Assembly: GCF_008629695.1 (NCBI RefSeq)
Contig: NZ_VWSH01000003.1
Span: 124,001 to 188,000, forward strand
Direction: 5' to 3'
Length of the DNA: 64,000 nucleotides
From: Taibaiella lutea
GTDB taxonomy: Bacteria; Bacteroidota; Bacteroidia; Chitinophagales; Chitinophagaceae
A model generated the notes under the pieces. The model was not told the origin of the DNA. It saw nothing but the letters and a program-made list of their open reading frames with translations, and made no database searches. Within the stretch, counting starts at the first letter, position 1. Each line of letters starts with the position of its first letter. The position numbers were made by a program, and so were the translations under genes. Below, piece after piece: positions 1-64,000 of the stretch.

Positions 1-479
1 GTAGTTGCCAAAATAAAAATGGCATAAGATGGTGGTTCCTCCAGTGTTTTAAGGAATGCATTGAAAGCTGCCGTGCTCAACATGTGTACCTCATCTATAA
101 TATAGATTTTGTATTTACCGTGCTGCGGTGCATAACGGACTTGTTCCGTTAAAGAACGGATATCATCCACCGAGTTGTTACTGGCGGCATCCAGTTCAAA
201 TACATTGAAAGAAGTATTGTCTTTAAAAGAAAGGCACGTACTGCATTCACCGCAGGCTTCCATGTCTGCAGTCGGATTTTCGCAATTGATAGTACGCGCC
301 AGAATACGTGCACAGGTTGTTTTACCCACACCACGCGGTCCGCAAAACAAATAAGCATGTGCTAAATGTTGGGTACGGATTGCATTTTTAAGTGTGGTGG
401 TAATATGCTGCTGTCCAACGACGGTATCAAAAGTCTGTGGGCGATATTTCCTGGCTGATACAATATACTGTTCCGACAT
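1..479 (-). CDS. dnaX: DNA polymerase III subunit gamma/tau, N-terminal part (cut by window edge)
   Basis: Clamp-loader ATPase subunit of the replicative polymerase. The visible 159 residues begin MSEQYIVSARKYRPQTF and carry the AAA+ core in order: the VVGQQHI region, Walker A GPRGVGKT, a zinc-binding cysteine cluster (C-x8-C-x2-C-x2-C type, within NCENPTADMEACGECSTC) and Walker B IIDEVHMLS, followed by the LEEPP segment. All are diagnostic of DnaX. The start is the ATG whose complement lies at 477-479. The gene runs off the left edge, so the rest of the ATPase and the tau tail are not visible. It is divergent from the lipoprotein gene at 619. Confidence 0.96.
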   Translation of the reverse strand, partial: MSEQYIVSARKYRPQTFDTVVGQQHITTTLKNAIRTQHLAHAYLFCGPRGVGKTTCARILARTINCENPTADMEACGECSTCLSFKDNTSFNVFELDAASNNSVDDIRSLTEQVRYAPQHGKYKIYIIDEVHMLSTAAFNAFLKTLEEPPSYAIFILAT

Positions 480-618
480 GGCTGCAAGTTCAGAAATTTG
501 ACGGAGATAGCAAAAATTTGAATTAATCAATATTTATACCTCATCATCCTGCATTTCATTTTCTTTAATTAATTTTAGCGCTCGTCTTTATTGAAAAAAT
601 CAATTGTTTTATTTATAA

Positions 619-1605
619 ATGAAATTCATTCCGGGTTATTGCAATACAAAATCATACTTACAACTACTTCTGTCATGTATTTTCTTTTTTTCATGTAAAA
701 AAGACATGCTTTATCCGCAGGATTCGCAGGAAATTGTAACCGGAGCAAAAAGCGATATTAACGGCATTCTTTTCATTAACGATTCCGTAGGTTATATAAT
801 CGGGGGTGAAAAATATGATTCTACTTTATTAATGACCACAAATGACGGGGGCAAAACATGGATTCGTTTTGCTTATAATGGCGAGCATCCGAAGGGAGTC
901 TTTGGCATTGCCTATGATGGCAAAAAAGTAATGGCCGGAGGTTTTGAAGGTCGCTCTTATTCACCTGTCGGAAATTCGGCAGATTGGGAAATGCGGCAGA
1001 TGCAAAATTGGGATTGGATTCAGAATATGACATTTTCGGCCCCAAATAAAGGCTTTTTAGTGACGGGTGAAGGTTATGCTTTCGGAAGAATTTACAAATT
1101 CGACACAGCATTTAATGTAAGTCTCGTCGACACTTTTGCTTATCAGTTGAGCGATATTGCGTTTGCCAATGAGCAGATTGGTTATGCCTGCGGATATGGC
1201 GCTGTTTTAAAAACCACAGATGGCGGCAACAGCTGGCAGTTACAGGATATTCAGGGCGATTTTTACAAAAGCCTGAGCGTAATGGATGCGGAAAATATAT
1301 GGGCAGTGGGTTACAACGGCAGCATTATCCATACAGCTGACGGGGGAAAACATTGGGAAAAGCAAAGAAACGGCGATAATCCATTAATTTCAAAATACAG
1401 ATTCAGAGACGTGGTGTTCAAAAACAAAGAAATAGGATATGCTGCAGGAGACAAAGGCCTTATTGTTAAAACGGTCGACGGTGGAATACATTGGTCTTTA
1501 TTTAAAGAGGTTACAAATGAAGATTTAAAATGTATTACATTAAAATCCGATGGCAGCCTGTGGATTGGCGGTTCAAACGGATTTGTTTTACACATAACAG
1601 AATAA
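619..1605 (+). CDS. Lipoprotein with YCF48/BNR-type beta-propeller repeats
   Basis: 328 residues. An N-terminal hydrophobic stretch ends in a lipobox-like FFFSC followed by KKD, suggesting an exported lipoprotein. The body contains at least four Asp-box motifs of the form T-x-D-G-G-x-x-W (TNDGGKTWIRF, TTDGGNSWQLQ, HTADGGKHWEKQ, TVDGGIHWSLF), which mark the sialidase-like/YCF48 beta-propeller fold. In plants and cyanobacteria YCF48 helps assemble photosystem II; in Bacteroidota such proteins are common surface or periplasmic propellers of unknown role, so no enzymatic activity is claimed. It is followed 71 bp later by a second small lipoprotein on the same strand. Confidence 0.8.
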   Translation: MKFIPGYCNTKSYLQLLLSCIFFFSCKKDMLYPQDSQEIVTGAKSDINGILFINDSVGYIIGGEKYDSTLLMTTNDGGKTWIRFAYNGEHPKGVFGIAYDGKKVMAGGFEGRSYSPVGNSADWEMRQMQNWDWIQNMTFSAPNKGFLVTGEGYAFGRIYKFDTAFNVSLVDTFAYQLSDIAFANEQIGYACGYGAVLKTTDGGNSWQLQDIQGDFYKSLSVMDAENIWAVGYNGSIIHTADGGKHWEKQRNGDNPLISKYRFRDVVFKNKEIGYAAGDKGLIVKTVDGGIHWSLFKEVTNEDLKCITLKSDGSLWIGGSNGFVLHITE

Positions 1606-1676
1606 TTACCCAATATTTAGATAACTTTATGCGTCTATACCATTACTAATCAAATTAAAAAGTTCAGAAAATTCTT

Positions 1677-1982
1677 ATGAAGAAGATTTCGATTTTATTA
1701 GGTGCTGCCTTAATCTTTTTAGGTGCTTGTACAAAACATGACCAAAACAGGAATACGGCTCAGATTACCGGCTATGCTACAACAGCAGATCCATGTAGCG
1801 GAGGCTTTACCATTAAAGTTACAGATGACGACGACAAAGGTAATTTGGTAGCAAAAACTTTACCTGCCGAGGCAGGCATTACACAATATTCCGTTTTTCC
1901 GATAAATGTGGAAATTGATTATACACAAGACGATAAAACCTGCGAAAGCCTTATTACGGTTACGCGCGTAAGAAAATTATAA
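1677..1982 (+). CDS. Small lipoprotein, function unknown
   Basis: 101 residues. It has a classic lipoprotein signal (MKKISILLGAALIFLGAC, Cys at about residue 18) followed by a polar mature part with an acidic cluster (VTDDDDKG) and two cysteines (DPC, KTC) that could form a disulfide. No family was recognised. It sits between the propeller lipoprotein and the ECF sigma gene and may be co-transcribed with either. Confidence 0.7.
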   Translation: MKKISILLGAALIFLGACTKHDQNRNTAQITGYATTADPCSGGFTIKVTDDDDKGNLVAKTLPAEAGITQYSVFPINVEIDYTQDDKTCESLITVTRVRKL

Positions 1983-2052
1983 AAAAACGGAAGATCTGTA
2001 AGCGAATGTAGAGACTCAATAAAGGATAAACAGCAAAAGCAGCGAGGTTTAG

Positions 2053-2637
2053 ATGCCCGAATATACTGAACAGGATATTATTGAAGGTTGCCGACGTAAT
2101 GATCGTTTGCTTCAGGAACATCTGTACAAAAAATACTACAGCTTGTTCCTGAAACTTTGTGCTCGTTACGCAAGAGATTTATATGATGCGGAACAATTAT
2201 TACAGGATGGTTTTTTGAAGATATTTAACCATATCAAAGATTATGCCGGTTCGGGTTCTTTTGAAGGTTGGATGAGAAGGGTGATAGTCAATACATGCCT
2301 GGATTATTTGAAGAGTAAGTATTTAAAAAATGCAATGCAACTTCATTTTCCAAATGAAATGGCCGAATCACCCAAATTTGTTACAGACAATACAGCGCTT
2401 GATAAGATTGCAATGAAAGATCTTTTAGGTATTATTCAAAAATTACCGCCCATGAGCAGAACAGTTTTCAACCTGTTTGTGTTTGATGGGTACAGCCACA
2501 AAGAGATAGGAAAATTATTAGACATGAGTGAGGGGACATCTCAATGGCACGTGAACAATGCCCGTAAAAACCTTCAGCAAATCATTATAGCAAATCAAAA
2601 AAAAGAGAATAAATATTATGAGCAAAAACGAATTTGA
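2053..2637 (+). CDS. ECF-type RNA polymerase sigma factor
   Basis: 194 residues, the usual length for an extracytoplasmic-function sigma-70 factor. Region 2 is visible around residues 25-90 (YSLFLKLCARYARDLYDAEQ, then DGFLKIFNHIKDY, then FEGWMRRVIVNTCLDYL). Region 4.2 is a helix-turn-helix near residues 135-180 (LPPMSRTVFNLFVFDGYSHKE, then EGTSQWHVNNARKNLQQ, the usual SEGTSK.H...AR..L pattern). It would direct RNA polymerase to a small regulon in response to an envelope signal. The last 20 bases overlap the start of the next gene in another frame, implying translational coupling and making the downstream protein the natural regulatory partner. The target regulon is not visible. Confidence 0.93.
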   Translation: MPEYTEQDIIEGCRRNDRLLQEHLYKKYYSLFLKLCARYARDLYDAEQLLQDGFLKIFNHIKDYAGSGSFEGWMRRVIVNTCLDYLKSKYLKNAMQLHFPNEMAESPKFVTDNTALDKIAMKDLLGIIQKLPPMSRTVFNLFVFDGYSHKEIGKLLDMSEGTSQWHVNNARKNLQQIIIANQKKENKYYEQKRI

Positions 2638-3979
2638 TGCGTTGCTCTTAAAAAAACTTCAGGAAGAAGCGTTTGAGTACAATCCGGAAAGTTGGAAACA
2701 ACTATCGGACAAACTCAATATTGCCATGCCTGTAAATGAGGAAATTACATCTTTTGATACGCTTCTTGTAGCAAAGCTTCAGGAAGAAAATTTTGAGTAC
2801 AACCCTAAAAGCTGGAATCAATTAGCTGAAAAACTTGACAATAAAGTTCCTGAAAGTAAGCCTGTAATGCCTTTCCCATTAAGAAAATGGGGCATTGCCA
2901 TCGGAACTGCAGCTGCAATAGTTGTTGCTGTCGGATTAGCCGTTAAATTCAATAACCCTGATAATAAGATCGAGACAAATAATCCTGCTGTTGTAAAAAA
3001 CACAACATCGGGACAGCAAGTACCGGAAATTTCGCAACAACAGAACGAAGCACAACAGAATCAACCTGTAACAAATCCGGTGCCTTCTCAATCAATGGCG
3101 CAACAATCCCAATCAGGACAAATTCATAACAGCAATATTTTATCCAATCTGCCTGTTGCAAATAATCAGAATGCGGTTTTAAACCCTAACAATAATCAGC
3201 CGGTAATAACGGTACCTGAAAATAAAGCAGAAGCAGTTCAGACACCGAATGCTCCTGTAATTGTTAAAGCACAAACAAATGAAGTTAATACCATTAATAA
3301 AGAAATAACTGCCCCGGCAAAGCAGGAAAGCAATTCCGGTTATATTGCTCAAAATCAATCTAATCATTCATGGCCCGTATCGGAATATGGTACTCCTGCT
3401 CCATCAAAACCCAAGACAAATATTTCTTTCGGTGGCGGCGTTAATTATGGCAACATCAATACAGGCTACACAGCAGGCATCAGTGTTAAAAGAAAAATCG
3501 GCAGCGACTTCTTTGTTGACGGAACTGTTGCTATGATGTATAATAACAATGCCAATAATGTTGCCGCTAACAATGGCCCTTCGGTAAATCCTGCAGGCAC
3601 GGCAGCCAGACCATCCAGCAGCTCTATCAATAGCTTTAGCACACCGGCTTTGGATCCTATTCAGAAATTGTATTATGTACAGATGAATCCATCATTCGGT
3701 TATCAGATAGAAGATAAGATAGCGCTTAGCGTAGGTGGTGACTTCCAGAAAATGCTCAACAAAAAAGATGAAATTGTTCAGCCCGACAACAATAACACCA
3801 AAATATTTCCGACAATGGATATTGGGCTGACTACCAAATCCGAGTTTATTATTTCTCCGAATCTTCAGGCAGGCCTGGTTTACAGAGAAGGCTTGAACAA
3901 TCTTTTCAAGGGCGACGCTCCTTATGTTAACAGACGCTACGTACAGGTTCAGTTTAAGTATAATATTCCTTTGAGGTAG
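2618..3979 (+). CDS. Predicted envelope-spanning partner of the ECF sigma factor (cytosolic repeats, TM helix, low-complexity linker, barrel-like domain)
   Basis: 453 residues in four blocks. Residues 6-36 and 46-76 are two copies of one motif (FDxLLxxKLQEExFEYNP, then SWxQLxxKL). Residues about 91-110 form a single membrane helix (WGIAIGTAAAIVVAVGLAV) preceded by basic residues (PLRK), so the repeats should be cytosolic. Residues about 112-267 are a Gln/Asn/Pro-rich linker. Residues about 268-453 alternate polar and hydrophobic residues with glycines like an outer-membrane beta-barrel and end YVQVQFKYNIPLR. The start overlaps the sigma gene by 20 bases, so I infer an anti-sigma role. The barrel assignment is weaker than the TM assignment; a soluble periplasmic beta-domain is the alternative. 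Confidence 0.72.
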   Translation: MSKNEFDALLLKKLQEEAFEYNPESWKQLSDKLNIAMPVNEEITSFDTLLVAKLQEENFEYNPKSWNQLAEKLDNKVPESKPVMPFPLRKWGIAIGTAAAIVVAVGLAVKFNNPDNKIETNNPAVVKNTTSGQQVPEISQQQNEAQQNQPVTNPVPSQSMAQQSQSGQIHNSNILSNLPVANNQNAVLNPNNNQPVITVPENKAEAVQTPNAPVIVKAQTNEVNTINKEITAPAKQESNSGYIAQNQSNHSWPVSEYGTPAPSKPKTNISFGGGVNYGNINTGYTAGISVKRKIGSDFFVDGTVAMMYNNNANNVAANNGPSVNPAGTAARPSSSSINSFSTPALDPIQKLYYVQMNPSFGYQIEDKIALSVGGDFQKMLNKKDEIVQPDNNNTKIFPTMDIGLTTKSEFIISPNLQAGLVYREGLNNLFKGDAPYVNRRYVQVQFKYNIPLR

Positions 3980-4019
3980 AAGAAAATTATTACTTGCCGA
4001 AAATTATCAACTTTGGATA

Positions 4020-4238
4020 ATGAAAATAGAACTTCAATATGTAAATGACATTCATGGGGAAACACAGGCCGTACAACTACCTTTGACAGATTGGGAAAAG
4101 ATTTTGAACAAGCTGAAAAAATATGAACAGGCCCTTAAACTTAAGTCAGACCTTAAAGAAGCGTTTGAACAGGTATCACATCTTAGAAAAACAAAAGGAC
4201 CTAAGCAAACTCTAAATGATTTTTTGAATGAGCTTTAG
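4020..4238 (+). CDS. Small conserved protein, antitoxin-like, function unknown
   Basis: 72 residues, charged and mostly helical: a short beta start (MKIELQYVNDIHGETQAVQL), a segment PLTDWEKILNKLKKYEQALK, and a tail ending TLNDFLNEL. The layout resembles small Bacteroidota proteins that usually precede a RelE/ParE-type toxin, but no toxin reading frame follows here; the next gene is lysS. It could therefore be an orphan antitoxin or an unrelated small protein. It begins 40 bp after the sigma-partner gene. Confidence 0.55.
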   Translation: MKIELQYVNDIHGETQAVQLPLTDWEKILNKLKKYEQALKLKSDLKEAFEQVSHLRKTKGPKQTLNDFLNEL

Positions 4239-4333
4239 TTTAATCCCAAGCGAGAACATTATTAAAACATTATAGTTCAGGTTATTTTTCCATTACAGTT
4301 ATAGGTGCGGCCTTCCGGCATGCACCTTATTTT

Positions 4334-4369
4334 TTTGATATCACATAAGCCATACATTCCGTACTTTTG
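4334..4369 (+). promoter_or_regulatory. Putative lysS promoter
   Basis: TTTG at 4334-4337 and TACTTTTG at 4362-4369 match the Bacteroidota -33 (TTTG) and -7 (TAnnTTTG) elements. The 24-nt spacer is a little longer than usual. Transcription would start near 4376, inside the longer reading frame that begins at 4305, which supports choosing the ATG at 4407 for lysS. Confidence 0.5.
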
Positions 4370-4406
4370 CAGCCATATTTATAAAAAACATTACATTCAA
4401 CTGATT

Positions 4407-5924
4407 ATGCAAACAACACTAAGCGAACAGGAATTGGTTCGCAGAGAGAAACTTTCCAGATTGCAGGCAGCAGGTATTGATCCATACCCCGCCCCTTTGT
4501 ATCCTGTGACACACCATTCTGCCGATATAAAGGCAGCGTTTACAGAAGAAAATAAGGAAGCATTCAGTAAGGTTTGCGTGGCAGGAAGAATTGTAAGCAT
4601 CAATGATAAAGGAAAAGTATTTTTCATAAAAATCCAGGACAGCAAAGGAATTTTTCAATTGTATGTAAAACGCGATGAGCTTTGTCCTGACGAGGATAAA
4701 TCTTTCTGGGAAAATGTAGTGAAACATGGCCTGGATTTAGGCGACATTATCGGCGCAACAGGCTATGTCTTTATTACAAAAACAGGAGAAACTTCTCTTC
4801 ATACAGAAACAATCACCTTACTTTCAAAATCATTGAAACCTTTGCCGGTTGTGAAACGCGACGAAGACGGCAATGTTCACGATGCGGTTACTGACCCTGA
4901 ATTCCGCTACCGTCAACGTTATGCGGATCTGATAGTTACTGATGGCGTTAAAGAAACTTTTGTGAAAATCACAAAGATGAAAAACGCTATCCGTGAATAT
5001 CTGAACCAGCAAGGAGCATTGGAAGTAGATACCCCTGTATTGCAAAGCATTCCGGGCGGTGCTGCTGCGCGTCCTTTTATCACGCATCACAATGCATTGG
5101 ACATTCCTTTGTATTTGCGTATTGCAAATGAACTTTACCTGAAACGCCTGATAGTAGGCGGTTTCGACTTTGTATATGAGTTCAGCCGTAACTTCCGTAA
5201 TGAAGGTATGGACAGAACGCACAATCCGGAATTTACGGTATTGGAGTTCTACGTTGCCTATAAAGACTATTACTGGATGATGGAAACAACCGAGCAAATG
5301 TTGGAAAAAGTAGCGCTCGCTACCAATGATACAACCGTTGCAAAAGTTGGTGAAAATGAAATCAACTTCAAAGCGCCTTATGCCCGCGTAAGCATTTATG
5401 ATGCTATCAAAGAGCATACAGGCTTTGATATAAGCGAAATGGACGAAGCAGGTTTGCGTGATGTCTGCAAGCAATTGAATATACCTGTTGCACCAAGCAT
5501 GGGACGTGGTAAATTGATTGATGAAATCTTCGGAGAGAAATGCGAAAGCAATTATATCCAACCGACATTTATCATCGACTACCCTATCGAAATGAGCCCG
5601 CTGACTAAAAAGCACAGAACCAAAGCCGGATTGGTAGAGCGTTTCGAACTTATGGTTAACGGCAAGGAAGTGGCAAATGCATACAGCGAGTTGAATGACC
5701 CGATTGAACAGCGCGAACGTTTTGAAGACCAGCTGAGCCTTATGGAAAGAGGTGATGATGAAGCTATGTTCATCGACCATGATTTCTTACGTGCACTGGA
5801 ATATGGTATGCCACCAACTGCCGGTATCGGTTTTGGAATTGACCGTCTGGCAATGATGCTTACCGGCCAATCTTCCATTCAGGATGTATTGTTCTTCCCG
5901 CAAATGCGCCCGGAAAAAGGATAA
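4407..5924 (+). CDS. lysS: Lysine--tRNA ligase (class II)
   Basis: 505 residues, the normal length. It charges tRNA-Lys in the cytosol. The N-terminal OB-fold anticodon-binding domain runs to about residue 160 (VAGRIVSINDKGKVFFIKIQ). Class II catalytic motifs follow: motif 2 FRNEGMDRTHNPEFT and motif 3 GIGFGIDRLAMMLTG near the end; RTKAGLVERFE and NGKEVANAYSELNDP are also typical of LysRS. The frame is open upstream to an ATG at 4305, but homology starts at MQTTLSEQELVRREKL and a promoter lies between the two ATGs, so 4407 is preferred. A strong terminator follows. Confidence 0.97.
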   Translation: MQTTLSEQELVRREKLSRLQAAGIDPYPAPLYPVTHHSADIKAAFTEENKEAFSKVCVAGRIVSINDKGKVFFIKIQDSKGIFQLYVKRDELCPDEDKSFWENVVKHGLDLGDIIGATGYVFITKTGETSLHTETITLLSKSLKPLPVVKRDEDGNVHDAVTDPEFRYRQRYADLIVTDGVKETFVKITKMKNAIREYLNQQGALEVDTPVLQSIPGGAAARPFITHHNALDIPLYLRIANELYLKRLIVGGFDFVYEFSRNFRNEGMDRTHNPEFTVLEFYVAYKDYYWMMETTEQMLEKVALATNDTTVAKVGENEINFKAPYARVSIYDAIKEHTGFDISEMDEAGLRDVCKQLNIPVAPSMGRGKLIDEIFGEKCESNYIQPTFIIDYPIEMSPLTKKHRTKAGLVERFELMVNGKEVANAYSELNDPIEQRERFEDQLSLMERGDDEAMFIDHDFLRALEYGMPPTAGIGFGIDRLAMMLTGQSSIQDVLFFPQMRPEKG

Positions 5925-5937
5925 TAACGAATCAAAC

Positions 5938-5976
5938 AAAATCCTGTTAAGCCTGCGTAGCTTGACAGGATTTTTT
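5938..5976 (+). terminator. Rho-independent terminator of lysS
   Basis: The sequence AATCCTGTTAAGC pairs with GCTTGACAGGATT (one G-T wobble) around a 7-nt loop and runs into six T residues. It lies 14 bases after the lysS stop. Confidence 0.85.
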
Positions 5977-6069
5977 ATTTGAACCACATCTGTAAGATAA
6001 ATCCGCTTTTACATCTGATACAACGGAATAAGATTATCTTGCTTCTTATTATAAAATGAATCGCTGAAA

Positions 6070-7017
6070 ATGTTGCCTTCTATAAAAAATCTTTGCCCCG
6101 CTTTATTGCTTCTTATTGTCAGCATGCTTTCTTTTCGTGCGCATGCACAAAAGAAAGAATATATATTGACAGGCTATATGGGCGTGCAAGGTGGTGAATC
6201 TTTCCATTATGACATGAAGCTGAAAGATTCTGCGGGCAATATGCTGAGCGGTTACGCAAACACTTATTCCAAACCTGAAAATAATGTGAGGGCATACGTC
6301 GTAGCTGAAATAGACCGCGATGCAAGGACTATCCACATAAGGGAGAACACTATTGTAGAGAACAATTATTTTGTAAGCGAATACATCATCTGCCTTGTAG
6401 AGGCAAACCTTAAATTTTCCGGCACGGAGAAAACATTATCAGGGCCACTTATAACCATGACAGCCGGAAACGGCGCCAATTGCAGCAAGGGAAGCATCAC
6501 TTTTTCTGACATGAATGAAATAAATGCATTGTTCAATCCTGCTGCTAAAGCAGCACCTCCCGCTGCTGTAACAACCGTTCCTAAAACAACGCCCAAACCA
6601 CTCAAAATCGTTTATGATACGGCAAGCAAAAGCAAGCTCGTTATCGCAAGTCAGGTACCTGTTGTTCCGACGCAGGTAATCATCACTGAAGGTAAAGACA
6701 AGACTTATAACTGGAATAGTGATGAGGTAATATTAACTATATGGGATGGCAATACGGAAGACGGTGATAAAGTAACGATATCTTACAACGGCAATCCTGT
6801 TATAAAGGATTACGTACTTACGAAAAAGCAAAAGGAAATAAAATTACCTATTGGCGGTAATGAATTAAACATCATAAGCATCCAGGCTATTAATGAAGGA
6901 GGAGAGCCGCCCAATACTGCAAACATTACCATCAAAGACGGCGATACCGCGTATGATATTATTGCACACAATACCTTTGGTAAGACGGCTTTAATTAAAA
7001 TCAGGAAAAAGCTGTAG
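6070..7017 (+). CDS. Secreted protein with C-terminal beta-domain, function unknown
   Basis: 315 residues. A signal peptide ends at about residue 26 (FRAHAQ-KK). The first half (about 30-160) is a beta-rich region of unknown family. A Pro/Ala/Thr linker (about 165-185) leads to a C-terminal module with the pattern WDGNTEDGDKVTISYNG, AINEGGEPPNTA and IKDGD. I know this module from Bacteroidota OmpA-like and lipoprotein tails, where it is thought to be structural. Probably periplasmic or outer-membrane associated. It is 36 bp upstream of the aminopeptidase gene, but a palindrome over a -7 box separates them. Confidence 0.7.
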   Translation: MLPSIKNLCPALLLLIVSMLSFRAHAQKKEYILTGYMGVQGGESFHYDMKLKDSAGNMLSGYANTYSKPENNVRAYVVAEIDRDARTIHIRENTIVENNYFVSEYIICLVEANLKFSGTEKTLSGPLITMTAGNGANCSKGSITFSDMNEINALFNPAAKAAPPAAVTTVPKTTPKPLKIVYDTASKSKLVIASQVPVVPTQVIITEGKDKTYNWNSDEVILTIWDGNTEDGDKVTISYNGNPVIKDYVLTKKQKEIKLPIGGNELNIISIQAINEGGEPPNTANITIKDGDTAYDIIAHNTFGKTALIKIRKKL

Positions 7018-7020
7018 GAA

Positions 7021-7047
7021 TATTATTTTTGCGTACGCAAATAATAA
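7021..7047 (+). promoter_or_regulatory. Putative promoter -7 box inside a 14-bp palindrome, upstream of pepA
   Basis: TATTTTTG at 7024-7031 is an exact TAnnTTTG -7 element. It overlaps the perfect palindrome TTTGCGTACGCAAA (7028-7041), whose AT-rich flanks (ATTATT and TAATAAT) extend the symmetry imperfectly. The position suggests either an operator covering the promoter or a small terminator for the upstream gene. Confidence 0.35.
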
Positions 7048-7053
7048 TGTTTT

Positions 7054-8481
7054 ATGTTTCTAAAGATTGCCAAAGTACCCAAAGGACATTCCGTTTTTAT
7101 CATTGATAATATTTCACAATTAAAGACACTTTCTTTTTCAAAAGAAGAAACAGTCTTTGCGGAGCAGCAAATCAAAAATGATAGAGGCATCATTCTCATC
7201 AATCACCTGGATGTTCAGTTGTTCATCGTTTATGTCAATCCTGAAAAGGAAAACTATCTCACAAAAGAGCTTTTGCGTAAACGTGGAGCTGCTTTGCAAT
7301 TGCAGCTTACAGCATTATCTATAAAAGAAGTTGTCATTACCAATTGCGGGAAAGAACCTATGGCCGCATACCATGTTGTGGAAGGCCTGGTATTGGCAAA
7401 CTACCAATTCCTGAAATATAAGGCGGATGCAAAAAAGCTTGCCAATTCCCTGAATGAAATTGCATTCGACAAACAAAGTATTACACTAAAAGATTTAAAG
7501 CAGTTACAAGCTATATGCGATGCTATTTATCATGTTCGGAATCTTGTAAATGAGCCGCTAAGCTATCTTACAGCAGAACAACTTGCGCAGGAAATAGGCA
7601 ACCTTGGTAAAGAGGCGGGTTTTAAGGTAAGTGTTTTAGGCAAGGCCAAGTTGGAACAAATGAAGATGAATGGATTGCTTGCGGTTAATAAAGGCAGCAT
7701 CTTACCTCCTACATTCACCATTATGGAACACAGGCCCACAAAGGCTATCAATAAGAAACCGATTGTACTGGTGGGTAAAGGCATCGTATATGATACCGGC
7801 GGTTTGAGCCTGAAGCCTACGCTTAATTCGATGGATAAGATGAAGAGCGATATGGGTGGTGCGGCATTGGTTACAGGTGTCATGTATGTAGCGGCACAAC
7901 TGGATTTGCCTTTACACCTTATTGCTTTGGTACCCGCAACGGAAAACCGCCCGGGAGAAAATGCTTATGTGCCGGGCGATGTAATTACGATGTACAGCGG
8001 AACCACTGTTGAAGTGCTGAATACGGATGCCGAAGGCAGAATGGTGCTTGCAGATGCATTGCATTATGCAAAAAAATACAATCCTGAACTGGTTATAGAT
8101 TTCGCAACCCTTACCGGAGCTGCATCACAGGCTGTTGCAGACGTGGCGATGGTTGCCATGGGAACGGCAGATATTTCGGTAAAAAGTAAAATGCACATCA
8201 GCGGGTACAATCAATATGAAAGATTAATAGAATACCCCTTATGGAGTGAATACGGAGAAATGATTAAATCGGATATTGCAGATCTGAAGAACGTGGGTGG
8301 CCCGAGAGGCGGTGCTATTACTGCAGGAAAATTTCTGGAACATTTCACCGATTATCCATGGATGCATTTTGACATTGCAGGCGTTTCCCATCATGATACA
8401 AGGAAAGATTACAGAACCGCGGGGGCTACGGCGTATGGGTTGCGCATGATGATTGATTTTTTGTTGAATTATGGGAAGTAA
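7054..8481 (+). CDS. Leucyl aminopeptidase, peptidase family M17
   Basis: 475 residues. A cytosolic two-metal exopeptidase that removes N-terminal residues from peptides. The catalytic C-terminal domain has the metal and catalytic residues of M17: K242 and D247 in VGKGIVYDTGG, D266 in MKSDMGG, and D325/E327 in the signature NTDAEGR (323-329), followed by the typical FATLTGA. The N-terminal domain (about 1-160) is divergent, as is usual. No signal peptide. Together with the S46 peptidase next door it fits a peptide-feeding lifestyle. Confidence 0.93.
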   Translation: MFLKIAKVPKGHSVFIIDNISQLKTLSFSKEETVFAEQQIKNDRGIILINHLDVQLFIVYVNPEKENYLTKELLRKRGAALQLQLTALSIKEVVITNCGKEPMAAYHVVEGLVLANYQFLKYKADAKKLANSLNEIAFDKQSITLKDLKQLQAICDAIYHVRNLVNEPLSYLTAEQLAQEIGNLGKEAGFKVSVLGKAKLEQMKMNGLLAVNKGSILPPTFTIMEHRPTKAINKKPIVLVGKGIVYDTGGLSLKPTLNSMDKMKSDMGGAALVTGVMYVAAQLDLPLHLIALVPATENRPGENAYVPGDVITMYSGTTVEVLNTDAEGRMVLADALHYAKKYNPELVIDFATLTGAASQAVADVAMVAMGTADISVKSKMHISGYNQYERLIEYPLWSEYGEMIKSDIADLKNVGGPRGGAITAGKFLEHFTDYPWMHFDIAGVSHHDTRKDYRTAGATAYGLRMMIDFLLNYGK

Positions 8482-8553
8482 ACCCCAACCCAGAGCTTCG
8501 CTCGTAACCTATCGGTTACCCCAAAGGGGAAGGGGACGCGGGAAAAAAGCTAT

Positions 8554-8602
8554 TTAACCTCCCCTCATTCCCCTCCTTTGGAGGGGAATGAGGGGAGGTT
8601 AA
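8554..8602. repeat. Perfect 23-bp inverted repeat with 3-nt loop
   Basis: The arms 8554-8576 and 8580-8602 are exact reverse complements around TTT. The arms are built from CCTCCCCTCATTCCCCTCC. Just upstream lie two smaller hairpins, GTAACC-TATC-GGTTAC (8504-8519) and CCCC-AAA-GGGG (8519-8529). The element fills the space between the aminopeptidase and the S46 peptidase. It lacks a T-tract on either side, so it looks more like a dispersed REP-type element than a standard terminator. Confidence 0.85.
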
Positions 8603-8653
8603 CAACCTAAACACATACGAAACATTTTTAAATAATAAAACAACACAACTTTT

Positions 8654-10804
8654 ATGAAGAAAATTCTATTGAGTTTCATCGCCACAATGACCTTTTTTGG
8701 GTTGAAAGCTGATGAAGGTATGTGGATTCCGATGCTGATCGGGAAGAACTATGAAGAAATGCAGCGATTAGGCCTGAAGCTTACTGCAGATGATTTGTAC
8801 AATGCCAATCATTCCAGCCTTAAAGATGCCATCGTTCAGTTTGGCGGCGGATGTACTGCGGAAATGATTTCTGCATCCGGCCTGTTGATTACAAACCATC
8901 ACTGTGGTTACGGAAGCATTGCCGATGTCAGCACAGTAGAACACAACTATCTGGAAAATGGTTTCTGGGCCAAGCGCATGGACGAAGAAATTCCTGCTCC
9001 CGGCCTTACCGTAAAGTTCCTGGTACGCATGGAAGATGTCACTAATGACATGAACAAAGCGAACGTCGGCACTACCGAGGATAAGAAGAAAAAGTCATTT
9101 GACAAGATGAAAGATGCTCTGGAAAAGAAGGCTGCTGAAAACGGTAAATATACTGCTGTTGTTACGCCTTATTTCAACGGCAATCAATACATCCTGCTGG
9201 TGTATCAGATTTATACCGATGTTCGTCTGGTAGGTACGCCGCCAAAGGCTTTGGGTAAATATGGCGGTGATACGGACAACTGGATGTGGCCACGTCATAC
9301 TGCCGATTTCTCTATGTTCCGCGTATATGCGGATGCCAATAATAATCCTGCAGCTTTCTCCAAAACCAATGTACCCTATAAGCCAAAGAAATTTTTGCCT
9401 GTAAGCATCGGCGGTGTGAAGGAAGCGGACTATACGATGATTATGGGTTATCCCGGCCGAACCAATCGTTATGAAACATCTTATGGTGTTGACTTATCGA
9501 TCAATGAGCTGAATCCTTCTATCGTTAAGATACGCGATATGCGCCTTACTATTATGCGTGGTTATATGCGCAAAGATGCGGGCGTTAACCTGAAGCTTGC
9601 TTCTACTTACGCCAAGATTGCCAATTACTGGAAGTATTTCATAGGGCAGACAGAACAGTTGAAGAGACTGAATGTTATTGACGAAAAGCAGCAACAGGAA
9701 ACCAATTTCACTGATTGGGCGAAAGCTAACAACAGTGATTATAACGGACTGATGTCAAGATTCAGCAAGCTTTATGTGGATTACAAGCCTTATGCCAAGC
9801 AAAGCATTTATTTCACAGAATGCTTCAAAGGTTCTGCATTGGCGGCCCTTGCTTCAAAAACAGATACCTTGTATCAATTGTTGTCTGATAAAAAATCTAC
9901 GCCTATTGCTATTTCCAATGCAGTACAGGCTTTGAAGAAAGCACGTAAAGAAACCATGAAAGAGTTTGTGGCGGCTCCGGAGCAGGAAATATTTGCACGC
10001 ACGGCAGAGATGTATTACAAGGATATACCTCAAAGCCAGCAACCGGACATCTTCCAGAAATTCATTTTCAAGCAGTTTGGAAGCAATGACTGGACCAAGA
10101 CTTTCAATGACTTTGCAAACTATACTTTCCTGAATACTTTCTTATTGGATGATGTTAAGTTTGAAAACTTCTGCAGCAATCCTTCACTGGATAAAATGAA
10201 TGCTGACCCGGCCATTCAGTACGCGCTTAGCTTCACCAAGAATTACAATGATAATTACAAACCTATCGTTGATGCGTTCAACAAGAACAAAGGCGAGTTA
10301 GCTAAAACTTATATCAAAGGACTGATGGAAATGAACAAAGGAAAAATGTTCTATCCTGATGCAAACAGCACGATGCGTATTTCTTACGGAACCGTTGGCG
10401 GGTACCGCCCGCAGGATGCCGTTAATTACGATTATTATACAACGATTGATGGCCTTCTGGCTAAATACAAACCTAATGATTATGAGTTCGGCCTTCCGGA
10501 TGATTTCTTAACGCTTTGCAAGAATAAGGACTATGGCCGCTATGCAAATGAAAAAGGTGAACTGGTAACATGTTTCCTTACCAATAATGACATCACCGGT
10601 GGTAATAGCGGAAGCCCTGTTATCAATGCAAACGGTTCTTTGTTAGGCCTTGCGTTTGACGGCAACTGGGAAGCCATGAGCGGCGATATTGCTTTCGACA
10701 AAAAGTATAAGAAGACGATAGTGGTTGATATACGTTTTGTAATGTGGTTGATTGATAAGTATGGTGGTGCGCAGAATCTGATTAATGAAATGGTAGTTCA
10801 GTAA
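8654..10804 (+). CDS. S46 family dipeptidyl-peptidase, DPP7-like
   Basis: 716 residues, the family length. A periplasmic serine exopeptidase that releases dipeptides. A signal peptide covers about residues 1-19. The catalytic triad regions are visible: His in TNHHCGYG (82-83), Asp in the GDTDNWMWPRHTADF region, and Ser652 in GGNSGSPV. The residue that sets specificity lies 18 positions after the serine; here it is Gly670 (LAFDGNWEAMSGD), as in DPP7, which prefers hydrophobic P1 residues. The Asp/Glu-specific DPP11 has Arg there. The stop codon touches a 66-bp palindrome. Confidence 0.95.
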   Translation: MKKILLSFIATMTFFGLKADEGMWIPMLIGKNYEEMQRLGLKLTADDLYNANHSSLKDAIVQFGGGCTAEMISASGLLITNHHCGYGSIADVSTVEHNYLENGFWAKRMDEEIPAPGLTVKFLVRMEDVTNDMNKANVGTTEDKKKKSFDKMKDALEKKAAENGKYTAVVTPYFNGNQYILLVYQIYTDVRLVGTPPKALGKYGGDTDNWMWPRHTADFSMFRVYADANNNPAAFSKTNVPYKPKKFLPVSIGGVKEADYTMIMGYPGRTNRYETSYGVDLSINELNPSIVKIRDMRLTIMRGYMRKDAGVNLKLASTYAKIANYWKYFIGQTEQLKRLNVIDEKQQQETNFTDWAKANNSDYNGLMSRFSKLYVDYKPYAKQSIYFTECFKGSALAALASKTDTLYQLLSDKKSTPIAISNAVQALKKARKETMKEFVAAPEQEIFARTAEMYYKDIPQSQQPDIFQKFIFKQFGSNDWTKTFNDFANYTFLNTFLLDDVKFENFCSNPSLDKMNADPAIQYALSFTKNYNDNYKPIVDAFNKNKGELAKTYIKGLMEMNKGKMFYPDANSTMRISYGTVGGYRPQDAVNYDYYTTIDGLLAKYKPNDYEFGLPDDFLTLCKNKDYGRYANEKGELVTCFLTNNDITGGNSGSPVINANGSLLGLAFDGNWEAMSGDIAFDKKYKKTIVVDIRFVMWLIDKYGGAQNLINEMVVQ

Positions 10805-10869
10805 TAAATAATCAAAATACAAGCGTCCGACACCTTAAGGTGTCGGACGCTTGTATTTTGATTATTTAT
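10804..10869. repeat. 66-bp perfect palindrome between convergent genes
   Basis: The two 33-nt arms (10804-10836 and 10837-10869) are exact reverse complements with no spacer. The GC-rich core is AAGCGTCCGACACCTT plus its complement, with AT-rich outer parts. It begins on the last base of the S46 stop codon and ends 21 bases before the stop of the convergent lipoprotein gene, so it could terminate transcription in both directions. Confidence 0.95.
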
Positions 10870-10890
10870 CTCAACCAAATGAATAATTAT

Positions 10891-11286
10891 TTAAGGTACC
10901 ACTTTCAAACTAAAATTATAAATTTTAGCTTCAGTTGAAGCACTTTTAAATTCTAATGCCAACTGATATATTTCTCCAACAGGTGCATTAGCTGCATGAA
11001 ATCCAATGCTAGTTGCGAAGTCAGGAGTTCCAACAATGTATGAGTTTTCAAGCACAATATGCGTTGATAAGACACCCCTCACTTGCATTTTTACTTCTTC
11101 TGCTGTTCCTGTTAAACGAGAAATTGATATTGGCATTGAAATACTATCTTTGGATGACATTGTTAGATCATGTACACCTTCTACAGAATAAGTAAATGTT
11201 TCAACTTTTGGTTCCTCCTTTTTCGAGCAAGAAAAAATAAATATTGATACTATTGATACTATTAATACAAATAAGAATGTCTTCAT
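10891..11286 (-). CDS. Small lipoprotein, function unknown
   Basis: 131 residues from the ATG at 11286, which gives a textbook lipoprotein signal (MKTFLFVLIVSIVSIFIFSC, Cys at about 20). The frame is open 16 codons further upstream, but that adds polar residues before the signal. The mature part is beta-rich (for example VEGVHDLTMSSKDSISMPIS, then GTAEEVKMQVRGVL) with no recognised family; an immunoglobulin-like fold is possible. It is AT-richer than its neighbours and sits beside a long gene-free stretch, so it may be a recent insertion. Confidence 0.65.
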   Translation of the reverse strand: MKTFLFVLIVSIVSIFIFSCSKKEEPKVETFTYSVEGVHDLTMSSKDSISMPISISRLTGTAEEVKMQVRGVLSTHIVLENSYIVGTPDFATSIGFHAANAPVGEIYQLALEFKSASTEAKIYNFSLKVVP

Positions 11287-11901
11287 TTTTTTAAAATTTT
11301 CTGCAATGTAAGAAAATTTATATAGGCTAAACAAGGCACTAAAAAATCATTTAATAATAATTTATCAGGCAGACAATCACAATAAATTCCTCTTAAATGG
11401 CGATTTTTATCCTCTATTTTTTTTGTATTCAGATACATATTCATCACTTTTAGCAGTGCATTGAAATCGCCCATTTATTGTACCTTGAGTATAAGTAAAG
11501 TGATATGCTTTACTTTCTTTGGCTTAAGCACATTTGCAACAGTATTAAAAAGAATGCATTACTTACGGTAATAATATCTCTTTTTCTGGGAAATATTACT
11601 AAACTGAAGACATAGTATATATTCTAGAGGCCCCATGGGCTTTCAGAATCATAACTTTGATTATGATATAATTTCTATTATAAAAAATATGGTTTCCGAT
11701 TCTGAACCAGTATCCCATTCTTCCGTCTTATTGCTTCTGTTTTAACAAATATTGTATTTTACAGCAGTAGCAATATTGCTGTTTTTCAACATTTTATGTG
11801 TAAATTGGGAAATATAATTACTATGTTATCTAATCTGTTTTTCTAAACTTTTTGTGTAAACAATTGTATTTATAATAACAATCAAAACCAATCATTAAAT
11901 C
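11287..11901. other. Gene-free AT-rich stretch upstream of dps
   Basis: No convincing gene here. A 63-codon minus-strand frame at 11283-11474 overlaps the lipoprotein signal region and has no recognisable features. Small hairpins are present: AAGTAAAG-N7-CTTTACTT at 11493-11515 and ATCATAA-N6-TTATGAT near 11648-11667. The region next to dps contains a TTTTTG and a TATTTATA that could serve as a weak promoter. Confidence 0.5.
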
Positions 11902-12420
11902 ATGGCAACAACAACCAAAACAAAAGCCACGACTGCTGAAAGTAAGGAAACCAATATCGGCATTGTGGAGTCCAACAAACAATCAGTAGCCGATGAGTTG
12001 AACAAACTTCTTTCCGATGAATTTGTTCTTTATACCAAGACAAGAAAATTTCACTGGAATGTGGAAGGGGCGCAATTCCATGACCTGCATCTCTTTTTTG
12101 AGAAACAATACAATCAGCTTGCGCTTATCATTGATGAAGTTGCCGAACGTGTAAGAAAACTGGGACATTATGCTTTAGGTTCGATGAAGCATTACCTGAA
12201 AGAAGCCTCTTTGCTGGAAAATGAAGACAAGGCCAATACTGCTGAAAGCATGTTGCAGGAATTACTGGATGACCATGAAACTATTATAAGGCGTTTACGT
12301 TCTGATATTGAAAAGTTTCAGGATAAATATAAAGATGCGGGCAGCGCAGATTTCATTACGGGATTGGTAGAACAACATGAAACAATGGCCTGGATGCTGC
12401 GGGCTACCGCTAAAAGATAA
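11902..12420 (+). CDS. dps: Dps family ferritin-like DNA-protection protein
   Basis: 172 residues. Dps proteins form dodecamers that oxidise and store iron with peroxide and bind DNA. The inter-subunit ferroxidase residues are all present and fall on the E. coli numbers: H51 in KFHWNVEG, H63 in HDLH, D78 and E82 in IIDEVAERV. The N-terminal 30 residues are Lys/Thr-rich (TTTKTKATTAESKE), the kind of flexible tail that binds DNA in other Dps proteins. It stands alone with a long upstream region, as expected for a stress-regulated gene. Confidence 0.94.
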   Translation: MATTTKTKATTAESKETNIGIVESNKQSVADELNKLLSDEFVLYTKTRKFHWNVEGAQFHDLHLFFEKQYNQLALIIDEVAERVRKLGHYALGSMKHYLKEASLLENEDKANTAESMLQELLDDHETIIRRLRSDIEKFQDKYKDAGSADFITGLVEQHETMAWMLRATAKR

Positions 12421-12563
12421 AACAATAAGGTTGTTTTATTGTTGAATTGCAAAAATTGCTTTCTTGATGTGCGAACCATTTGCATTTGATTATAAAGGAT
12501 GAAAAACAATTAAACCATAGAACAATTAAACCATTTAAATTATCATTACCTAAAACTAAGACA

Positions 12564-12893
12564 ATGGCAGATATACAAGATATGAACGAACACCCGAGAT
12601 TTGCAACCGTGACGGAAGCTATGGCATGGCTGGAATCGAAGGGATATACTTATGATTTCAATCTTGATAATGATTGCATAAGTTACGACGGAGGTCAGAA
12701 GAGACTGAATCCTGAGGATTTCAATATTGATATGATGTTCCGTTTTGAAGGGGCAACAGACCCGGGCGATGAGAACATCGTTTACGCTATTTCATCGGGA
12801 ACACATGATGTAAAGGGTATCCTCATGAATGCTTTCGGGGTGTATTCCGACCCGATATCAGATAAGATGATAAAGAAACTGGCTACGCATTAA
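12564..12893 (+). CDS. Small conserved Bacteroidota protein, function unknown
   Basis: 109 residues from the ATG at 12564; the longer frame from 12480 adds a low-quality extension, so the internal start is preferred. Recognisable features are a helix ([20 protein letters not shown]), [39 protein letters not shown] and [12 protein letters not shown]. Similar proteins are often labelled phosphoribosylpyrophosphate synthetase in databases, but none of that enzyme's PRPP-binding motifs are present here, so the label should not be carried over. It lies 143 bp after dps and is followed by a structured repeat and a terminator. Confidence 0.7.
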
Positions 12894-12995
12894 ACCGTAG
12901 TCTTTTGTTAAGAATAGGTGGAGCCGCATATATTTTGCGGCTTTATCTATTTTCAGGAAACATATTATGGCTCATCATCCCTTCCCCCTTCATCT

Positions 12996-13155
12996 CGTCA
13001 TCTCGACCCGAGTGTTTTAATGAAGCGATAGCGGAATTAAAACACGAAGCGGAGAGATCTCCCGGGGCTGAGTTAACTCAACGCTTGGGAGATCTCTCCG
13101 CTCCATAAAAATCACTTGCTGTCGCTGCGTGATTTTTATTCCGGTCGAGATGACG
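12996..13155. repeat. Cloverleaf-like structured intergenic element (outer stem plus three hairpins)
   Basis: An outer inverted repeat (CGTCATCTCGACC at 12996-13008, GGTCGAGATGACG at 13143-13155) encloses three consecutive hairpins. These are GTGTTTTAAT/ATTAAAACAC (13012-13045), GCGGAGAGATCTCCC/GGGAGATCTCTCCGC (13049-13063 and 13087-13101) and ATAAAAATCAC/GTGATTTTTAT (13105-13139). All stems are perfect. The arrangement suggests a dispersed non-autonomous element rather than a terminator. Confidence 0.85.
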
Positions 13156-13170
13156 GGGTAATAATAATAA

Positions 13171-13203
13171 GAGAGGCACATGGTGTTGTGCCTCTCCTTT
13201 TTT
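13171..13203. terminator. Terminator between convergent genes
   Basis: GAGAGGCACA and TGTGCCTCTC form a 10-bp stem with a 6-nt loop, followed by CTTTTTT on the plus strand. It would end transcription of the small gene at 12564. The minus-strand side has an interrupted T run and may serve pruA. Confidence 0.75.
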
Positions 13204-13220
13204 ATAATGTAAACAAAGCC

Positions 13221-14846
13221 TTATTGATGAAAAGGATAACGATAATTCGTTACCGGAACATAAGTTTCTTTGATAGTACGTGCGCTCAACCAACGGAATA
13301 AGTTCAGGATAGAACCTGCTTTATCATTCGTACCGGAAGCTCTTGCTCCGCCAAAAGGTTGCTGGCCCACTACTGCGCCGGTCGGCTTATCGTTGATATA
13401 GAAATTACCTGCTGCATTTACTAATTTCTTAGTCAGGAATTCAATAACGTTGCGGTCTTGTGCAAAGATAGCTCCCGTTAATGCGTAACCTGATGTATGG
13501 TCAACTTTGTCTAAGATACCTTCCCAATTATCGGCATCATAAACGTGGATAGTCAATACCGGTCCGAATAATTCATCGCACATCGTAACATAATCCGGCG
13601 TTTTTGCTTCGATTACTGTCGGCTCGATGAAATAACCTTTTGACTTGTCGTAAGAACCACCGTGAATAATTTCGGCATCTGCACTACCCTTCACGCCATC
13701 AATGTATTTCACTAAGCCATCAAAAGATTTTTCGTCGATAACTGCATTGATGAAATTGCTGAAATCATCAACGACACCCATTTTCAATGTCTTCAATTCG
13801 GCAATGAACTTGGTTTTTGCTTCTTCGGCAATATTGGATGGCAAATAAACTCTTGAAGCAGCAGAACATTTTTGCCCCTGATATTCAAAAGCGCCACGAA
13901 CCATATTGGCAACTACTGAATCTACATTAGCAGAAGGATGCGCAAAGATGAAATCCTTACCACCGGTTTCACCTACAATGCGTGGATAAGTTTTGTATTT
14001 CGCAATGTTATTACCGATGGTCTTCCACATTTGCTGGAACACACCTGTAGAACCTGTGAAGTGTACACCTGCAAAATCAGGATGCGCAAAACAGATATCG
14101 CCAACTACTGGTCCGCTTGTATATACCAGGTTGATAACGCCATCAGGCAATCCTGCTTCTTTCAGTATTTCCATGAAAACAGAAGCAGAATAAATTTGTG
14201 TGTTGGCAGGTTTCCAAACTACTACGTTTCCGCACATGGCGGCAGAGGTAGGTAAGTTACCGCCAATCGCTGTAAAGTTGAAAGGCGTAACGGCCAATAC
14301 GAAACCTTCCAATGCGCGGTATTCCATACGGTTGTTGAAACCTTCAGGAGAAATAGGTTGCTGGCTGTAAATCTGGCTTAAGAAGTGAACATTGAAACGC
14401 AGGAAATCTATCAATTCACATGCGCTGTCAATCTCGGCCTGAAATGCATTTTTACTTTGTCCCAACATCGTAGCAGCATTCATCCTGAAACGATATTTGT
14501 TTGCCAGTAATTCGGCGGCTTTCATAAAAACGGCAGCACGATGTTCCCAGCTTGTATTTGCCCAGCTTTCTCTTGCAGCAAGTGCAGCAGCAATCGCATC
14601 TTTCACATGGCTTTCATCGCCGGCATGAAACTGACCCAATACATGCGCCAATTCATGAGGCGGACGGATTTCTTTTGTGTTACCACTGCGTACTTCCTGT
14701 CCGTTGATATACATCGGAATGTCTCTTTGCTGCGCTTTCAATTCAGCTAAAGCAGCTTTCAATTGTTTTGCATCTTCCGAACCCGGTGCATAACTGCGAA
14801 CCGGTTCATTTTTCGGCTCGGCAAAATAAAAATATCCGTTATTCAT
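13221..14846 (-). CDS. pruA: L-glutamate gamma-semialdehyde dehydrogenase (1-pyrroline-5-carboxylate dehydrogenase)
   Basis: 541 residues. It oxidises glutamate semialdehyde to glutamate with NAD+, the second step of proline catabolism. It is an aldehyde dehydrogenase with catalytic Cys327 (EYQGQKCSAASR) and general base Glu293 (VGETGGKDF); VTPFNFTAIGGN is the cofactor-binding region. The length and the N-terminal FAEPKNEPVRSYAPGS match the single-domain, mitochondrial-type P5CDH common in Bacteroidota. No proline dehydrogenase is adjacent. An exact minus-strand -7 box (TATCTTTG, 14886-14879) lies 33 bp upstream of the ATG. Confidence 0.95.
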   Translation of the reverse strand: MNNGYFYFAEPKNEPVRSYAPGSEDAKQLKAALAELKAQQRDIPMYINGQEVRSGNTKEIRPPHELAHVLGQFHAGDESHVKDAIAAALAARESWANTSWEHRAAVFMKAAELLANKYRFRMNAATMLGQSKNAFQAEIDSACELIDFLRFNVHFLSQIYSQQPISPEGFNNRMEYRALEGFVLAVTPFNFTAIGGNLPTSAAMCGNVVVWKPANTQIYSASVFMEILKEAGLPDGVINLVYTSGPVVGDICFAHPDFAGVHFTGSTGVFQQMWKTIGNNIAKYKTYPRIVGETGGKDFIFAHPSANVDSVVANMVRGAFEYQGQKCSAASRVYLPSNIAEEAKTKFIAELKTLKMGVVDDFSNFINAVIDEKSFDGLVKYIDGVKGSADAEIIHGGSYDKSKGYFIEPTVIEAKTPDYVTMCDELFGPVLTIHVYDADNWEGILDKVDHTSGYALTGAIFAQDRNVIEFLTKKLVNAAGNFYINDKPTGAVVGQQPFGGARASGTNDKAGSILNLFRWLSARTIKETYVPVTNYRYPFHQ

Positions 14847-15135
14847 TTGTAAGAAATTGTTTTAAGATTTTGGAAGCGCAAAGATAAATATTAATTATGG
14901 AAGGGAAGAATAGGGCGAAACAAATCGGGTATTCGGAATGTCTATAAAGTTGTTGCCTGCACCATCAAACCATAAAATTGCCTTAAATCCTACGTTATCA
15001 AGAAAAAAGCCCCGTTCTCAAAAACGAATCAAACAGCATCATTTTTCATCATATATTCGTATTTACAGGTAACCGGTAAAACAATTCAGCTCTTCAATTA
15101 CCATCAATTAAGTCATCATTTAACCACCAAGCATC

Positions 15136-16860
15136 ATGACAAAGAAATTATTTTGTTTCATTCCGATGTTAATGTTTATAACATTAACCAACTTTGCGCA
15201 AAGTCCATCCTTTACTTCCTTTATTCATAGCGGCGACAGTTGTTTATCGAATACTCCTGAACATTTGATACGCGTTTACGGTTCAGTTACCAATGCGGAT
15301 AACGCCATGGATATAACCATATATTGGGGCGATGGGACATCAATAAATCCACAAATAATTTTTTCTACAGGTCTTCCTCCAAGTGCAATATTTTATCCTT
15401 CCCATACTTATTTACTGCCGGGAATATATACAGCCATCGCTGTTTTGTTCGATGCTAACGGAGATCCGGTTGATAGTAGTCAATTAACCATAAATGCATT
15501 TTGTCATTCTGTTATGGGTAAAGTTTACAAACGAAATGATGCAAATTGTGCTTTTGACCCTGGCACTGACAATCTTCTTAATATTTTTCAAAAGATAGAG
15601 GTTAGGAAAAACAATATACCGATTGATACTTTTGTTGCAAATTCACAATATCATTATAGCATTCCTCAAGTAGATTTCACATCTGAATTTAGCTTTCATC
15701 CATTAAATACGTCAGATTATCAACAAGTTTGCCCGGGTGTTAACAGTCCCTATAAAGTAAGGTTAGATACACTTAATGGTTTGAATAACAATATGGATTA
15801 TGCTTATGAATGTAACGCAACAGCTTCTCCGGATCTATTTGTGTATATGTCGGGTTATCTCAGGTTTGTCAATAATTCTTCTTTAACCATCACTACCGGC
15901 AATCTATCGTGTACGCCACAAAATGGGACAGTAACATTGAATATCGATCCACAATATACTTATTACACTGCATCTTTAACTCCTGCAAGCGTCAACGGAC
16001 AAACTGTTACATGGAATCTAACCAACCTTTCCGGCAATAATTATCCACATATTTCTGTAATACTTCACCCTGCTGATACATTAACACCCGGCGATACTTC
16101 ATGTCATACAGTATCAATTACTCCAATTGCAGGAGATATAAATGTAGCGAACAACACTTACACTTTCTGCGATACCATTCATGCATCTTATGACCCTAAT
16201 GAGAAAAAAGTTTCTCCTATGGGAGATATTGCCGCAGGACAACTATTAACCTATACAATCAATTTTGAAAACCTTGGAAACGATACTGCTTTCAATATTC
16301 ACATCGTTGATACGCTTTCGGCTAACGTTGATCCGAGCTCTTTTGAAATTATTGCAAGTTCCCATCATGTCAATACCGATTTGTTTGATTACGGTACAAC
16401 CAAAATTGTAAAATTTGAATTTAACAATATCAATCTTGAAGACAAAGACCATCCTGATGGCAATAAGGGATTTGTGATGTATAGGGCAAAAGCAAAAAGC
16501 AATCTGGTTGCAGGCAGTGAAGTGAAAAACACGGCTCATGTCTTTTTTGACATTAATCCTGCTATTGTAACAAATACAGTTTCCAATAAAATTCCGATTC
16601 CTAACGGAATCAAAGAAGTTGGCAAATATGACGGATTAAAAATCTATCCTAATCCTGCAAAGAGTATGGTAACTATTGAAAATAAAGACGGGCTTTTCAA
16701 TCAGGTAAAAATATTTAACGCAATTGGTCAGGTGATTAAGGAAGTAGCCTTAAAAAATGGGATTAATAAAGTAGATGTGTCAGCAATGAATGCAGGTATT
16801 TATTACTTGATCATTAACGGAAATAATGGCGCGCGTTCTATAAAGTTTGTGAAACTGTAA
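15136..16860 (+). CDS. T9SS-secreted protein with PKD-like and conserved repeat (DUF11-like) domains and type A sorting domain
   Basis: 574 residues. A signal peptide ends at about 21 (LTNFAQ). Residues about 30-115 resemble a PKD domain (TIYWGDGTSINP, HTYLLPGIYTAIAVL). Residues about 350-480 carry the YDPNEKKVSP, LLTYTINFENLGND, FNIHIVDTLS pattern seen in Bacteroidota conserved-repeat domains. The last ~75 residues are a type A T9SS C-terminal domain (LKIYPNPAKSMVTIEN, IFNAIGQVIKEV, NAGIYYLIING). It is therefore exported through the Sec and type IX systems and attached to the surface or released. The last domain is nearly the same as that of the next gene. Confidence 0.88.
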   Translation: MTKKLFCFIPMLMFITLTNFAQSPSFTSFIHSGDSCLSNTPEHLIRVYGSVTNADNAMDITIYWGDGTSINPQIIFSTGLPPSAIFYPSHTYLLPGIYTAIAVLFDANGDPVDSSQLTINAFCHSVMGKVYKRNDANCAFDPGTDNLLNIFQKIEVRKNNIPIDTFVANSQYHYSIPQVDFTSEFSFHPLNTSDYQQVCPGVNSPYKVRLDTLNGLNNNMDYAYECNATASPDLFVYMSGYLRFVNNSSLTITTGNLSCTPQNGTVTLNIDPQYTYYTASLTPASVNGQTVTWNLTNLSGNNYPHISVILHPADTLTPGDTSCHTVSITPIAGDINVANNTYTFCDTIHASYDPNEKKVSPMGDIAAGQLLTYTINFENLGNDTAFNIHIVDTLSANVDPSSFEIIASSHHVNTDLFDYGTTKIVKFEFNNINLEDKDHPDGNKGFVMYRAKAKSNLVAGSEVKNTAHVFFDINPAIVTNTVSNKIPIPNGIKEVGKYDGLKIYPNPAKSMVTIENKDGLFNQVKIFNAIGQVIKEVALKNGINKVDVSAMNAGIYYLIINGNNGARSIKFVKL

Positions 16861-16890
16861 TTTATGGTCCATTGTTTTCATACAAAAATA

Positions 16891-16917
16891 AATGGGGTGG
16901 CCAAAAGCTACCCCATT
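16891..16917. terminator. Candidate terminator hairpin
   Basis: AATGGGGTGGC and GCTACCCCATT pair (one G-T wobble) around CAAAA, 30 bases after the preceding stop. No T-tract follows, so it may stabilise the mRNA 3' end rather than terminate. Confidence 0.5.
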
Positions 16918-17096
16918 CCTTATGTGCCATGCCTTTAAATTTAAATATCTGAATTAGTATAAAAGCAGTAAAATAATTCAAAGTAAACAGATGCGCGATG
17001 TATAGTTCAGAATTTTATTTTCCTTCCGGATAAGGGTATTTTAATTTTTTGACCTCTTAGGTATATTCTCACAAATCATTAAAAAACAACAACCTT

Positions 17097-18929
17097 ATGA
17101 AAAAGATTTTCTTTCTCCTTCTGTGCTTTATAACAGCAGGAACAACGGCATTAAATGCCCAAACCTGCAATGCAGCTTTTGGCTGGCAGGCAAACCCAAA
17201 TGGCAATAACATATGGAATGTGGATTTCTACAATAGCTCAAGCTCCAGCTCTGGTTCCAATACTTATAGTATGTGTACTATTAATTACGGAGACGGAAGT
17301 GCGGTGCAATATTTTGGTACGGGTTCTCCTTCCACAAGCCATAATTACGCTAACTCCGGCACCTATAACGTTACCGTAAGCATCCAAACGTACGACAGTA
17401 GTTCAAGCGGAAATACCATTGTTTGTAGTGATGTAGAAACACAAGTAGTAACTATAAGCGGTTCAGCTTGTGCCTCAACGGTAGCTACACAAAACAACGG
17501 CAGCGGTTCTTATACTTTCACTGCTACCAATCCTGCAGGTACATCAGGTATGACTTATTCATGGGATTTTGGTGATGGCAATACGGGTTCAGGCAATCCT
17601 GTAACGCATACTTATTCAACAGGCGGAAATTATACTGTAACGCTTACAAGCACAGGTGGCGGATGTAGTTACACTAACGCACAAGCTGTCAATTATTTTT
17701 CATCTACTTTTAATTGCAGCAGCGCGACTGCAGGTTTTACAAGTACTGTAAACAATTCTCTTGTTCAGTTTACCAATACTTCTTCGGGCAACCAGAATGT
17801 ACCCGGAACTATGTATCAGGGAAGCTGGGACTTTGGAGACGGTACAACTTCAACTTTCAATTACCCGAATACTTATACAGCCAGCCCTACCCACAATTAT
17901 ACAAGCACCGGAACTTACAGCGTTACACTTACTTATGAATGGGTGGACAGTTCAGGCAATCAGGTATTGTGCACTAAAACAGCAACAAATAGCGTTACTG
18001 TTACCAATCTGACCAATTATATTGACGGATACATCTGGGGCGATACAGCTTACAACAATCCGGGAGGTTTTACTTCAGACGTAAAAGTATGGCTTATCGT
18101 ACATGATGCAAATGCCAATACATTGACTGCCGTAGATTCTGTTGCCTTATTGTTCACACCTTTTTCCGGCACACATTATCAGTTTGACAATGTTCCGGCA
18201 GGAGATTATTTGGTTAAGGCGGCTGTTCAGGGACAAACAGCGGGAACGACAGGTTGGTTACCAACATATCACGACGCAAGCGTTTACTGGACTAATGCAA
18301 ATACTATTAACCATACCGGAAATATAAGTACCGACAGAAATATCAATATGCAAAGCGGTACAGTAACTTCCGGCCCGGGATTCATTGGTGGTAATATCAG
18401 TGCAGGTGCAGGAAAAGGAACAGGCACTGGTGTAGAAGGTATGCTTGTTTATTTAAGAGGCAACAATAATCAGTTAATTGCGCTTGCCTTTACGAATGCA
18501 GAGGGTGACTATTCGTTCTCCAACATTCCGACAGGTACTTACAGCGTATATCCTGAAGCAATCAATTATGCCACTACACCATATAACACGATTAACGTAA
18601 CAGCGTCACAAGCACATGTTTCAGCTATTGACTTTGAACAAACAAATGATGAGATTAAACCAAAGAATACAACTGGCATTACAAAAGTGAGTGAAAAGGA
18701 CGGCCTGAAAATCTATCCGAATCCTGCAAAGAATTCATTTACTATTGATAATCAAAACGGTCTTTTCAACGAGGTTAAAATCATGAATGCAGTAGGTCAG
18801 CTGATTAAAGAAATCAGCCTGAAAAACGGCATCAATAAGGTGGATGTTTCTGAAATGAATGCAGGTATCTATTACCTATTGATTAGCGGTAACGATAGTT
18901 CCCGTTCTATGAAGCTTGTGAAGCAATAA
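17097..18929 (+). CDS. T9SS-secreted protein with three PKD domains, a Cna-B-like domain and type A sorting domain
   Basis: 610 residues. A signal peptide ends at about 21 (TALNAQ). Three PKD-type domains follow (TINYGDGSAVQYF; YSWDFGDGNTGSGNP; GSWDFGDGTTSTF), each closing with an HxY...G.Y.VTLT strand. Residues about 300-420 form a beta region with IDGYIWGDTAYNNPGG. Residues about 425-515 look like a Cna-B/carboxypeptidase-regulatory fold (GVEGMLVYLRGNNNQ, TNAEGDYSFSNIPTGTYSV). The C-terminal type A domain (LKIYPNPAKNSFTIDN) closely matches that of the preceding gene. Likely a surface adhesin or structural protein; no catalytic site is visible. Confidence 0.88.
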   Translation: MKKIFFLLLCFITAGTTALNAQTCNAAFGWQANPNGNNIWNVDFYNSSSSSSGSNTYSMCTINYGDGSAVQYFGTGSPSTSHNYANSGTYNVTVSIQTYDSSSSGNTIVCSDVETQVVTISGSACASTVATQNNGSGSYTFTATNPAGTSGMTYSWDFGDGNTGSGNPVTHTYSTGGNYTVTLTSTGGGCSYTNAQAVNYFSSTFNCSSATAGFTSTVNNSLVQFTNTSSGNQNVPGTMYQGSWDFGDGTTSTFNYPNTYTASPTHNYTSTGTYSVTLTYEWVDSSGNQVLCTKTATNSVTVTNLTNYIDGYIWGDTAYNNPGGFTSDVKVWLIVHDANANTLTAVDSVALLFTPFSGTHYQFDNVPAGDYLVKAAVQGQTAGTTGWLPTYHDASVYWTNANTINHTGNISTDRNINMQSGTVTSGPGFIGGNISAGAGKGTGTGVEGMLVYLRGNNNQLIALAFTNAEGDYSFSNIPTGTYSVYPEAINYATTPYNTINVTASQAHVSAIDFEQTNDEIKPKNTTGITKVSEKDGLKIYPNPAKNSFTIDNQNGLFNEVKIMNAVGQLIKEISLKNGINKVDVSEMNAGIYYLLISGNDSSRSMKLVKQ

Positions 18930-18951
18930 TTTTGGTAAAAGTAAGTATGAT

Positions 18952-18987
18952 AAAAGCCATCTCTAAATTTGAGATGGCTTTTAGTTT
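18952..18987. terminator. Bidirectional terminator
   Basis: AAAAGCCATCTC and GAGATGGCTTTT form a 12-bp stem around TAAATTT. It is shared by the convergent genes at 17097 (plus) and 18987 (minus), with T/A runs on both sides. Confidence 0.8.
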
Positions 18988-19232
18988 TATCTGTAATCTT
19001 CCAGAATATCAAGATATAAATTCTCTACTTTTTTACGTGCCCAATCTGTTTTGCGTAAAAATTTAAGGCTGCTGTTCATGCTTGGTTTATTGATAAAACA
19101 ATTGATTGGAATATTAATGCCTAATTGCTCCCAGCCGCCATAGTATTCCAACAGATAATCGAGTATCATTTTAAGCGTTTTGCCATGTAGCGGGTCATTG
19201 GATGCCTGTCTGTTATTTTCCTGTGTCACCAT
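18987..19232 (-). CDS. VF530 family protein (DUF2132)
   Basis: 81 residues. It shows the family pattern clearly: [57 protein letters not shown] structure of the Vibrio fischeri VF530 protein is known and suggested DNA binding, but the cellular role is unsettled. The start lies one base after the stop of the ABC ATPase gene, so the two are almost certainly one transcript. Confidence 0.85.
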
Positions 19233-19233
19233 C

Positions 19234-20004
19234 TTACTTTTCTGTTTCTTCCATTCTTTTTGCTTTTGCGTCTCTTAAAAACTCTGATGCAAAAATGAAA
19301 TTGTTTAATAATTCGTCCTTACTGAAAATAATGTCTTTATTGGAGCCTTCCCATTGTTTTTTGCCCTGATGCATATATACAATATGGTCGCCGCTTTCCA
19401 TAACCGTATTCATATCATGAGTATTAATAACGGTTGTGATATTATATTCCTTTGTCAATTCACTTATCAACTGGTCAATAACCATAGATGTTTGCGGGTC
19501 GAGGCCTGAGTTAGGTTCATCACAGAAAAGATATTTGGGATTCAGTACCAGGGCTCTTGCCAGGGCTACCCTTTTCTTCATACCGCCACTTATTTCAGAC
19601 GGAAACTTTTTGTTTGAATCTTTAAGGTTTACCCTGTCCAGAACTTCCTGTACTCTTCTTATTTTTTCCCTGTAACGTTGAGTGGTAAACATATCGAGCG
19701 GAAACATCACATTATCCTGCACTGTTTTGCTATCGAATAAGGCGGAACCCTGAAATAACATGCCTATTTGCTGGCGCACTTCTTTCTTTTCCTTTTCTTC
19801 CATCTGTATAATGTCCTGCCCTTCATACAAAATCTGACCTGCATCAGGCTGAAACAATCCAATCATACACTTCATCAATACTGTTTTACCACTTCCGCTG
19901 GTTCCGATAATCAGGTTTGTTTTGCCGGCTTCCATTTTGAAACTTACATCCTGCAAAACCTTTTTGTCTCCGAAACTTTTCTCTACGTTTTTTACTTCTA
20001 TCAT
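19234..20004 (-). CDS. ABC transporter ATP-binding protein, MlaF/Ttg2A type
   Basis: 256 residues. Walker A GTSGSGKT (34-41), Q-loop [13 protein letters not shown], signature [14 protein letters not shown], Walker [14 protein letters not shown] and H-loop NTHDMN are all intact. The QGSALFDS sequence after the Q-loop and the SGGM(K/R)KRV signature are typical of MlaF, the ATPase of the outer-membrane lipid transport system. The partner permease (MlaE) and substrate-binding protein (MlaD) are usually adjacent but are not in this window; its companion here is the VF530 gene. The MlaF assignment is by sequence pattern. Confidence 0.85.
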
Positions 20005-20042
20005 AATTGCCGGCTATTATTTTTCAGGTTGCATTTAGCTAA

Positions 20043-20075
20043 ACAAAAAAGCGTATCACATTGAGGTGATACGCA
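20043..20075 (-). terminator. Terminator of the transaldolase gene
   Basis: Read on the minus strand, GCGTATCAC and GTGATACGC form a 9-bp stem around CTCAAT and run into TTTTTTG. It lies 60 bases after the transaldolase stop and upstream of the ABC gene, which separates the two units. Confidence 0.8.
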
Positions 20076-20135
20076 AATGTAAAGAATAACATAGCAAAAG
20101 CAATAATGTTGTTCTTCTTATAATTTCTAATCTGA

Positions 20136-20786
20136 TTAAAGGCTTTTAGCGTCTTCCAGGAATTTTGCCAACCCGATATCTGTCAATGGGTGGTTCAACA
20201 AACCAACGATAGAGCTTAAAGGACAAGTGCAAATGTCGGCGCCTACTTCAGCACATTGAACAATGTGTAACGGCGTACGGATAGAGGCAGCAAGCACTTC
20301 AGTCATGTAACCTTGTGTATTGTATAAATCTACGATTTGCTTGATTAAGGCAACGCCATCCCAGGTAGCATCATCAATGCGGCCAATAAATGGAGAAACC
20401 ATTGTTGCACCTGCTTTTGCAGCCATAATAGCTTGTCCGGCAGAGAATACTAATGTACAATTGGTTTGAATTTCGTTATCGGAAAAATATTTGATTGCCT
20501 TGATGCCTTCTTTTATCATTGGTATTTTCACAACGATATTATCATGCAAGGCAGCCAGCTTTTCGCCTTCGGCAACCATTCCTTTGAAATCTGTAGCAAT
20601 CACTTCCGCACTTACAGGGCCATCCACAATAGCACAGATATCTTTATAGTGTTTCATGATTGCATCCTGACCTTTAATGCCTTCTTTGGCCATTAACGAC
20701 GGATTGGTTGTTACGCCATCAAGAATACCTAAATCGTGTGCTTCCTGAATTTGGGCAAGATTGGCTGTGTCAATAAAGAATTTCAT
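20136..20786 (-). CDS. Transaldolase, small TalC/FSA-type
   Basis: 216 residues, the length of the short transaldolase/fructose-6-phosphate aldolase class. It transfers a dihydroxyacetone unit between sugar phosphates in the pentose phosphate pathway. The start MKFFIDTANLAQIQEA, DGVTTNPSL, the Schiff-base lysine K87 in NIVVKIPM, and NCTLVFSAGQA with ATMVSPFIGR are family hallmarks. Whether it acts as a transaldolase or as an aldolase cannot be decided from the sequence alone, though most Bacteroidota members are annotated as transaldolase. Confidence 0.92.
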   Translation of the reverse strand: MKFFIDTANLAQIQEAHDLGILDGVTTNPSLMAKEGIKGQDAIMKHYKDICAIVDGPVSAEVIATDFKGMVAEGEKLAALHDNIVVKIPMIKEGIKAIKYFSDNEIQTNCTLVFSAGQAIMAAKAGATMVSPFIGRIDDATWDGVALIKQIVDLYNTQGYMTEVLAASIRTPLHIVQCAEVGADICTCPLSSIVGLLNHPLTDIGLAKFLEDAKSL

Positions 20787-20878
20787 ATTTGATTCTGCTT
20801 ATTTTACTTATTGTAGAGGAGAAAGGGTCGGAGATAATATTGTTCTTTTGATTGTAGCAACAGAAGAAAATAAAAAAT

Positions 20879-20972
20879 GGCAAGTTACTTATATCGCACC
20901 GCTCAACCGCTTATCCTTGCTGCATTCCTGCCCTGGGGAGGTTCAGCAGGAGCTGGTCGTATAAGACTTGCC
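20879..20972 (-). ncRNA. ffs: Signal recognition particle RNA, small bacterial type
   Basis: On the minus strand the transcript begins GGCAAGTCTTATA and ends TATAAGTAACTTGCC, which pair with a 2-nt bulge to form the terminal stem. Between them is the conserved SRP apical domain, CCTGCTGAACCTCCCCAGG followed by GCAGGAATGCAGCAAGG, with the GGAA-type tetraloop region replaced by GGAAT. An exact -7 element (TACATTTG) sits just upstream and a T-rich tail (ATTTTTTATTTTC) follows the 3' end. The length (94 nt) and shape match the short SRP RNA lacking an Alu domain. It works with Ffh in membrane targeting of nascent proteins. Confidence 0.9.
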
Positions 20973-20976
20973 GCGG

Positions 20977-20984
20977 CAAATGTA
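20977..20984 (-). promoter_or_regulatory. -7 promoter box of the SRP RNA gene
   Basis: On the minus strand this reads TACATTTG, an exact TAnnTTTG, ending 5 bases before the predicted 5' end of the SRP RNA. No clear TTTG was found at the -33 distance. Confidence 0.55.
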
Positions 20985-21069
20985 CGCCCCCTTTTTGAGA
21001 TAATAAAATTTAATTGTGAAGTTTTCCGATAATTGATGGTTTTAATGATCTCCGAATATAAATTCAAAG

Positions 21070-21963
21070 TCATTGCGGCTCCTTTAAAACTGCAATTAAC
21101 TGATACATTTCCTGCGATTTATCATCTTGTTGTGTGTTTTCATAAGTCAAAGCCATCTCTTCCAACATTCTTACTATAACAGCTTTATTAGACAATGGCT
21201 GGAAAAATTGCTCTTCGTGGCCTGCTTTTATTTTTTTCAGATAAATCTCTACGTCATTCTGCGTATATACCATACCATTTACAGGATCGATATAAAACTG
21301 AATGGTTTGTAAAGGTTCCGTATCCGGTGTAAGAAAGCTGTATTGTGTATCGAAAAATGCAATTACAAACTGGCGGGGTAAGCCGACTGCAAAAATGGGA
21401 ATATCCAACAACTCACATAAAGCCAGGTAAATAACCCCTATTGAAAAAGCATTGCCTTGCTTGCTTTCCAGCGTATGGTTAATAAAAAAAAGATTGGGAT
21501 CTCTTTCTGTAATCTCATGTCCCTGCAATTTGTAATAATTGTACAAAATGCTGTTCACAATATTGATTTGCTCCAGCGGAGTAAGATAAGAATTGAGTTC
21601 CAGCCAGATATTACGCCGCATCTGATCTAATTGTTTCAGAAATGTCTGCGTATTCAAATCGGGATAACGATACTTTGCAAGCAATAATGCTCCTTTAAAA
21701 AGAGAGGGTAATTCTTCTTTTCCCCATGCGGCAAGTTCTTGTTGCAGCTCCGTAAACAATGCTCTATGAATCAGATGTTCAATTCTGTATTGAACATTTT
21801 CATCTTCCGTCGCTTCCCACAATTGCTCCAAATTCGGAATAATTTCCTTGCCATAACCCAATAGTCGATTCGCTACCGTTTCAAAAACCTCCGTATCCGG
21901 GTCATCAACCAAATGAAGCAAAGCTGTTATTTCCTTATTCAACTGCATACAATCAATATTCAT
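21070..21963 (-). CDS. SirB1-like transglutaminase-fold protein
   Basis: 297 residues, no signal peptide. Residues about 155-215 show the SirB1/transglutaminase-like core: INIVNSILYNYYKLQGHE, DPNLFFINHTLESKQGNAFS, IGVIYLALCELLDIP, VGLPRQFVIAF. In related proteins this fold appears to be non-catalytic; the usual nucleophile position in GNAFSIGV has no cysteine here, which agrees with a non-enzymatic role. The C-terminal ~60 residues are helical and may be tetratricopeptide-like. Function unknown. It is preceded and followed by genes of unrelated function. Confidence 0.75.
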   Translation of the reverse strand: MNIDCMQLNKEITALLHLVDDPDTEVFETVANRLLGYGKEIIPNLEQLWEATEDENVQYRIEHLIHRALFTELQQELAAWGKEELPSLFKGALLLAKYRYPDLNTQTFLKQLDQMRRNIWLELNSYLTPLEQINIVNSILYNYYKLQGHEITERDPNLFFINHTLESKQGNAFSIGVIYLALCELLDIPIFAVGLPRQFVIAFFDTQYSFLTPDTEPLQTIQFYIDPVNGMVYTQNDVEIYLKKIKAGHEEQFFQPLSNKAVIVRMLEEMALTYENTQQDDKSQEMYQLIAVLKEPQ

Positions 21964-22054
21964 TTATTATGCTAAAATACTCGATTTAAAGCAAATATTC
22001 CCGGTTTTTGCCGAAAACCTTACTGCTGTAAAACCGATTACTTTAAATTTTTCA

Positions 22055-23740
22055 CTAAAACAATACCGTAAAATCAAGTATGGATCGGGCACGTTTTAAT
22101 TTAACTTTTACCTGATCACCGGTTTTAAAATTGGCAATTGCCTTTTTGTAAGAATCTATATCAGTGATATTAAAATTGGCGATTTGTAAAATAATATCAC
22201 CTTGCAAAATTCCTGCTTTAGCGGCAGGCATGTCACCAATTAAACCATCCACCTTTACTCCTACATCCTTAAAATTATAATCTGGCAAAACACCGAAATT
22301 GACTTTGCCGCTTTCTTCCTGAACAATTTTTGTTGCCTGATAAGTAGCGAATAAAGGAGTTGGTTGAGCTTCCATTGCCTGTGTTACTCCTAAAACATAA
22401 TCAACAACATCTCTAATCCCTATAAAGTTTAAGGAAGGTACATCATCGCTGGCCTGATGATAATTAGGATCGGGTCCCGATGAAAAAGAAAGAACCGGCA
22501 GGCCAATTTTATAAAATGAAGATTCGTCTGAAGAAACTGCAGCAGCACTATCTTTTATGAGCTTGAAATTAGACTTAATGCCTGTAAAAGCAGGATTCCA
22601 ACTCAAAGAACTTCCAACTCCGTTAACCCAGAGATATCGGTTGATAGCAGCGAAACGACCTACCATATTAAGGTTGATCATGTAAGCGAAAGCACTTTTT
22701 GAAAAGTCAGAAGCATCTACAAAGGCGCGGGAACCCAACATACCATACTCCTCGGCCGAAAATGCTATGAATAAGTAATTGTATTTTTTACCGGGTTGTT
22801 GTTTCAGCTTATTTGCCAAGGCCAACATTGCAGCTACGCCACTTGCATTGTCGTTAGCACCATTATAAATTGCTTTTGAATTGCTTTTTGTATCAAAGAA
22901 GTCCGTACCATTTCCTAAATGGTCATAATGTGCAGCGATTATAACAGTTTGTGTAGCATTGTTATTGATGATTCCCATTACATTGGTGCCTGATTTATAT
23001 AATTTCTTATACACAATGTTCACCAAAATCGGCTGCATGACTTTCATATTGGCAATATGCAAATCATAAATCTTCTTACTTACAAGTAACACAGGTATAT
23101 TTAAACGTTCGCCCGCAAATACTCCTTTTTTATAGGCCGGGAAAAATTTGCCGCCATAGTTATCATAAAACAAAACAGAGGTTGCTCCACGTTCTGCTGC
23201 TGTTTTTGCCTTTTTATAGGATTCTGCCTCCCAGTTATAGTTAGGATTTTTTGCATCATTCTCAGTTTCATATAACGGAATAATCCAGGGACTGCCGGCT
23301 TCTTTACTATCAGGCAAAACATAATTTTCATCTTTTCCTCCAATAGAGTAACTGGCAGGAAAGGCATCTTCCGGAACAGATATAAAACGGTTATTGATAC
23401 TGAATCTTACTTCAGGAGAAAGCTCCGAACCTCTTTCAAATTTAAAAGACCGGTTATAGGATTTTCCATAAGGGAGCAAGCCAATTTGAGCCATTCGCTT
23501 TTGAATATATGTACCGGCCAGCATTTCGCCATTGGTACCGGTCAATCTTCCTTCCAATGCATCAGAAGCCAGATAATTTATATCGGCGTGCAATTGCTTA
23601 TCGACGGCTTCATTCTCCAGTTTTGTATCTGCAGCGGGGTCTTTTCCCGGAATAACTTTTTTCCATATCTGAGCTTCCACCTGAAAGCTATATGCTGTAC
23701 ATAAAAAGGAAAGAAGAAATACCCGAAGAAAAAGGCTCAT
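22055..23740 (-). CDS. Secreted M28 family aminopeptidase with PA and PDZ domains
   Basis: 561 residues with a signal peptide (cleavage after about residue 23, FQVEAQ). The catalytic M28 domain, about residues 265-450, has the two-zinc residues: AAHYDHLGNG (His/Asp), GANDNASG (bridging Asp), FSAEEYGMLG (base and ligand Glu) and YHQASDD (final His). A PA insert precedes it (about 110-235). The last ~90 residues form a PDZ domain (GVKVDGLIGDMPAAKAGILQ, GDIILQIANFNITDIDSYKK). It probably trims peptides in the periplasm. A minus-strand -7 box (TAAATTTG, 23791-23784) lies about 45 bp upstream of the ATG. Confidence 0.9.
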   Translation of the reverse strand: MSLFLRVFLLSFLCTAYSFQVEAQIWKKVIPGKDPAADTKLENEAVDKQLHADINYLASDALEGRLTGTNGEMLAGTYIQKRMAQIGLLPYGKSYNRSFKFERGSELSPEVRFSINNRFISVPEDAFPASYSIGGKDENYVLPDSKEAGSPWIIPLYETENDAKNPNYNWEAESYKKAKTAAERGATSVLFYDNYGGKFFPAYKKGVFAGERLNIPVLLVSKKIYDLHIANMKVMQPILVNIVYKKLYKSGTNVMGIINNNATQTVIIAAHYDHLGNGTDFFDTKSNSKAIYNGANDNASGVAAMLALANKLKQQPGKKYNYLFIAFSAEEYGMLGSRAFVDASDFSKSAFAYMINLNMVGRFAAINRYLWVNGVGSSLSWNPAFTGIKSNFKLIKDSAAAVSSDESSFYKIGLPVLSFSSGPDPNYHQASDDVPSLNFIGIRDVVDYVLGVTQAMEAQPTPLFATYQATKIVQEESGKVNFGVLPDYNFKDVGVKVDGLIGDMPAAKAGILQGDIILQIANFNITDIDSYKKAIANFKTGDQVKVKLKRARSILDFTVLF

Positions 23741-23814
23741 TAAAATATAATTAAGGTTAAATAAATTAAGGGGAAAACCGAAACAAATTTAGGGAAAAAC
23801 ATTGCTAAGATTTA

Positions 23815-23845
23815 ATAAAAAAAGAGCCGGAAGTTCCGGCTCTTT
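23815..23845 (-). terminator. Terminator of the gldKLMN cluster
   Basis: AAAGAGCCGGAA and TTCCGGCTCTTT form a 12-bp stem with a one-base centre and run into a T-rich tract on the minus strand, 22 bases after the gldN stop. Confidence 0.85.
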
Positions 23846-23867
23846 ACTAAAAATATATTGTGTGGGA

Positions 23868-24779
23868 TTAACGTGACCACATGTCATCATCTTTTTCACG
23901 CAAAGTCTCTGTTACTTCACCGCCTTGTTCTAAACCTCTAAGTCCTTTTTCAAAGGTTCTTCCGTCAGGATTATCAGCAGTAGATTTAATCACATAACTT
24001 GCAAAGTATCTGCCATCAAAATAATCTGCCCAAGACATTCTGTGTACATCATTTTGTGGGTTGTAAACTTCATAGTTAACCAATAATTTTCTTAATTGGT
24101 CATAGTTCAACCAGAACATCGGAGATGAACCAACATATAACCCTGTGCTTTCACTTTTGATATCGACCATAGGTGCAATTCCCACGATACGAACAACCAT
24201 ACGACCTAAGTTTCTGTCAAAAATCCAGTCTTCTTTAATACGATATTGAGTAACGGAGTTGATGTCAAATTCTTTATGAATCACTTTCAATTCCATTTCA
24301 CCGGTTTCGATATTAGGTACTTCTATCGTATCTGTAGTTCCACCTATTTGTTTTTCAAGGCTCGGCATATCCAATGCAGTAGTAAACCTGTCATCGATGT
24401 TACTGTAAGCATTTACTTTCCCTTTTCTTACAGCATCAATTAAGATCTCAATAAACGCACCACCACCAGAATACTCGTCACCTTCAAAGATAAATGCCTG
24501 GTTTTGCTTTTGCCTAACATCAATCACACGCCAAACTCTTCTTTTCCATGCAACATCAATTTCTCTGATTGAAGTCTGATCCAATGATCTGTTAACGTGA
24601 GGGACAGCGTCAATTGCTCCGTCCTTTACCAGAGAAGGTTTCCAATAAGCATTTACAGCATCAGTGTTTGGAGTCGTTGATGCAGGATCAACTGTGCCAG
24701 GTCCTTGTGCAAAAACCGCGCCGGAACACAACACAATGCTTGCAGCAAAACTATATTTTTTCAAGATATTCATCTTCAT
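23868..24779 (-). CDS. gldN: Gliding motility/T9SS protein GldN (PorN)
   Basis: 303 residues. A periplasmic component of the type IX secretion core that in studied species forms a ring complex with GldK at the outer membrane. A signal peptide ends at about residue 24 (GAVFAQ). Family features: DIAWKRRVWRVIDVRQKQN, RIKEDWIFDRNLGRM, VRIVGIAPM, PMFWLNYDQLRKLLVNYEV and MSWADYFDGRYF. It is the last gene of gldK-L-M-N, 22 bp after gldM, and is followed by a terminator. Confidence 0.95.
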   Translation of the reverse strand: MKMNILKKYSFAASIVLCSGAVFAQGPGTVDPASTTPNTDAVNAYWKPSLVKDGAIDAVPHVNRSLDQTSIREIDVAWKRRVWRVIDVRQKQNQAFIFEGDEYSGGGAFIEILIDAVRKGKVNAYSNIDDRFTTALDMPSLEKQIGGTTDTIEVPNIETGEMELKVIHKEFDINSVTQYRIKEDWIFDRNLGRMVVRIVGIAPMVDIKSESTGLYVGSSPMFWLNYDQLRKLLVNYEVYNPQNDVHRMSWADYFDGRYFASYVIKSTADNPDGRTFEKGLRGLEQGGEVTETLREKDDDMWSR

Positions 24780-24801
24780 TAGTTTATTATAAAGAGATCA
24801 A

Positions 24802-26343
24802 TTAATTTAAAGTTAGAACAATCGGGTTAATAGAGCGGACTTTTTTATCAGGCCCAACTGCTTTAATACTTTCAAAGAAAACTCTATCACCAGGTCTTGC
24901 TCTTTGCATAACTGCTTGGCAAGCCTCGTTAAATCTGTTACCGTTAACATCAATTACCTGCAAATCGCCTACTCTTGGTGCGTACATAAATCTAAAGGCA
25001 GTAACTTTAAATTGTGTTTCAAAATCGAAGTTTTCCAATTTAGCAATAACACCTGGTTGAGCTTTGAAAACAGCGGCATTAATAAGACCACTAACCTTAT
25101 TACCCACAGTAGCGGTAGGGTCAGGAATCAACTTCACACGAATTTCACCACCACCAATTTTGGCCGTTGCACCTCCGGTACGGGATTTACCCATAATTGC
25201 CCATTGAAGCTTGCCAACAGTTGTAACATTAGCAATATAATGACCTTTACCGGTTGTAGACAGATTAGCGCCAGGAACTGACAATGATACATCTTCAATA
25301 TTATAACCTGATGCTGATAGTGTAATCGGATTATCAACTCCGATATACATTACATTCATTTTATCCAGTTGAAGAGATGCTCCTGCTGTACCAACCATGT
25401 AATTGAATTCGTAAGGGAAACTTTCCATTTTTCCATTCAAAGGTACTGTAATTGCTCCTTTTCTGGTTTGCATACCAACACCAGCAGCTTGAAACTTCAT
25501 TGTACCAACACCATCTTTAACCTGAACACCTGGTCCCATATTTGTTACCATAGTCTTGTTATAGGCGGCAAGTATAATAGTTGCTTCAATTTCCTGTCCT
25601 ACTAATGCATAGCTGGTTTTAGGAGTTGCCACAGCAATAACGTTATCAAATTTCAATACTGCCGCATCCACTTGTCTCAATAGATTTTCTACTACTACAG
25701 ATTCAGAGTTCTTTACGTCATTCTTAAATTTAGACAACATTGCAATAGTAGCTACAACCGGAATATTGTGGAATGTTCCGAATGACCAATCCCCTGTCGG
25801 ATTTTCATCGCTCTTTTCAAGGTCAGTTAATTGGATTGGTAAATCTGCTTGTAAACTTGCTTTTGCAGTAGGATTATCAATCTGGTTAATTAAAAACGCT
25901 TTATAATCTTCTAATTTTTTACGTAAGGTAGCGCCTTCTTTTTCTTCAACAAAAAGCTTTGTTGAAACATCGATATTATCCAACCCTTTCAATTCTTGCT
26001 TACCATTACTTCCTGTCTCATAACCGCCGGATTTTTCAACTACCATTTTAGAAAGACCATCCAGATATGCCATCATCTTTTCAGCTTCAGCTTTAACAAG
26101 CAAAGCCTTTTCTCTTGGCTTTTCAGCTCTTTCTTTAGTTTCAGGATCTTTAGCTAAATCATCAAATGTTTTATAAAACTGCTGATTTTTACCATCAATT
26201 GAAGTAATTGATTTTTCAATACTTGTATTAATAGTCTGGAAAGCGGTAAGTACTTCTTTTGTAATATTTAGGGCAAGCATTGCTGTCAACACCAAATACA
26301 TGAGGTTGATCATCAACTGCCGGGGATCTTTAGGTAAAGCCAT
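24802..26343 (-). CDS. gldM: Gliding motility/T9SS motor protein GldM (PorM)
   Basis: 513 residues. Inner-membrane protein with one N-terminal helix (about 10-30, LMINLMYLVLTAMLALNITK) and a long periplasmic part. With GldL it forms the proton-driven motor that powers type IX secretion and gliding. The start MALPKDPRQLMINLMYLVLTAM is typical of the family. The C-terminal domain carries VGDLQVIDVNGNRFNEACQ and RPGDRVFFESIKAVGPDKK. It is 113 bp downstream of gldL in the same direction. Confidence 0.96.
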   Translation of the reverse strand: MALPKDPRQLMINLMYLVLTAMLALNITKEVLTAFQTINTSIEKSITSIDGKNQQFYKTFDDLAKDPETKERAEKPREKALLVKAEAEKMMAYLDGLSKMVVEKSGGYETGSNGKQELKGLDNIDVSTKLFVEEKEGATLRKKLEDYKAFLINQIDNPTAKASLQADLPIQLTDLEKSDENPTGDWSFGTFHNIPVVATIAMLSKFKNDVKNSESVVVENLLRQVDAAVLKFDNVIAVATPKTSYALVGQEIEATIILAAYNKTMVTNMGPGVQVKDGVGTMKFQAAGVGMQTRKGAITVPLNGKMESFPYEFNYMVGTAGASLQLDKMNVMYIGVDNPITLSASGYNIEDVSLSVPGANLSTTGKGHYIANVTTVGKLQWAIMGKSRTGGATAKIGGGEIRVKLIPDPTATVGNKVSGLINAAVFKAQPGVIAKLENFDFETQFKVTAFRFMYAPRVGDLQVIDVNGNRFNEACQAVMQRARPGDRVFFESIKAVGPDKKVRSINPIVLTLN

Positions 26344-26456
26344 CCTTTAAACTTTTTCTTATTGTTTAAATCTTTAACAAGGATTATAACAAAGCGTCAA
26401 CCACCTGAAATTATATCCGATTGCTATTTAATGAATAAAAATAATTGTGCTTTTTA

Positions 26457-27302
26457 TTAGCGTCCTTGCATTGCGCTCAGCATATTACCATAAATACTGT
26501 TCAATTGAGTCAGATTCTTAGATAACATAGCAATTTGCTCTTTTGCATTTACTGCATCTGTAGCACTTGAAGCCATTGCATCAGAAGCATTCACCAAATT
26601 GCTATAGAATTTATTCATTGCTTTCAAGTGATTGTTAGCATCTTGTAATTCTACTTCATAAATCTGATTTAATGAACCAAGATTTCTTGATAGAACCTGT
26701 ACCTGATCGTGGAATTGGGCAGTACTGTCAGCAGCATTGTTGAAAGATTGCATTGTACTTGTAGCACCGATGAAAGTATCTTTCATCTGACCTAAAGCAT
26801 CTGCAGCTTCACGAGCGCTTTGAGAATAAGAACCGGTTGCAGCTGTAACATCTGTAATATCTTTCATTTGATTTACAGTAGTATTGAAGCTTTGGAAATT
26901 ATCACTTAAACGTTTCAAATTAGCCGGATTCAAATTAGCTTCTTCTAACATTTTATCCATATGAGCAGTAGTGTTGCTGCTTGAAGCAGAAGAACCGATT
27001 GCTGCTGTAGGAGGTGTAAATTTCACACCTTTCTTGTAAGCTTCTACATGTGGGTTCTCATCCAGATTAGGATAATAACGTTCCCAATAGTAATCTTTAT
27101 GAGGAGGCAAAATACCTAATAAACAAAAGATAAATGCTTCTGTACACATACCAACTGTCAACATCAAACCTGCACCTGGCCAGTGTTGTAATTTAAAAAG
27201 CGCACCTAATAATACGACACCCGCACCTACACCGATGATAAGATTTTTAAGATATTTACCTTGCTTGGTTTCAAAAAACAAAGATATTGAGCCCATTTTC
27301 AA
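26457..27302 (-). CDS. gldL: Gliding motility/T9SS motor protein GldL (PorL)
   Basis: 281 residues. Cytoplasmic-membrane motor partner of GldM. Two hydrophobic helices lie at about residues 19-38 and 45-66 (LIIGVGAGVVLLGALFKLQHWPG, then LMLTVGMCTEAFIFCLLGI). GldL's essential membrane glutamate corresponds to the Glu in MCTEAF. The rest is cytoplasmic and helical (many Asn/Gln/Met, for example LGQMKDTFIGATSTMQ), ending LSAMQGR. It lies 64 bp after gldK. Confidence 0.95.
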   Translation of the reverse strand: MKMGSISLFFETKQGKYLKNLIIGVGAGVVLLGALFKLQHWPGAGLMLTVGMCTEAFIFCLLGILPPHKDYYWERYYPNLDENPHVEAYKKGVKFTPPTAAIGSSASSSNTTAHMDKMLEEANLNPANLKRLSDNFQSFNTTVNQMKDITDVTAATGSYSQSAREAADALGQMKDTFIGATSTMQSFNNAADSTAQFHDQVQVLSRNLGSLNQIYEVELQDANNHLKAMNKFYSNLVNASDAMASSATDAVNAKEQIAMLSKNLTQLNSIYGNMLSAMQGR

Positions 27303-27366
27303 AAATTGATTTTACGATTGATTGATTGAATTAATTTTTTATAAAGTCCACGCCACTAATGATAAA

Positions 27367-28647
27367 CTATCTTGAAGCTCTTCCCGGTTCGTTAGTTAAA
27401 GCACCTGCTACCTGAGTGTAAATACAACGGAAGCCGATATATGCTTTTGCAGTATCTGCATATTCATAATCTCTGTTGCTTACATTTAAGTAAGGCAAAG
27501 GATCTCTCCAGCTACCACCTTTTACAACAACTCTGCGTTGCCATGTAGGATCAGTTTCATTAAGTTTTGCTCTGATATCAGGATTGATGTCTGCGGTCAT
27601 GTTAACACTATATCCACCTTGAGAGTAAATAGAGCGTGTCCATTCTGCAACGTTACCTGACATATTATATAAACCGTAGTCATTAGGCCAGTATGCATTT
27701 GCACGTACTGTGTAAAGACCACCATCAGCAGAATAATCTCCGCGGTCAGGTTTGAAGTTTGCTAAGTAACAACCTTTTTGGTTCTGAGCATAAGGTCCGC
27801 CCCAAGGAAATGGAGATAATTGGCGGCCACCACGAGCTGCCCACTCCCATTGACTTTCGTCAGGTAAGCTGAATTCACCTTCAAAGTATAATTTTCTGCT
27901 TTCGCGGGCACCTTTCCATAATTGTGTACGCCAGTTACAGAATGCATTTGCCTGAATCCAGTTAACACCTACAACTGGATATTCATCAAAAGCGGAGAAC
28001 CAGTTATATTGACGGGCAATAGGTTCATTGTTAGAGTAAGCAAATTGCTTCACCCAAACAGTAGTATCCGGATAAACAGCAACAGTTTGTTTTGTATCGA
28101 ACGTAGAACGAGGTTGTCCCGGATTCATAATAGAAGCGGTCAAGTCGAACTGACGCACTACATACATATATTTTTTTACGTCCAATTCCTTCTTACCGGT
28201 TCCCGTTTGAGACGCATCAATATACATGCCGGCCAGTTGGTCTTGCACATCCGCATCGCTCCATTTTACTTTAGTGGACCAATCGATTTGTTGAGTACCA
28301 TCTTCGTTATCTTTAAACTCCCCTAATGTAGTTTTTGCAATAGAGTCACGAACCCAGTTGGTAAACTGACGATATTCAGCATTGGTAATCTCAGTAGCAT
28401 CCATGTAAAAACCAACCATATTATAGGTTCTCACAGGCGCATCCAAAGAATTCTCAATATCCTGATCGCTATATCCTGATTTCATCACACCGGAATTTAC
28501 ATAAACCATTCCAACCGGTGCAGGAGCCCTGTAATTAGTTCTGTTGCTATAGTCGCCTACTAACTGACCTTGCGAAGTAGGCTGCCCACAACTTGCTGCA
28601 AACATAGCCATCGCCACTGTGGCAATACTCAGGGAGAGTTGTTTCAT
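27367..28647 (-). CDS. gldK: Gliding motility/T9SS lipoprotein GldK (PorK)
   Basis: 426 residues from the ATG at 28647, chosen because it gives a compact lipoprotein signal (MKQLSLSIATVAMAMFAASC). In-frame ATGs at 28665 and 28683 would add 6 or 12 residues. The body is a formylglycine-generating-enzyme-like (SUMF1) fold: VGVNWIQANAFCNWRTQLWK, LPDESQWEWAARGG, YGLYNMSGNVAEW, VVKGGSWRDP, YIGFRCI. It anchors the GldK/GldN ring to the outer membrane. First gene of the cluster; no PorP/SprF gene is next to it. Confidence 0.95.
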   Translation of the reverse strand: MKQLSLSIATVAMAMFAASCGQPTSQGQLVGDYSNRTNYRAPAPVGMVYVNSGVMKSGYSDQDIENSLDAPVRTYNMVGFYMDATEITNAEYRQFTNWVRDSIAKTTLGEFKDNEDGTQQIDWSTKVKWSDADVQDQLAGMYIDASQTGTGKKELDVKKYMYVVRQFDLTASIMNPGQPRSTFDTKQTVAVYPDTTVWVKQFAYSNNEPIARQYNWFSAFDEYPVVGVNWIQANAFCNWRTQLWKGARESRKLYFEGEFSLPDESQWEWAARGGRQLSPFPWGGPYAQNQKGCYLANFKPDRGDYSADGGLYTVRANAYWPNDYGLYNMSGNVAEWTRSIYSQGGYSVNMTADINPDIRAKLNETDPTWQRRVVVKGGSWRDPLPYLNVSNRDYEYADTAKAYIGFRCIYTQVAGALTNEPGRASR

Positions 28648-28683
28648 CTTTGTGTTTTTTGTCATTGTTATTGCTTCAAACAT

Positions 28684-29190
28684 TTGGTTGGATTTTCAGC
28701 CTTCCTTTTTATTTTATATCAATCAGAATACCGAAACCTTGTAAATTTTGAATTACATATTTCTTGTAAATCCTGTAATAAGCTTATTCAATTCTGCTCG
28801 AAAGATAATCATTCTTTTTAAAAACAAATGCTTTGTCGTAAAAATTTCAATTTCCTTCGTTGTTCTTAATCTTTATCAGGCAGCATCCCTTCCATTTCCT
28901 ATTTATCACGCCCGCTACAATAATATTTAATGTTATTCGTTTATACTAAACAGGTTTAATCTTATTGCTTCAGAACCAATTTCTTTGCAATGGGTCACAA
29001 TATTCAAATAAATTTTTGAAAATGCAACAATACCGTTAAAATTTTTTTCTTTCTCCACATTCAGATGTGAAAAGAAGGGCTAAATAAAGAATTTTTTTTC
29101 TGCAATCCAACTGTTCTTCCATTTTTTATTTAAAAAAGAAATTCATAAGCACATTATCAAATTATTTCACGGACTCAAATTCCTTAATAG
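28684..29190. other. Gene-free stretch upstream of gldK
   Basis: About 500 AT-rich bases with no supported gene. Two short plus-strand frames near 28570-28930 overlap each other and gldK and look spurious. The stretch must hold the gldK promoter on the minus strand, but I found no exact TAnnTTTG element in the first 80 bases. Confidence 0.5.
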
Positions 29191-31224
29191 TTATAATTTC
29201 AAATCGTCGATTTCACTTACAGGCATCCGGCACGCAAAATCTTTACACAGATAAATCAAAGTCTTATCTTCCTGTAATTTTCCTTTTGTAGCAATAATAT
29301 CCCGTTCCTCCTGTTTCGTTGCCAAAGTATAGGCTTCAGGATGAAAATATGCCCGCCATTCTTCTAGTTTGAGATTGGCATCCTTTCCGCAAATCAATAC
29401 CTGTTTCAATCCTTTTTGATACCGCTGCATCTGAACAGCCCATCTTGCAAAAGAAGATGGATATCTTAAGGAAGATTGCAATTGGGCGAGCATCATTCCT
29501 TCACTTTGTTCCAGCCATTTTCCCGATTCCATAAGATTACCAAGAATTGCCAATTGCTCCATTAAAACGGCATTGGCAGATGGTGTTGCGCCGTCATATA
29601 ACTCTACTTTTCTCACAGGTATATCTTTCTGAATATCAGATGAAAAATAATAGAAAGTGTGGTCTTCAGTGAGAAAATGCGTTTCAACAAATTGCAGCCA
29701 TTTATTTGCCTCTACAATATATTCCGGCTTAACCATTGCAGAAGCCAGTGTTGTCAAGGCTTTTACTAAATAAGCATAATCGTCCAGCTTTGAGGGAATA
29801 GTAGCCTTGCCATTTTTAAAAACATGCGCCAAACCTTCTTTGTCCTCTATCTTAAATGCTTGTAACATCCAATCCATATGTCTTTCGGCTTCGCGGATAT
29901 AATGTGTTTCATTCAAAGCCAATCCCGCATCCACCAATGCAATATTCATCAGTGCATTCCATGATAATAATATTTTATCGTCTGTTCCGGGACGTATCCT
30001 TTCCTGCCTTTTATAAAACAATTTGCCTTTTGCATCTTTATAAATTCTCTCCCACTCCTCTTCTTCCATATTAAATTTTGCGAGGATTGCATCCTTGCTT
30101 TCCGCCACATTCAGAATATTGGTTTCTTCCCAATTACCCTCTTTTGAAACACCAAAATAAGCAAGCAAAGCGGAATGTGCATCCGGCAAAATTTCATTCC
30201 ACTGCGCCCATGTCCAGGTATAATATTTACCTTCCACACCTTCAGAATCCGCATCCAGCGCACAATAGAATCCTCCGGATTTATCATCCTTCAATTCCCG
30301 GTTACAAAAATCAATAGTTTCAATAATAACTTTTTTATACCTTTCCTTTCCTGTAATTTTATATGCCTGGCTCAATACCGAAATCAACAAAGCATTGTCA
30401 TAAAGCATCTTTTCAAAATGTGGCACCAGCCATTCCCTATCAGTAGCATAGCGTGAAAAGCCTCCGCCAATCTGGTCATAAATACCACCTTCTATCATCT
30501 TATCCAGACTCAGTAATGCCTGAGATAAGGCATTTGAGGCAATCGCACTTTCTTTATGATAATGAGAAAATTCCAACAAATACTGAATAGAGCCCGTTGC
30601 CGGAAACTTAGGAGCTGCGCCAAATCCTCCCCATACAGCATCAGCTTGTTGCAACAAATTATTTGCGGCAAGCGCTGTTTCCTTTTCAGTAATATGTCGT
30701 TCTGAAACATTTAAAGAAACAATAGAAGCTTGCTTCAGATGGGCGATCATTTGATTGGATTGCAATTCAATTTCCTCCTGTTTTTCTTGCCAGGCAAGAT
30801 GCAAAGCCTGTAAAAGCTCCATCCATGAAGAACGTCCATACATGGCTTTAGGAGGAAAATAAGTACCGCCATAAAATGGCTTTTTATCAGGAGTGACAAA
30901 CATATTCAAAGGCCAGCCCCCTGCCCCGCTCATGGCCTGCAATGCATCCATATAGAGATGATCCACATCGGGATGTTCTTCTCTGTCTACTTTTATGTTT
31001 ACAAAGTGCTTATTCATGAAATCCGCTACTACCGGGTCTTCGAAGCTTTCATGTTCCATAACATGGCACCAATGACAAGCTGAATATCCGATGCTTACCA
31101 ATACAGGCTTATGTTCCAATCGTGCTTTTTCAAACGCATCTTCTCCCCAGGGAAACCAATCTACCGGGTTGTTGGCATGTTGCAATAAATAAGGGCTTGA
31201 TTCAAACTGAAGCTTATTTGGCAT
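29191..31224 (-). CDS. DUF255/YyaL-type thioredoxin-like protein
   Basis: 677 residues, the usual length of the family that includes YyaL and mammalian SPATA20. The N-terminal thioredoxin-like domain starts [19 protein letters not shown] and has a C-x-x-C at C50/C53 ([16 protein letters not shown]). [20 protein letters not shown] completes the signature. The remaining ~480 residues are an alpha/alpha-barrel resembling N-acylglucosamine epimerases ([36 protein letters not shown]). No signal peptide is seen. The biochemical role is unknown. It is 14 bp downstream of the alpha/beta hydrolase. Confidence 0.92.
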
Positions 31225-31238
31225 ATTAAAAATGGATT

Positions 31239-31862
31239 TTACTTTAGGTGGTAAAGGTAGTCAAGGATAATCTTTTGAATGGTGCCGGCTTTATTAAGAA
31301 TCATTAAATGCCCGCCGCCTTCAATAGCCTTCATATATTTTGTTCTGCGAAATGGTATAAGTCTGTCCGCGGTACCATGAATTTCAATCAGATGTTCCGG
31401 CAATGCCTGATTTTCCCATTTTGACATTGCACTTAATGCCCATATTAGAAAGGAAGCATTCGTATCAGCAATAATTTCAGCTAATATTTTCCTGTCTTCA
31501 TTTCGATTGATACCCATTAAATATTCAAGAATAAAATTGCTTCTTTTAAGTAAAAATTCAGGAAGGAGCTTTAATACATTAAACTTCATTAGCCAAGGAA
31601 AGGATGTATGTAAATCGTCTTTGTTTCGTGCCGAAGAAATTAAGATCAGCGCAGCCGGCTTTATAAGCTTTGAAAGCTCCAGAGCGACCATTCCACCAAA
31701 AGACAAACCGATTAAAACAGGTCTTTCATCTTTAATCTGAGGCAATAATCTCTTTGCGTAATCAGATAAAGATTCATCCTTCAAAGAAGCGATCCATTCA
31801 ATAAATACAAGATTATAACCGGAAAGATATAATCGCTGAAAAGCTCTGTAATCAGCACCCAA
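31239..31862 (-). CDS. Alpha/beta hydrolase; start uncertain, probably 5'-incomplete as drawn
   Basis: 207 residues from a TTG at 31862. The nucleophile elbow GLSFGGM, the acid region ([14 protein letters not shown]) and catalytic His (EGGGHLMI) show an alpha/beta hydrolase. However, the same frame upstream reads [17 protein letters not shown] before GADYRAFQ, which is the expected first strand of the fold. No ATG lies in that extension before the stop codon near 31935. Either a rare start codon (for example ATA or ATT) is used or a one-base change disrupted an ATG at ATGATGAA. Substrate unknown. It precedes the DUF255 gene by 14 bp. Confidence 0.75.
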
Positions 31863-31992
31863 GCCGCTTAATAAATATTCATCATAATTCGTTATTACCT
31901 TTTCATTACACCCTAGAACTAAATGTAGACAAAAATGAGCTGTTTAATGAATGAGGGCAGCTTAAAATAATAAATAGCCAATTTGTAAAAAT

Positions 31993-32012
31993 ATTTTAGA
32001 CTAATCTAAAAT
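31993..32012. promoter_or_regulatory. DtxR/MntR-like operator upstream of the TonB-dependent receptor
   Basis: ATTTTAGA-CTAA-TCTAAAAT is a perfect inverted repeat (8-bp arms, 4-nt spacer). Its core TTAGACTAATCTAA resembles the TTAGG-TTAGC-CTAA boxes bound by DtxR/IdeR/MntR metal-dependent repressors. It ends 6 bases before the -7 box at 32019, so a bound repressor would cover the -33 region. Confidence 0.6.
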
Positions 32013-32018
32013 TATATT

Positions 32019-32026
32019 TAGCTTTG
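32019..32026 (+). promoter_or_regulatory. -7 promoter box of the TonB-dependent receptor
   Basis: TAGCTTTG is an exact TAnnTTTG, 14 bases before the ATG. The -33 position falls inside the palindromic operator. Confidence 0.5.
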
Positions 32027-32039
32027 CGAAAAAAGAATA

Positions 32040-34268
32040 ATGTCATTAAGATTTACATTACTATTAATACTCAACATAACAGCGTTGAATGGATACGCAC
32101 AGACAAGATTCAAAGGAAGAATAACAGACACAACAAATCATAATGCAGTTGCTGATATTTCTATCCGACTGAATGTGATTGATAGTATTTTCATAACAGA
32201 TGCTCAAGGCAGATTCAATATTCTCACATCTTTAGATTATGATAGCTGCGTTGCTATTATTTCAAAAGAAGGATACAATACGATTACACAAATGCTATAT
32301 AAAGACCGGGAGAATGAAGTAATGCTTTCCCGGTCTTTACTTGAAGAGGTAGTAATAACAGGCAATTCCAGTCCTGTAAAACGTAGCAGCAGCGCTATTC
32401 CTACGGAATTATATACACCTTCATTCTTCCTGAAAAATCCGACACCTTCTTTGTTTGATGCTATGAGTATGGTAACAGGTGTAAGGCCACAGCTTAACTG
32501 CAACGTCTGTAATACAGGCGATATCCATATCAATGGAATGGAAGGCCCCTACACTTTAATCCTTATTGACGGAATGCCTGTTGTCAGTGCACTTTCAACT
32601 GTTTATGGTTTAAGTGGCATACCTAACAGTCTGGTAGAAAGAATTGAAATCGTGAAAGGACCTACTGCAGCAATGTATGGTAGTGAAGCGATGGGTGGTA
32701 TGATTAATGTTATAACAAGAAATCCTCAGAAAACGCCTTTTATTCATTTGGACATAATGACGACAACATGGGCCGAAGTCAATACAGATGTCACTTCTAA
32801 ATTTAAAATCAATAATAAAATCCAATCGTTGCTTGGCATTAACTATTTCAACTATCAACAACCGAAAGACAATAACAAGGACGGCTTTACCGATATGACC
32901 TTGCAAAATCGGATTTCCATTTTCAATAAATGGTCTTTTTTGAGAAATGAGGACAGGATTGCCAGTATAGCGGCAAGATATGTGTACGAAGATCGCTGGG
33001 GCGGTCAAATGAACTGGGACAAACAATGGCGTGGAAGCGACAGTATTTATGGAGAAAGCATTTATACAAACCGATGGGAAGTATTAGGACTGTATCAATT
33101 GCCGGTCAATGAAAAAATAATATCACAATTCTCTGTAATAGGCCACAATCAGGATTCTTATTATGGCAAGACATCTTTTCAAGGCAATCAAAAAGTTGCT
33201 TTCGGGCAAATATATTGGGAAAAGAATCTCAGACAACATAAAGCCACGATAGGCACTTCTCTCAGATATACTTATTACAACGATAATACACCTGCTACTG
33301 CAAATGAAGCTGGCCGCGACAAACCAAATTCGACTGCGTTAACAGGGCTTTTTATACAGGATGAATGGCATTTTGCATCAAAGCATGATCTGTATTTAGG
33401 ATACAGGCTGGATTATGACCCGATTTTAAAAGGCATTCATTCACCACGACTCGCTTATAAATGGTCACCTGATAATAGCAATACGTTTAGAGCAAGCTTT
33501 GGCAAAGGCTTCCGGGTAGTGAACATATTTACAGAGGATCATGCCGCGCTTACGGGTGCAAGAAAAGTAGAAATTGCGGAAGCCTTAGCTCCTGAAAAAT
33601 CTTATAACAGCAACCTCAATTATTCGCATACAACATTTATTGGTGGCGGATTTGTGAATATAGATGTATTGGCTTTTTACAGCCTTTTTACCAATAAAAT
33701 AATCGGTGATTTTGATACTGATCCTGATAAAATAATTTACAAAAACATTGATGGACGAGCTATATCAAGGGGGCTTACAATCAATACAGATGCAACTTTC
33801 AGTATCCCATTAAATGTAAGAATCGGTGTAAACTATATGGATGTTTATCAAAAGAATAAAGACAACATTAAAACAGAACAATTATTTGCTCCGAAATGGT
33901 CAGGTAATTTTTCCTTTAGTTATACATTACCCAAACAGATTGTTATTGACCTTAGCGGACAAATAAACGGTCCTATGCGATTACCCATACAGCGAAATGA
34001 CTACAGACCGGAATATTCACCAGTATTTTGCCTGGCAAATATTCAATTCAGCAAGAAAATTGACACCAAGTGGGAAGTGTATGCAGGTATAAAAAACATA
34101 CTGAATTTCGTGCCTAAAGATACTTATATGAGGCCTTTTGACCCATTTGATAAACACGTTAATGATGCCGTTAATAATCCGAACGGTTATACTTTTGATA
34201 CAGAATATAATTATGCGCCCTTACAAGGCATAAGGGGCTTTGCCGGCTTGAGATATACACTAAAATGA
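32040..34268 (+). CDS. TonB-dependent outer-membrane receptor
   Basis: 742 residues. A signal peptide ends at about 20 (NGYAQ). Residues 22-100 are a carboxypeptidase-regulatory-like domain (FKGRITDTTNHNAVADISI). The plug, about 105-235, has DIHINGMEGPYTLILIDGMP, LVERIEIVKGPTAAMYGSEA and GGMINVITRNP. A 22-strand barrel follows and ends GIRGFAGLRYTLK. The plug contains a C-x-x-C pair, C154 and C157 (QLNCNVCNTG). Substrate is unknown; the DtxR-like operator upstream points to a metal or metal complex. The thioredoxin gene follows by 67 bp. Confidence 0.93.
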   Translation: MSLRFTLLLILNITALNGYAQTRFKGRITDTTNHNAVADISIRLNVIDSIFITDAQGRFNILTSLDYDSCVAIISKEGYNTITQMLYKDRENEVMLSRSLLEEVVITGNSSPVKRSSSAIPTELYTPSFFLKNPTPSLFDAMSMVTGVRPQLNCNVCNTGDIHINGMEGPYTLILIDGMPVVSALSTVYGLSGIPNSLVERIEIVKGPTAAMYGSEAMGGMINVITRNPQKTPFIHLDIMTTTWAEVNTDVTSKFKINNKIQSLLGINYFNYQQPKDNNKDGFTDMTLQNRISIFNKWSFLRNEDRIASIAARYVYEDRWGGQMNWDKQWRGSDSIYGESIYTNRWEVLGLYQLPVNEKIISQFSVIGHNQDSYYGKTSFQGNQKVAFGQIYWEKNLRQHKATIGTSLRYTYYNDNTPATANEAGRDKPNSTALTGLFIQDEWHFASKHDLYLGYRLDYDPILKGIHSPRLAYKWSPDNSNTFRASFGKGFRVVNIFTEDHAALTGARKVEIAEALAPEKSYNSNLNYSHTTFIGGGFVNIDVLAFYSLFTNKIIGDFDTDPDKIIYKNIDGRAISRGLTINTDATFSIPLNVRIGVNYMDVYQKNKDNIKTEQLFAPKWSGNFSFSYTLPKQIVIDLSGQINGPMRLPIQRNDYRPEYSPVFCLANIQFSKKIDTKWEVYAGIKNILNFVPKDTYMRPFDPFDKHVNDAVNNPNGYTFDTEYNYAPLQGIRGFAGLRYTLK

Positions 34269-34335
34269 TAGCGGCATCATCATTCTCACTAACCCGTATT
34301 CTGGTTTAAACAGCAATTAGTCTTAATTTTGCCGG

Positions 34336-34833
34336 ATGAAAAAACTATTGATATTCGCTTCCTTTATTCTTTTTGCTTTTGCGTCGCAGGCACAGGAAAA
34401 TACTAAAGAAAAGCTATACGATACTGCTGCGAATCCGCAAACGGATATTAAGAAAGCAATTATTCTGGCAAAAAAGGAACATAAAAATATTTTGCTTCAG
34501 GTTGGCGGCAATTGGTGCATTTGGTGCAAAAGGTTTCATCAAACGGTTGCAGGAAATGACACTTTGAATCAGCTGATGCAACAAAACTATGTAGTATTGC
34601 ACGTGAATTATGACCAATATAATAAGAATGCTTCTATATGGAAAACCTTGGGCTATCCGCAACGATTCGGCTTTCCCGTTTTTGTTATTTTAGATGAAAG
34701 CGGTAAGCAAATCCATATCCAGAATTCATCTTATCTTGAAGAGGGTAAAGGTTACAATAATGGGAAAATCGAAGATTTTTTCAATGCCTGGACACCTGCA
34801 GCTATTCAGGGTAAAACGCTGAAAGGCAGTTAA
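34336..34833 (+). CDS. Periplasmic thioredoxin-fold protein
   Basis: 165 residues. A signal peptide ends at about residue 20 (ASQAQ). The thioredoxin fold has the active site C61-x-x-C64 (GNWCIWCKRFHQ) and FPVFVILDESGKQIHI with the cis-Pro. It resembles the DUF255/thioredoxin_7 group more than classical TrxA. It probably reduces or isomerises disulfides in the periplasm; the receptor immediately upstream carries a Cys pair in its plug and is a possible client (inference). A TAATTTTG -7-like box ends only 4 bases before the ATG. Confidence 0.85.
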   Translation: MKKLLIFASFILFAFASQAQENTKEKLYDTAANPQTDIKKAIILAKKEHKNILLQVGGNWCIWCKRFHQTVAGNDTLNQLMQQNYVVLHVNYDQYNKNASIWKTLGYPQRFGFPVFVILDESGKQIHIQNSSYLEEGKGYNNGKIEDFFNAWTPAAIQGKTLKGS

Positions 34834-34900
34834 ACCGTTCAAACAACAAATCAGTACCTTTGCAAACTTGCTTTGATGCAAGTATTAAATTTCACATACA

Positions 34901-35680
34901 TTGAACAAACCGCATTTTAAAAATAATAACCGCTCTTCTGTTCCTAAAAGCAGATTGATTATTGGTCGCAAGCCTTTATTAGAAGCCTTGAATAACGGCG
35001 CAAACATAGAAAAGATATTCATATTACAATCTGCCATCGGAGATGAAATTACTTCCATTCGCAAGGTTGCAAGAGAAATGAATATTGCTGTAAGTTCTGT
35101 GCCCCAGGAAAAGTTGAACCGCTTTACTATGGCCAATCATCAGGGAGTTGTTGCTATTGGTGGTTTAATAGAATATCAGCCTTTACAGGAAATCATAAGT
35201 CAGGTAGTTGACAGAGGTGAAACGCCCTTGATTGTATTGTTAGATGGGATCACAGATACAAGAAATCTCGGCGCCATTGCCCGTTCCGCACATTGCTATG
35301 GTGCACATGCTTTGGTAGTGCCTTCTTCCAACAACGCAGCCATTACCGAAGATGGATTGAAAGCCTCAGCCGGCGCACTCGAAATTATTCCTATTTGCCG
35401 CATGGCTTCTGTGGAACAAGCAATTGATGTCCTGCATTTAAACGGTATTCAGATTGTAGCAACCGCCTTGCAGTCAAGTGAACCGATACATAAAGTTGAT
35501 TTGACCAATCCGCTTGCAGTGGTAATGGGTTCAGAAGATAAAGGTGTAAGTGATTTTGTATTGAAAAATGCGGATCATCTTGTTCAGATTCCAATGAGCG
35601 GAAACTTTGATTCGCTAAACGTATCAGTAGCAACCGGCATCATGCTATATGAGATTTTCAGGCAGCAGAATAAAGCCTGA
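34901..35680 (+). CDS. rlmB: 23S rRNA (guanosine-2'-O)-methyltransferase, RlmB/TrmH family
   Basis: 259 residues. SpoU/TrmH-type knotted methyltransferase. The N-terminal substrate-binding domain begins RLIIGRKPLLEALNNG and includes VPQEKLNRFT and HQGVVAIGG. The SPOUT signatures follow: LDGITDTRNLGAIARSAHCY, VMGSEDKGVSDFVLKNAD, and QIPMSGNFDSLNVSVATGI. The start is TTG; a TAA lies four codons upstream in frame and no ATG precedes the conserved region. An exact -7 box TACCTTTG (34855-34862) fits a transcript starting near 34869. Confidence 0.92.
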   Translation: MNKPHFKNNNRSSVPKSRLIIGRKPLLEALNNGANIEKIFILQSAIGDEITSIRKVAREMNIAVSSVPQEKLNRFTMANHQGVVAIGGLIEYQPLQEIISQVVDRGETPLIVLLDGITDTRNLGAIARSAHCYGAHALVVPSSNNAAITEDGLKASAGALEIIPICRMASVEQAIDVLHLNGIQIVATALQSSEPIHKVDLTNPLAVVMGSEDKGVSDFVLKNADHLVQIPMSGNFDSLNVSVATGIMLYEIFRQQNKA

Positions 35681-35796
35681 ATTTCCTGATTTCAGGAACT
35701 AAAGAAAGCTTATACCTGCTTAGGATCTGCCTATTAAATTTAAATAAATTAAATTCCTATTTTCGCTAAAGAAAAAGTTACAAAAAATTTTAAATA

Positions 35797-36768
35797 ATGT
35801 CAGAAAGTACAGAAAAAGTTCATTGCCTTATTATAGGTTCAGGCCCCGCCGGTTATACTGCGGCTATTTATGCTGCACGTGCAGGAATGAATCCTGTTTT
35901 ATATTCCGGATTACAACCGGGCGGTCAATTAACGATTACAACAGATGTTGAAAACTATCCCGGTTATCCTGAAGGCGTGATGGGCCCTCAAATGATGAAA
36001 GATTTTGAAGAGCAGGCGCGCCGTATGGGTGCAGATTTACGTTGGGGGATGGCTTCAAAAGTAGATTTTTCATCACGCCCGTTTAAGGTTGAAGTGGATG
36101 AAGAAAAATGGATTGAAGCAGAATCGGTAATTATTGCTACAGGCGCTTCCGCAAAATGGTTAGGTATCGAATCTGAGCAAAGACTTAACGGATACGGTGT
36201 TTCTGCTTGTGCTGTTTGCGATGGCTTCTTCTTTAAAGATAAAGAGGTTGCAATTGTAGGTGCCGGCGATACTGCTTGCGAAGAAGCTATGTATCTTGCA
36301 AAGCTTTGCAGCAAAGTTCACATGATTGTTCGCCGTGGCGAAATGCGTGCTTCAAAAGTAATGCAGGAAAGAGTAATGAAAACGCATAACATTCAGGTGT
36401 ATTGGAACAGCGAAACTGTTGAAATCCTTGGTGAGAAAAAAGTAGATGGTGTCATCATCAAAAACAACCAGACTTCAGAAGTATCAACTATTCCATTAAG
36501 CGCATTTTTCGTTGCAATCGGCCATCAGCCTAATTCCGGGTTGTTTAAGGATTATTTGCAATTAGATGAACAAGATTACATTATCACAACACCGGGTTCT
36601 TCTAAAACAAATATTGAAGGCGTGTTTGCCTGTGGCGATGTTCAGGATAAAATCTACCGTCAGGCTGTAACGGCAGCAGGAAGTGGCTGTATGGCAGCTT
36701 TAGACGCTGAAAGGTATTTAGGCGCATTAGAACATGAGGTAGCAGACGCAGCACATTCCAACGCTTAA
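35797..36768 (+). CDS. trxB: Thioredoxin-disulfide reductase
   Basis: 323 residues. FAD enzyme that reduces thioredoxin with NADPH in the cytosol. The FAD motif GSGPAGYTAAIYAARAG is at 14-30, the redox-active C138-A-V-C141 pair precedes DGFFFKDKEV, the NADPH motif GAGDTACEEA lies near 154, VRRGEMRASK is the NADP phosphate region, and the C-terminal FAD motif is GVFACGDVQDKIYRQA. It supplies reducing power for thioredoxin-dependent pathways; several thioredoxin-fold genes lie within 7 kb. Confidence 0.96.
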   Translation: MSESTEKVHCLIIGSGPAGYTAAIYAARAGMNPVLYSGLQPGGQLTITTDVENYPGYPEGVMGPQMMKDFEEQARRMGADLRWGMASKVDFSSRPFKVEVDEEKWIEAESVIIATGASAKWLGIESEQRLNGYGVSACAVCDGFFFKDKEVAIVGAGDTACEEAMYLAKLCSKVHMIVRRGEMRASKVMQERVMKTHNIQVYWNSETVEILGEKKVDGVIIKNNQTSEVSTIPLSAFFVAIGHQPNSGLFKDYLQLDEQDYIITTPGSSKTNIEGVFACGDVQDKIYRQAVTAAGSGCMAALDAERYLGALEHEVADAAHSNA

Positions 36769-36834
36769 TCTTTTTGTTTTGTAAAAGTATTATCCGGAAT
36801 CGTGTAAATGGTTCCGGATTTTTAATTCCGTTGT

Positions 36835-37332
36835 ATGTTTCAAAAAAGATATGAATCACCTTTAGGGATCATCAAAATAAAAGCCTCGGAAACCGGCTTG
36901 CAGGAAGTTCTTTTTATGGATGAAGCAAAAGACAATATAATAGACTGGTCGGTTGCTGAAAATGAAATCTGTACTGCAACTGCTATTCAATTAGATGAAT
37001 ATTTTAAAGGCGAAAGGATAATATTTGATTTGCCATTAAGCCCGGTCGGAACCGAATTTCAGCAAAGCGTCTGGAAAGAACTCTTACTGATTCCTTTTGG
37101 TAAAACAAGTACTTATAGCGCCATTGCCAATAGTTTGAATAATCCGTTAAGCGTAAGAGCTGTCGGAACATCAAATGGCAAGAACCCCATAGCGATTATC
37201 ATTCCATGCCATCGTGTAATAGGTGCTGACGGAACTTTAACAGGCTATGCAGGCGGCTTATGGCGGAAAGAATTACTTTTAAAGCTGGAAGGAAACTTAC
37301 ATTACAATCAACCTACGCTTTGGGATGATTAA
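36835..37332 (+). CDS. ogt: Methylated-DNA--protein-cysteine S-methyltransferase
   Basis: 165 residues. A suicide repair protein that removes O6-alkyl groups from guanine in DNA. The acceptor Cys125 is in IIIPCHRVIGADG; TEFQQSVWKELLLIPFGKTS, SVRAVGTSNGKNP and GYAGGLWRKELLLKLE are the other family signatures. It is the short single-domain form without an Ada regulatory domain, hence Ogt-type. Confidence 0.94.
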   Translation: MFQKRYESPLGIIKIKASETGLQEVLFMDEAKDNIIDWSVAENEICTATAIQLDEYFKGERIIFDLPLSPVGTEFQQSVWKELLLIPFGKTSTYSAIANSLNNPLSVRAVGTSNGKNPIAIIIPCHRVIGADGTLTGYAGGLWRKELLLKLEGNLHYNQPTLWDD

Positions 37333-37430
37333 TCTTACAGATAGAACAATATTTGCTTCTTTTGGTTATTAAAACCTATATCGCAAATAAGCATACAGTC
37401 AATCAAAATAGCTTCAATTAGCCACAACTC

Positions 37431-40400
37431 ATGAATACAAACACTGCACTTAAATCAATCCCTATAAAAAGATTAATGGTTGCAAACCGCGGGGAGATCG
37501 CCATTCGTATACTCCGCGCAGCATCGGAAATGCGCATACGCACCATCGCCATCTACACTTATGAAGACCGTTACTCCCTGCACCGTTACAAGGCAGACGA
37601 AGCCTATCAGATAGGAGAAGAAGAGGATCCGCTAAAACCTTACCTGGATATAGAAGGCATTATAAAAACCGCCAAAGATAATCAGGTAGATGCCATTCAT
37701 CCGGGTTACGGTTTTTTGAGTGAAAATGTACAATTTGCGAGAAGGTGCAGAGAAGAAGGTATTATTTTCATAGGTCCATCACCTGAAGTGATGGAACAAT
37801 TGGGCGATAAAATTGCTGCAAAGAAAATAGCACGTTCTGTTAATGTTCCTGTTATTGAAGACAGCACTATTGAATTTGCAGATCATGATAAAGTTATTCT
37901 TGAAGCTGAAAGGATTGGTTTCCCTATTATATTGAAAGCTGCTGCAGGTGGCGGCGGGCGTGGTATGCGCGTCGTTCGTAAAAAAGAAGACTTAATTCAA
38001 TCTTTTAACGAAGCACATAGCGAAGCAGAGAAAGCTTTTGGTGATGGTACTATTTTTATTGAGAAATTCATTGACCAGCCCAAACATATTGAAGTACAAT
38101 TATTGGCCGATAATCATGGAAATATCGTGCATCTTTATGAGAGAGATTGTTCGGTACAACGCCGTTTTCAGAAAGTAGTGGAAATAGCACCGGCGCCTAA
38201 TCTCGCGACAGAAGTAAAGCAAGCAGTTTATGATTATGCCTTAAAAATTGCAAAGGCAGTCGGCTATAATAATGCTGGTACTGTTGAGTTCCTGGTTGAT
38301 CAAAGCAACAACGTTTATTTCATTGAAGTAAATCCGCGTATTCAGGTAGAACATACGGTTACAGAAGAAGTAACGGGTATTGATATTGTACGTAGTCAGA
38401 TTCTGATTGCACAAAATGTGCCTTTGCACGATCCAACTATTTTCATACAGAATCAGGATGATGTAAAAGTCAATGGATTCGCTATCCAATGCCGTATCAC
38501 AACTGAAGATCCGGAGAATAATTTCAAACCGGATTATGGCACTTTGATTACGTACAGGAATGCCGGTGGTTTTGGCATTCGTCTTGATGAAGGCAGCGCT
38601 TATTCAGGAATGAAAATTTCACCATTCTTTGATTCAATGATTGTAAAAGTTACTGCTACAGGAAGGACGCTGGCAGGTGCTGCGCAACGTCTGAACCGCT
38701 CCCTGCGTGAATTCAGGGTGCGTGGTGTTACTACAAACATCCGCTTTCTTGAGAATGTAATCGGCCATGAAGTATTCCGCAAGGGTTTGTGCACGGTGAA
38801 TTTCATTGACAATAATCCGGAATTATTTTCTTTTGATCGCCCGAAAGACAGAGCCACGCGTATTTTGCGTTATCTGGCCGATATAAAAATAAATGGGCAT
38901 CCGGATGTAAAGCATTACGATCCTACGCGCAAGTTCAGGGTTCCGGAAATACCTTCTTATAATTCTTTCAGTGAATTTCCGAAAGGAACAAAGGATAAAC
39001 TGAACGAATTGGGAGCAACTGGGTTCATGAAATGGCTCAAAGAAGAAAAGCCTGTTTTATTTACAGATACAACTTACAGGGATGCGCACCAGTCTTTGCT
39101 TGCAACACGTATGCGCAGCCGCGATATTCTGGCCGTAGCGGAAGGTTATGCACACAATCATCCTGAACTTTTTTCTATGGAAGTATGGGGCGGTGCAACC
39201 TTTGACGTAGCGCTTCGTTTCCTGCATGAATGCCCCTGGACAAGATTACAGGAAATAAGGAAAGCCATGCCCAATGTATTGCTGCAAATGCTTTTCAGAG
39301 GATATAACGCTGTTGGTTATTCTGCCTATCCGAGAAACATCATTCAACAGTTTATTGAAAAATCATGGGAGAATGGCGTGGATGTTTTCCGCATTTTTGA
39401 TTCGCTGAATAACATTGAATCTATGCTTCCCGGTATTGAACATGTGGTGAAACATACCGGTGGTATTGCGCAGCCATCCATTTGTTATACAGGTGACATT
39501 TTAAGGAAAGACAACAATAAATACAATCTTCAATATTACATTGACCTTGCCAAAAGACTGGAAGATACAGGCGCTCACATGCTTGCTATCAAAGACATGG
39601 CCGGATTACTGAAGCCTAATGCAGCAACAGTTTTGATACAGGCATTGAAAGAAAATGTTTCGTTACCGATTGCATTACATACGCATGATACTGCAGGAAC
39701 ACAAATTGCCACTTACCTGAATGCTATCAATGCGGGAATTGATACGGTAGATTGTTCATTGGCATCTTTCAGCGGTACAACTGCCCAGCCCAATCTCAAT
39801 TCTCTGAAAGCTTTACTGGAAGGCCATGAGAGAGACAGCAACATTAATCTGCATAGCTTGAATGCTTACAGTAATTATTGGGAGGCTGTACGGGAGTATT
39901 ATTATCCGTTTGAGTCAGATTTAAAAGCTGCAACTGCCGAAGTTTATGAAAATGAAATTCCCGGCGGGCAATATTCTAATTTACGTCAACAAGCCGATGG
40001 CGTTGGTTTAGGCGGGCAACTCACTACTATTAAACACAATTATAGTGTTGTAAATAAATTGTTCGGAGACATTGTAAAAGTAACGCCAAGCTCTAAGGTG
40101 GTAGGCGATATGGCTTTATTTATGACAGCGAATAACCTTACAGCCGAAGACGTTTTAAACGAAAAGAAAAACCTTTCTTTCCCTGCATCCGTGATAGGAT
40201 TTTTCAGAGGTGATTTGGGTATTCCCTATGGTGGTTTTCCTGAAAAACTAAGAAAAATAGTATTGCGCAATGAACCGGCAAATCAAAGCGCCGATGCTCA
40301 GATACTTCCTGATATTGACTTAGAGGAAGCTCAAAAGAAATTTAACGAACAATATACGGGAAGCAATTTCCTCGATTTCCTTTCCTATCAAATGTTTCCG

Positions 40401-40892
40401 AAGGTTTATGATGAGTATTATAATTATCAAAACACCTTTGGCGAAGTCAGCAATATTCCAACACCGTACTTCTTTTATCCATTAAAAAACAATGAAGAAC
40501 TTTTAATTGAACTGGGTAAAGGAAAAACCATTCACGTAAGATTGATTTATGTCTCCGATGCGGATGAAAGCGGCATGCGTACTGTTTCCTTTGAATTGAA
40601 CGGCTATAACAGAACTATTAAGGTGAAAGATAATGCTGTTCAATCATTAAAGCCACAACATAAAAAAGTAACCAATGCTGAAACCGAAATCGGCGCGCCG
40701 CTGCAAGGCAAGCTGAGTGTGGTTTTGGTAAAAGAGGGTGATACTTTAAAAAGCGGAACGCCATTATTTGTAATTGAAGCTATGAAGATGGAAAGTACCG
40801 TAAGCGCTCCAAAAGATGGTGTTGTAAAAGCAGTGCACATCACATCAGGCACTATGGTAGATCAAAATGACATGGTGATTGAAATGGAGTAA
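37431..40892 (+). CDS. pyc: Pyruvate carboxylase
   Basis: 1153 residues, full-length single-chain enzyme that makes oxaloacetate from pyruvate. Order of domains: biotin carboxylase about 12-460 (MVANRGEIAIRILRAAS, the ATP-grasp AAAGGGGRGMRVV, EVNPRIQVEHTVTE), carboxyltransferase about 545-820 (FTDTTYRDAHQSLLATRM, RGYNAVGYSAYP, HTHDTAGTQ), allosteric/PC region about 850-1040, and biotin carrier about 1085-1153 with the biotinylated lysine K1119 in EAMKMES. It replenishes the TCA cycle and supports gluconeogenesis. Downstream, a terminator-like hairpin closes the unit. Confidence 0.97.
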   Translation: MNTNTALKSIPIKRLMVANRGEIAIRILRAASEMRIRTIAIYTYEDRYSLHRYKADEAYQIGEEEDPLKPYLDIEGIIKTAKDNQVDAIHPGYGFLSENVQFARRCREEGIIFIGPSPEVMEQLGDKIAAKKIARSVNVPVIEDSTIEFADHDKVILEAERIGFPIILKAAAGGGGRGMRVVRKKEDLIQSFNEAHSEAEKAFGDGTIFIEKFIDQPKHIEVQLLADNHGNIVHLYERDCSVQRRFQKVVEIAPAPNLATEVKQAVYDYALKIAKAVGYNNAGTVEFLVDQSNNVYFIEVNPRIQVEHTVTEEVTGIDIVRSQILIAQNVPLHDPTIFIQNQDDVKVNGFAIQCRITTEDPENNFKPDYGTLITYRNAGGFGIRLDEGSAYSGMKISPFFDSMIVKVTATGRTLAGAAQRLNRSLREFRVRGVTTNIRFLENVIGHEVFRKGLCTVNFIDNNPELFSFDRPKDRATRILRYLADIKINGHPDVKHYDPTRKFRVPEIPSYNSFSEFPKGTKDKLNELGATGFMKWLKEEKPVLFTDTTYRDAHQSLLATRMRSRDILAVAEGYAHNHPELFSMEVWGGATFDVALRFLHECPWTRLQEIRKAMPNVLLQMLFRGYNAVGYSAYPRNIIQQFIEKSWENGVDVFRIFDSLNNIESMLPGIEHVVKHTGGIAQPSICYTGDILRKDNNKYNLQYYIDLAKRLEDTGAHMLAIKDMAGLLKPNAATVLIQALKENVSLPIALHTHDTAGTQIATYLNAINAGIDTVDCSLASFSGTTAQPNLNSLKALLEGHERDSNINLHSLNAYSNYWEAVREYYYPFESDLKAATAEVYENEIPGGQYSNLRQQADGVGLGGQLTTIKHNYSVVNKLFGDIVKVTPSSKVVGDMALFMTANNLTAEDVLNEKKNLSFPASVIGFFRGDLGIPYGGFPEKLRKIVLRNEPANQSADAQILPDIDLEEAQKKFNEQYTGSNFLDFLSYQMFPKVYDEYYNYQNTFGEVSNIPTPYFFYPLKNNEELLIELGKGKTIHVRLIYVSDADESGMRTVSFELNGYNRTIKVKDNAVQSLKPQHKKVTNAETEIGAPLQGKLSVVLVKEGDTLKSGTPLFVIEAMKMESTVSAPKDGVVKAVHITSGTMVDQNDMVIEME

Positions 40893-40963
40893 AAGCTGGT
40901 TGGTGGTTTGTGAGAACTCAAACCATGTCGGAGTGATTGAAATGGAAAAAAAATCCTTAAGTT

Positions 40964-40998
40964 AAAGTTGTCAGCTTTTAAAAAGTTGACAACTTTTT
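40964..40998 (+). terminator. Terminator downstream of pyc
   Basis: AAAGTTGTCA and TGACAACTTT form the outer stem, with an inner CTTTT/AAAAG pairing, and a T run (CTTTTTG) follows. A 14-bp piece of the pyc 3' end (GTGATTGAAATGGA, 40875-40888) is repeated at 40933-40946 just upstream. Confidence 0.7.
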
Positions 40999-41058
40999 GT
41001 TTGTTACTGGCGAAACAAACCACGACAAGAAATTTCAGGAAAGAGGCAGATATATAGC

Positions 41059-41586
41059 TTACATCATTGATAAATATCTTTCTCTGATAATCTTGAGGTG
41101 ATGTAGTTCATGGCCTAAAATTATCCATGCACAAGCCCTTACACTCATAGTAAAATTGCTGGCGATACCCGTCACCTGCATTTGTGAAACAGTAAGGTTA
41201 TTAAAGAAAGCAATGGTCAGGCTACGGCAAGCATTAAATTCTTTGAGCAGTTTGGTAGTATTGATTTTATTTGCGTTAGCATTTTGGGCAAATTCATTCT
41301 CATCAAAAAAAGGAACAGGCATTTTATCCAGTCTTGCAAATCGCATAGCCCGGTAAACAAACACCCGTTCTGCATCTATAAGATGCATCAATATATCTTT
41401 CATGCTCCATTTACCTTCAGCATACGGTTTCATTAAACGTTCTTCATCTAAAGATTTAAATAAGGCCGTAATCTCTTTCGCAGATGTTTTAAGCTGATCC
41501 AAAATACTGGAATCATTGATCAGATTAATATACGTTTCATAGTACATCGCAAATTCTGTAAAAGAAGGCTTACTTATTTTCTTCAT
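41059..41586 (-). CDS. DinB-like metal-dependent four-helix-bundle protein
   Basis: 175 residues from the ATG at 41586 (MKKISKPSFTEFAMYYETYI), the usual start for the family in Bacteroidota; an upstream ATG at 41631 adds 15 residues of non-family sequence. Histidines expected to bind a metal are in MKDILMHLIDAERVF and GHELHHLKIIRERYL. DinB/YfiT proteins transfer thiols such as bacillithiol or act on small molecules; the exact reaction here is unknown. Confidence 0.85.
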   Translation of the reverse strand: MKKISKPSFTEFAMYYETYINLINDSSILDQLKTSAKEITALFKSLDEERLMKPYAEGKWSMKDILMHLIDAERVFVYRAMRFARLDKMPVPFFDENEFAQNANANKINTTKLLKEFNACRSLTIAFFNNLTVSQMQVTGIASNFTMSVRACAWIILGHELHHLKIIRERYLSMM

Positions 41587-41647
41587 CCCGGTAGTTTTAT
41601 AATATTCAATGCTCCTGTCGGCAATCAGCAAAAGTAAAAAAGAAACC

Positions 41648-42424
41648 TCATGGTTTCTTTAATGTATCGGCATCTAAATCCGGCAATGATGCAGTGGGAG
41701 GCTTCTTAATCCATTCTTTATAATTGTACTTAATCCACATTTTGATTTCCAGGTCAGATGCTGCCCTGGCAAAGGAATAAGATAATGGATAGGCTTGCAT
41801 AAAAGTCAACAATGAGTCTCCATGCAATCGTGTAAGTTCTGTAACCAATGCCGGAGCATATCTCGAATCAATAAAACGCCGCGTTTCGGTCTTGATGTAT
41901 CTTTGTTGAAAGGCTTTTAATCTTTTATATTTCTTTTGTCGTTTTTCAATAAAACCGGAAATAGGAGCTGTAATAACAAACGGCTTGCCAGCCTTCAGGT
42001 CTTTTAATTTAGGTAATTGAGGCTTAGCCGGCCTGTAATCTACTTTCTTTCCATAAATTTCCCTGTTTTCCAACGAATCTTTCTGGTATGCCGTAAGTTC
42101 TTTCCTGACAACAACAGTATCAATAACGTAGCTCTGAGGCCGCATTCCAATCCAGGAAAACCAACCTTCATTTTCACCATTGAATACAACTACTCTTTGT
42201 GAAAATCCCAATGAAGTAAACTTTATAGAATCTCCATTCCTGGCGATAATAGAATAATTTCCTTCATCATCAGAAATTGCATTGTAAGCGGCATGACTAA
42301 GGTTTTCAATAACCACTCCCTGTAAGGGAACCGCGTCATCATCATTCACAATCCGGCCATGAATGGTTTGTGCATGCATGGAATTTATAACTGCAAAAAA
42401 TGCTACACAGCAAAGAAGTCTCAT
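41648..42424 (-). CDS. Secreted carboxypeptidase-regulatory-like domain protein (copy 2)
   Basis: 258 residues. Signal peptide to about 18 (INSMHAQ). Residues about 20-95 form the CarboxypepD_reg-like beta-sandwich (IHGRIVNDDDAVPLQGVVIE, DDEGNYSI). The C-terminal half is helical and ends DLEIKMWIKYNYKEWIKKP and DLDADTLKKP. Both halves match the upstream neighbour, and its start overlaps that gene's stop (ATGA, 4 bp). The function of this two-domain type is not known to me; a periplasmic or outer-membrane role is likely. Confidence 0.8.
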   Translation of the reverse strand: MRLLCCVAFFAVINSMHAQTIHGRIVNDDDAVPLQGVVIENLSHAAYNAISDDEGNYSIIARNGDSIKFTSLGFSQRVVVFNGENEGWFSWIGMRPQSYVIDTVVVRKELTAYQKDSLENREIYGKKVDYRPAKPQLPKLKDLKAGKPFVITAPISGFIEKRQKKYKRLKAFQQRYIKTETRRFIDSRYAPALVTELTRLHGDSLLTFMQAYPLSYSFARAASDLEIKMWIKYNYKEWIKKPPTASLPDLDADTLKKP

Positions 42425-43173
42425 GGCTTTTTTAATGTATCTGCCTCTAAATTTGGTATGGATATGCCGGGAGGAATTACAATAGGTTTCTTAATCCATT
42501 CCCTGTAATTGTATTTGATCCACATTTTGATTTCTATGTCAGTAGCAGTCCGCGCATAATCAACAGGCATAGGATAAGCCGCAATAAAAGCTGCAAGCGT
42601 ATCACCTGTAAGGCTTGTAAGCCTGGAAACTTCTTCAAAAGAATAACGTGTATCTATAAATTTCTGGTCTTCCCATTTGAAGTAATTCCGTTGAAATCGT
42701 TTAATTTGTTTACTTTTTTTATCAAATTGCTCGGCTAATGCAGATGCGGGAGAAAACACCGAACCTAATACAGAGCTACTTGCAAAGCCTCTGTTAAGCG
42801 CAAGGTTATAAGTTTTTCTTCTTTCTATTGAATCCAGTTGATAAGGCGTATAATCAGGCCGGATTACTATATCGTCCAGTTCAAACAATTTTTTCTTAAG
42901 GCTTACCTGCCTGTATACATTTCCCTCCGGCACACGCATCCTGAAAGAATAATATCCCAGATAGCTGAATTCAATTTCATCATCTTTTGATGCTCTTATT
43001 TTGAATTTTCCATCAATGCCACTTACTGCACCCTGATTGGTTTCAATATTACGAAGCACAACACCTGCCAAAGCCGTACCGCCATCGTAATCTGTTACAA
43101 CTCCTTCAAACTCCTGCGCGAACAAGGCCAGAGGAGACAAGTATAATAACAAAAAGGATAAAATAATTTTCAA
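42421..43173 (-). CDS. Secreted carboxypeptidase-regulatory-like domain protein (copy 1)
   Basis: 250 residues. Signal peptide to about 19 (LALFAQ). A CarboxypepD_reg-like domain (FEGVVTDYDGGTALAGVVLR, SGIDGKFKIRAS) is followed by a helical region with RPDYTPYQLDSIERRKTYNL and ends EIKMWIKYNYREWIKKP and NLEADTLKKP. It is the upstream copy of a tandem pair; the downstream copy starts within its stop codon, indicating translational coupling. Confidence 0.8.
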   Translation of the reverse strand: MKIILSFLLLYLSPLALFAQEFEGVVTDYDGGTALAGVVLRNIETNQGAVSGIDGKFKIRASKDDEIEFSYLGYYSFRMRVPEGNVYRQVSLKKKLFELDDIVIRPDYTPYQLDSIERRKTYNLALNRGFASSSVLGSVFSPASALAEQFDKKSKQIKRFQRNYFKWEDQKFIDTRYSFEEVSRLTSLTGDTLAAFIAAYPMPVDYARTATDIEIKMWIKYNYREWIKKPIVIPPGISIPNLEADTLKKP

Positions 43174-43360
43174 AATAAAAAATGAAAATAAAGATGAATA
43201 GAAAAATAAGCCGGTAAGGAAATTAAACGCTAAAAAAAATATCCTTATTAATTGGCATCATATTAACGCTAACAAAACATTTTTATTTTAGTTCCTTATA
43301 ACTATAAATTGCCCCTATCTAAAACGAAGCATATTTTTTCAATCAGGAATTTTTGAAATA

Positions 43361-43391
43361 AAAAAATCCCGGCAGGAAACTACCAGGACTA
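43361..43391 (-). terminator. Terminator of the Lys/Ala/Pro-rich protein gene
   Basis: On the minus strand CCTGGTAG and CTGCCGGG pair (two G-T wobbles) around TTTC and run into TTTTTTT. Confidence 0.65.
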
Positions 43392-43411
43392 TTTTCATAA
43401 ATGAAATAAAC

Positions 43412-43717
43412 TTACTTTTTCTTAGAAGCAACTTTAACAGGAGTTGGCTTCTTAGCAGCCATTTTCTTTGGCGCAGCTTTTTTAGCAGCAGCCTTCTTAG
43501 GTGCAGCTTTCTTTGGAGCAGCAGCTTTTTTAGGAGCGGCTTTCTTTGGTGCAGCAGCCTTTTTAGGTGCAGCTTTTTTAGGAGCAGCAGCTTTTTTAGG
43601 TGCGGCTTTTTTAGGAGCAGCAGCCTTTTTAGGCGCAGCTTTTTTAGCAGCGGCTTTCTTCGGAGCCGCTTTTTTTGCAGCTGCTTTCTTCGGAGCAGCT
43701 TTTTTTGCAGTTGCCAT
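43412..43717 (-). CDS. Lys/Ala/Pro-repeat histone H1-like protein
   Basis: 101 residues from the ATG at 43717 (the frame's earlier ATG at 43726 adds three residues). Nearly the whole chain is built of KKAAPKKAAA(P) units, with the basic tail KKPTPVKVASKKK. Such tails compact DNA in bacterial histone H1-like and Alba-like proteins, so a nucleoid role is likely. The repeat has an 11-residue (33-bp) period in its central part. It follows the rplU-rpmA pair on the same strand and has its own terminator. Confidence 0.8.
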   Translation of the reverse strand: MATAKKAAPKKAAAKKAAPKKAAAKKAAPKKAAAPKKAAPKKAAAPKKAAPKKAAAPKKAAPKKAAAPKKAAPKKAAAKKAAPKKMAAKKPTPVKVASKKK

Positions 43718-43784
43718 ACTTATCAATTTATGGGGTTAGAAAATAAAAAGCTCTTTTATTTATGGCAAAACCGCAAGAAGTGGA

Positions 43785-44051
43785 TTAAGCTTCTGCGGCA
43801 CTTACTTCACTAACTGATACTAATGTTTTACTGCGTGTTTTTCTGAACTCAACAATACCATCTGTCAATGCATATAAAGTAAAATCTTTACCAACACCTA
43901 CGTTTGTTCCAGGATGATATACTGTACCTCTTTGACGGATGATAATATTTCCGGAGATAGCTGGTTGGCCACCGAAAATTTTAACGCCCAATCTTTTACT
44001 ACGTGAATCGCGACCATTTCTTACGCTACCTTCACCTTTTTTATGTGCCAT
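43785..44051 (-). CDS. rpmA: Ribosomal protein L27
   Basis: 88 residues. Large-subunit protein near the peptidyl-transferase centre. The start [20 protein letters not shown] is the unprocessed-type N-terminus, and [20 protein letters not shown] with [17 protein letters not shown] completes the family. It is encoded directly after rplU, the standard order. Confidence 0.98.
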
Positions 44052-44115
44052 TACTTTCCTATTAAATTGTAATTACTACAAAGTTAAATAATAAATTGAT
44101 TTATCCAAAAAATCT

Positions 44116-44421
44116 TTATGCGATTGATTGAATCTTAATTTTAGTCAAAGATTGACGATGACCGTTCAATTTCTGATATCCTTTACGACGTTTTTTCTTA
44201 AAGATAAGAACCTTATCGCCTTTAGAATGATCAATAATTTCTGCTTTCACTACGATTGAATTAACAGCTTTACCAACAGTAATATTACCATTGTCGCTTG
44301 TCATCAATACATCAGAAAATTCTACGCTATCACCGGCGTTTCCGGATAAGCGGTGTACAAAAAGTTCATCGTTCGCCTGAACTCTGAACTGCTGTCCTGC
44401 TATTGTTACAACTGCAAACAT
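44116..44421 (-). CDS. rplU: Ribosomal protein L21
   Basis: 101 residues. MFAVVTIAGQQFRVQANDEL at the start and HSKGDKVLIFKKKRRKGYQK near the end are diagnostic. It is the first gene of the rplU-rpmA operon (64-bp gap) and has the best-formed promoter in the window. Confidence 0.98.
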   Translation of the reverse strand: MFAVVTIAGQQFRVQANDELFVHRLSGNAGDSVEFSDVLMTSDNGNITVGKAVNSIVVKAEIIDHSKGDKVLIFKKKRRKGYQKLNGHRQSLTKIKIQSIA

Positions 44422-44438
44422 GCTCCAAAAATTTTGCG

Positions 44439-44469
44439 CAAAATTAGTAGAATTTTAATTTATAGCAAA
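44439..44469 (-). promoter_or_regulatory. rplU-rpmA promoter
   Basis: On the minus strand TTTG (44469-44466), a 19-nt spacer and TAATTTTG (44446-44439) match the Bacteroidota -33/-7 consensus exactly. The transcript would start near 44433, about 12 bases before the ATG. Confidence 0.75.
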
Positions 44470-44470
44470 A

Positions 44471-44905
44471 TTATTTTTCCTCTTTTTTAAGGGGAACGAA
44501 TTCTGCCAGCACTTTTGTGCCTTGCATCAGCACTAATTTCCCGTCTGAAATCTTATAATTATCAGTATTATTTAAGGCATTATAAAGCGTCGATTCTGTC
44601 TTCATTCCGGGCATACAGGCTTTCAATGTCCCAAGAATATCTTTCATTTTTAAGGAGGTGCCATTCACTTCATAAGAGCCACCGTAACCGTTACAACCTG
44701 AATATCCACCTATTCTGTTGGTGGTATCATTGAAAATAAGCGTTGCTGTGCTTTTCAATTTTTCCATTTTGAAATTCGGGAAACTGCTTAATGTCCATGA
44801 AGTACCATTCAGACGGGCTGGTTTTTCTTTCTTTGCATCAGCCTGGTTTTTTACAGAGCTGCAAGAAAACAATAATAACAGTGATAATGACAATAGATAT
44901 CTCAT
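44471..44905 (-). CDS. META/HslJ-domain lipoprotein
   Basis: 144 residues. Lipoprotein signal MRYLLSLSLLLLFSC with the Cys at about 15. The META domain is recognisable: LNGTSWTLSSFPNF, TATLIFNDTTNRIGGYSGC, CNGYGGSYEVNGTSLKMKD, LGTLKACMPGMKTES and DGKLVLMQGTKVLAEF. In E. coli the related HslJ is linked to novobiocin resistance; in Bacteroidota the role is unknown. Confidence 0.88.
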   Translation of the reverse strand: MRYLLSLSLLLLFSCSSVKNQADAKKEKPARLNGTSWTLSSFPNFKMEKLKSTATLIFNDTTNRIGGYSGCNGYGGSYEVNGTSLKMKDILGTLKACMPGMKTESTLYNALNNTDNYKISDGKLVLMQGTKVLAEFVPLKKEEK

Positions 44906-44949
44906 AAAAATGTTTTTAGATTAAGTAAATTATAGCATGAATATATCAA

Positions 44950-45975
44950 TTATTGATCAGAGAGCTCTTTATTTTTCCAGAACTGATTTACTTTTTCAAC
45001 CATTTCGGAAACATTAATTTGCTTCATACATTTGAAATGCTTTTTAGGACAATGGTCGTATCCGATTTTACTGCATGGGCGGCAACTTAAACCTTTAACT
45101 TCCAATATAACAGACAAAGGAGAGACGTTTTGGTTTAAATTATTAAAACCAAAATATGGAAACATACCAAACTCTGGTGTGGTATTACCCCATACTGACA
45201 CTATAGGTTTTTTGAAAGCAGCAGCGATGTGCATCAAACCGGTATCGTTAGAAACTATAACTCTGGCGCGTTTCACAAGATCGGCAGATTCGGTAATGTT
45301 GAATTTTCCACAGGCATTATAAACCTTTGCGGCATCTGTTTTTGTAATCTCATTCCCGTCTTCTCTATCTTCAGGACCACCTAAAAGTATAATAGGATAA
45401 GGACATAAGGCGACGAATTCTTTCCATTTCTCAACAGGTAATTTCTTTGTGAAATAAGAACCACCTATTACACAACCTACAAAACCGGCCCAATGTCCGA
45501 ATGGAATATCGTCTTGTTCCGTCTTCAGATTTTCAGGTATAAAATAGTCCAGCCCTGCCCCGTCGTTTTTTAATTTCAATTCCTTCATGCCTTCAAAGTA
45601 TCTGTCAACAATACTTTTATCAGGCATTACTTTCATTTTGAAATTTACATAAAGCCATTTGCGGAAATTAAGTTTATCAAAACTTAGCGAAGGCGTGCCC
45701 ATTGCCTTTTTCACACGCATGGTGCGCAGGTTTTTATGCAAATCAATTACGTAGTCAAACTTAATTTTCTTAAGCGTTTCAATATTTTCATTCAGGTCTT
45801 TATCAAGTGTATGAATGACGTTAATGTATGGATTGTGGGCTATTACCGTTTTGAAACTTTGCTTAACTAAAAAATGAATTTCTGCATCAGGAAACTGCTT
45901 ACGAACGCTACGTATAACCGGTGTGGTCAGTACAATATCGCCGATGGAAGAAAAACGAATGAGGAGTATTTTCAT
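44950..45975 (-). CDS. Glycosyltransferase family 9 (heptosyltransferase-like)
   Basis: 341 residues. GT9 enzymes transfer ADP-heptose to lipopolysaccharide core. Signatures are MKILLIRFSSIGDIVLTTPV, DYVIDLHKNLRTMRVKKAMG, LPVEKWKEFVAL, IILLGGPEDREDG and VSNDTGLMHIAAAFKKPIVSVWGNTTP. The C-terminus has a Cys cluster (GLSCRPCSKIGYDHCPKK, then FKCMKQ) that is common in Bacteroidota members and might bind a metal. A minus-strand -7 box (TACTTTTG, 45995-45988) lies 13 bp upstream of the start. The acceptor sugar is unknown. Confidence 0.9.
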   Translation of the reverse strand: MKILLIRFSSIGDIVLTTPVIRSVRKQFPDAEIHFLVKQSFKTVIAHNPYINVIHTLDKDLNENIETLKKIKFDYVIDLHKNLRTMRVKKAMGTPSLSFDKLNFRKWLYVNFKMKVMPDKSIVDRYFEGMKELKLKNDGAGLDYFIPENLKTEQDDIPFGHWAGFVGCVIGGSYFTKKLPVEKWKEFVALCPYPIILLGGPEDREDGNEITKTDAAKVYNACGKFNITESADLVKRARVIVSNDTGLMHIAAAFKKPIVSVWGNTTPEFGMFPYFGFNNLNQNVSPLSVILEVKGLSCRPCSKIGYDHCPKKHFKCMKQINVSEMVEKVNQFWKNKELSDQ

Positions 45976-46152
45976 AACTTATCTGAGCAAAAGTAATAAA
46001 GACTTTAAGATTAACATTTATTCCATTCAGGTTAATATTTAAATCATACAAACTATTGCAAATATTAGCAATAAAAAAAAAGATGTTCTTTTTAGGAATC
46101 ATAGATAATTTTATTATTTTTAGCACTTACCAATTTAAAACCAAACAGAAAA

Positions 46153-46938
46153 ATGAAAAAATCTACAAAAATGATGATAGCATTCAGTGCTATCGTAACC
46201 CTGTCTTCCTCTGCATTTGCCCAAAAGGCATGTAACCTTGGATTAACAATGGTAACTCCTACCGCAAATCAGGAAATTCCATTCACAGATCCTAACAATA
46301 CAGCGACTCAAGTCGGCGTTACATTTAATGTCAAAAACAATGGTACTGCTGCTATTGTTCCTACCGATACAATATTTTACATATCGGAGTTCAGCGGAAA
46401 TGTAAGGTATATTACCGGCCAGTCAATTGCTGCCAATGCGACTGTGCTGATTAATCCGAATTTCTACATCACTAATGCTGCTACAGCACAAACTACTACT
46501 AATTATTGTCTTCGTTTATTCCCTCAGGGAAATGTTTATTACAGCGCAACAGCTACTGATACTGTTTGGGCAGGCGTAACTTATACAGATGCTGATACTA
46601 CAAACGACAGAGGTTGTGTTTCTGTAATTTTTAAGCCTAAAGCCACTACATCGGTTTTTGAATTTGGCAAAATAAGCAACCAACAACTTAGCTTATATCC
46701 TAATCCTGCGAACAATGAATTGATGTTTCAATTGAAGCTGGAAAAAGCTGACAAGGTTATTGTTTCGATTAAAGATATTACAGGAAGAGAAGTATTACGT
46801 AAAGATTACGGAATGATCCAAGGTGGTATAGAAAATACTTTTAACCTGGATGTAAACAGCGTCAATAACGGATTGTATCTGGTTGAACTGATTGCAGGTG
46901 AAAACAAGGCCACCGGTAAAGTAGAAATCATGCACTAA
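46153..46938 (+). CDS. T9SS-secreted protein with type A sorting domain
   Basis: 261 residues. A signal peptide ends at about 23 (SSAFAQ). Residues 25-165 form a beta-sandwich-like region (LGLTMVTPTANQEIPFTD, VGVTFNVKNNGTAAIVPTD) similar to CARDB-type domains. The last ~80 residues are a type A T9SS sorting domain (LSLYPNPANNELMFQL, IKDITGREVLRKD, NNGLYLVELIAGE). This domain is clearly different from the one shared by the genes at 15136 and 17097. A strong terminator follows. Confidence 0.88.
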   Translation: MKKSTKMMIAFSAIVTLSSSAFAQKACNLGLTMVTPTANQEIPFTDPNNTATQVGVTFNVKNNGTAAIVPTDTIFYISEFSGNVRYITGQSIAANATVLINPNFYITNAATAQTTTNYCLRLFPQGNVYYSATATDTVWAGVTYTDADTTNDRGCVSVIFKPKATTSVFEFGKISNQQLSLYPNPANNELMFQLKLEKADKVIVSIKDITGREVLRKDYGMIQGGIENTFNLDVNSVNNGLYLVELIAGENKATGKVEIMH

Positions 46939-46958
46939 GTAAATCATAAGTGTTATTA

Positions 46959-46988
46959 AAGCTGTCCGATATCGGACAGCTTTTTTTA
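46959..46988 (+). terminator. Terminator
   Basis: The palindrome AAGCTGTCCGATATCGGACAGCTT is followed by six T residues, 20 bases after the stop of the T9SS cargo gene. Confidence 0.85.
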
Positions 46989-47060
46989 TATCTATTATGC
47001 AAAGTATTTTTTGCAGAAAGAGAAGTTTTATTTTACTTTGTAACTAAAAGTACTTTTAAA

Positions 47061-47576
47061 ATGAATAGCAAACAAGCAACTCTAAAGTCGGTCCGTATCT
47101 GGATAATCGTTTTTATATTTTTTCTGTTATTAAGTGGTGTCACAGCTTTTCCTTTGGAAACGGAATTAAAATGGCTTGTGGCTCAATTTGAAAATCAGGA
47201 TAACATAATGTACCGCTGGCTCAATAATATTTATTATGCTATTAAAACCACTAATCAAACCTTTCCCCAGTTGCCTTATGGTACCGACTGGCTTGCATTT
47301 GCACACATCGTAATTGCAGTTGCATTTATCGGCCCGCTGAAAGATCCGGTAAGGAATATCTGGGTTATACAATTCGGGCGTATTGCCTGTATAATGATAT
47401 TGCCTTTAGCCTTAATCGCGGGACCCATCAGGCATATACCTCTTTTCTGGCAGTTGATAGATTGTTCTTTTGGCTTAATCGGTTTAATTCCACTCAGCAT
47501 TTGTTATCACAAGATAAAAAAGTTGGAACCATTGACAGAAAAGGCTTCTATTGAAGAATATCACTTTAGCAAATAA
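47061..47576 (+). CDS. Polytopic inner-membrane protein, function unknown
   Basis: 171 residues from the ATG at 47061; the frame is open upstream to 46950, but the extension runs through the terminator. About four membrane segments: WIIVFIFFLLLSGVTAFPL, WLAFAHIVIAVAFIGPLKDP, IACIMILPLALIAG, LIDCSFGLIGLIPLSICY. A conserved-looking KDPVRNIWVIQFG loop lies between helices 2 and 3. It ends 30 bp before the MpaB-like gene, so the two are probably co-transcribed. Confidence 0.75.
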   Translation: MNSKQATLKSVRIWIIVFIFFLLLSGVTAFPLETELKWLVAQFENQDNIMYRWLNNIYYAIKTTNQTFPQLPYGTDWLAFAHIVIAVAFIGPLKDPVRNIWVIQFGRIACIMILPLALIAGPIRHIPLFWQLIDCSFGLIGLIPLSICYHKIKKLEPLTEKASIEEYHFSK

Positions 47577-47606
47577 TTGTTTTACAATAACCATTTTTAT
47601 TATTTC

Positions 47607-48365
47607 ATGAAATATTTTGTCCGGCCCGATTCAATTGTAAGAGAAATATGGGGAAAAGCTGATACTATTCTTTTCATTTTTGCGGGTGCTGCCGCCGAAT
47701 TTTCACTGAATAAAGCTGTGGACTGGCTTTACTTTACAGGAAAGTTACCTGCAGACCCTATTGGACGTTTATTCTCTACAGTCGGCTATGCCAAACAGAT
47801 TATTTTTTCAGAAGAGGATAAAGCTCATGCTGCCATTGACAGAATGAGGATCATACATTCAGGCGTGGAGGCTAACCGGGGACATGTTATACCTGACTGG
47901 GCTTACAGAGATGTACTGTATATGCTGATACACTACTCTATCACTTCCTTCGAATTATTAGAAAGAAAATTGACACAAGAAGAAAAGGAAGAAATATTAT
48001 CAGTATTTCTTAAAGTCGGCAATAGAATGGGCATTCCGTCATTACCTAAAACATTTGAAGAATGGCTGGATTCTCATGAAGTTCAATTAAAAGAGGATTT
48101 AATAAAAAGCGATTTTACCGCCGATCTTTACAAACAATATAAGAAGCATCTCGGCAAATTGCGCTATCAGGTTTTATTAAAAGTGCAAAGCAGAATCGCC
48201 CCTCAGAAAGTGTTGGATCTCTTAGCATTAAAACCTTCAAATATTTTGCCTGTGGCCCTATGTGGTTATAAAATTTGCAGAAGGTTGCAATTGGATTCGA
48301 TGCTGAAATCTTTATTATTGCCACAAAAATATCAACCGCAAATCGCTCAATTAAATGAACATTAA
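47607..48365 (+). CDS. MpaB-like oxygenase family protein (DUF2236)
   Basis: 252 residues from the ATG at 47607; a TTG at 47577 would add ten low-quality residues. It matches the family named for the fungal oxygenase MpaB, a haem-dependent enzyme that cleaves a farnesyl chain. Features seen: SIVREIWGKADTILFIFAG, DPIGRLFSTVGYAKQIIF, IDRMRIIHSGVEANRGHV and DWAYRDVLYMLIHYSITSFE; His residues are candidates for haem ligands. Substrate unknown. Partnered with the membrane protein just upstream. Confidence 0.85.
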   Translation: MKYFVRPDSIVREIWGKADTILFIFAGAAAEFSLNKAVDWLYFTGKLPADPIGRLFSTVGYAKQIIFSEEDKAHAAIDRMRIIHSGVEANRGHVIPDWAYRDVLYMLIHYSITSFELLERKLTQEEKEEILSVFLKVGNRMGIPSLPKTFEEWLDSHEVQLKEDLIKSDFTADLYKQYKKHLGKLRYQVLLKVQSRIAPQKVLDLLALKPSNILPVALCGYKICRRLQLDSMLKSLLLPQKYQPQIAQLNEH

Positions 48366-48378
48366 CTACTGAATAAAA

Positions 48379-48404
48379 CCTTGTAAGCGTTAAAACTTAC
48401 AAGG
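48379..48404. terminator. Candidate bidirectional terminator
   Basis: CCTTGTAAG and CTTACAAGG form a 9-bp stem around CGTTAAAA between two convergent stops. T-tracts are weak on both sides. Confidence 0.5.
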
Positions 48405-48418
48405 CTCAATATATAAAA

Positions 48419-48841
48419 TCATTCACTTTTGTAGGCTATTATATACCTGCACCTCGATTCATAATTCGGGTCGGAGGATTTATAATTCTTTATAACAACC
48501 TTTCCTTCAATTTCCCGGTTAGGTGTAAAACTTACTACAGCAATATTATCATCTTCAGTATCTCTTTTCAAAATTTCATCATCAGAAGTATCATACACAT
48601 AAATATCAATATCTGATACATCGCCATCCTCGCTCATGGCATAAACGATATAAGTCAGGCCTTCATAAAAGGTTTTATAGGAATATCCTGTTTGTCCTTC
48701 TGATATGTTTACCTCCATTTCTTTTGAAATAGTATAACCCATATCTTCTATTTTACTGCGGGCTTTCTGATAAGCAGTCTGGGCCTGGGCCTGAATACTG
48801 AAACCCGCAATCAAAGCGAGCAAAAATAATTTTCTTTTCAT
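48419..48841 (-). CDS. Small secreted protein, function unknown
   Basis: 140 residues. A clear signal peptide ends at about residue 20 (SIQAQAQ). The mature part starts with a helix (TAYQKARSKIEDMGYTISKE) and continues as beta strands with acidic stretches (SEDGDVSDIDIYVYD, KRDTEDDNIA). No family was recognised. Convergent with the MpaB-like gene. Confidence 0.75.
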   Translation of the reverse strand: MKRKLFLLALIAGFSIQAQAQTAYQKARSKIEDMGYTISKEMEVNISEGQTGYSYKTFYEGLTYIVYAMSEDGDVSDIDIYVYDTSDDEILKRDTEDDNIAVVSFTPNREIEGKVVIKNYKSSDPNYESRCRYIIAYKSE

Positions 48842-49176
48842 ATCCTGATTTTTTAATTTGATAAATGATTTTGATTTCGTTTTTTGTTATTACCATCTTT
48901 AAGAAAGGTGACAGGGCAAATAGCTATGGGCTGATTTCGAAGACAAAGATGCCGCTACTGTGGCCGTTTTACAAGAGCAGAAGTACTGATTTTTATTGTG
49001 AAAATTTACGGGAAATGAAATACGTATTTTTACGCAGTGTATTTTTATATAACTATAAAATATCGCTGCTTAAACATTAGCAAAGCAGAATAATTTGTAT
49101 ATTGAGGGTGCATTCATTTTTATCATCAAAGAAGATAGTAAGATCCCGCTTGTTATCACTCTATTACATTAGTCAA
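48842..49176. other. Gene-free stretch upstream of the response regulator
   Basis: About 335 bases between divergent genes. A 71-codon plus-strand frame at 48865-49080 has no signal, domain or codon pattern to support it. No strong promoter or hairpin was identified. Confidence 0.5.
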
Positions 49177-49824
49177 ATGCCAATCAAATACTTAATTGCA
49201 GACGATCATAAGATATTCCGTCAGGGATTGAAATTGGTATTGAATGACGACCATCTTCTTAATTGTATCGGTGAAGCTGCTTCAGGGATTGAGGTTATGG
49301 AGCAACTTGGAAAAGAACAACCCGATGTTATTCTGCTCGACCTGAAAATGCCGGATATGGATGGTATTGAAACCACACAAAAAATCAGGACTTTGTACCC
49401 GGATTTAAAAATCTTGATCCTGACCATGCACAACGACGAGCATTTTATTCTTCATTTGATGGAATTGGGTGCTAATGGTTATTTAATAAAAAATGCCGAT
49501 GCTGAAGAGATAAAAAGAGCGATTCATTCAGTGCATGAAAACAATTATTATTTCAATGAATTGGTAAGCACAGCATTACTTCGGAAGGTTAGCCACCATA
49601 AAAACATGGATCCCAAATTCAGGCATTCCATAGAATTAAATGAAAGGGAAACAGAAGTCCTGAAACTTATTTGCGAAGAAAATACAGCTGCTGAAATTGC
49701 AGGAAAAATATTTCTGAGCGCAAGGACTGTTGAGGGTATCAGAGCATCTATGATGCAAAAAATAGGCGTAAAAAATATTGCAGGCTTAGTGATTTACGCA
49801 GTTAAGCATGGTATAGTAAAATGA
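49177..49824 (+). CDS. NarL/LuxR-type response regulator
   Basis: 215 residues from the ATG at 49177 (MPIKYLIADDHKIFRQGLK); the longer frame from 49102 adds a non-family tail. The receiver domain has the acidic pair D9/D10, phosphoacceptor D55 (VILLDLKMPDMDG), T in ILTMHND and K in IKNAD. The C-terminal LuxR helix-turn-helix is at about 150-210 (LNERETEVLKLICEENTAAE, FLSARTVEGIRASMMQKIG). No histidine kinase is adjacent, so it is an orphan in this window. Confidence 0.93.
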   Translation: MPIKYLIADDHKIFRQGLKLVLNDDHLLNCIGEAASGIEVMEQLGKEQPDVILLDLKMPDMDGIETTQKIRTLYPDLKILILTMHNDEHFILHLMELGANGYLIKNADAEEIKRAIHSVHENNYYFNELVSTALLRKVSHHKNMDPKFRHSIELNERETEVLKLICEENTAAEIAGKIFLSARTVEGIRASMMQKIGVKNIAGLVIYAVKHGIVK

Positions 49825-49839
49825 CATACTTTTTATAAA

Positions 49840-49871
49840 GAAAATGCCGGCTTTTGAAAGCCGGCATTTTC
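49840..49871. terminator. Bidirectional terminator
   Basis: GAAAATGCCGGCTTT pairs with GAAAGCCGGCATTTTC-type complement around a small loop, with A/T runs at both ends. It serves the convergent response-regulator and hppA genes. Confidence 0.85.
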
Positions 49872-49896
49872 TTTGCAATATATCAGGAGATACAGT

Positions 49897-52179
49897 TTAT
49901 CTGATTACTACATTCGTATTGTTTGTTGTATTTATCACTGCATTATTAACAGGAATCATTTTGGTTGGATATACCATACTTACAGGTGTTTCCGTAACTC
50001 TTACAGCAGCATCCTGAAGGCGTTGAATATTTTCAGAGCGCTCCTGCTGAATTTTGCCTGCATACAGATGAGATAATGTAGGAGCAATGACCAAGCTTAC
50101 GATACTCATTAATTTAATCAGGATATTCATTGAAGGGCCGGAAGTATCTTTAAAAGGATCTCCTACTGTATCTCCGGTTACAGAAGCTTTATGCGGTTCT
50201 GATTTTTTATAGTAAGTCTGTCCGTTTATTTCAACACCTTTTTCAAACGATTTTTTTGCATTATCCCAGGCACCACCAGCATTGTTCTGGAACATTCCCA
50301 TCAAAACACCACTCACTGTTGCGCCGGCAAGAAAGCCACCTAAAACCTGTGGTCCGAGCAGGAATCCGATTATCAACGGAGAACAAATAGCAATAGCTCC
50401 CGGCAACATCATTTTACGGATAGATGCATCGGTAGAAATAGCCACACATTTTTCGTATTGCGGTTTACCTGTTCCTTCCATAATTCCCGGGATTTCACGG
50501 AACTGACGGCGAACTTCTTCAACCATTGCCATTGCAGCCTGTCCTACGGCTTTAATAGCCAATGAGGAGAAAATGAACGGAATCATGCCACCGACAAATA
50601 AACCGGCCAATACATCGGCTCTGTAAATGTCAATACCATCAATTTTAGAGATACCCACAAAAGCAGCAAACAATGCTAATGAAGTCAATGCTGCAGAGGC
50701 AATTGCAAAACCCTTTCCGGTAGCTGCAGTAGTATTTCCGACAGCATCCAGGATATCTGTTTTCTCACGGACATCAGCAGGCAATTCACTCATCTCTGCA
50801 ATACCACCCGCATTATCGGCAATAGGACCAAAAGCATCAATAGCCAATTGCATTGCTGTAGTTGCCATCATGCCAGCAGCAGCAATAGCCACGCCGTAAA
50901 GACCTGCAAAAGCATAAGAACCATAAATACCTCCTGCTAATACAAGAATAGGCAACATAGTACTTTCCATACCCACACTCAAACCACCAATGATATTAGT
51001 AGCGTGACCTGTAGCAGATTGACGGATGATACTCATTACCGGACGCTTTCCCATTGCTGTAAAATATTCTGTAATGATACTCATCAGGGTTCCTACCACA
51101 AGACCTACCATGATGGCACCCATAATACCCATTTTTGTAAACTCATGACCGCGCAGATTCATTGTATCGGGCATAAGATAATTTACAAGGACAAATGATG
51201 TAATGGCCGTTAAAACAATAGAACCATAGTTACCCATATTCAGGGCACTCTGAACTTTGGAAGTACTTAACCCTGTACCGTCCGTAATTCTGACGAAGAA
51301 GGTTCCGATTATAGAAAGAATGATACCGACACCGGCAATCAACATAGGCAATAAGATTGGAGCATACCCATGAAAATTGTCACCTGCGCCGCTTACAGTT
51401 TCCCTGCCCAAAACCATTGTTGCCAAAACAGTTGCAACATAAGAACCGAATAAATCGGCACCCATACCGGCAACGTCACCAACATTATCACCAACGTTAT
51501 CAGCAATAGTGGCAGGGTTACGCGGATCGTCTTCAGGAATGCCTGCTTCCACTTTTCCCACTAAATCGGCACCAACATCGGCAGCTTTTGTATAGATACC
51601 ACCACCAACACGCGCAAACAATGCAATGCTCTCTGCACCTAAGCTGAAGCCCGTCAATATTTCAATAGTGCGTTCCATTTCAATACTGTCAACCGGCGCA
51701 CCATTTGCAAAAATCATTTTTAAAACTATGAACAATGCACCTAAACCTAATACCGCCAAACCTGCTACACCCATACCCATTACGCTACCACCGGTAAAAG
51801 AAACCTTTAAGGCTCTGCTCAAACTGGTACGTGCAGCTTCTGCCGTACGTACATTGGCTTTAGTTGCAATGCGCATGCCTATAAAGCCTGCTAATGCACT
51901 CATAAAAGCACCTAATACAAATGCCAATGCAATACTCCAATGAGAGTTGGCGTTACTCGAACCCATTACGCCTAAAAGAATGGCGGCAATAACCACGAAA
52001 TAGGCAAGAATCTTGTACTCCGCTTTTAAAAAAGCCATGGCACCATCAGCAATATATGTGCTGATTTCTTTCATTCTGTCATTACCTGCATTCTGTTTAC
52101 TGACCCAGCGACCCTGAATCACGGTGAATAGTAATGCAACAACCCCAAAACAGGGCACTAAGTAAAAAAGTGAATCCAT
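49897..52179 (-). CDS. hppA: Membrane-bound ion-pumping pyrophosphatase, K+-dependent type
   Basis: 760 residues, about 16 membrane helices. It couples pyrophosphate hydrolysis to H+ and/or Na+ export. Pyrophosphate-binding signatures: [40 protein letters not shown]. The residue that distinguishes K+-dependent from K+-independent enzymes is Ala in [10 protein letters not shown], so this is the K+-dependent class; whether it pumps Na+, H+ or both cannot be decided by eye. The C-terminus extends about 70 residues past the last conserved helix. A -7 box TATATTTG (52216-52209) lies 29 bp upstream. Confidence 0.95.
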
Positions 52180-52274
52180 ACTTACGTTTTATTTTTTTTA
52201 AAGGTGGACAAATATAATTTTATAAATGGAAAATTCATATCATTTTTTTGGGTGTTTTCAAAATAAATTGAAAT

Positions 52275-52302
52275 AAAAAGAACCGTGCAAAAGCACGGTT
52301 CC
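52275..52302 (-). terminator. Terminator of the type B sorting-domain gene
   Basis: On the minus strand GGAACCGTGC and GCACGGTT-C pair around TTTT and run into TTTTTATTT. Confidence 0.75.
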
Positions 52303-52327
52303 TGAATAACAATCAATCGTAAAATTC

Positions 52328-52717
52328 TTATTTCAAAAGGGTAACTGTACCCTTATAAGTTTCAATATTTCCGTCAGGATAGCCGATCTGAATGACATAA
52401 CCATAAACACCTACAGGTTGCGGCTGACCTTTATTTGTACCATCCCAACCCAGATTCGGATCTGTAGTTCTGAAAAGAATGGTTCCCCAACGATTAAAAA
52501 CTTTAAAGTCAATTATCTTTTCGTCTGTAATGTTTTTAATCTTAAAAAAATCATTCTGACCATCGTTATTAGGCGTAAACGCATTAGGAATTAATAATTC
52601 TTTACGCTTTACCGGGTCTGTATAACTTGCATCCGAGCGATATTCATTTTTTTGTGCAAATGAATTTATACCGCTGAATCCCATTAAAATTACTATCGCT
52701 ATAATAAATTTCCTCAT
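52328..52717 (-). CDS. Stand-alone T9SS type B sorting-domain protein (gliding-motility C-terminal domain)
   Basis: 129 residues. A signal peptide ends at about 21 (GINSFAQ). After ~20 residues the whole protein is a CHU_C-type domain: LLIPNAFTPNNDGQNDFFKI, FKVFNRWGTILFRTTD, GWDGTNKGQPQPVGVYGYVI and KGTVTLLK. This domain normally sits at the C-terminus of very large T9SS cargo (type B), where it needs a PorP/SprF partner. Here it is almost the entire protein. It follows the 1160-residue barrel protein by 116 bp on the same strand. Confidence 0.88.
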   Translation of the reverse strand: MRKFIIAIVILMGFSGINSFAQKNEYRSDASYTDPVKRKELLIPNAFTPNNDGQNDFFKIKNITDEKIIDFKVFNRWGTILFRTTDPNLGWDGTNKGQPQPVGVYGYVIQIGYPDGNIETYKGTVTLLK

Positions 52718-52833
52718 TTCTTATCTGTTTCGATGCTTTAAAAGACTGAATGTTTTGAAATTTGGTTGGGCAATATTATCAAATACGAATGTAAGTAACA
52801 TTTTTTTAATAAAACATCAATTTTCCGAGATCA

Positions 52834-55800
52834 TTAGAAGTCGGTACCAAAAGATAAATACCAATGTGTTTTACCAACAATGTTTCTTGAATAATCAACT
52901 CTTGTAAAATAACCAAAAAGCAAAGTTCTTACTCCAAGACCATATCCCATGCAGATTCCGTTGTCATTAAAATTAGGGATATTTACCTGAATTACAGGTT
53001 GTTGTGCTGCGGTTTGACCATAATATACGTGATAAAAACGGTCAAAATTTTGTGCGTTCGGTAATACGCCTTCCCATGCAGAGCCAATATCTGTAAATGC
53101 TACCAATTGCAGATTTTTAAGGATAGAAGATTGAATGGCATTATGTGACAAAGTCGTAAACACAGGAAATCTGATTTCTCCGCTTGCTAAAGCATAAGTA
53201 TTACCGTTTCTCGCATTTTGATTATAGCCTCTCATACTTGTTGCCAAAGTCTGGAAAGCATAATCGTTATTTCCCGAAGGTGGCAGACTGCCATCGCTTT
53301 TAGGATTGATAGCATTATCAACACCACCCAAAAAGTACATTATTTTTTGCGGGCCGCCGGAATGGGCGCCTGCAAATCTGAATGCGGCAATCGTATTTTT
53401 GTAAATTTTCTGATAATATCTGAAATCTACTCCAATGTTATATAGTCCTGCAGGTTTATTATTGTCTTCCGGATTTCCGGTTAATGTATAAGGGTTGTTT
53501 GTATGAATTCTATAAAAATATTCAGCAAAGAATTTGTACCTCAATCCGTTATAAATATTCATTACAGGATTACGGGTATCATCATAAACAAACTCCGCAC
53601 GGCTGGTAGCCCAATATTGTTCTGTATTCGGCAACACCAAACCAATAGGGTCGATAGCTTTAATTATCATTCTGTCCTGTCTCAGGCCAAAGTCCAATCT
53701 GAAACTTTTCACTTTATCCAAAGGATAGCTGACACTACCCTGCACCATATTCATAACAGTTTTTCCCGGCTCATCAAAAGTTTGTCCGGAGCCATCAACA
53801 AAAGGATAAGTGTATTTGGTTTCCTGTCTTAAAAAGAGAATGGCCCAGTCAGTTCTTCTTCTGAAATTTTCGAACTGAAAAAAGGTAGTGTACCCTGAAA
53901 AATTAACAGGGATCCTTAAACCGCCTGTGAACCGGTAATCTTCCATCTTATCTGTAATACTTGCGGTAAGCATACCTGCAATAGATGGGTTTGTAAAACT
54001 TCCGCCGGTATTGTCGTATGATTGATATCTGCTTCCTACAATACTGTTATCTGCCCTTATACCAAAAAAATCGGGCTTGAAGGACAGGTAATATTTACGG
54101 GAACGAAGATCAATGAAAGAGCTATCCACATACAGGATTCGTTTGCCATCCAAAGTTCCTGTTGCAATATTTGCATTAGATGCCGTATTGTTATTGCCGG
54201 TATTAGCAGTTGAATTTGAAGTACTGTCGGCAGGTTTCCTGAGCGACATCATTTCAGCATATTTTTCAGATTCCGCATCCGGCGTAACTTTTGCCGAATC
54301 GGATGAATTTAAATCTCTTTTGGTATAAAATTCTCCCTGCTGCAATTCGTCTCCTGTTTTTATACGAAAAGATTCATCTTTTTGAAACAGATCGTTTTTG
54401 GTACTTAAATTGATGGGATTAGTAAAATTCGTTGCATTTTTTCGGGTAACGACACCGTCTATAAAGCTGATGGGCACAGGTTTTACAGGTATTGCATTTC
54501 CATCGGGAGCGGGCAATTCAATTTTATGAAACAATACTTCATAATTATCCTGTATCCTGATTACATCCGCAATTTTGCCGCTGGCCGGATTGTATTGCTG
54601 ATACAAAATATTCCTGCTGAAATTGGTCATAGGAACCGAGTATGCAGAATCCTGGTTATTTATGTTGCGCGCAAACTGTACAACATATCTGTTCGTTATG
54701 CCGAACTGATTGGAAAGATAGGCAAAATGATCAGGCCCGTAAGGAATAGGTTGTGTGATAGTTCCTTTCCTGTTATTGGTCAATTGCATTAAATCATAAC
54801 TCTTGGTAGTAGAATTATAGAAAAACACATTCATTAACCCGGCAGGCAGTTCATTAGGCAAAGGTTTGATATTCATATAAGGTTGCGGCCTGTTACTGAG
54901 GAATACCACACCTTTGCGCGAACCGCCGCTGACAAATACCGGCGCTTCATCATCCCATGCATCATCTGTAAGCTGATTAGTTCTGCCTCCTTTTAACCTT
55001 AGCTCGAATAAATCGCTCTGTCCGTTTTTTATTGCCGAAACAATAATCATATCATCATCCTCCATAAAGGTGAAACCCGTAATACGATCAAAACGTGTAG
55101 CAGGAATTTTAAAATCCTGAATCTTTCCCAGAACGGAATTATACACTCTTATACGAAGTTTATTCCTGTTTTTGAAAATAATACCAAATTTGAATCCGGT
55201 GTTGTTCCATGCAACCAACGGATAATCAGGATCATCCACATCCTTATGGTTTTTCACACCGCCGTTAACCAGTACGCTCGATTCACGTTTTGAAATACCG
55301 TTAATCGATTTTGTTTTTTCAAGTATTACCTGATATTCGCCGTATTTCCATTTTACATAAGCAATATCGCCTCCACGCGGGGAAACAGCAATATCTCTGA
55401 TGCGGCTTTCATCATGCTTAACCGTAATGGTCGTTAATTTGGAAGAAGTATCTATTGGGGCAAAAATCTGTTCTTCAAAAGCGTATCTTTCTTTATAAAA
55501 TCTGATAACAGAATCGGATGCAGTTTTGAGGTTCATGCCTATTGTAAGGCTCAAAGCCTTGTCGAGGCTGCTTTTTGTTTGGGTGAGATATAAAAGGTTC
55601 TTTACATTGTTATCGCCATATTTCACTGCAATAAATTTCCAAAAAGCCTTTCCCGCTACTTCGGGCTCTTGTTGTGCTATTTCATGGAAGTAGGTTTTTG
55701 GTTTAGCCAAAAGCAGATTCTTCCAGGTATTATCGTCATCTCCTGTCCAGCCGTCCACTACATAACCAATGTATCCTTCGGTAACCCAGGCATCCAAATC

Positions 55801-56316
55801 GAGCAGGACGGCATTTTTAACCATTTCTGTAATGTTTTCTCCAAACATCAATCTTTCCATTACCACTTTCGACATGCCTCTTCTCAACTGCCCTTTCAAA
55901 TCAGCGTGCTTTCCTGTAAAATAAATAACCAGTTTGTCGCCGACCAAATCCAATTTACCGGAAGGATTATCACTTTGAATTTGCAATTGTCCATTTAAAC
56001 CGATATTGCCCTGCTGGTAATCGTCAAAGCAATTGTAAAGAATGATATTTAATTTTTCAGGGAAAAGACCACCAAGCCTTTTCTCGATAGCAGCAATGTC
56101 CTGCTCGGCCTGTTCGGCTACAAACCTTGCCAGTTCTCTCCCGGACCTGTCATAATGGTAAATTTTAAAATGCTCTGCATCATAATATTTCCAATCGAAC
56201 CTTCTGTATTGCACTCTGCTTTGCCCAAATACTTCCAGATTGGTTTGAGCCTTGCCAATATAAAAAGTGCTCAAAAAAATCAGAAAGGATAAAAAGATTT
56301 TAAACCTGCTATTCAT
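52834..56316 (-). CDS. Large outer-membrane protein: pseudopeptidase, beta-propeller and Omp85-like barrel fusion
   Basis: 1160 residues. Signal peptide to about 23. Residues about 30-290 resemble a gluzincin peptidase in which the zinc-binding HExxH site is lost (RRGMSKVV at 145-152) while the W-x-x-E-G-x-x-x-Y element is kept (WVTEGYIGY, 177-185). Residues about 300-590 are a TolB-like WD40-type beta-propeller (IRDIAVSPRGGDIAYVKWKYGE; VVFLSNRPQ). A Ser/Thr/Asn-rich linker lies near 690-720. Residues about 740-1160 look like an Omp85/D15 barrel: YDDTRNPVMNIYNGLRYKF, an RGY motif at 1029-1031 followed by GEIRFPVF, and the end YLSFGTDF. Function unknown; the layout suggests a pore with a large periplasmic sensing or chaperone part. 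Confidence 0.82.
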   Translation of the reverse strand: MNSRFKIFLSFLIFLSTFYIGKAQTNLEVFGQSRVQYRRFDWKYYDAEHFKIYHYDRSGRELARFVAEQAEQDIAAIEKRLGGLFPEKLNIILYNCFDDYQQGNIGLNGQLQIQSDNPSGKLDLVGDKLVIYFTGKHADLKGQLRRGMSKVVMERLMFGENITEMVKNAVLLDLDAWVTEGYIGYVVDGWTGDDDNTWKNLLLAKPKTYFHEIAQQEPEVAGKAFWKFIAVKYGDNNVKNLLYLTQTKSSLDKALSLTIGMNLKTASDSVIRFYKERYAFEEQIFAPIDTSSKLTTITVKHDESRIRDIAVSPRGGDIAYVKWKYGEYQVILEKTKSINGISKRESSVLVNGGVKNHKDVDDPDYPLVAWNNTGFKFGIIFKNRNKLRIRVYNSVLGKIQDFKIPATRFDRITGFTFMEDDDMIIVSAIKNGQSDLFELRLKGGRTNQLTDDAWDDEAPVFVSGGSRKGVVFLSNRPQPYMNIKPLPNELPAGLMNVFFYNSTTKSYDLMQLTNNRKGTITQPIPYGPDHFAYLSNQFGITNRYVVQFARNINNQDSAYSVPMTNFSRNILYQQYNPASGKIADVIRIQDNYEVLFHKIELPAPDGNAIPVKPVPISFIDGVVTRKNATNFTNPINLSTKNDLFQKDESFRIKTGDELQQGEFYTKRDLNSSDSAKVTPDAESEKYAEMMSLRKPADSTSNSTANTGNNNTASNANIATGTLDGKRILYVDSSFIDLRSRKYYLSFKPDFFGIRADNSIVGSRYQSYDNTGGSFTNPSIAGMLTASITDKMEDYRFTGGLRIPVNFSGYTTFFQFENFRRRTDWAILFLRQETKYTYPFVDGSGQTFDEPGKTVMNMVQGSVSYPLDKVKSFRLDFGLRQDRMIIKAIDPIGLVLPNTEQYWATSRAEFVYDDTRNPVMNIYNGLRYKFFAEYFYRIHTNNPYTLTGNPEDNNKPAGLYNIGVDFRYYQKIYKNTIAAFRFAGAHSGGPQKIMYFLGGVDNAINPKSDGSLPPSGNNDYAFQTLATSMRGYNQNARNGNTYALASGEIRFPVFTTLSHNAIQSSILKNLQLVAFTDIGSAWEGVLPNAQNFDRFYHVYYGQTAAQQPVIQVNIPNFNDNGICMGYGLGVRTLLFGYFTRVDYSRNIVGKTHWYLSFGTDF

Positions 56317-56506
56317 TTACCAAGATATTCAAGATGGAAAATTGATTTGATACTCTGCGTAATTTACGGTGAATTTTTCTAATTGCTTTATATTAACGTA
56401 TTGCTACATGAAAAAATTATCCAAAATAAAGGGTCTTTTCAGAGAAGGTATCATTAATTTTCTATAAAAAAATTACCTTAGCGTTTCATAAAAATCTAAA
56501 AACAAC

Positions 56507-57004
56507 ATGAGCGACACTAACCAATTTCACGATCAGACTTTTGATGAGTTCACACCCAAAAAGAAAATGCCCGACATGCTGAATGTCTTAACAATCCTGA
56601 CATTTATAGGTTCGGGCGTCGGACTCATTACGTACATATACAATTATGTGACGGTTTGCGGCAGCATTACAAAAATGACGGATGCCATGAGCAAATTCGG
56701 AGAGGACAGCACTATGGGCAAAATGATGAAGGACTCTATTGAAATAGCATATAAATCATGCGACCTGAAAATGCCTTTGCTTATAATGAATCTTGCATGT
56801 GTCATATTATGCGTTGTTGGCGCAATACTGATGCGTAAGCTGTCGAAAAGTGGCTTTTATGTTTATCTTATCGGCGAACTTGTAGGGCCGGTAGGTGTAA
56901 TGATTATGGTAGGCATGTCTTTTGGAATAATGGCTATAGTCGGAATTCTTATTCCTGTGGTTTTCTTAATCCTGTATGGTACTCAGCTTAAACACATGAA
57001 GTAG
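56507..57004 (+). CDS. Membrane protein, function unknown
   Basis: 165 residues with a polar start (MSDTNQFHDQTFDEFTPKKK) and about four hydrophobic segments (MLNVLTILTFIGSGVGLITY; MPLLIMNLACVILCVVGAIL; GFYVYLIGELVGPVGVMIMV; SFGIMAIVGILIPVVFLILY). Two cysteines (VCGS, KSCD) flank the first loop. It resembles small four-helix membrane proteins common in Bacteroidota but no family name can be given. Divergent from the 1160-residue protein, with a terminator after it. Confidence 0.75.
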   Translation: MSDTNQFHDQTFDEFTPKKKMPDMLNVLTILTFIGSGVGLITYIYNYVTVCGSITKMTDAMSKFGEDSTMGKMMKDSIEIAYKSCDLKMPLLIMNLACVILCVVGAILMRKLSKSGFYVYLIGELVGPVGVMIMVGMSFGIMAIVGILIPVVFLILYGTQLKHMK

Positions 57005-57020
57005 TAAAAACTGACAATAT

Positions 57021-57058
57021 AAAAAAATGGAAACACCATAAGGTGCTTCCATTTTTTG
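57021..57058. terminator. Terminator
   Basis: AAAATGGAA-A-CACC pairs with GGTG-C-TTCCATTTT (one internal mismatch) around ATAA, followed by TTTTTTG on the plus strand and an A/T run on the other side; shared by two convergent genes. Confidence 0.8.
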
Positions 57059-57069
57059 TTTAATCGATT

Positions 57070-57825
57070 TTATTTTGAACGCCTTTCTATAGCGCTTAAT
57101 CTTATCCATTTTGCATTTAACCTGCGCACATATCTTGGGTGCAGTTCTTTTTCTTCTTTCACTTTTGTAAACATTGCCAGTGCTTCTTCTCCTCTACCCT
57201 CTTCTTTAAGCATTTTTCCATAATAGTACATTGCCTGCATCGAATGTTGAACCCTGATAATATTCTTATAACTCTCTTCAGCTTCCTGTTTCTGCCCCAA
57301 ATAATCTAATGTCCTTGCGATGTATAATTCATCTTCGGGTCTTTCAATCCTGTTATAGTTCAGCGCTTTTGCTTTTTCAAATAACGTCAGGCTTTTTTTA
57401 TATTGCCCGCTAAGAAAATAAAGTCTTGCCAGTTTTATATAAATACCTGTGTGATTAATATAAGGATCATTCACACAAGGTTCTGCCAGGTCAATTGCCT
57501 TGTCATATTTCTTTTGTTCGGCATAAGCCTCTGCAAGGTTCAATCTGTTAGTTACAGTATCTGCCAACCTGAACTTACGTTCCATCTCTTTTATTTTCCG
57601 GTTCGGAAAAAAAACCAATTGTACATTTCTTGCAAAATCGCCATGTTGTATTTCCGGCAACAATTCGAAAAGGAAATAGACAATAACGCCTGCAAATGAA
57701 AATATAATTAAAGGAAAAATCCATTCCTTCCTTCCCGTTCTGTAAGCATGGACAATACACAACAATTGAGGAATAAACCCGAACCCCAAAAGGGAGTAAA
57801 AGCTAAAACCAAATAGGTCTGTCAT
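57070..57825 (-). CDS. Membrane-anchored tetratricopeptide-repeat protein
   Basis: 251 residues. Two N-terminal membrane segments (about 5-25 and 35-55; the first part resembles a PLD-nuclease N-terminal helix pair) precede a cytosolic-type tetratricopeptide array from about 90 to 235: RLNLAEAYAEQKKYDKAIDL, YIKLARLYFLSGQYKKSLTL, YIARTLDYLGQKQEAEESYK and YYGKMLKEEGRGEEALAMFT. Likely a scaffold. It lies 29 bp downstream of the DsbD-like gene and probably belongs to the same transcript. Confidence 0.8.
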   Translation of the reverse strand: MTDLFGFSFYSLLGFGFIPQLLCIVHAYRTGRKEWIFPLIIFSFAGVIVYFLFELLPEIQHGDFARNVQLVFFPNRKIKEMERKFRLADTVTNRLNLAEAYAEQKKYDKAIDLAEPCVNDPYINHTGIYIKLARLYFLSGQYKKSLTLFEKAKALNYNRIERPEDELYIARTLDYLGQKQEAEESYKNIIRVQHSMQAMYYYGKMLKEEGRGEEALAMFTKVKEEKELHPRYVRRLNAKWIRLSAIERRSK

Positions 57826-57854
57826 ACAATTTCATGAAAAATAAGGGCAAAATA

Positions 57855-59990
57855 TTATGGCTTTTTATGTGCTGCTTTTACTTCGTTTATGATATTAAGG
57901 AAACGTTGAACATCGGGAACAAAGCCACCGGCATTTTTAATAACATTTCCATCGCCATCTACAAATATATACAACGGCTGAGCAACAGCTCCGAATTTAG
58001 TAAGTTCTATGTCCAGATTTTTCTCGCCTAAGTTTTCTATTTTCGAACCATCTTTCGCAGTGTATTTTTCGTTTTCCAGAAGCTGCGTCTCTTTTTCATC
58101 GCAATACAGGCTTGCAACAATGAAGTTCTGGCTCAGTTCTCTTAATATTTCAGGCTTAGACAGCACAACACGCTCCATCTTACGACAGTTTACACAGCTA
58201 TGACCTGTAAAGTCAAGCAATACCGGCTTGCCTGTTTTCTTCGCTGCTGCAAGCGCTTCATCATAATCAAAGAAAGCAACAACTCCCGGCAATTCCGATT
58301 TCAGGTTCTGGGTATATTTTTGCGGCATTACCGTATTGGGATTGTCTTTTGAACTATTACCCATGTTAGCCTGTATGTTTATCAGGTTATCCTGAATATT
58401 GAAATCAAGCGTTTTCCTTTCAGGTAAGAAGCCGCTGACACCGGATAACGGCGCACCCCATAAACCCGGAATCAGATAAACCGTAAATGCAAGGGGAATT
58501 AATGCGAATAACAGTCTCGGAACAGATAGATAAGGTTGCCCGAACATATTTTTAGGCAAACCATCATCATGAGAAAAACTGAGCTTGCCGAGCAGATAAA
58601 AACCGAGCAATGCAAAAATTACAATCCAGATACTTAAATAAACTTCAAAGTCCAATAAATGCCAATGGTATTGAAGATCTATGTTGGATAAGAATTTCAT
58701 GGCCATAGCCAATTCCAGAAAGCCCATTGTTACTTTAACTGCATTGAGCCAGCCGCCCGATTTTGCAATCCCGTTCAACATGCCGGGGAAGAAGGCGCCC
58801 AAGGCAAATGGCAACGCAATGGATAAACCAAAACCGAAGAAGCCAACGAGCCCGCCAAGGCTGTTTCCTGATTTAACAATATAAACAATTAAAGAACTGA
58901 TAAATGCAGAAGTACAGCTGAAAGAAACGACAACTAATACCAAAGCCATAAAGAAGATACCGCCAAAGCTGTTTGAATTGGCTTTGGAATCTAATTTACT
59001 GGACCAGGAAGCGGGCAAAGTAATTTCAAATGCACCCAATAAAGAAATACCGAAAACAATAAATAATACAAATACAAAAAGGTTGAAACCCATGCTGGTA
59101 CTCAGTTCATACATTGTTTTTTCGGTAAACAACAGACTAACTAATGCACCTATCAAGGTAAATATAGCAATGATAGAAAAAGAATAAATAGTAGCATTTT
59201 TTATACCGGCAGTTCTGGTTTTGCTTCGTTTGGTAAAGAAGCTTACAGTTATCGGCAGCATGGCATAAATACAAGGCATGATGAAAGCAATAAAGCCCGC
59301 TACAAGACCGGCCAGAAATAATTCCCAAAGGGAGCTTTTCTCCAGCCCCGGATCTTCGCTGGCTAATTTTTGTTGCGCACCAGTGGCACTATTGACAACG
59401 GCTGTGTTATTTCCTGACGTATCATTGCCTGTTCCGTTTCCCATGTTCGCTGCACCCGCCCCTGATGAATCATTCATTGTTTCATTGGAAGCACCTGTAT
59501 CTGCAGGTGAAATAGCAACGTTGCTGCCAACAATGCCATTCAAAGGAATCTTAAAACGTTCAGGTTTGGAAGGCAGGCACATTTCATCATTACAAATCTG
59601 AAAATCCACTACGCCGCTCAATACGGTATTGGCCTTTGCTAAAACCTTTTGCGTATATGTTACGGCATTTTTATAGTATTGAATAGTAATGCCTAAATCC
59701 TTAATTTCTTCATTAACCGGCTTACCGTTGTTTGTTGTTTTACCTAACAGTTTAATATTGACATTCTTATCAAAAGCAATGGTAGTGGGTATCTGTGAAC
59801 CATCGCCTTTAGGCGTAGCTGTATAAATATGCCACCCTTCTTTTATCTTGGCTGCTATAGTAATATCAAAAGTGCTGTCGCTGGTTTTCCTGGCATTGTA
59901 TTGCCATTGGATAGCGTCTTTAACCTGTTGGCCAAAAGTTGTCGGCAATAAGAGAAGAACGAAGGATAAAAGAAAAAGAAAGCGCTTCAT
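57855..59990 (-). CDS. DsbD-like transmembrane thiol reductase
   Basis: 711 residues. It carries electrons from cytosolic thioredoxin across the inner membrane to periplasmic thiols. The N-terminal periplasmic domain (about 22-165, Cys pair in VDFQICNDEMCLPSKPERF) follows a signal peptide. The central ~8-helix domain (about 215-530) has a Cys in IAFIMPCIYAMLP and one in SFSCTSAFISS. The C-terminal thioredoxin domain has C599-x-x-C602 (GHSCVNCRKMERVV). The three domains are the DsbD pattern. It pairs with trxB and the periplasmic thioredoxin as a possible electron path. Confidence 0.92.
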   Translation of the reverse strand: MKRFLFLLSFVLLLLPTTFGQQVKDAIQWQYNARKTSDSTFDITIAAKIKEGWHIYTATPKGDGSQIPTTIAFDKNVNIKLLGKTTNNGKPVNEEIKDLGITIQYYKNAVTYTQKVLAKANTVLSGVVDFQICNDEMCLPSKPERFKIPLNGIVGSNVAISPADTGASNETMNDSSGAGAANMGNGTGNDTSGNNTAVVNSATGAQQKLASEDPGLEKSSLWELFLAGLVAGFIAFIMPCIYAMLPITVSFFTKRSKTRTAGIKNATIYSFSIIAIFTLIGALVSLLFTEKTMYELSTSMGFNLFVFVLFIVFGISLLGAFEITLPASWSSKLDSKANSNSFGGIFFMALVLVVVSFSCTSAFISSLIVYIVKSGNSLGGLVGFFGFGLSIALPFALGAFFPGMLNGIAKSGGWLNAVKVTMGFLELAMAMKFLSNIDLQYHWHLLDFEVYLSIWIVIFALLGFYLLGKLSFSHDDGLPKNMFGQPYLSVPRLLFALIPLAFTVYLIPGLWGAPLSGVSGFLPERKTLDFNIQDNLINIQANMGNSSKDNPNTVMPQKYTQNLKSELPGVVAFFDYDEALAAAKKTGKPVLLDFTGHSCVNCRKMERVVLSKPEILRELSQNFIVASLYCDEKETQLLENEKYTAKDGSKIENLGEKNLDIELTKFGAVAQPLYIFVDGDGNVIKNAGGFVPDVQRFLNIINEVKAAHKKP

Positions 59991-60106
59991 TAATATATGC
60001 AGTTGAGTAAATAAAAAAATTTGCTAAAAATTGAAATGCAAATTAGGCAAAAAAAGTAAAAAAGAGGAATGGAAGCATTCAAATGAAGTAATAGTTGATA
60101 TAAGTC

Positions 60107-61735
60107 CTATTTGCGTCTGTAAAAAACAAAACCATTTTTAGCGCCTATTTTCTCAAGATTAGGCTCTGCAGCAAGATTTTTTTCTTCTGTAATCTTTGAG
60201 ATGAAATAACAAGGCTTATCGACTTTGCCATGCAGCATCCATCCACGTTTGTCCTTATAATATTCAGGATTTACGGAAGGTTGTTTCTGAGAATAAAAAA
60301 GATAGCCATAACTGACAAAACCCAATGGCTGCAAATACACATCTTTGCCCGCAAGGCTTTGGTAAAATGCTACAGAAGCTCGTTGGGAATAAGCCTCTAT
60401 CTTAGGTACAAAGTGCAATGTTGTAACCTGAATAATAATAATCTGAAGTGCCAGTAAGAATATCATTGCCTTTTGGAATGATTTCCTCAGCCAAATAAAT
60501 GTTACAATGATACCTGTTAAGTAAAAAACGCCGAACAAACATTCCGCATAGCTCCAGGATACTGCAGCCTGTAAATTCGCAACTGCAAAATCATCGTCAA
60601 ACAATGGAATTAATCTGGCTTTGTTCAAACCCGCCACTGGCAACAGCAAGATAAGCAATGCCAGAAGAATGCCGGTGAAGCCTGTAATAAATACGACTAT
60701 TTTTTTCAACACTATCTTATGTTCATCCAACCTGCTGATTTGCAAAGCAGCAAGGAATGTCAATGGGAAATAACAAAGCGAGGAATAATGTACAATTTTT
60801 GTTTTAACAATGGAAAACAAAATAAGTACAACCCAAAACATAACCCACATCCATCTTGTAAAATCAGTTTCTTCAGTTTTTGCAGATGTCAATGTAGATT
60901 TTTTGCCTGACTGAAAGAGAAATGCAACTGCCGGAAAACACCCTATAAGCAGCACCACAAAATGGTAATAAAAAGGTCCGCCATGTCCCGCATCTCCTGT
61001 TGTGAACAATCTTATCTGGTATTTTATAAACTCTCTGGTAAACCATAATCCGTGTTGCATAATATCTATGCCAAACCATAAGAAAGTAGTTGCAAAACAG
61101 GCTAATGCAATTACCAGGAAATACTGCCATTTATAACCCCAAAATCCTTTGTTCAATACCAGATATACTAACAGGGAAAGCATTGCAACCAAAATTGCAA
61201 CAGGGCCTTTGGTTAATACGGCTATACCGAGGAAAACACCGGCAAGTGAAGCATGCAGCCATTTACGGTCTCCGTGTTTTAAAAGATAAACCTGAAAAAA
61301 GGATACAAAAATAAAATAGTTGAATGTAGGGTCAATGATGGCCGATTTGAAATAAAATGCGGGCAGCCAACTGGCAGCGTAAATAAAAGTCCACCACCAG
61401 GCCATTCGCTCGCTGACAGTTCTTTTACCGACATAAAATAAAGTGCACAAAGTGGCAATACCCATTAATGCATTTGGCAAACGCGCCGCAAATTCATTAA
61501 TACCAAAAATCTTCATGCATATAACCTGCATCCAGATAAACATGGGTGGTTTTTCCCAGAAAGGTTGAAAATCTATCTGAACGCGTAAATAATTCTTACT
61601 GACCAGCATTTCGCGGGCACATTCCGCAAAATTGACTTCATCCCAATCGAAAAGATGGACATGACCCAGAAAAGGAATAAAAAGTAATGCCCCTATGACG
61701 GCTATAAAAAGCTGCTTTATTAATGTCTGATTCAT
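60107..61735 (-). CDS. Glycosyltransferase family 39 (ArnT/PMT-like) integral membrane protein
   Basis: 542 residues with about 11-13 membrane helices. A lipid-linked-sugar-dependent transferase. The catalytic acidic motif is in the first periplasmic loop, D30-W-D-E33 (LFDWDEVNFAECAREML), followed by FQPFWEKPPMFIWMQ, which is typical of ArnT-like enzymes that modify lipid A or glycans. A large C-terminal periplasmic region carries SQRASVAFYQSL. A -7-like box (TATTTTTG, 61751-61744) ends 9 bases before the ATG. The minisatellite lies upstream. Confidence 0.9.
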   Translation of the reverse strand: MNQTLIKQLFIAVIGALLFIPFLGHVHLFDWDEVNFAECAREMLVSKNYLRVQIDFQPFWEKPPMFIWMQVICMKIFGINEFAARLPNALMGIATLCTLFYVGKRTVSERMAWWWTFIYAASWLPAFYFKSAIIDPTFNYFIFVSFFQVYLLKHGDRKWLHASLAGVFLGIAVLTKGPVAILVAMLSLLVYLVLNKGFWGYKWQYFLVIALACFATTFLWFGIDIMQHGLWFTREFIKYQIRLFTTGDAGHGGPFYYHFVVLLIGCFPAVAFLFQSGKKSTLTSAKTEETDFTRWMWVMFWVVLILFSIVKTKIVHYSSLCYFPLTFLAALQISRLDEHKIVLKKIVVFITGFTGILLALLILLLPVAGLNKARLIPLFDDDFAVANLQAAVSWSYAECLFGVFYLTGIIVTFIWLRKSFQKAMIFLLALQIIIIQVTTLHFVPKIEAYSQRASVAFYQSLAGKDVYLQPLGFVSYGYLFYSQKQPSVNPEYYKDKRGWMLHGKVDKPCYFISKITEEKNLAAEPNLEKIGAKNGFVFYRRK

Positions 61736-61847
61736 TTATGCGACAAAAATAAGAAGAATGCAGGCATAACTGTGCGATCTGTAAATTGGTGTTATTCAAT
61801 CAAAGTATAATTATGATATGTTGTATTAAAAACAGGCGCCGGATACA

Positions 61848-62162
61848 ATGGTCCGGATGTTGGATGTCATGGTTCAAGTGCGGAACACTGTGGTTCAGGC
61901 GTTGAAAGCCATGGTCTGCGTGTTGGATGTTATGGTTTGAGTGTTTAACACCAGGGTCAAAGCGTTAAACGCCGTGTGTCGGGTGCTGAACGACACGGTC
62001 TGAATGTTGAACGTCATGGCTAAAGTGTTGAACGCCACGGTCAAGGTGCTGAACGACATGGTCTGAATGTTGAACGCCATGGTCAAGGTGTTGAACGCCA
62101 CGATCCGGATGTTGAATGCTATGGTTCAAAGATTGAAAGCCATGTTCTGAATATTGCAAAGG
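61848..62162. repeat. Minisatellite: 15 degenerate tandem copies of a 21-bp unit
   Basis: Exactly 315 bases divide into 15 units of 21 bp with no gaps, consensus near ATGGTCNNRRTGTTGAACGCC. The most conserved part is TGTTGAACG; positions 7-11 of the unit vary most (TCTGA, TCAAG, TCCGG types). Because 21 is a multiple of three, several frames stay open and give 7-residue repeats on the minus strand (MAFNTLT-type and GVQHLDH-type). It fills the divergent intergenic region between the GT39 gene and the secreted protein at 62231. Confidence 0.9.
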
Positions 62163-62230
62163 TTGCGGCTCCCTCGCCGTGACACTACAAATTTCATAAT
62201 GGAATCCGCTATAATTCTTAACTTGCAGCT

Positions 62231-63496
62231 ATGGTAAAAAGATTGGTATTATTATTGTTCACAGGGTTGTTTTGCTGCAATTTCATGTATGCTGCAAAAT
62301 TATACATTCCCATGAGTGCCGACAATCAGGGCAATCATCTGAAAGCCTACGGTATTGCTTTCCTTGCATTGAAAGCGGGCATGACGGTAGATTGGCTATT
62401 GAATTATGATGGCGGTGCGTTTGCAATGGACCAAAATGCAGAGATAGAAAAAACCTGCAAGCTTCGCGGTGTTGACTATAATATTATGGCAGATGTCCAG
62501 TATGACGGCATCCTGCAAAAAATTGCTGATCCTGATTTTAACGGCGATGTTATAAAACTGGAAAAAGCGCCCAAAATTGCCGTTTATACACCTAAGTCAA
62601 AACTTCCCTGGGACGATGCGGTAACCATGGCATTGGAGTATGCAGAAATTCCTTACGATAAAATTTATGATGATGAGATACTGGATGACAAATTACATGA
62701 ATATGACTGGCTACATCTGCATCATGAAGACTTTACGGGACAGTATGGCAAATTCTGGGGGGCATACCGTACTGCGTCATGGTATATTGAAGATGTAAAG
62801 AATCAGGAGGCAATGGCTGCAAAGCATGGTTTCAAAAAGGTATCTCAATTGAAACTGGCGGTTGCTAAAAAAATACAGGGTTTTGTGGCAGGCGGCGGCT
62901 ATTTATTTGCCATGTGCAGCGCAACCGACAGCTATGACATTGCATTGGCTGCAGATGGGGTAGATATTTGCGATGTACCGTTTGATGGTGATGCGCCGGA
63001 CCCGCAGGCACAGCAAAAGCTGAATTTTGCTCCCTGTTTTGCTTTCAAAGATTTCACGCTCGAAAAGAACCCATATCAGTACGAATATTCGGACATTGAT
63101 AATACGCTGTTCAGAAAAGTACCTATGACTACCGATTACTTTACGTTATTTACCTTCTCTGCAAAATTTGATCCGGTGCCTACTATGCTTTGTCAAAATC
63201 ATACGACTACCATCAAGGGATTTATGGGACAAACTACTGCTTTCAGAAAAGAGGTTTTGAAAAGCAGCGTATTGGTCTTAGGCGAAAATCAGGCTGCAAA
63301 CGAAGCACGTTATATTCACGGCGAGTTTGGCAAAGGTACTTTCACATTTTATGGCGGTCATGATCCTGAAGATTATCAACACCAGATTGATGATCCGCAT
63401 ACAGATTTATCACTGCACCCCACTTCTCCCGGATATCGTTTAATTTTAAACAACGTACTTTTTCCGGCAGCAAAAAAGAAACCAAGAAAAACATAA
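62231..63496 (+). CDS. Secreted conserved Bacteroidota protein, often labelled asparagine synthetase B, function unproven
   Basis: 421 residues. A signal peptide ends at about 21 (NFMYAA). The mature protein starts KLYIPMSADNQGNHLKAYGI and has KIAVYTPKSKLPWDDAVTMA, YDWLHLHHEDFTGQYGKFW, GGGYLFAMCSATDSYDIALA and GKGTFTFYGGHDPEDYQHQ. The GGYLFAMCSATDS segment resembles the nucleophile elbow of class I glutamine-amidotransferase-like folds. Related proteins are often annotated as asparagine synthetase B, but the enzyme's ATP-pyrophosphatase domain is absent, so the name should not be trusted. Followed 7 bp later by a tiny membrane protein. Confidence 0.78.
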   Translation: MVKRLVLLLFTGLFCCNFMYAAKLYIPMSADNQGNHLKAYGIAFLALKAGMTVDWLLNYDGGAFAMDQNAEIEKTCKLRGVDYNIMADVQYDGILQKIADPDFNGDVIKLEKAPKIAVYTPKSKLPWDDAVTMALEYAEIPYDKIYDDEILDDKLHEYDWLHLHHEDFTGQYGKFWGAYRTASWYIEDVKNQEAMAAKHGFKKVSQLKLAVAKKIQGFVAGGGYLFAMCSATDSYDIALAADGVDICDVPFDGDAPDPQAQQKLNFAPCFAFKDFTLEKNPYQYEYSDIDNTLFRKVPMTTDYFTLFTFSAKFDPVPTMLCQNHTTTIKGFMGQTTAFRKEVLKSSVLVLGENQAANEARYIHGEFGKGTFTFYGGHDPEDYQHQIDDPHTDLSLHPTSPGYRLILNNVLFPAAKKKPRKT

Positions 63497-63503
63497 TTGA
63501 ATA

Positions 63504-63626
63504 ATGACATTACTGATTCCGGATATCGGATTATTTATTTGGACAATTGCAGGACTTGCAATAACGTTAATTTTAGTTTATGTATTTATTAAACTGATTT
63601 ACAAGATAAACAAACGCCTGAAATAG
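63504..63626 (+). CDS. Small single-helix membrane protein (40 residues)
   Basis: Too short for usual gene callers. MTLLIPDIGLFIWTIAGLAI is followed by TLILVYVFIKLIYKINKRLK, then TAG. One membrane helix (about 8-32) with a basic cytosolic tail. The ATG lies 7 bp after the upstream stop, so it is likely co-transcribed. Short membrane proteins of this shape occur in Bacteroidota but I cannot name a family. Confidence 0.6.
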   Translation: MTLLIPDIGLFIWTIAGLAITLILVYVFIKLIYKINKRLK

Positions 63627-63697
63627 TTTACTATAAAGATTCCGATAAGAGATACCTTCTTTAAAAATGTGATAAAGGATTTAATAACTTATTCATA

Positions 63698-63735
63698 TTG
63701 ACATTGATCTACTTAAACTCAATTCAATATCTTTG
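63698..63735 (+). promoter_or_regulatory. Putative cold-shock gene promoter
   Basis: TATCTTTG at 63728-63735 is an exact TAnnTTTG. A TTG at 63704-63706 gives a 21-nt spacer; a second TTG lies at 63698-63700. Confidence 0.55.
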
Positions 63736-63768
63736 AAATCCATTTTATAACATTAAAAAATTATCGTA

Positions 63769-63975
63769 GTGGAAAAAGAAAAATTTCAAGGAACTGTAAA
63801 ATTCTTTAATACGGAAAAAGGTTTCGGTTTCATAAAGAACAGTAGTAACAAAGAAGATATTTTTGTTCATGCTACAGGCGTTATTGACGAAATCAAGGAA
63901 AATGATGCAGTTGAATTTGAATTGCAACCCGGCCGTAAAGGCATGAATGCTGTGAATGTAACATTAGTTAGATAA
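63769..63975 (+). CDS. Cold-shock-domain protein (CspA family)
   Basis: 68 residues starting at GTG. Single OB-fold RNA chaperone: GTVKFFNTEKGFGFIKNSSN (RNP-1 with the aromatic cluster KGFGFI), DIFVHAT (RNP-2), VEFELQPGRKGMNAVNV. The GTG is used because the frame has no nearer ATG and MEKEKFQGTVKFF is the usual N-terminus. Confidence 0.95.
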   Translation: MEKEKFQGTVKFFNTEKGFGFIKNSSNKEDIFVHATGVIDEIKENDAVEFELQPGRKGMNAVNVTLVR

Positions 63976-64000
63976 TATAAATTATAGCATGCAAGAGGGC

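Follow-up and report, generated by a model that had tools for sequence, protein, structure and literature searches.

A POTRA-less Omp85 protein of Taibaiella lutea with a degenerate peptidase domain and a TolB-like propeller

The window, a stretch of 64,000 nt from a contig of Taibaiella lutea, harbors an open reading frame for a protein of 1160 amino acids (P0001), to which the Pfam search assigned no domain. What kind of protein is this, and what could it do in the outer membrane? A reading of the sequence alone had seen a peptidase-like domain without its zinc site, a propeller and an Omp85-like barrel. It had suggested a distinct outer-membrane assembly or export device, possibly related to the type IX secretion system (T9SS). 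The first part of this suggestion remains plausible.

Domain architecture and barrel of P0001

The open reading frame of P0001 covers exactly positions 52834-56316, starts with ATG and ends with ...TDF. The sequence-only reading had given the same span; the strand, which it did not give, is minus. The gene (52834..56316, minus strand) encodes an outer-membrane protein of the Omp85 family, as judged from the reading frame and the matches of its homologues. All motifs cited by that reading were confirmed in P0001 at the expected places: W177-V-T-E180-G181-Y-I-G-Y185, YDDTRNP at 911, GLRY at 924, RGY at 1029-1031, GEIRFPVF at 1046 and the terminal F1160. Residues 1-24 form a signal peptide (56245..56316, minus strand; MNSRFKIFLSFLIFLSTFYIGKAQ) with a predicted cleavage site. 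It has no lipobox cysteine, and P0001 contains cysteines at positions 96 and 1122 only.

Pfam returned no match for P0001, Omp85 included, and no meaningful match for 30 order-level relatives. The only hit in NCBIfam was a weak match to TIGR02800 (TolB propeller). Sequence matches of P0001 to monobodies in the PDB were rejected as chance. A PDB profile search with profile A1 also gave chance matches only, and a scan of viral contigs yielded a single unhelpful fragment.

The domains were assigned through homologues with an intact zinc site (catalytic homologues). BLASTP of P0001 against these was collinear over almost the full length (e.g., residues 4-1160 with E 2e-58 for homologue L081). The catalytic homologues match PF07676 (PD40, down to 3e-32) and PF13485 (Peptidase_MA_2, down to 3e-15), and in two of them the C-terminal part matches PF01103 (Omp85) above the curated cut-off (8e-9 and 7e-8). 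Peptidase_MA_2 covers about residues 66-290 of the homologues, and PD40 and TolB cover about residues 290-560.

On this basis P0001 consists, from the N-terminus and always on the minus strand, of a Peptidase_MA_2-like pseudopeptidase domain (residues 25-290, 55447..56244), a TolB/PD40-like beta-propeller (residues 291-600, 54517..55446), a poorly conserved, variable linker rich in N, S, T and D (residues 601-732, 54121..54516), and an Omp85 barrel (residues 733-1160, 52837..54120). The homology of the N-terminal domain to PF13485 runs through the collinear homologues with HELVH, and P0001 alone stayed below scoring. The propeller is indicated by the TIGR02800 match, by the PD40 and TolB matches of the homologues and, weakly, by Foldseek, which had TolB as top matches for a full-length AlphaFold model built from nine rows of alignment (mean pLDDT 40). 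No match to POTRA (PF07244) was obtained in P0001, in the order-level relatives or in nine diverse homologues. The domain matches of the homologues, the profile and the fold support the earlier view of a dead gluzincin-type domain, a WD40/TolB-like propeller and an Omp85 barrel without POTRA.

The comparison of the barrel with Omp85 families had been proposed as a check and gave a clear result. In hhalign, a profile of 82 barrel sequences scored 97% against an Omp85 profile that is TamL-type at least in its own-genome rows, while the controls reached 0.3% (FadL) and 0.2% (reversed). PF01103 also found the same-order orthologue in genome G037 (E 1.8e-4) and a paralogue in the genus (2e-4), both below the cut-off. 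The AlphaFold model of the barrel is of low confidence (mean pLDDT 46, pTM 0.51). Its best PDB matches were almost all BamA, and the proteins of F. johnsoniae and P. gingivalis were among them; Z reached 16.6 over 289 residues. DSSP counted about 14-15 strands on this low-confidence model (pLDDT 46), which aligned to BamA barrels end to end. Barrels of the Omp85 superfamily have 16 strands and a loop-6 motif (V/I)RG(F/Y).

Conservation of the loop-6 motif had been set beforehand as one half of the test of the Omp85 assignment, strand number being the other, and RG[YF] was found in 81 of the 82 orthologues. The pattern [LVIMF]RG[YFW] was kept in 81/82 sequences of the dead clade and in 28/33 of the catalytic clade. 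In the family alignment the motif of P0001 is split into G997-G998 and R1029-G1030-Y1031 (53224..53328, minus strand). The distance from GG to RG[YF] is about 31 residues in the long family versus the usual 4-5; a family-specific insertion thus splits the motif. GG lies near RG in two compact paralogues (GGSWDLRGW). The C-terminal barrel of P0001 is homologous to BamA, TamA and TamL and belongs to the Omp85 superfamily.

The zinc site and its phylogeny

The loss of HExxH was borne out, as no such motif is present anywhere in P0001. In gap-free alignments the HELVH of the homologues corresponds to R146-G-M-S-K150 (55867..55881, minus strand). HExxH together with the third-ligand glutamate of WxxEG was present in 33/33 sampled homologues from outside the class Bacteroidia, which carry sequence like HHELVHAVLNDMFYGG...PLWFNEGLAEY (HELVH, for instance, in L112 and L121). 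HExxH was found in 0/82 homologues from Bacteroidia, again by gap-free alignment. In this dead clade the first histidine is replaced by A, Q, E, S or R, the catalytic glutamate mostly by G, and the second histidine by R, E, K or Q.

The motif W-x-x-E-G-x-x-x-Y, which had been described as retained, is indeed present in P0001, but this lineage does not conserve E180 as a zinc ligand. Among the 82 sequences its column holds D (23), E (18), Q (12), N (11), K (10) and others. Because the third-ligand column is this variable, WVTEG (residues 177-181, 55774..55788, minus strand), located by the alignments, is a relic of the WxxEG third-ligand motif.

A tree calculated without the active-site columns (115 sequences) showed a single zinc-site change with support of 100. 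The same single change, again with support of 100, was seen in a tree of 67 sequences that included extra paralogues. HExxH is the norm in Peptidase_MA; on this ground, rather than on a rooted tree, the direction of the change is taken as loss and not gain. The change is best read as one ancient loss, probably at the base of the lineage of class Bacteroidia, after which the domain was retained. Mean identity within the dead clade was 38.8% for the barrel, 35.5% for the pseudopeptidase, 31.1% for the propeller and 15.4% for the linker; synonymous divergence was saturated, within the genus too. With a conservation on a par with the remainder of the protein, the dead domain is an old pseudoenzyme and not a domain in decay.

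Distribution, paralogues and neighboring genes

Matches to the family were found in 54/59 relatives, most of which have full-length orthologues. The family was matched in 263 of the 296 genomes of class Bacteroidia (239 with E < 1e-20) and in 146/198 genomes of the phylum sample. About 19% of the sampled Bacteroidia genomes lack the family or have a weak match only, so the protein is not a core factor everywhere in the class. One in-frame stop (TAA, TGA) was seen in the otherwise long copies G028:C2:146945-148117 and G468:C31:84421-86013, which are possibly pseudogenes or assembly errors.

Two TamL and three other Omp85 proteins are present in the genome that contains the window, and P0001 is therefore additional to them. 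A second, strongly diverged copy of the family in this genome (G000:C1:595511-598453; L060:5470-8457) has 996 amino acids and no HExxH, and its relatives in the genus sit together on a long branch within the dead clade. Some Bacteroidia possess separate catalytic paralogues of about 1000 amino acids (L215, L217), in which HELVH and WM(V/I)EGxAEY are intact and which group with the catalytic clade. The window genome gave no Peptidase_MA_2 match over the cut-off.

Downstream of the P0001 gene, at a distance of about 117 bases, lies a gene for a CHU_C protein of 129 amino acids (52328..52717, minus strand; PF13585, E 2.7e-20), CHU_C being a type IX secretion signal. It is possibly a second cistron with the P0001 gene in the genus. 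It is followed by a terminator-like hairpin (52278..52303, minus strand), a consensus match only. Among the compared loci, this adjacency was common to the same-genus locus L204 only. In 30 loci, all of the dead clade, a divergently transcribed gene for a protein of metallo-beta-lactamase fold lies upstream of the family gene (e.g., L034:4171-4812, L199, L200, L201, L057). These neighbors were recognized by an N-terminal motif, and one was confirmed by Pfam. No such gene lies beside the P0001 gene.

The window also contains a cluster of the gldK-gldL-gldM-gldN type (T9SS motor and periplasmic ring) at 23868-28683 on the minus strand, about 25 kb from the P0001 gene; GldM was confirmed by PF12081 (G000:C3:149675-150256) and the others were read from the sequence. 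Contig JANLJF010000039.1 (L034) bears the label of an Azovibrio restrictus MAG and has gldM and gldN as well as a family gene. It closely resembles the contig of L037, labelled uncultured Bacteroides, and is probably mislabelled or mis-binned. Two further window proteins, a membrane-like one of 165 amino acids (56507-57004) and one of 421 amino acids (62231-63496), had no Pfam match at E 0.001; the latter is 86% identical in a same-genus genome.

Relation to known systems and proposed function

With a TolB-like propeller N-terminal to an Omp85 barrel and POTRA absent, P0001 has the known architecture of the WD40-Omp85 subfamily, defined in 2014 (Heinz and Lithgow, PMC4104836). These authors likened the subfamily to BamA fused with BamB (PMC4104836). 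The main text of their paper describes neither a peptidase domain nor catalytic and dead forms or a split loop-6 (PMC4104836). In our literature search, which covered few subscription papers, we found no description of a peptidase fused to WD40-Omp85, of its single loss or of the split loop-6. Under the searched terms, recent studies on BAM and TamL in Bacteroidota do not mention a P0001-like protein (PMC12611786, PMC12045153, PMC12578637).

P0001 resembles TamL and BamA in its barrel, by profile and by fold. Unlike them, it is not a lipoprotein, no POTRA was found, and an insertion separates GG and RG[YF]; the TamL copies of the window genome are separate from it. The N-terminal domain is homologous to proteins that match the Peptidase MA family PF13485, but in contrast to these gluzincins (HExxH...WxxEG) it has lost the zinc ligands and is fused to a propeller and a barrel. 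Metallophosphatase-Omp85 proteins ('Metallo') also combine Omp85 with an enzyme-like N-terminal domain, although the N-terminal domains are unrelated. A fusion of this kind with 1208 amino acids (metallophosphoesterase, PF00149) is encoded in the window genome at G000:C1:480403-484030 (L208).

We read P0001 as a POTRA-less outer-membrane protein of the WD40-Omp85 kind that occurs across most Bacteroidota. The peptidase-type domain and the TolB-like propeller would face the periplasm, and the flexible linker connects them to the barrel. The presumed ancestral form is the catalytic one that persists in the sister classes. It would have coupled a protease with an insertase or translocase of the outer membrane, and its role may have been quality control of outer-membrane proteins, similar to BepA at the BAM complex. 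BepA is an M48 peptidase of E. coli that acts at BAM as a separate soluble protein with TPR and is not fused to a barrel. The likeness is one of analogy only, to a zinc peptidase in the service of outer-membrane protein assembly. After the loss of the zinc site, the dead domain may have been retained in a binding or chaperone role, and the pseudopeptidase and propeller would act as POTRA by bringing unfolded substrates to the barrel.

The best explanation of the whole is a POTRA-less Omp85 factor for assembly or quality control, in which a fused protease was turned into a binding module; we give this an even chance. A more detailed version is tentative and has somewhat poorer prospects. Here, a single event at the base of Bacteroidia would have turned a protease fused to an insertase into a receptor without protease activity, and most of the class would have a branch of outer-membrane protein assembly that Pfam does not see. 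The pseudopeptidase and propeller would replace POTRA in substrate capture, and the split loop-6 would alter the lid of the barrel.

The main rival is surface display, in which the barrel exports its own peptidase and propeller through the pore by means of the long linker, so that this part acts or binds outside. The variable N/S/T-rich linker of about 130 residues between propeller and barrel would fit this. Both ends of Omp85 barrels are periplasmic, however, and neither a cleavage site nor a passenger-type signal was seen in P0001. Surface display was proposed for the patatin-Omp85 protein PlpD (PMC4104836), and one propeller subunit of the Bacteroidota BAM lies in the extracellular part of the complex (PMC12578637). 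We regard surface display of P0001 as doubtful, if well worth keeping in view.

P0001 could instead be a component of T9SS, with the pseudopeptidase and propeller as a receptor for its cargo. This would be in line with the adjoining CHU_C cargo gene in the genus of the window, with gldMN 2.7 kb away in locus L034, and with the missing zinc site in the same class in which GldM occurs. The suspected T9SS link was not supported, however, when the occurrence of both was compared. GldM was present in 28/33 Bacteroidia genomes without the family. Outside the class, about 112 of the roughly 149 genomes in the phylum sample had the family but no GldM match (hand-derived counts). GldM matches in this sample were confined to class Bacteroidia, though divergent GldM elsewhere could have been missed. 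Among the compared loci the CHU_C neighbor was restricted to the genus, and the coincidence of the dead form with the GldM-bearing class is a single event that proves nothing. Since family and GldM dissociate in both directions, P0001 is not an obligate part of T9SS, and a T9SS component was rejected in this strict form. In the wider form of a cargo receptor it is improbable.

That the N-terminal domain still works, as a peptidase with another metal geometry or as another enzyme, might be suggested by its conservation, which is about that of the barrel, and by the retained E180 and W177, but every ligand column varies freely in the clade (D, E, Q, N or K for the third ligand), which makes it very improbable. 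It is just as hard to believe that P0001 is a common pore or adhesin of the outer membrane whose barrel bears a superficial likeness to Omp85: the missing Pfam Omp85 match of P0001 itself and the abnormal GG..RG[YF] spacing would agree with this, but it is contradicted by the profile, the Pfam matches in homologues and the fold, all of which indicate Omp85.

Recent studies of how Bacteroidota build their outer membrane center on BamA and TamL, while about 80% of the sampled Bacteroidia genomes carry a member of the P0001 family, and Pfam assigns no domain to P0001 itself. Returning to the assembly or quality-control factor that we favor, the natural catalytic and dead forms are one change apart on the tree. 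Comparing them would show cleanly what an Omp85 machine gains from a protease, and the same pair would also test what can stand in for POTRA domains.
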